From JBGPLH01 sp041486365 [NCBI: Thermodesulfobacteriota bacterium] (lineage in GTDB: Bacteria; JAUYMQ01), in NCBI GenBank assembly GCA_041486365.1, contig JBGPLH010000053.1:1-13526 (forward strand): a stretch of DNA of 13,526 bases. The letters run 5' to 3'. The notes beneath the pieces are model-generated. The model saw only the letters and a list, made by a program, of their open reading frames with translations. It made no database searches and was not told where the DNA came from. Both the position numbers and the translations under genes were made by a program. Shown one piece after another: positions 1 through 13,526 of this stretch. Within the stretch, counting starts at the first letter, position 1. Each line of letters begins with the position of its first letter.

Positions 1-1
1 A

Positions 2-1615
2 CGGACCGGCGGGATGGCGGTGATCGAGGCCCTCGCCGCCCACGGCGTGCGGCACGTGTTCGGCATCCCCGGCGCCCACAATCTTCCGATCTACGACGCC
101 CTGCTCGAAGCGGCAAAGGCCTCACGCCCGCCCGCGCACTACCTCGTGCGTCACGAGCAGTCCGCCGTCTACGCGGCAGACGGCTACGCCCGCACCACGG
201 GACGGCCGGGCGTGGCGCTCGTCACAACGGGGCCCGGCGCTCTGAACGCCCTTCCCGCCCTCAACGAAGCCGCCTGCTCCGGCGTCCCCGTCCTCCTGAT
301 CGCCTCCCAGATCCACACCGGTCTCCTGGGCGCCGGCCGCGGCGCCCTGCACGAGATGAAAGACCAGCTCGGCGCGTTCCGGGCCGTCGTGGATCACGCC
401 GATCGCGTCGCGAGCGCCGGAGAAATTCCCGCCCGGATCGCCGACGCCTTCGAATGGATGCGGCGCGGCTGGCGCCGCCCCGCCGCCGTCGAGATCCCCA
501 ACGACCTCCTGGCCGGGCCCTGCGCCGCCGCAGTCCCCGCGCCGCGCGTACCGGCGAAGGAGATCCCGGCGGAGCCGGACGTCGCCGCCGCCATGGGGGC
601 GATCCGCGACTCGCGCTACCCGGTCCTGCTGGCGGGCGGAGGGGTCCTCGACGCGGAGGCCGGCGGCACGCTCGAGCGCGTCGCCTCCCGCCTCGGCGCG
701 CCCGTCATCACGACGAGCGCCTCTCGCGGCATCATCGGCGCGCGTCACCCGCTGCACGCGGGCGTGCTGGCCGCCGGCGGCATGGTCGAGCAGATGGTCG
801 CCAACGCCGACCTGCTGATCGCCCTCGGGACCCGGATCAGCCACCGCGATCTCCGGCGCATGCGCGCCAACCCGCCCGCCGGGTTGATCCACGTGGACAC
901 CGATCCCTCGGTCTTCGGACGCACCTGGCGGCCGTCCCTGGCGGTGCGCGCCGACGTGGGGAGCTTCCTCGAGACGATCCTCGAGCGGCTGCGCGGCGAG
1001 CCCCCGCGGGACGAGGGCCCCGCCGTGGATCGCCTGCGCGAGCTTCGCCGGGCCCAGATGGATCGCAACCGCGGCCGCGAGCCCCTCGCCATGGACTTCA
1101 TGGCGGCGCTGGCCGCGGCGCTCGGCGACGACGGAATCCTTGCCGCGGACCAGACGGTGATCGGGTACTGGATCGAGCTCTACCACCCCTTCGAGCGCCC
1201 GCGCACCTTCCTCTACCCGGCGGGCTCCGGCGTGCTGGGGTACGCGCTGCCCGCGGCGCTCGGGGCCAAGGTGGCCCTCCCCGACCGTCGCGTGGCCGTG
1301 GTGATCGGCGACGGCGGCTTCCACTTCACCGGGCCCGAGTTCGGCTCCCTCGTCCAGCACCGCTGCGGCGTCCCCGTGCTCGTCTTCAACGACAACCAGT
1401 ACGGCGTGATCCGCTACCTGCAGGCGCAGACCTACCAGCGCTCCGGCGAGGTCGAACTTGTGAACCCCGACTTCCCGCTCCTGGCCCGCGCATCGGGCGG
1501 CGTGGGCCTTCGCATCGCGGAGCCCTCCGCCCTTCCCGCCGCGATGGAGGCGGCCTTCGGGCGGGACGTCCCCACGCTGATCGAGATCCCCTGCTCCCTG
1601 GTCCCCCCGTGGTAA
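2..1615 (+). CDS. Thiamine-diphosphate-dependent enzyme, acetolactate synthase-like (5'-truncated)
   Basis: The reading frame is open to the window edge. The first methionine (base 14) is internal, because the residues before it (RTGG) match the usual N-terminal lead-in of this family, so the start lies outside the window. Counting from base 14, the N-terminal PYR domain has HVFGIPG and the catalytic glutamate in RHEQ (Glu48). A central domain of the FAD/nucleotide type follows, and the C-terminal PP domain has GDG (432-434) with NDN about 28 residues later, the diphosphate/Mg motif. The family includes acetolactate synthase, glyoxylate carboligase and 2-oxo acid decarboxylases such as AruI. 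The segment GRGALHEM, where classical IlvB has its AF-E substrate region, and the absence of ilvN or ilvC nearby argue against the anabolic enzyme. A 2-oxo acid decarboxylase or carboligase is likely; the substrate is unknown. It is followed directly by arfB. Confidence 0.9.
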   Translation, partial: RTGGMAVIEALAAHGVRHVFGIPGAHNLPIYDALLEAAKASRPPAHYLVRHEQSAVYAADGYARTTGRPGVALVTTGPGALNALPALNEAACSGVPVLLIASQIHTGLLGAGRGALHEMKDQLGAFRAVVDHADRVASAGEIPARIADAFEWMRRGWRRPAAVEIPNDLLAGPCAAAVPAPRVPAKEIPAEPDVAAAMGAIRDSRYPVLLAGGGVLDAEAGGTLERVASRLGAPVITTSASRGIIGARHPLHAGVLAAGGMVEQMVANADLLIALGTRISHRDLRRMRANPPAGLIHVDTDPSVFGRTWRPSLAVRADVGSFLETILERLRGEPPRDEGPAVDRLRELRRAQMDRNRGREPLAMDFMAALAAALGDDGILAADQTVIGYWIELYHPFERPRTFLYPAGSGVLGYALPAALGAKVALPDRRVAVVIGDGGFHFTGPEFGSLVQHRCGVPVLVFNDNQYGVIRYLQAQTYQRSGEVELVNPDFPLLARASGGVGLRIAEPSALPAAMEAAFGRDVPTLIEIPCSLVPPW

Positions 1616-2067
1616 CGAAATCCCCGCCGACGGCCTCGCGCGGGCAACGCCGCGATCCGCCTTCTCCCGGAAGGGTCCCCGAGCGGGAGATCGAGTTCCG
1701 CGCCTCCCGGGCCGGGGGCCCCGGCGGGCAGCACGTGAACAAGACGGCGACGAAGGTGGAGCTGCGCTGGAACGCGAGGGACTCGACGGCGATTGACGAG
1801 GAGACGCGGGCCCGGCTGCTCGCGACGCTCGCGGGGCGGCTCGACGCGGACGGGACACTGCGGGTGGTTTCGGCGGGATCGCGGAGCCAGTCGGCCAACC
1901 GGGAGGAAGCGCTCCACCGCCTCCAGGCCATCGTGGCCAAGGCGCTCGCGCCCCGGAAGAAGAGACGGCCCACCAGGCCGAGCACCGCATCGAAGGCGCG
2001 GCGGATGGAGGCGAAGAAGAAGCGCGGAGCAACCAAGCGGATGAGGGGGCGGATCAGCGAGACGTGA
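1609..2067 (+). CDS. arfB: Alternative ribosome-rescue peptidyl-tRNA hydrolase ArfB (YaeJ)
   Basis: ArfB enters stalled ribosomes with an empty mRNA channel and hydrolyses the peptidyl-tRNA. The 152-residue product (E. coli ArfB is about 140) has the release-factor catalytic segment AGGPGGQHVNKTATKVEL with GGQ at 39-41. It lacks the codon-reading domains of RF1/RF2 and ends in a basic tail from about residue 115 (KKRRPTRP, then more Lys/Arg), which in the family inserts into the mRNA entry channel. The GTG at 1609 is chosen because it is the only plausible start ahead of the conserved domain. It overlaps the stop of the upstream gene by 7 bp with no clear ribosome-binding site, suggesting translational coupling. 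The N-terminal lead of about 25 residues is longer than usual. The gene converges on lipB with a 14-bp overlap of the 3' ends. Confidence 0.9.
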   Translation: MVTKSPPTASRGQRRDPPSPGRVPEREIEFRASRAGGPGGQHVNKTATKVELRWNARDSTAIDEETRARLLATLAGRLDADGTLRVVSAGSRSQSANREEALHRLQAIVAKALAPRKKRRPTRPSTASKARRMEAKKKRGATKRMRGRISET

Positions 2068-2776
2068 CGGTGCCGACCAGCGCCGCCCGATCGATCACGC
2101 GCTCGTCCTCGAGCAGCGCGCCGCCGAGCACGTCCGGCAGCACAGCCGCGACGGCGTCGGCCACCTCGTCGAGGCTCACCGCCCTTCCGAGCAGGCGTTC
2201 CACCGACGTCATGCGCTTGCCCGTGAGGCCGCAGGGGATGATCGAGTCGAAGTGCGCGAGATTGGTCGTCACGTTCAGCGCGAAGCCATGATACGCGACC
2301 CAGCGCCGGATGCCCACGCCGATGCTGGCGATCTTCTCGAGTTCCGGTTGCCCCGGGACGGGGCACCATACGCCCGTGAAACCCGGCACGCGCCGCCCCT
2401 CGATCCCGAAGGGCGAAAGCGCACGGATCAGCGTCTCCTCGATCGCCCGCAGAAACCGGCCCACGTCGTCCTGCCACCGGCGCAGCGACACGATCCAGTA
2501 GCCCACGAGTTGACCCGGCCCATGGTAGGTCACGTCGCCCCCGCGCCCCACGCGACGCACCTCGATTCCCCTCGCGGCGAGCGCCGTTTCGTCGGCGAGG
2601 ACGTTCGCTTCGTCGCCGCGGCGCCCGAGCGTCAGCACGTGCGGGTGCTCGAGGAGGAGGATGGTGTCCTCGATCTCGCCACGCTGGCGCCGCTCCAGGA
2701 GCGACTCCTGCAGCTCGAGCGCTTCCCCATAGGGAACGCGCCCGAGACGGAGGATGGTGAAGGGATCGGCTGTCAT
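2054..2776 (-). CDS. lipB: Octanoyl-[acyl carrier protein]:protein octanoyltransferase LipB
   Basis: LipB moves octanoate from acyl carrier protein to the lipoyl-domain lysine of E2 and GcvH proteins; LipA then inserts sulfur. The product has 240 residues, a normal to slightly long size. Family motifs are visible: GRGGDVTYHGPGQLVGY at 77-93, the lysine of EKIASIGVGIRRW (Lys148), AYHGFALNV, and the catalytic cysteine in IIPCGLTG (Cys182). It is the last gene of the minus-strand 2-oxo acid dehydrogenase run, 62 bp after E2, so its substrate is encoded directly upstream. The ATG at 2776 fits the family N-terminus, but no good Shine-Dalgarno sequence precedes it; a 7-bp hairpin lies in the gap instead. 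No lipA is in the window. Confidence 0.96.
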   Translation of the reverse strand: MTADPFTILRLGRVPYGEALELQESLLERRQRGEIEDTILLLEHPHVLTLGRRGDEANVLADETALAARGIEVRRVGRGGDVTYHGPGQLVGYWIVSLRRWQDDVGRFLRAIEETLIRALSPFGIEGRRVPGFTGVWCPVPGQPELEKIASIGVGIRRWVAYHGFALNVTTNLAHFDSIIPCGLTGKRMTSVERLLGRAVSLDEVADAVAAVLPDVLGGALLEDERVIDRAALVGTVTSR

Positions 2777-2796
2777 GTTCGGGAATGTAACACGAA

Positions 2797-2814
2797 GAGC
2801 CCCTCGCGGGGCTC
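2797..2814 (-). other. Hairpin in the E2-lipB gap
   Basis: This is a perfect 7-bp stem (GAGCCCC/GGGGCTC) with a 4-base loop, lying between the E2 stop and the lipB ATG. On the minus strand no run of T follows, so it is not a convincing terminator. It could attenuate, protect or process the transcript between E2 and lipB. The function is a guess. Confidence 0.35.
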
Positions 2815-2838
2815 CCGGGCCGGCGTCTGCGGTACCAC

Positions 2839-4233
2839 TCAGAGGTCGAAGGCGCCCGCTTCCAGAATCTCCCGGAGCCGGTGGAGGGCGCCGTTGCCCA
2901 TCACGCCGTCCACCACCCGGTGGTCATAGGTGAGCGCGAGGTACATCATCGGCCGGATCGCGATCAGGTCCTCGCCGTCCACCTCAACGACGACTGGACG
3001 TTTCACCACCTCGCCCATCCGCACGATCACGACGTGCGGCTGGTTGATCACGGGCGTGCCGAAGAGGTTCCCCTTCGCGCCGGGATTCGTGACGGCGATC
3101 GTCCCGCCCGCCATGTCGTCCGGCGTGAGCGCGTGGTCGCGCGCACGGTTGCCCAGGTCCTGCACCGCGCGGGCCAGATCGAGCACCCCCTTCCGGTCCG
3201 CTCCGTGGATCACGGGGACCAGCAAGCCGCGCTCGGTGTCGACGGCCACCCCTACGTGGATCGCCTTCTTCAGGATCAGGGTGTCCTCCTGGACGCTTGC
3301 GTTGATCCCGGGGTAATCGGTGATGGCGCGGGTCAGGGCGGCGATCACGAAGGGGAGGAACGTGAGCGTCACGCCCTCCGCCCGGAGCGCCGCCTTGTGC
3401 GCTTCCCGAAGCGTCGCGACCGTCCCCATGTTGACCTCCGCCACGGTCGTGACACGCGGCGAGATCACGTTGGAGTACACCATGTGATCCGCGATGCGCT
3501 TGCGAATGCGCGAGAACGGGATCACCTGGTCGCCCGGCTGGGGCGCGTACCGGGGGACGGAGAACGTCGGGATCCGGAGGAAACCCTCCTCCGCTGGAAC
3601 GGCCGGCGTCGCGGCGGCCTCCTCGGAGATCGACGCGTTGCGCCCCGCCGCCGGCGCGATCTGGGGCGCGCGGGCGGGTGCCCCGCGGGAGATCCAGCCG
3701 AGCACGTCGCTCTTCGTGACTCGCCCCTCGATCCCGGTACCACGAATTTCCGTGAGATCGATCCCGTGCTCCTCCGCCATGCGCCGCACCAGCGGTGAGA
3801 TCCGCCGGCGATCCTCTTCCCGCGGCGCGGCCGGTCGATCGACCGTCTCCCGGGCCCGCGCGGCCTCGCGCATGCGGCCCTCGGCGATCGCCTCCCGGGA
3901 GAGCCTCGGCGTGGCCCGGACCGGCGGCGCCCCGGCGGGTGATTGCGCCCGGGGCGGGGCGGGCTCCGGCGCACCGGGCGCATGGACCTGCTTCACCGCC
4001 TCCTCGATCGTCGCGAGCACCGTCCCCACGTCCACCGTCCGCCCTTCCGCCACGAGGATCTTCCCGATCACGCCGGCGGCCGGCGACGGGAGCTCCGTGT
4101 CGACCTTGTCGGTGGACACCTCGAGCAGCGGCTGATCCTTCTCGACGAGGTCACCCTCGCGGACCAGCCACTTGGCGACGGTCCCCTCGACGATCGACTC
4201 GCCGAGCTGAGGCATGACGATGCTCACGGCCAT
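2839..4233 (-). CDS. 2-oxo acid dehydrogenase E2 (dihydrolipoyl acyltransferase; BkdB/PdhC type)
   Basis: This is the core acyltransferase, which passes the acyl group from E1 to CoA through a lipoyl arm. The 464-residue protein has one lipoyl domain (about 3-78) with Lys43 in TDKVDTE, a proline/alanine-rich linker, a peripheral-subunit-binding domain (about 144-181, ISPLVRRMAEEHGID...GRVTKSDVL), a second linker, and the catalytic domain (about 236-464) ending in YDHRVVDG with His438 and Asp442. The frame stays open further upstream, but MAVSIVMPQLGES is the standard lipoyl start and AGGAGG (4242-4247) stands 8 bases before it, so the ATG at 4233 is chosen. The MPQLGES...TDKV motif resembles branched-chain (BkdB) and 2-oxoglutarate E2s more than the NDKA motif of typical pyruvate E2s. 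It follows E1-beta by 31 bp. Confidence 0.95.
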   Translation of the reverse strand: MAVSIVMPQLGESIVEGTVAKWLVREGDLVEKDQPLLEVSTDKVDTELPSPAAGVIGKILVAEGRTVDVGTVLATIEEAVKQVHAPGAPEPAPPRAQSPAGAPPVRATPRLSREAIAEGRMREAARARETVDRPAAPREEDRRRISPLVRRMAEEHGIDLTEIRGTGIEGRVTKSDVLGWISRGAPARAPQIAPAAGRNASISEEAAATPAVPAEEGFLRIPTFSVPRYAPQPGDQVIPFSRIRKRIADHMVYSNVISPRVTTVAEVNMGTVATLREAHKAALRAEGVTLTFLPFVIAALTRAITDYPGINASVQEDTLILKKAIHVGVAVDTERGLLVPVIHGADRKGVLDLARAVQDLGNRARDHALTPDDMAGGTIAVTNPGAKGNLFGTPVINQPHVVIVRMGEVVKRPVVVEVDGEDLIAIRPMMYLALTYDHRVVDGVMGNGALHRLREILEAGAFDL

Positions 4234-4264
4234 GGGGACGGCCTCCTGGATCGGAGCGGGGGTG

Positions 4265-5245
4265 TCAGTAGGCAAGCAGCGCGCGCGCCTTCGTGAGGAT
4301 CTTCTCGGTGTTGGGGAGGATGAACTCCTCGAGATTGGGGCTGAACGCGTAGTGCGTGTCCTCGGAGCAGACACGCAGGATCGGCCCGTCGAGCTGGTCG
4401 AAGCACTCCTCCACGACGAAGGCCGCGACCTCCGCGCCGATGCCCAGCGTGCGGTGATCCTCGTGCACGACGAGGCACTTGTTCGTCCTGCCCACGGTGG
4501 CGCGGATCGCCGGCCTGTCCAGCGGCGCGAGCGTTCGCAGGTCGAGCACCTCCACGGAGACGCCCTCCTTCGCAAGAATCTCAGCCGCCTCCAGGCACAT
4601 CCAGACCGTTGCGCCGTAGGAGATCATCGAGAGGTCGCTCCCCTCCCGGGCCACCCGCGCGAATCCGATCGGCGTGATGATCTCCTCATCGGGGAGGTCC
4701 TCCTTGATCCGGCGGTAGAGGAACTTGTGCTCGTAGAAGATCACCGGGTCGTCGTCCCGGATCGCGGCCTTCAGCAACCCCTTCGCGTCGCGGGCCGTGG
4801 CGGGGTAGACCACCTTGAGCCCCGGCACGTGGGCGAACCAGGCCTCGGTGTTCTGCGAGTGGAACAGGCCGCCGTGCACGTAGGCGCCCGAGGGCCCCCG
4901 GATCACGAGGGGGCAGCGCGCCTCGCCGCCGTGGCGGTAGCGGAGCGTGGCCGCCATGTTCACGATCTGGTCGAAGCCGCAGGAGATGAAGTCCATGAAC
5001 TGCATCTCCGCCACCGGGCGCATCCCCATCACCGCCGCGCCCACCGCGGCTCCGACGATGAGCTCCTCGCTGATCGGCGTGTCGATCACACGCTCGGGGC
5101 CGAAGCGGGAGAAGAGCCCGTCCGTCACCTTGAACGCTCCCCCGAGCACGCCGATGTCCTCCCCCAGGAGGAACACGTTCTCGTCGCGCTCCATCTCTTC
5201 GCGCAACGCATCGCTGATCGCCTTGAGATAGGTCACCACGGCCAT
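4265..5245 (-). CDS. 2-oxo acid dehydrogenase E1 component, beta subunit (PdhB/BkdAB type)
   Basis: Together with E1-alpha this forms the thiamine-diphosphate decarboxylase that hands the acyl group to E2. The 326-residue product has the normal length and the family landmarks: GEDIGVLGGAFKVTDGL near 28-44, DTPISE, MQFMDF, YVHGGLFHSQNTEAWF, YPATARDAKGLL, DPVIFYEHKFLYR, DLRTLAPLD and HEDHRTLGIGAEVA. An open frame continues upstream over the end of E1-alpha, but the ATG at 5245 (MAVVTYLKAI) is the family start and has GGGAGGAG (5255-5262) before it. The gap to the E1-alpha stop is 17 bp, so the two subunits are probably translated together. Pyruvate, branched-chain and acetoin E1-beta proteins are too similar here to choose a substrate by eye. 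Confidence 0.95.
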   Translation of the reverse strand: MAVVTYLKAISDALREEMERDENVFLLGEDIGVLGGAFKVTDGLFSRFGPERVIDTPISEELIVGAAVGAAVMGMRPVAEMQFMDFISCGFDQIVNMAATLRYRHGGEARCPLVIRGPSGAYVHGGLFHSQNTEAWFAHVPGLKVVYPATARDAKGLLKAAIRDDDPVIFYEHKFLYRRIKEDLPDEEIITPIGFARVAREGSDLSMISYGATVWMCLEAAEILAKEGVSVEVLDLRTLAPLDRPAIRATVGRTNKCLVVHEDHRTLGIGAEVAAFVVEECFDQLDGPILRVCSEDTHYAFSPNLEEFILPNTEKILTKARALLAY

Positions 5246-5262
5246 TGTTGGGGTCTCCTCCC

Positions 5263-6240
5263 CTATTTTCGTTCGATCGGCATCGCGTAGAGGTCTTCCA
5301 TGGCCTCTTTCGCTTCCGGGAAGGGGCTCTCCTCGGCGAACCGCACCGCCTCCTCGACGATCTCGCGGCACTGGGCCTCGATCTCGGCGCGCACCTGGTC
5401 GATGTCCCGCCCGCGTTTCTCGAGGTAGATCTCCCACCGCAGGATCGGATCGCGGCTCTCCCACTCGATCAACTCGTCGGCCGTGCGGTAGGTGGCCATG
5501 TCGTGCTCGGAGTGGCCGTGGTAACGGTAGGTCTTGCACTCGATCAGCGTCGGACCCCCGCCCTCCCGGGCGCGCTTGACGGCCTTCTGCGCCTGTTCGA
5601 GCACCGCGTGCAGATCGTTGCCGCTGCACACCACGCCTTTGAACCCGTAGCCGGAGGCACGATCGGCCACGTCGTCGATGGGGATCTGCAGTTCCTGGGG
5701 CGTGGAGTAGGCGTAGCGGTTGTTCTCGCAGACGAAGACAACGGGGAGCTTGTGGATCCCGGCGAAGTTGAGCGCTTCGTGAAAGGGGCCCCGGGAGCCG
5801 GCGCCCTCGCCGAAGAACGCGATGGCCACGGAGGCCTCCCGTTTCATCCTGAACTTGAGCGCGGCGCCCACCGCCACGGGGAGCGTCGAGGCGAGCATGC
5901 TGGTGGCGCCGAAGACCCCGTGCTCGAGATCACCCCCGTGCAGGAAGGAGTCCTTCCCCTTGGAGAGGCCCGTCTTCTTACCCATGAGCTGCGCCATCAG
6001 CAGCCGCGGGTCGACCCCCTTCACGAGAAAGCAGCCGAGATCGCGGTGCAGGGGCGCGATGAAGTCCTCCCGGAGGAGGCCGTAGCACATCCCGACCACG
6101 ACGGCCTCCTGGCCGATGCCGGAATAGACGCCGCCGATGATCTTGTTCTGCTTGTGGAGCGCCGTCACGCGCTCCTCGAACATCCGCGAGAGCTTCATCA
6201 GGAAGTAAAGCTCGACGTCACGGTCCTTCTTCTCGGTCAT
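5263..6240 (-). CDS. 2-oxo acid dehydrogenase E1 component, alpha subunit (PdhA/BkdAA type)
   Basis: This is the thiamine-diphosphate subunit partnered with the next gene. The 325-residue product has GVYSGIGQEA (37-46), PLHRDLG (63-69), GVFGATSMLASTLPVAVG (108-125), the cofactor motif FFGEGAGSRGPFHEALNFAG (143-162) with NN (173-174), and the YRYHGHS...TYR loop (238-252). The cofactor motif normally begins GDG; here the Mg-binding aspartate position is glutamate (Glu145, codon GAG at 5806-5808). The ATG at 6240 follows GGGAGGA (6249-6255). It lies 74 bp after lpdA and leads the E1a-E1b-E2-lipB run. The sequence does not settle pyruvate versus branched-chain or acetoin-type substrate. The order lpd-E1a-E1b-E2 is that of the Bacillus bkd operon. 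Confidence 0.94.
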   Translation of the reverse strand: MTEKKDRDVELYFLMKLSRMFEERVTALHKQNKIIGGVYSGIGQEAVVVGMCYGLLREDFIAPLHRDLGCFLVKGVDPRLLMAQLMGKKTGLSKGKDSFLHGGDLEHGVFGATSMLASTLPVAVGAALKFRMKREASVAIAFFGEGAGSRGPFHEALNFAGIHKLPVVFVCENNRYAYSTPQELQIPIDDVADRASGYGFKGVVCSGNDLHAVLEQAQKAVKRAREGGGPTLIECKTYRYHGHSEHDMATYRTADELIEWESRDPILRWEIYLEKRGRDIDQVRAEIEAQCREIVEEAVRFAEESPFPEAKEAMEDLYAMPIERK

Positions 6241-6290
6241 GCCTCGGGTCCTCCCGGAGCCCTGCGCCGCCGGATGGTCAATTGGAACGC

Positions 6291-6307
6291 TCCGCGCTTC
6301 GCGCGGA
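6291..6307 (-). other. Short perfect hairpin between lpdA and E1-alpha
   Basis: TCCGCGC/GCGCGGA forms a perfect 7-bp stem around a TTC loop in the 74-bp gap after lpdA. No T-run follows on the minus strand, so it is more likely an mRNA processing or stabilising element, or chance in GC-rich sequence, than a terminator. Confidence 0.3.
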
Positions 6308-6314
6308 TTCGCTC

Positions 6315-7712
6315 TTAGATGTTGAGCGTGATCCCGTCGATGTCGAGAGCGGCCTCCGCCAGCGTCTCCGCGAGGGTCGGGTGCGCGTGCACGGTCGCCT
6401 GGATTTCCTTCGCCGTGGCCTCCAGCGTCCGTGCCAGGCCGATCTCAGCGATCAGCTCCGTGGCGCCGTGCCCGACGATGTGCGCCCCGAGAATCTCACC
6501 GTACTTCGCGTCGGCGACGAGCTTCACCATCCCTTCCTCCTCGCCGGCGCCGATCGCGCGCCCGTTGGCCCGGAACGGGAAGCGTCCCACCTTCACGGCG
6601 ATCCCGCGCGCGGCTGCGGCCTCCTCGGTGAGGCCGATCGTCGCAACTTCGGGCTGGCAGTAGGTGCAGCTCGGGATCCGGAGCGGGTCCACCGGCCCGT
6701 GCCCCCGGCCACCCATCATCTCGACGGCTGCCACGCCCTCGGCCGACGCGGCGTGGGCGAGCATCGGCGGGCCGTTCACGTCGCCGACGGCGTACACCGC
6801 CGGGCAGGTGGTGCGGTACTTCTCATCGACCACCACGAACCCGTTCATGAGCCCTACCCCGATCTCCTCGAGCCCGAGCCCCTGCACCGTGGCGGCGCGC
6901 CCCACGGCGACCAGCACCATGGACGCCTCGATGGTCTTCGTCTCGTTTCCGGCCCGCACGGAAAGCGTCACGCCGTCGCCCCGGTTCACCGCGGATTCCA
7001 CGCGCGCCGACGTGAGCGCCGTGATGCCCTGCCGCTTGAAGCTCTTCGCCAGCAGGTCCGCGATCTCCCGATCGGTGGACGGGAGCAGCTGGTCGGCGAT
7101 CTCGATGACCGTCGTGCGGCTGCCGAACGCGTTGTACCAGTAGGCGAACTCCGCGCCGACCGCGCCGCCGCCGATGACGGCCACCGACGCGGGACAGTTC
7201 GTCGAGAGGATGGCCTGGTCGCTGTGCAGGATCGTCCGGCCGTCGAAGGGAACGCCCGGCAGGCCGCGGGGCTCGGTGCCCGTCGCGAGGATCACGCGGC
7301 CGCTCTCGAGCTCGACGTTGCCGCCTTCCGCCTCGTCCCGCTCCACGAGGACGCGCGTGGGCCCCGTGAGGCGGGCGGCGCCCTTGAACGTCGCGACCTT
7401 GTTCTTCTTCATCAGAAATTCGACGCCCTTGGAGAGTCGCTGGGCCACCTTGCGGCTGCGCGCCACGACCTTCGCGTAGTCGACGGAGAGATTCTCGGCG
7501 CCGAGTCCGTAGTCGGACGCGCGTTTCATCACCCGGAAGAGCTCGGCGGACTTGAGGATCGCCTTGGAGGGAATGCAGCCGAGGTTCAGGCAGAGGCCCC
7601 CGAGGTCCTTCTTCTCGACGATCGCGACCCGGCTCCCGAGCTGGGAGGCGCGAATGGCCGCGATGTAACCGCCGGGACCGGAGCCGATCACCGTCAGATC
7701 AAACTTCTCCAT
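6315..7712 (-). CDS. lpdA: Dihydrolipoyl dehydrogenase (E3)
   Basis: This FAD flavoenzyme reoxidises dihydrolipoyl-E2 and makes NADH. The 465-residue product is full length. It has an N-terminal FAD-binding GSGPGGYIAAIRASQLG (10-26), the redox disulfide in GGLCLNLGCIPSK (Cys41, Cys46), the second dinucleotide fold VAVIGGGAVGAEFAYWYNAFG in the middle, the second FAD motif VYAVGDVNG, and the C-terminal HPTLAE segment (His444, Glu449) that completes the partner subunit's active site. The ATG at 7712 follows GGAG at a good distance. It heads the dehydrogenase genes and has its own candidate promoter in the 155-bp gap after nuoI. It may also serve other lipoyl enzymes. Confidence 0.96.
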   Translation of the reverse strand: MEKFDLTVIGSGPGGYIAAIRASQLGSRVAIVEKKDLGGLCLNLGCIPSKAILKSAELFRVMKRASDYGLGAENLSVDYAKVVARSRKVAQRLSKGVEFLMKKNKVATFKGAARLTGPTRVLVERDEAEGGNVELESGRVILATGTEPRGLPGVPFDGRTILHSDQAILSTNCPASVAVIGGGAVGAEFAYWYNAFGSRTTVIEIADQLLPSTDREIADLLAKSFKRQGITALTSARVESAVNRGDGVTLSVRAGNETKTIEASMVLVAVGRAATVQGLGLEEIGVGLMNGFVVVDEKYRTTCPAVYAVGDVNGPPMLAHAASAEGVAAVEMMGGRGHGPVDPLRIPSCTYCQPEVATIGLTEEAAAARGIAVKVGRFPFRANGRAIGAGEEEGMVKLVADAKYGEILGAHIVGHGATELIAEIGLARTLEATAKEIQATVHAHPTLAETLAEAALDIDGITLNI

Positions 7713-7775
7713 CCGTTCTCCGGGCGGTGGATCCGGGGGTGCCGTCGGCGGTGGGGGGAGGTTGCCTCGGGCCGA

Positions 7776-7804
7776 AGTCTACGACAGGCCTCTCGTGATG
7801 GCAA
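7776..7804 (-). promoter_or_regulatory. Candidate sigma70-type promoter for lpdA and the dehydrogenase genes
   Basis: On the minus strand TTGCCA (7799-7804) and TAGACT (7776-7781) are separated by 17 bp, matching 5/6 and 4/6 of the consensus. They sit in the nuoI-lpdA gap, about 60 bp before the lpdA ATG. This is the longest gap inside the nuoB-to-lipB run, so a separate start here is plausible. It is a pattern match only. Confidence 0.45.
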
Positions 7805-7867
7805 CACGCGACGCACTTCGCGCGGAAAGGAAGACCTCGGGCGCGGCGGGCGCGATCCGGGGATGGA

Positions 7868-8512
7868 TCAGGAAGTGGACGGAGGCGTCGGGCGCCGCTT
7901 CTCGTCCGGACTACCGAGGCGCGCGTTGCAGGCACCGATCACATCGATCGCCGCGCCGCGCGCCGACTCGTACCGGTTGTACTCGCGGCGGATGTACTCG
8001 AGCCGCGGCTTGAGCAGGTGCGCCGGTTTGAGCAGCTGATCCTTGTGCCAGATGAGCCCCTCCCGCGATTCGCACGCGATCTCGACGTCGGGGGACATCA
8101 CGATTGCCTCCTCGGGGCACGCCTCCTCGCACAGGCCGCAGAACATGCAGCGCGACAGATCGATGTCGAATATCCGCGGGCGGCGCTCGATGGCTCGATC
8201 GGTCTCCTCCGGCACGATCGTGATGCAGCGGGGCGGGCAGGCGATCTCGCACATCCCGCAGGCCACGCAGCGCTCGGACCCGTCCGCCCGCGCCACGAGC
8301 ACGGGCATGCCGCGAAAGGCCGGTGGATACTGAACGCGCTGTTCGGGGTACTGGACGGTGGCGATTCGGGGCCTGCCGATGAGGAAGCCCCAGAGGTTCG
8401 AAAAGAAATGACGGGAGGTGACCGCCAGCCCGCGGATGATCTCCGGAAAGTAGAGCCGCTCCCAGAGATTGAGCGGCGCACCCCGTTTCACCTTCACGAC
8501 GCGTGCGGCCAT
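7868..8512 (-). CDS. nuoI: NADH-quinone oxidoreductase subunit I (complex I, two 4Fe-4S clusters)
   Basis: NuoI carries two tetranuclear iron-sulfur clusters (N6a, N6b) in the peripheral arm of complex I and relays electrons towards NuoB. The 214-residue product has TVQYPEQRVQYPPAFRG (52-68) and two ferredoxin motifs: Cys82, 85, 88, 92 (CVACGMCEIACPP) and Cys122, 125, 128, 132 (CMFCGLCEEACP). KDQLL follows as in typical NuoI. The C-terminal part after about 165 is an extension with a charged, proline-containing end. The ATG at 8512 is chosen over upstream in-frame sequence because MAARVVKVKRGAPLNLWERLY leads into the family region and GGGAGG precedes it. It lies 34 bp after the unknown gene that separates it from nuoB. 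No other nuo genes are in the window. Confidence 0.93.
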   Translation of the reverse strand: MAARVVKVKRGAPLNLWERLYFPEIIRGLAVTSRHFFSNLWGFLIGRPRIATVQYPEQRVQYPPAFRGMPVLVARADGSERCVACGMCEIACPPRCITIVPEETDRAIERRPRIFDIDLSRCMFCGLCEEACPEEAIVMSPDVEIACESREGLIWHKDQLLKPAHLLKPRLEYIRREYNRYESARGAAIDVIGACNARLGSPDEKRRPTPPSTS

Positions 8513-8546
8513 GAGGTGTGGCCTCCCCGGCGGCTCTCGGACCGGA

Positions 8547-9128
8547 TCAGTGGAAGACGGACTTCTTCCACTCGTAGTACTTCCGGAACTTCGGCGAGTC
8601 CAGATCGGATTGCACGTTGAAGTAGTACTTGACCGTGTGCCCGCACACCCGGCAACGCTTGTAGTAGTAGTTCCGGCCCAGCTCCTCGTGGATTTTCCCG
8701 ATCCGCTCCCGGTTCGCATCGGTGCAGCAGGCCGCCGGGTAGGGCGGAGAGACGATCCGCTTCGGGTATTCGTTCCGCGGCTTCTGGTCCTTCGTGTAGA
8801 CGATGATCGACTTGATGACGGGGCGGGGACCGGTTTGCAACGGCCGGCCAGGGCGCCGGAGGGAAACCTTGCTGACCGGCAGTCCCTTGCGGATCATCGG
8901 TGCGGGAGCGGGCGGGGGCGGAGGCGGAGGCGCCACGGGCTTCGCCGCCCGCGACGCGGGCTTCGCAGGGCGCTTGCGGCTCGCGGGCTTGGCCGAGCGC
9001 TTGCGCCCGGCTGCGCGCACGGGCTTGCGCGCGGGCTTGCGCGCGGGCCGGGCCGGCCTTGCGCGGCGCGTTCGGTTGGCCTTCGCGGCCGTGATCTTTC
9101 GGGCCTTCCGGGTCGGAGAGGTCTTCAC
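8547..9128 (-). CDS. Unrecognised basic protein: Lys/Arg/Pro/Ala-rich tail plus possible zinc ribbon
   Basis: I do not recognise this 193-residue protein. Residues 1-65 are almost only Lys, Arg, Ala, Pro and Ser, with repeated KPA/RPA/RKP units like histone H1-type bacterial tails. Residues 67-73 are seven prolines. The rest looks folded, with a hydrophobic patch (VIKSIIVY, 104-111), a Cys pair at 134-135, and CRVCGHTVKYYF with Cys159 and Cys162. CC-x23-CxxC could bind zinc, in the style of NrdR or Ogr zinc ribbons, but that is inference. The start is GTG 9128, four bases after the nuoB stop, with only a weak AGTAGG before it. An ATG at residue 78 lacks a ribosome-binding site. GC-rich third positions through the tail support coding. 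Lying between nuoB and nuoI, it may be a lineage-specific complex I accessory or a nucleic-acid-binding protein. Confidence 0.8.
   Translation of the reverse strand: MKTSPTRKARKITAAKANRTRRARPARPARKPARKPVRAAGRKRSAKPASRKRPAKPASRAAKPVAPPPPPPPAPAPMIRKGLPVSKVSLRRPGRPLQTGPRPVIKSIIVYTKDQKPRNEYPKRIVSPPYPAACCTDANRERIGKIHEELGRNYYYKRCRVCGHTVKYYFNVQSDLDSPKFRKYYEWKKSVFH
9021..9044. repeat. Two perfect 12-bp tandem copies inside the basic tail
   Basis: GGGCTTGCGCGC occurs twice in direct tandem (9021-9032, 9033-9044). On the minus strand it encodes ARKP units of the basic tail of the unknown protein. The tail probably grew by small in-frame duplications. Confidence 0.7.
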
Positions 9129-9132
9129 GTGC

Positions 9133-9657
9133 CTACTTCGCGTCGAGCAGGGGAAGGTTGTCGAGCTCCACATGCCGGCCCGTCGGCGGGACGGGTTCAC
9201 GGCTCACCCGTTCCTGGAGCTTGATCAGGCCGTCGAGCACCGCCTCGGGACGAGGAGGGCATCCGATCACATAGATATCCACGGGGATGATCGTGTCGAT
9301 CCCCTGGACCGTCGCGTAGTTGTCATAGGGTCCGCCGGAGCAGGTGCAGCCCCCGAAGGCCATCACCCACTTCGGCTCGCACATCTGGTCGTAAACCTTG
9401 CGGAGGATTGGCGCCTGTTTGTGGCTGATTGTCCCCACCACCATCAGGAGATCCGACTGCCGGGGGGAAAACCGGGGAAGCGCCGCGCCGAAACGATCGA
9501 CGTCGTATCGGGGGCCGGCGACCGACATGAACTCCATGCCGCAGCACGCCGTGATGAAAGGATAGAGGAAGAACGAATACTTCCGACCCCATGCCACGAT
9601 CTTGTCCAGGCTGGACGTGAAGAACGGCGCGTCGTTGCCCAGTGCGACTTCCACCAT
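9133..9657 (-). CDS. nuoB: NADH-quinone oxidoreductase subunit B (complex I, cluster N2)
   Basis: NuoB holds cluster N2, which gives electrons to quinone. The 174-residue product has the usual length. Family motifs are WGRKYSFFLYPFITACCGMEF (23-43) with the ligand pair Cys38-Cys39, GPRYDVDRFG, DLLMVVGTISHKQAP, GGCTCSGGPYDNYATVQG (102-119) with Cys104, and YVIGCPPRPEAVLDGL (129-144) with Cys133. Cys106 is an extra cysteine where relatives usually have Ala or Ser. The ATG at 9657 has AGGGG (9665-9669) seven bases before it. A strong promoter match stands about 80 bp upstream, making nuoB the first gene of its unit. NuoC and NuoD, which normally follow, are missing; an unknown gene starts four bases after the stop. 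Confidence 0.95.
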   Translation of the reverse strand: MVEVALGNDAPFFTSSLDKIVAWGRKYSFFLYPFITACCGMEFMSVAGPRYDVDRFGAALPRFSPRQSDLLMVVGTISHKQAPILRKVYDQMCEPKWVMAFGGCTCSGGPYDNYATVQGIDTIIPVDIYVIGCPPRPEAVLDGLIKLQERVSREPVPPTGRHVELDNLPLLDAK

Positions 9658-9676
9658 GCCGAAGCCCCTGAACCGT

Positions 9677-9701
9677 CCGGCCCCGGGGCCCCTCGGGCCG
9701 G
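9677..9701 (-). promoter_or_regulatory. GC hairpin in the nuoB 5' leader
   Basis: CCGGCCC (9677-9683) pairs with GGGCCGG (9695-9701). The loop itself contains self-complementary GGGGCCCC. It lies between the predicted transcription start and the nuoB Shine-Dalgarno sequence, so it could limit or tune translation. No known riboswitch class is recognised. Confidence 0.4.
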
Positions 9702-9714
9702 TAAGGTCCCGGGG

Positions 9715-9742
9715 ATTTTACTCAGAAAGCCCGGCCTGTCAA
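9715..9742 (-). promoter_or_regulatory. Sigma70-type promoter of the nuoB unit
   Basis: On the minus strand a perfect TTGACA (9737-9742) and TAAAAT (9715-9720, 5/6) are separated by 16 bp, in the gene-free stretch upstream of nuoB and beyond the icd terminator. Transcription would start near 9708 and leave a leader of about 50 bases. Confidence 0.75.
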
Positions 9743-9826
9743 CAAAATGCCGGGGTCTGTTGCCATCTTCGTGGGCGTCAGCGTTCTGGCGATGCATTCT
9801 ATTGGCACCAAAGAACTTTCCCGCGC

Positions 9827-9844
9827 CTGCACGATTTTGTGCAG
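9827..9844. promoter_or_regulatory. Inverted repeat upstream of the nuoB promoter (possible operator)
   Basis: CTGCAC-N6-GTGCAG is a perfect 6-bp dyad between the icd terminator and the nuoB promoter, about 85 bp upstream of the -35 box. It has the form of a dimeric regulator site. No regulator is identified, and a chance occurrence is possible. Confidence 0.3.
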
Positions 9845-9879
9845 CGCCCTTCGACCCGGCTGCCAGATGGGCTTCCTGG

Positions 9880-9912
9880 AAAAAAACAACCCCCGGTGCG
9901 GAAACCGGGGGT
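9880..9912 (-). terminator. Intrinsic terminator of the ferritin-like/icd unit
   Basis: On the minus strand ACCCCCGGT and ACCGGGGGT form a perfect 9-bp stem around a 6-base loop, followed by TGTTTTTTT. It begins 30 bases after the icd stop. There is no T-run on the other strand, so it is directional. Confidence 0.92.
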
Positions 9913-9942
9913 GTCACAGTCGGGAAAACAGGGTGGAACCGC

Positions 9943-10944
9943 TCACCCCAGCGCCTTTATTACCGCCTCCGTGAACTCGCGGGTCGTCGCCTTTCCGCCG
10001 AGATCGGGCGTGCGGCGGGTGACTTCCCCGATGACGCGGTGAACGGCCTTCGATATCCGCTCCGCGGCCTCGGCCTCGCCGATGTGCCGCAGGAGCTCGA
10101 CGCCGGAGAGGATCACCGCGGTGGGGTTCGCAATCCCCTTGCCGGCGATGTCGGAAGCGCTTCCGTGCACCGCCTCGAAGAGGGCGTACTCGGCGCCGAA
10201 GTTGGCGCCCGGCACGACACCCAGGCCCCCGACCAGGCCCGCGGTCAGGTCCGAGATGAAATCCCCGTAGAAATTCTCCATGACGAGGATATCGAACTGG
10301 CCCGGGTTGGTGACGAGCTGCATGCAGGTGTTGTCGACGATCCGCTCATTGTACTCGATGTCGGGGTAGCGGCTCGAGACGCGCCGGCAGCAGTCGAGGA
10401 AGAGGCCGTCGGACATTTTCATGATGTTCGCCTTGTGCACGGCCGTGACCAGCCTGCGCTTCTCCCGGACGGCGAGGCTGAAGGCGTACTCGGCGATCCG
10501 GAGGCTCGCCCGCTCGGTGACGATCTTCAGCGTCTCCACGACGCCGGGGATCACCTCGTGCTCGATCCCCGAGTACATCCCCTCCGTGTTCTCCCGGACC
10601 ACGATGAGATCGACCCCGTCGAAGGGCGTGCGTAGGCCCGGAATGTTCCGCGCGCGGCGCACGCAGGCGTAGAGGTCAAGCGTCTTGCGGAGCGAGACGT
10701 TCACGCTCACGAAGCCCTTGCCGATGGGCGTCGTCACCGGCCCCTTGAGGGCCGTCCTCGTATGGCGGATCGTGTCGACCACGGAGGGGGGAAGGGGTAC
10801 GCCGTGCTTCTTCATCGCCTCCGCGCCCGCGACGACCGAGATCCAGTGGATCTCGACGCCGGCCGCCGCGATGACCTGGAGGGCGGCATCGGTCACTTCC
10901 GGTCCGATCCCGTCGCCGGGGATCAGCGTGCACTCGTGCTTCAT
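9943..10944 (-). CDS. icd: NAD-type isocitrate dehydrogenase (isocitrate/isopropylmalate dehydrogenase family)
   Basis: The enzyme oxidatively decarboxylates isocitrate to 2-oxoglutarate in the TCA cycle. The 333-residue product belongs to the beta-decarboxylating dehydrogenase family. Substrate residues are Ser80, Asn82, Arg86 and Arg96 in SVNVSLRKTLDLYACVRR, Tyr124 in ENTEGMYSG, and Lys171 in HKANIMK. Metal-binding aspartates are at 204, 228 and 232 (NFYGDFISD). In HGSASDIAGKGIANPTA an Asp stands where NADP enzymes such as E. coli Icd have Lys, pointing to NAD. ENTEGMYSG and LRKTLDLYACVRR favour isocitrate over isopropylmalate; homoisocitrate is a remote alternative. The ATG at 10944 overlaps the stop of the upstream gene as ATGA, and GGGGAGGA precedes it inside that gene. 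Confidence 0.9.
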   Translation of the reverse strand: MKHECTLIPGDGIGPEVTDAALQVIAAAGVEIHWISVVAGAEAMKKHGVPLPPSVVDTIRHTRTALKGPVTTPIGKGFVSVNVSLRKTLDLYACVRRARNIPGLRTPFDGVDLIVVRENTEGMYSGIEHEVIPGVVETLKIVTERASLRIAEYAFSLAVREKRRLVTAVHKANIMKMSDGLFLDCCRRVSSRYPDIEYNERIVDNTCMQLVTNPGQFDILVMENFYGDFISDLTAGLVGGLGVVPGANFGAEYALFEAVHGSASDIAGKGIANPTAVILSGVELLRHIGEAEAAERISKAVHRVIGEVTRRTPDLGGKATTREFTEAVIKALG

Positions 10945-11492
10945 CGTCGGATGGTCCTCCCCTTGGCTTTCGCCGGCTTGCGCCGCGGCCGGGCCCCCCG
11001 GACCCGGAGATCGTCCGGATGCACGATCCCTTGCTCGATCAGCCGGAGCACCGCCTTCAGCGTCTTCACGTGCTCCTTTTCCTCCTTCATGAGCCCCACG
11101 TAGAAGGCCCGCGCCTCCGTGTCCGGCATCGTGCGCGCGTTGAGACGGTAGAGGTCCTCCGAGCGCTTCTCCTCCTCGAGGGCCGCGCGCAGGATCGCCT
11201 GCGCGCCGGGTTCCCCTCCCGAGAGGATAGCGCTGATCCGGTCGCGCCCTCGCATTTTCGAGAGGGATCGCAGCTCATCGAGGAACCGCTGCGTCCCCTC
11301 CTCCCCCAGGCGCGACCGCGCGAATCGCTCCGAAAGCTCCGACAGGTGCCGACGCTCCTCCCGCGAGAGGAACTCCAGCGCGGCGCGGGCCTCTGGGTCC
11401 CGCACCTGGCCGAGGGCGGCCTCGTAGAACGCCATCGCTTCGAACTCGCGCTGCAGGGAGAAGCGCAGCGCGTCGCGCATATAGTCGCTCAC
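10941..11492 (-). CDS. Rubrerythrin-like ferritin-fold protein with a basic C-terminal tail
   Basis: This is a predicted di-iron four-helix protein of about 183 residues. Helix A has REFEAMAFYEAAL (Glu18), helix B EERRH (Glu46, His49), helix C LEEEKRSEDLY (Glu106-108, Tyr115) and helix D KEEKEHV (Glu138, His141), which together supply the ExxH ligand pattern of the rubrerythrin family. No rubredoxin domain is present. The last 20 or so residues are Arg/Lys-rich (ARPRRKPAKAKGRTIRR). Iron storage or peroxide reduction is inferred, not shown. The frame opens at 11705, but the promoter (11611-11638) lies inside that stretch, so the start is placed at GTG 11492, which has GGAG eight bases before it and leads into helix A. 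The stop overlaps the icd ATG. Confidence 0.82.
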   Translation of the reverse strand: MSDYMRDALRFSLQREFEAMAFYEAALGQVRDPEARAALEFLSREERRHLSELSERFARSRLGEEGTQRFLDELRSLSKMRGRDRISAILSGGEPGAQAILRAALEEEKRSEDLYRLNARTMPDTEARAFYVGLMKEEKEHVKTLKAVLRLIEQGIVHPDDLRVRGARPRRKPAKAKGRTIRR

Positions 11493-11507
11493 GTCCTGCT
11501 CTCCGGT

Positions 11508-11547
11508 GGCGTCCCCGCGTCCGGGGGTCCCCCTCCCGGGGGTCCCC
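11508..11547. repeat. Repeated GG(G/C)GTCCCC elements in the leader of the ferritin-like/icd unit
   Basis: GGCGTCCCC (11508-11516), GGGGTCCCC (11524-11532) and GGGGTCCCC (11539-11547) are spaced 15-16 bp apart. The two GGGG-T-CCCC copies are near-perfect palindromes inside a longer direct repeat, CCGGGGGTCCCC. They lie between the promoter and the GTG start, so they could be operator sites, an RNA structure or a G-rich motif. Confidence 0.6.
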
Positions 11548-11610
11548 GGCGTCACGAGGACCGACTGTGGGAATGCGGCACCCGACGAGATCTGATGGCG
11601 GCGTGCTCCC

Positions 11611-11638
11611 AGCATAGTCCGGGACCGATCGCTGTCAA
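11611..11638 (-). promoter_or_regulatory. Sigma70-type promoter of the ferritin-like/icd unit
   Basis: On the minus strand a perfect TTGACA (11633-11638) and TATGCT (11611-11616, 4/6) are separated by 16 bp, the same spacing as at the nuoB promoter. Transcription would start near 11604, leaving a leader of about 110 bases before GTG 11492. Confidence 0.7.
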
Positions 11639-11687
11639 GGAAACGGAGCAAATCACGACCGATCGGGGTCCGGAGGGAATTAGCGAG

Positions 11688-11716
11688 TTCTAACGGATCT
11701 CTCATGGGACTTTAAT
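11688..11716 (+). promoter_or_regulatory. Weak candidate plus-strand promoter
   Basis: TTCTAA (11688-11693, 3/6) and TTTAAT (11711-11716, 5/6) are 17 bp apart, pointing away from the ferritin-like gene into a gene-free stretch that ends in a hairpin with a T-run. It is listed because the two together could define a small RNA. The -35 box is poor. Confidence 0.25.
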
Positions 11717-11838
11717 TCCGCTCCCGTAGAGTGGGCACCGTAGTCGCTCGGGCAATCACGAGCAAACCTCCATCGAAAGTGAACGACCAGAAGCTGTAGC
11801 CGAACATCCTGTTAATCCGTGGCGCAGGATTTCGGCCC

Positions 11839-11869
11839 GACCCGGGGCGCCCCCTCTTCGCCCCGGGTC
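11839..11869. other. Perfect 11-bp hairpin downstream of ilvE
   Basis: GACCCGGGGCG (11839-11849) pairs with CGCCCCGGGTC (11859-11869) around a 9-base loop. It lies 20 bp from the second hairpin, on the side away from ilvE, and has no T-run on either strand. It could be a back-up stop, an RNA 3'-end structure or part of a plus-strand small RNA. Confidence 0.6.
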
Positions 11870-11889
11870 ACCCTTCGCGGCACCAATCG

Positions 11890-11915
11890 AAAGCCGGGCC
11901 TTCGGGCCCGGCTTT
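11890..11915 (-). terminator. Terminator hairpin downstream of ilvE, possibly bidirectional
   Basis: AAAGCCGGGCC and GGCCCGGCTTT form a perfect 11-bp stem 17 bases after the ilvE stop. On the minus strand the stem ends in TTT and continues CGATT, a modest U-tract. On the plus strand the loop is TTCG closed by C-G, a very stable RNA tetraloop, and the tail is TTTTGATTT, which is the better U-tract of the two. It can therefore end transcripts from either side. Confidence 0.8.
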
Positions 11916-11932
11916 TGATTTGCCGCGCGCGA

Positions 11933-12850
11933 TCAGAAGGCCGTGAGCCAGTCGCGGTACTTCGCGTCTTTCCCCTTGACCACGTCGAAGAACGCCGACT
12001 GCAGGACCGACGTCATCGGTCCCCGGCGCCCCTCGCCGATCACGCGGTTGTCCACCTCCCGGATCGGCGTCACCTCCGCCGCGGTGCCGGTGAGAAACGC
12101 CTCGTCGGCGGTGTACAGCTCGTCGCGGGTGAAGCGCCGCTGCTCGACGGGGATCCCCTTGTCGGCCGCCATTCGCAGGATCGAATCGCGCGTGATGCCC
12201 AGGAGCACGTTCGGCGGAGGCGGCGTGTGCAGCACTCCGTCGCGTACCATGAAGATGTTCTCGCCGCTCGCCTCCGCGACGGAGCCTTCCGCGTCCAACA
12301 TGATCGCCTCGTCGTAGCCGTCCTTCATCACCTCGCGCTTGGCCAGGATCGAGTTCACGTAGAAGCCGCAGACCTTCGCCTTCGTCATCGCGGCGTTCAT
12401 GTGATGGCGCTGGAAGGAGGAGATCTTCGCGCGGATCCCCCGCTCGAGGCCCTCCTCCCCGAGGTACGCGCCCCAGGGCCAAACCACGATGGTCACGCGC
12501 GTGGGATTGTCCGTCGCGTACAGACCCATCGCGCCCTCGCCGATGAACGCGAGCGGCCGGATGTACCCTTCGCGCAACCCGTTGGCGACCAGCGTCTCGA
12601 CGATGGACGCGGCAATGCGCTCCCGCGGGAAGGGGATCGGCATCTGCACGATATGGGCCGAGTGGAAGAACCGGTCGACGTGCTCCTTCAGTCGGAAGAC
12701 GGCCGAGCCGCCGCCCGCGGTGCGGTAGCAGCGAATCCCCTCGAAGACGCCGAGCCCGTAGTGCAGGGTGTGGGTCAGCACGTGGACGTTCGCCGCGTCC
12801 CAGTCCACCAGCTTCCCGTCAAGCCAGATCTTCTTCACCTTTTCGACCAC
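11933..12850 (-). CDS. ilvE: Branched-chain amino acid aminotransferase (fold-type IV PLP enzyme)
   Basis: IlvE reversibly transfers amino groups between glutamate and the 2-oxo acids of valine, leucine and isoleucine. The 305-residue product has the normal length. Visible motifs are [19 protein letters not shown] (7-25), [16 protein letters not shown] (27-42), the PLP lysine in [12 protein letters not shown] (Lys159), GYDEAIMLD, the PLP-binding glutamate in [11 protein letters not shown] (Glu193), and GITRDSIL. The usual GNY after the lysine is GFY here. The frame is open further upstream, over the previous gene, but GTG 12850 is two bases after that gene's stop, has AAGGGGA (12856-12862) before it and matches the family N-terminus. 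A GTG four codons later is also possible. It is probably co-transcribed with the J-domain/TPR gene and ends at the hairpin at 11890-11915. Confidence 0.93.
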
Positions 12851-12852
12851 GG

Positions 12853-13526
12853 CTATCCCCTTCCCTTTCCCTTCGCGCGCCGCATCTCCATCACCCGCAG
12901 CTCCTGCTTCGCTTCCGTGCAGCCGGCGTTGATCTCCACGGCCCGGCGGTAGCACGCCTCCGCGCCCGCCAGGTCCCCCTCCGCCTTGCGCAGGTTCCCG
13001 AGGAAGACGTGCGGCTGCTCCAGCCGCGGGCCGAGCGAGATGGCGCGCTCGAGCGCTTCCCTCGCCTCGGGCGGCGACGGCCGGCCTTCGGCGACCGCAG
13101 CGCGGTGGAGCGCCCAGCCGAAGTACGCCCGGTACTCCCCCTCGCCGGGACAGAGATCCGCGGCCCAGCGGAAGGCTTCCAGCGCCTCGCGCGGGCTGCG
13201 GCGGCGAAGGTACACCAAACCCTTCTGGTACTGCATCTCGGCCTGCACGGCCCGCTCGGCTTCCTGCGCCTTGCGATCGAAGGCGGCTGATCCCCGTCGC
13301 GCGTGGTCCCAGGTCGCGCGGGATGCGGCGTTGGAAAGGACGGTGTGCGCCTCCGAGATCCGGGCGAAGATCGCCTGCGCGAGAGACCGGATCTCGGCCG
13401 GCGCATTGAGGCCCAGGCGGTCCGGGTGGACCGTCTTGGCCAGCTCGAGGTAGCGATCCCGGATCTCCCCGGCATCCGCGGAGGCGGGCACCCCGAGCAC
13501 GGCGTAATGATCCTTGTTGGCACAGA
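12853..13526 (-). CDS. J-domain protein with TPR repeats (5'-truncated)
   Basis: The frame is open to the window edge. The residues at the edge (KDHYAVLGV) are already J-domain sequence, so the start lies outside and more protein may precede it. Counting from the GTG at 13500, the J domain has helix [19 protein letters not shown] with HPD at 25-27, the loop that stimulates DnaK ATPase, followed by an alanine-rich helix ending in WDHARRG. Residues from about 90 to 205 form TPR-like helical pairs ([37 protein letters not shown]) that would bind other proteins. There is no Gly/Phe region or zinc domain, so this is not a classical DnaJ but a class III-type co-chaperone. The C-terminus RRAKGKGRG is encoded by the purine-rich stretch that includes the ilvE ribosome-binding site. 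Confidence 0.87.

What the first reader, a model, noticed from the sequence alone, without database searches (positions are those of the whole stretch)
8547..9128. Unknown protein with an H1-like basic tail and a CC-x23-CxxC cysteine set, between two complex I genes
Seen: about 65 N-terminal residues made almost only of Lys, Arg, Ala, Pro and Ser with KPA/RKP repeats, seven prolines, then a domain with Cys134-Cys135 and Cys159-x2-Cys162 next to an aromatic-rich strand (KYYF). Known: Lys/Ala/Pro tails occur on bacterial histone H1-like and HU-type proteins, and CxxC pairs about 20-25 residues apart build zinc ribbons in NrdR and Ogr. Inferred: a metal-binding nucleic-acid protein, or a lineage-specific complex I assembly factor or subunit whose tail binds acidic surfaces. 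I cannot name a family.
Basis: partly seen in the sequence, partly recalled or inferred. Interest (0 to 1): 0.65.

Follow-up and report, generated by a model that had tools for sequence, protein, structure and literature searches.

The report
Clade-specific zinc-ribbon-like core protein
A small protein with four conserved cysteines, kept as a core gene by a group of uncultured bacteria, probably holds a metal and touches DNA or RNA; here it lies between two respiratory genes and may have gained a long positively charged tail, but relatives show no tie to respiration.

Summary
The ORF is real. It encodes a small protein ('X') with four conserved cysteines and no convincing match in Pfam, NCBIfam, PHROGs or the PDB. 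Homologues occur in 85 of 90 genomes of one bacterial class and, comparing, in 0 of 287 other sampled genomes of that phylum. By NuoB the window is a deep sibling of that class. All four cysteines are invariant in 41 of 41 aligned sequences. Low-confidence models suggest a three-stranded zinc ribbon, weakly NrdR-like.

The complex I link is not conserved: in the class X lies with TANGO2 and folC-like genes, no NuoB/NuoI lies near it in 40 loci, and it persists in 15 genomes lacking any NuoB match, with only ferredoxin-grade NuoI matches. The Lys/Arg/Ala/Pro tail is absent from the 40 aligned homologues, which start near residue 78; in the window its coding support is modest.

Best reading: a clade-specific housekeeping zinc-ribbon protein that binds nucleic acid or a ribonucleoprotein. 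The function is inferred, not shown.

The parts
8547..9128 (-). ORF of X, 193 codons plus stop, GTG start
   Evidence: 4 bases after the nuoB stop
8898..9128 (-). residues 1-77: Lys/Arg/Ala/Pro tail and proline run; lineage-specific extension or untranslated
   Evidence: composition; codon score best of six frames but below all 110 genic windows; absent from the 40 aligned homologues; tandem units of mostly 3n bases
8910..8930 (-). run of seven prolines, residues 67-73
8895..8897 (-). Met78, alternative start; MIRKGLPVSK is the best match in the ORF to the homologues' N-terminal block
   Evidence: no purine-rich stretch upstream
8550..8819 (-). residues 104-193: conserved domain
   Evidence: alignments A1 and A2
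8724..8729 (-). Cys134-Cys135, invariant in 41 of 41
8643..8654 (-). Cys159-x2-Cys162, invariant in 41 of 41
9133..9657 (-). nuoB, upstream neighbour
   Evidence: NCBIfam TIGR01957, 200 bits against a cut-off of 142.7
7868..8512 (-). nuoI, downstream neighbour
   Evidence: NCBIfam TIGR01971, 117.6 bits against a cut-off of 113.05
9715..9742 (-). promoter-like site upstream of nuoB (consensus match only)
   Evidence: 11 of 12 hexamer bases

Best explanation
X is a clade-specific, mostly single-copy housekeeping protein built on a zinc-ribbon-like fold. Cys134/Cys135 and Cys159/Cys162 hold one structural metal ion, most likely zinc; three strands (about ERIGKIHEE, RNYYYKRC, TVKYYF) and a C-terminal helix follow. 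A conserved basic N-terminal arm (MRRIGSN(I/L)R in the class; MIRKGLPVSK... in the window) and the aromatic, basic strands bind nucleic acid or a ribonucleoprotein such as the ribosome or RNA polymerase. In the window's lineage the gene lies between nuoB and nuoI and, if translation starts at the GTG, has an extra 77-residue H1-like tail that would add general electrostatic binding. Shown: homology, conserved Cys, clade distribution, changed gene neighbourhood. Supported only by low-confidence models: the ribbon. Inferred: metal identity, nucleic-acid binding, the tail's role.
For: Four Cys invariant in 41 of 41. X in 85 of 90 class genomes, 83 with one match, one (G232) with an extra contig-end fragment and one (G255) with two equal-scoring copies. 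X is more conserved than its FolC-like neighbour in 525 of 528 genome pairs (mean identity 0.655 against 0.489), as a core gene would be. Basic in the 40 aligned class members (pI mean 9.59, range 8.60-10.32) and in window residues 78-193 (10.05). Two models give three strands around the cysteines and a C-terminal helix. NrdR zinc ribbons head the structural list for the window model (Z 3.2, 3.0 and 3.0; 39-40 residues, rmsd 2.3-2.8) and recur for the L001 model (Z 2.7-2.8).
Against: Models are weak: mean pLDDT 53.6 and 53.0, only 33 and 15 residues at 70 or above. Foldseek's best E is 0.32. NrdR rows are tied with kinases, and unrelated folds rank above them (best Z 3.4). Profile comparison with NrdR gives 6.5% probability over 10 columns, just the CxxC knuckle. 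Adjacent Cys-Cys is unusual for a zinc-ribbon knuckle (recalled). Nothing tests nucleic-acid binding, and the best PDB profile match (E 0.063) is a Euglena complex I subunit, aligned without counterparts to the four cysteines.
Confidence: 0.4

Rival explanations
1. X is a complex I accessory subunit or assembly factor, comparable in role to the zinc subunit NDUFS6, whose tail grips acidic surfaces of the NuoB/NuoI module.
For: Gene order nuoB-X-nuoI with 4- and 34-base gaps and a promoter-like site before nuoB. The weak PDB profile match is complex I subunit NDUEG13 (E 0.063). zf-CHCC has no hit over its cut-off in 10 of 10 class genomes, so that role would be vacant.
Against: No NuoB or NuoI match in the stretches (3.4-14.7 kb) around X in 40 class loci; in the 7 of 8 genomes where nuoB was found it is on another contig. 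The nuoB neighbourhoods read in 7 class genomes hold lpd, E2, lipB, nuoI or nuoD, but X is elsewhere. Of 33 X-bearing genomes chosen for lacking a strong NuoB hit, 17 have no NuoB match at E 0.001, and 15 of these have no NuoI match better than 1.5e-10. No His between the Cys pairs is conserved, unlike zf-CHCC (its pattern is recalled). The NDUEG13 alignment lacks the cysteines.
Confidence: 0.08
2. Translation starts at Met78. The mature protein is a 116-residue family member, and the tail is untranslated spacer that only looks like an H1 tail.
For: The 40 aligned homologues begin at a block that matches MIRKGLPVSK at Met78 best. Tail codon score 0.045 against a genic minimum of 0.076. 86 other 77-codon windows elsewhere in the window, in any frame, are equally basic, acid-free and stop-free.
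Against: No Shine-Dalgarno-like stretch before Met78 (GCCCGCTCCCGCACCG), whereas 35 of 40 class starts have GAGG, AGGA or GGAG in 16 nt; but the GTG has only a weak one, GACGCGAAGTAGGCAC. A Met78 start leaves a 235-base gap after nuoB. The tail frame is the best of six, Lys is AAG in 11 of 11, and four of five tandem-repeat periods are multiples of three.
Confidence: 0.35
3. X is a redox, Fe-S or metal-carrier protein: Cys-Cys and CxxC ligate a cluster or transfer metal, rather than build a structural zinc site.
For: A fifth Cys stands at position 155 in 34 of 41. Tandem Cys ligate cluster N2 in NuoB (recalled), whose gene is adjacent here.
Against: Strand-knuckle-strand models with CxxCG fit a ribbon; Cys155 is missing in 7 of 41, the window among them; no ferredoxin, thioredoxin or chaperone profile matched.
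Confidence: 0.15

Closest known systems
NrdR (TIGR00244), N-terminal zinc ribbon
   Same: Two Cys pairs about 23-24 residues apart on a three-stranded ribbon; structural match over 38-41 residues, Z 2.7-3.2
   Different: First pair is CC, not CxxC; no ATP-cone in a 108-residue protein; profile comparison 6.5%; 10 of 10 class genomes tested have a separate NrdR
zf-CHCC / NDUFS6 zinc subunit of complex I (PF10276)
   Same: Small protein with a CxxC knuckle; nuo neighbours in the window
   Different: No Pfam match in 41 members; no conserved His between the Cys pairs; not linked to nuo in the class
Histone H1-like and AlgP-type Lys/Ala/Pro tails (recalled)
   Same: Composition of residues 1-65
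   Different: Only in the window's version; no homologue with a tail found, and translation of the tail not shown

Membership tests
Zinc ribbon (fold group) | Two Cys knuckles that can hold one zinc, conserved across the family | tested here: met
   CC and CxxC invariant in 41 of 41; zinc itself not tested
Zinc ribbon (fold group) | Three-stranded ribbon fold | tested here: inconclusive
   Three strands in both models, but pLDDT mostly 57-77 there and Z at most 3.2 to NrdR
NrdR | NrdR profile match (zinc ribbon plus ATP-cone) | tested here: not met
   TIGR00244 not among NCBIfam matches of any of 41 members at E 1; hhalign 6.5%
zf-CHCC / NDUFS6 | Pfam PF10276 match and a His ligand between the Cys | tested here: not met
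   No match in 41 members at E 1; no conserved His between Cys135 and Cys159
Complex I subunit or assembly factor | Conserved genomic and phyletic link to nuo genes | tested here: not met
Complex I subunit or assembly factor | Physical association with complex I | not testable with these tools
   Needs biochemistry
H1-like DNA-binding tail protein | Translated Lys/Ala/Pro tail | tested here: inconclusive
   Codon score best of six frames but low; no tail in the 40 aligned homologues

The most novel reading that the evidence does not exclude
X is an undescribed core component of the transcription or translation machinery of one bacterial class and its sibling lineage: a zinc-ribbon protein with an unusual CC knuckle and a basic arm, retained almost everywhere in that class. 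The window's lineage fused an H1-like tail to it and placed it between nuoB and nuoI.
Probability: 0.2. Interest if true: 0.65.

Novelty: new variant of a known kind. Interest (0 to 1): 0.4.

Why it matters
A gene present in 85 of 90 genomes of a class, more conserved than its FolC-like neighbour and without a convincing family match marks an unrecognised core function of uncultured bacteria. It also shows why a single neighbourhood misleads: the nuoB-X-nuoI order suggested a respiratory role that relatives do not share.

Tried and rejected
Whole-genome search of the window's own genome was not possible: none is held. Scans of viral contigs with A1 and A2 gave pattern matches but no confirmed relative. 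Plasmids gave no match with the window domain or with one class member. Phages gave only Vibrio phage ICP1 records at E 0.4, read as chance. Weak profile matches judged chance: PHROGs at best 0.13; PDB SAP30-binding protein 0.22, NDUEG13 0.063 and PerR 0.89; Pfam zf_C2H2_13 0.016 in 8 of 41 members and Zn_ribbon_Nudix 0.011 in 1; NCBIfam TIGR04076 0.0032 in 4 and Nop10 0.0038 in 2. Apart from NrdR, the structural matches (kinases, chromo shadow domains, WD40, PTB, CBF-beta) were not followed. X as a stand-in for a missing NrdR: rejected, 10 of 10 class genomes have NrdR.

Papers: six searches, listings only, no paper opened. NDUEG13: 0 papers. Complex I + Myxococcota + zinc ribbon: 0 (Myxococcota was a guess at the phylum, never established). 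Zinc ribbon/complex I/nuoB/nuoI: 53, of which 10 listed, none with 'zinc ribbon'. H1-like tail terms: 1. TANGO2/folylpolyglutamate/zinc/Deltaproteobacteria: 1, without TANGO2. NrdR terms: 15, of which 8 listed. I make no claim beyond these that the family is unpublished.

40 of the 85 class homologues were aligned. Other phyla could not be sampled, so 'clade-specific' holds only within this phylum. A first script for NrdR failed and was mended.

Full report
What is there. On the minus strand, 9128..8547 encodes 193 residues from a GTG. Residues 1-77 are Lys/Arg/Ala/Pro-rich and lack Asp and Glu; the rest holds Cys134-Cys135 and Cys159-x2-Cys162. nuoB lies 4 bases upstream and nuoI 34 bases downstream; both match NCBIfam models over the cut-off. 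A promoter-like site (11 of 12 hexamer bases) precedes nuoB. The order suggests one transcription unit (inference).

Family. The protein has no Pfam match, no NCBIfam match at E 1, PHROGs at best 0.13 and PDB at best 0.22. A scan of genome contigs gave two relatives, in MAGs named only 'Deltaproteobacteria bacterium'. From these, X was found in 39 of 188 genomes sampled from their phylum (a second centre in the same phylum gave 39 of 188 with nearly the same genomes), in 85 of 377, and in 85 of 90 genomes of the class. Comparing the lists, the 90 class genomes lie within the 377, which leaves 0 of 287 outside the class. Of the 85, 83 have one match, G232 has an extra fragment at a contig end and G255 has two equal-scoring copies. 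I aligned 40 of the 85 with the window: identity to the window is 35-47%, and the four cysteines are invariant in 41 of 41, as are Gly163, Tyr156 and the PxNxYPxxIxSP core. Members scanned one by one gave only weak family matches, best E 0.0032.

Where the window belongs. Window NuoB was searched in the 377 genomes; 272 match at E 1e-40. The 54 best-scoring genomes (72-80% identity) are all members of the class by comparison; the best others reach 69-70%. A tree of 43 NuoB sequences joins the window to the class at 100/97 support, on a long branch; whether it falls outside the class is unresolved (class alone 52/73). So X was probably inherited vertically, and its position changed.

Neighbourhood. 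In 40 class loci the recurring neighbours are a TANGO2-like gene (found in 35) and a folC-like Mur-ligase gene (39), with a patatin and an MFS gene further out in many. The TANGO2-like stop overlaps the X start by 4 bases in 19 of 35. The X start codon is TTG in 36 of 40, against 2 of 34 for the TANGO2-like gene, and 35 of 40 have a Shine-Dalgarno-like tetramer in 16 nt. No match to window NuoB, NuoI, Lpd or LipB occurs in those 40 stretches of 3.4-14.7 kb. nuoB lies on other contigs in the 7 of 8 genomes where it was found.

Complex I dependence. Reading the lists together, I chose 33 X-bearing genomes without a strong hit to the window's NuoB. Against the NuoB family model, 17 of 33 have no match at E 0.001 and 3 of 33 exceed the cut-off. 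Against the NuoI model, 32 of 33 have some match but 1 of 33 exceeds the cut-off. Fifteen have no NuoB match and no NuoI match better than 1.5e-10, which I read as ordinary ferredoxins. Thirteen others have NuoB-like matches below the cut-off (E 1e-13 to 4e-41) and may carry divergent complexes. These are draft genomes, so single absences can be gaps, but X itself is missing in only 5 of 90. X therefore does not depend on canonical complex I.

Fold. Two AlphaFold2 models from three-row alignments (window first; L001 first) have mean pLDDT 53.6 and 53.0, with the ribbon region at about 57-77. Both show three strands and a C-terminal helix. Foldseek gave nothing better than E 0.32. VIA-align put NrdR zinc ribbons on ranks 1-3 for the window model (Z 3.0-3.2), tied with kinases just below. 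For the L001 model NrdR appears at Z 2.7-2.8, under unrelated folds at up to 3.4. Profile comparison supports only the CxxC knuckle. Zinc ribbon is the best guess, not a demonstration.

The tail. The aligned homologues have no tail; their N-terminal block matches best at window Met78. Codon choice in the tail is the best of six frames but below every genic window of the same length. Equally basic, acid-free, stop-free windows occur elsewhere in this GC-rich DNA (86). For translation speak 11 of 11 Lys as AAG, the 4-base gap to nuoB, tandem periods of 6, 12, 24 and 27 bases beside one of 10, and the lack of a ribosome site before Met78. I give about 60:40 for a translated tail.

Function. X is more conserved than its FolC-like and TANGO2-like neighbours (mean identity 0.655, 0.489 and 0.457 in 33 genomes), basic and nearly universal in its class. 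A small structural zinc protein that binds nucleic acid or a ribonucleoprotein is the reading that fits best; it is inferred from composition, cysteines and weak fold likeness, and no call tests binding.

Noticed in passing
L001, L002, L067-L104 (X start): The X gene starts with TTG in 36 of 40 class loci, against 2 of 34 for the TANGO2-like gene before it; a conserved rare start codon, part of it in 4-base stop/start overlaps.
   Followed up: partly
L105-L111 (around nuoB): In the class nuoB often clusters with lpd, E2 and lipB, and hemE- and hemH-like genes lie near by eye, much as nuoB-X-nuoI-lpd-E1-E2-lipB in the window.
   Followed up: partly
G042, G086, G112, G245, G250 and others: Some class genomes carry NuoB-like and NuoI-like genes near or below the family cut-offs, a few kilobases apart on one contig; possibly divergent complex I-like enzymes.
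   Followed up: no
window 9889-9912, minus strand: A strong terminator-like hairpin with a T run follows the dehydrogenase gene at 9943-10944 and precedes nuoB.
   Followed up: no
PDB chain 8iuf_ED against A2: The best PDB profile match is Euglena complex I subunit NDUEG13 (E 0.063), aligned over KPxNxxPKR without the cysteines; probably chance, but odd given the window's neighbours.
   Followed up: partly
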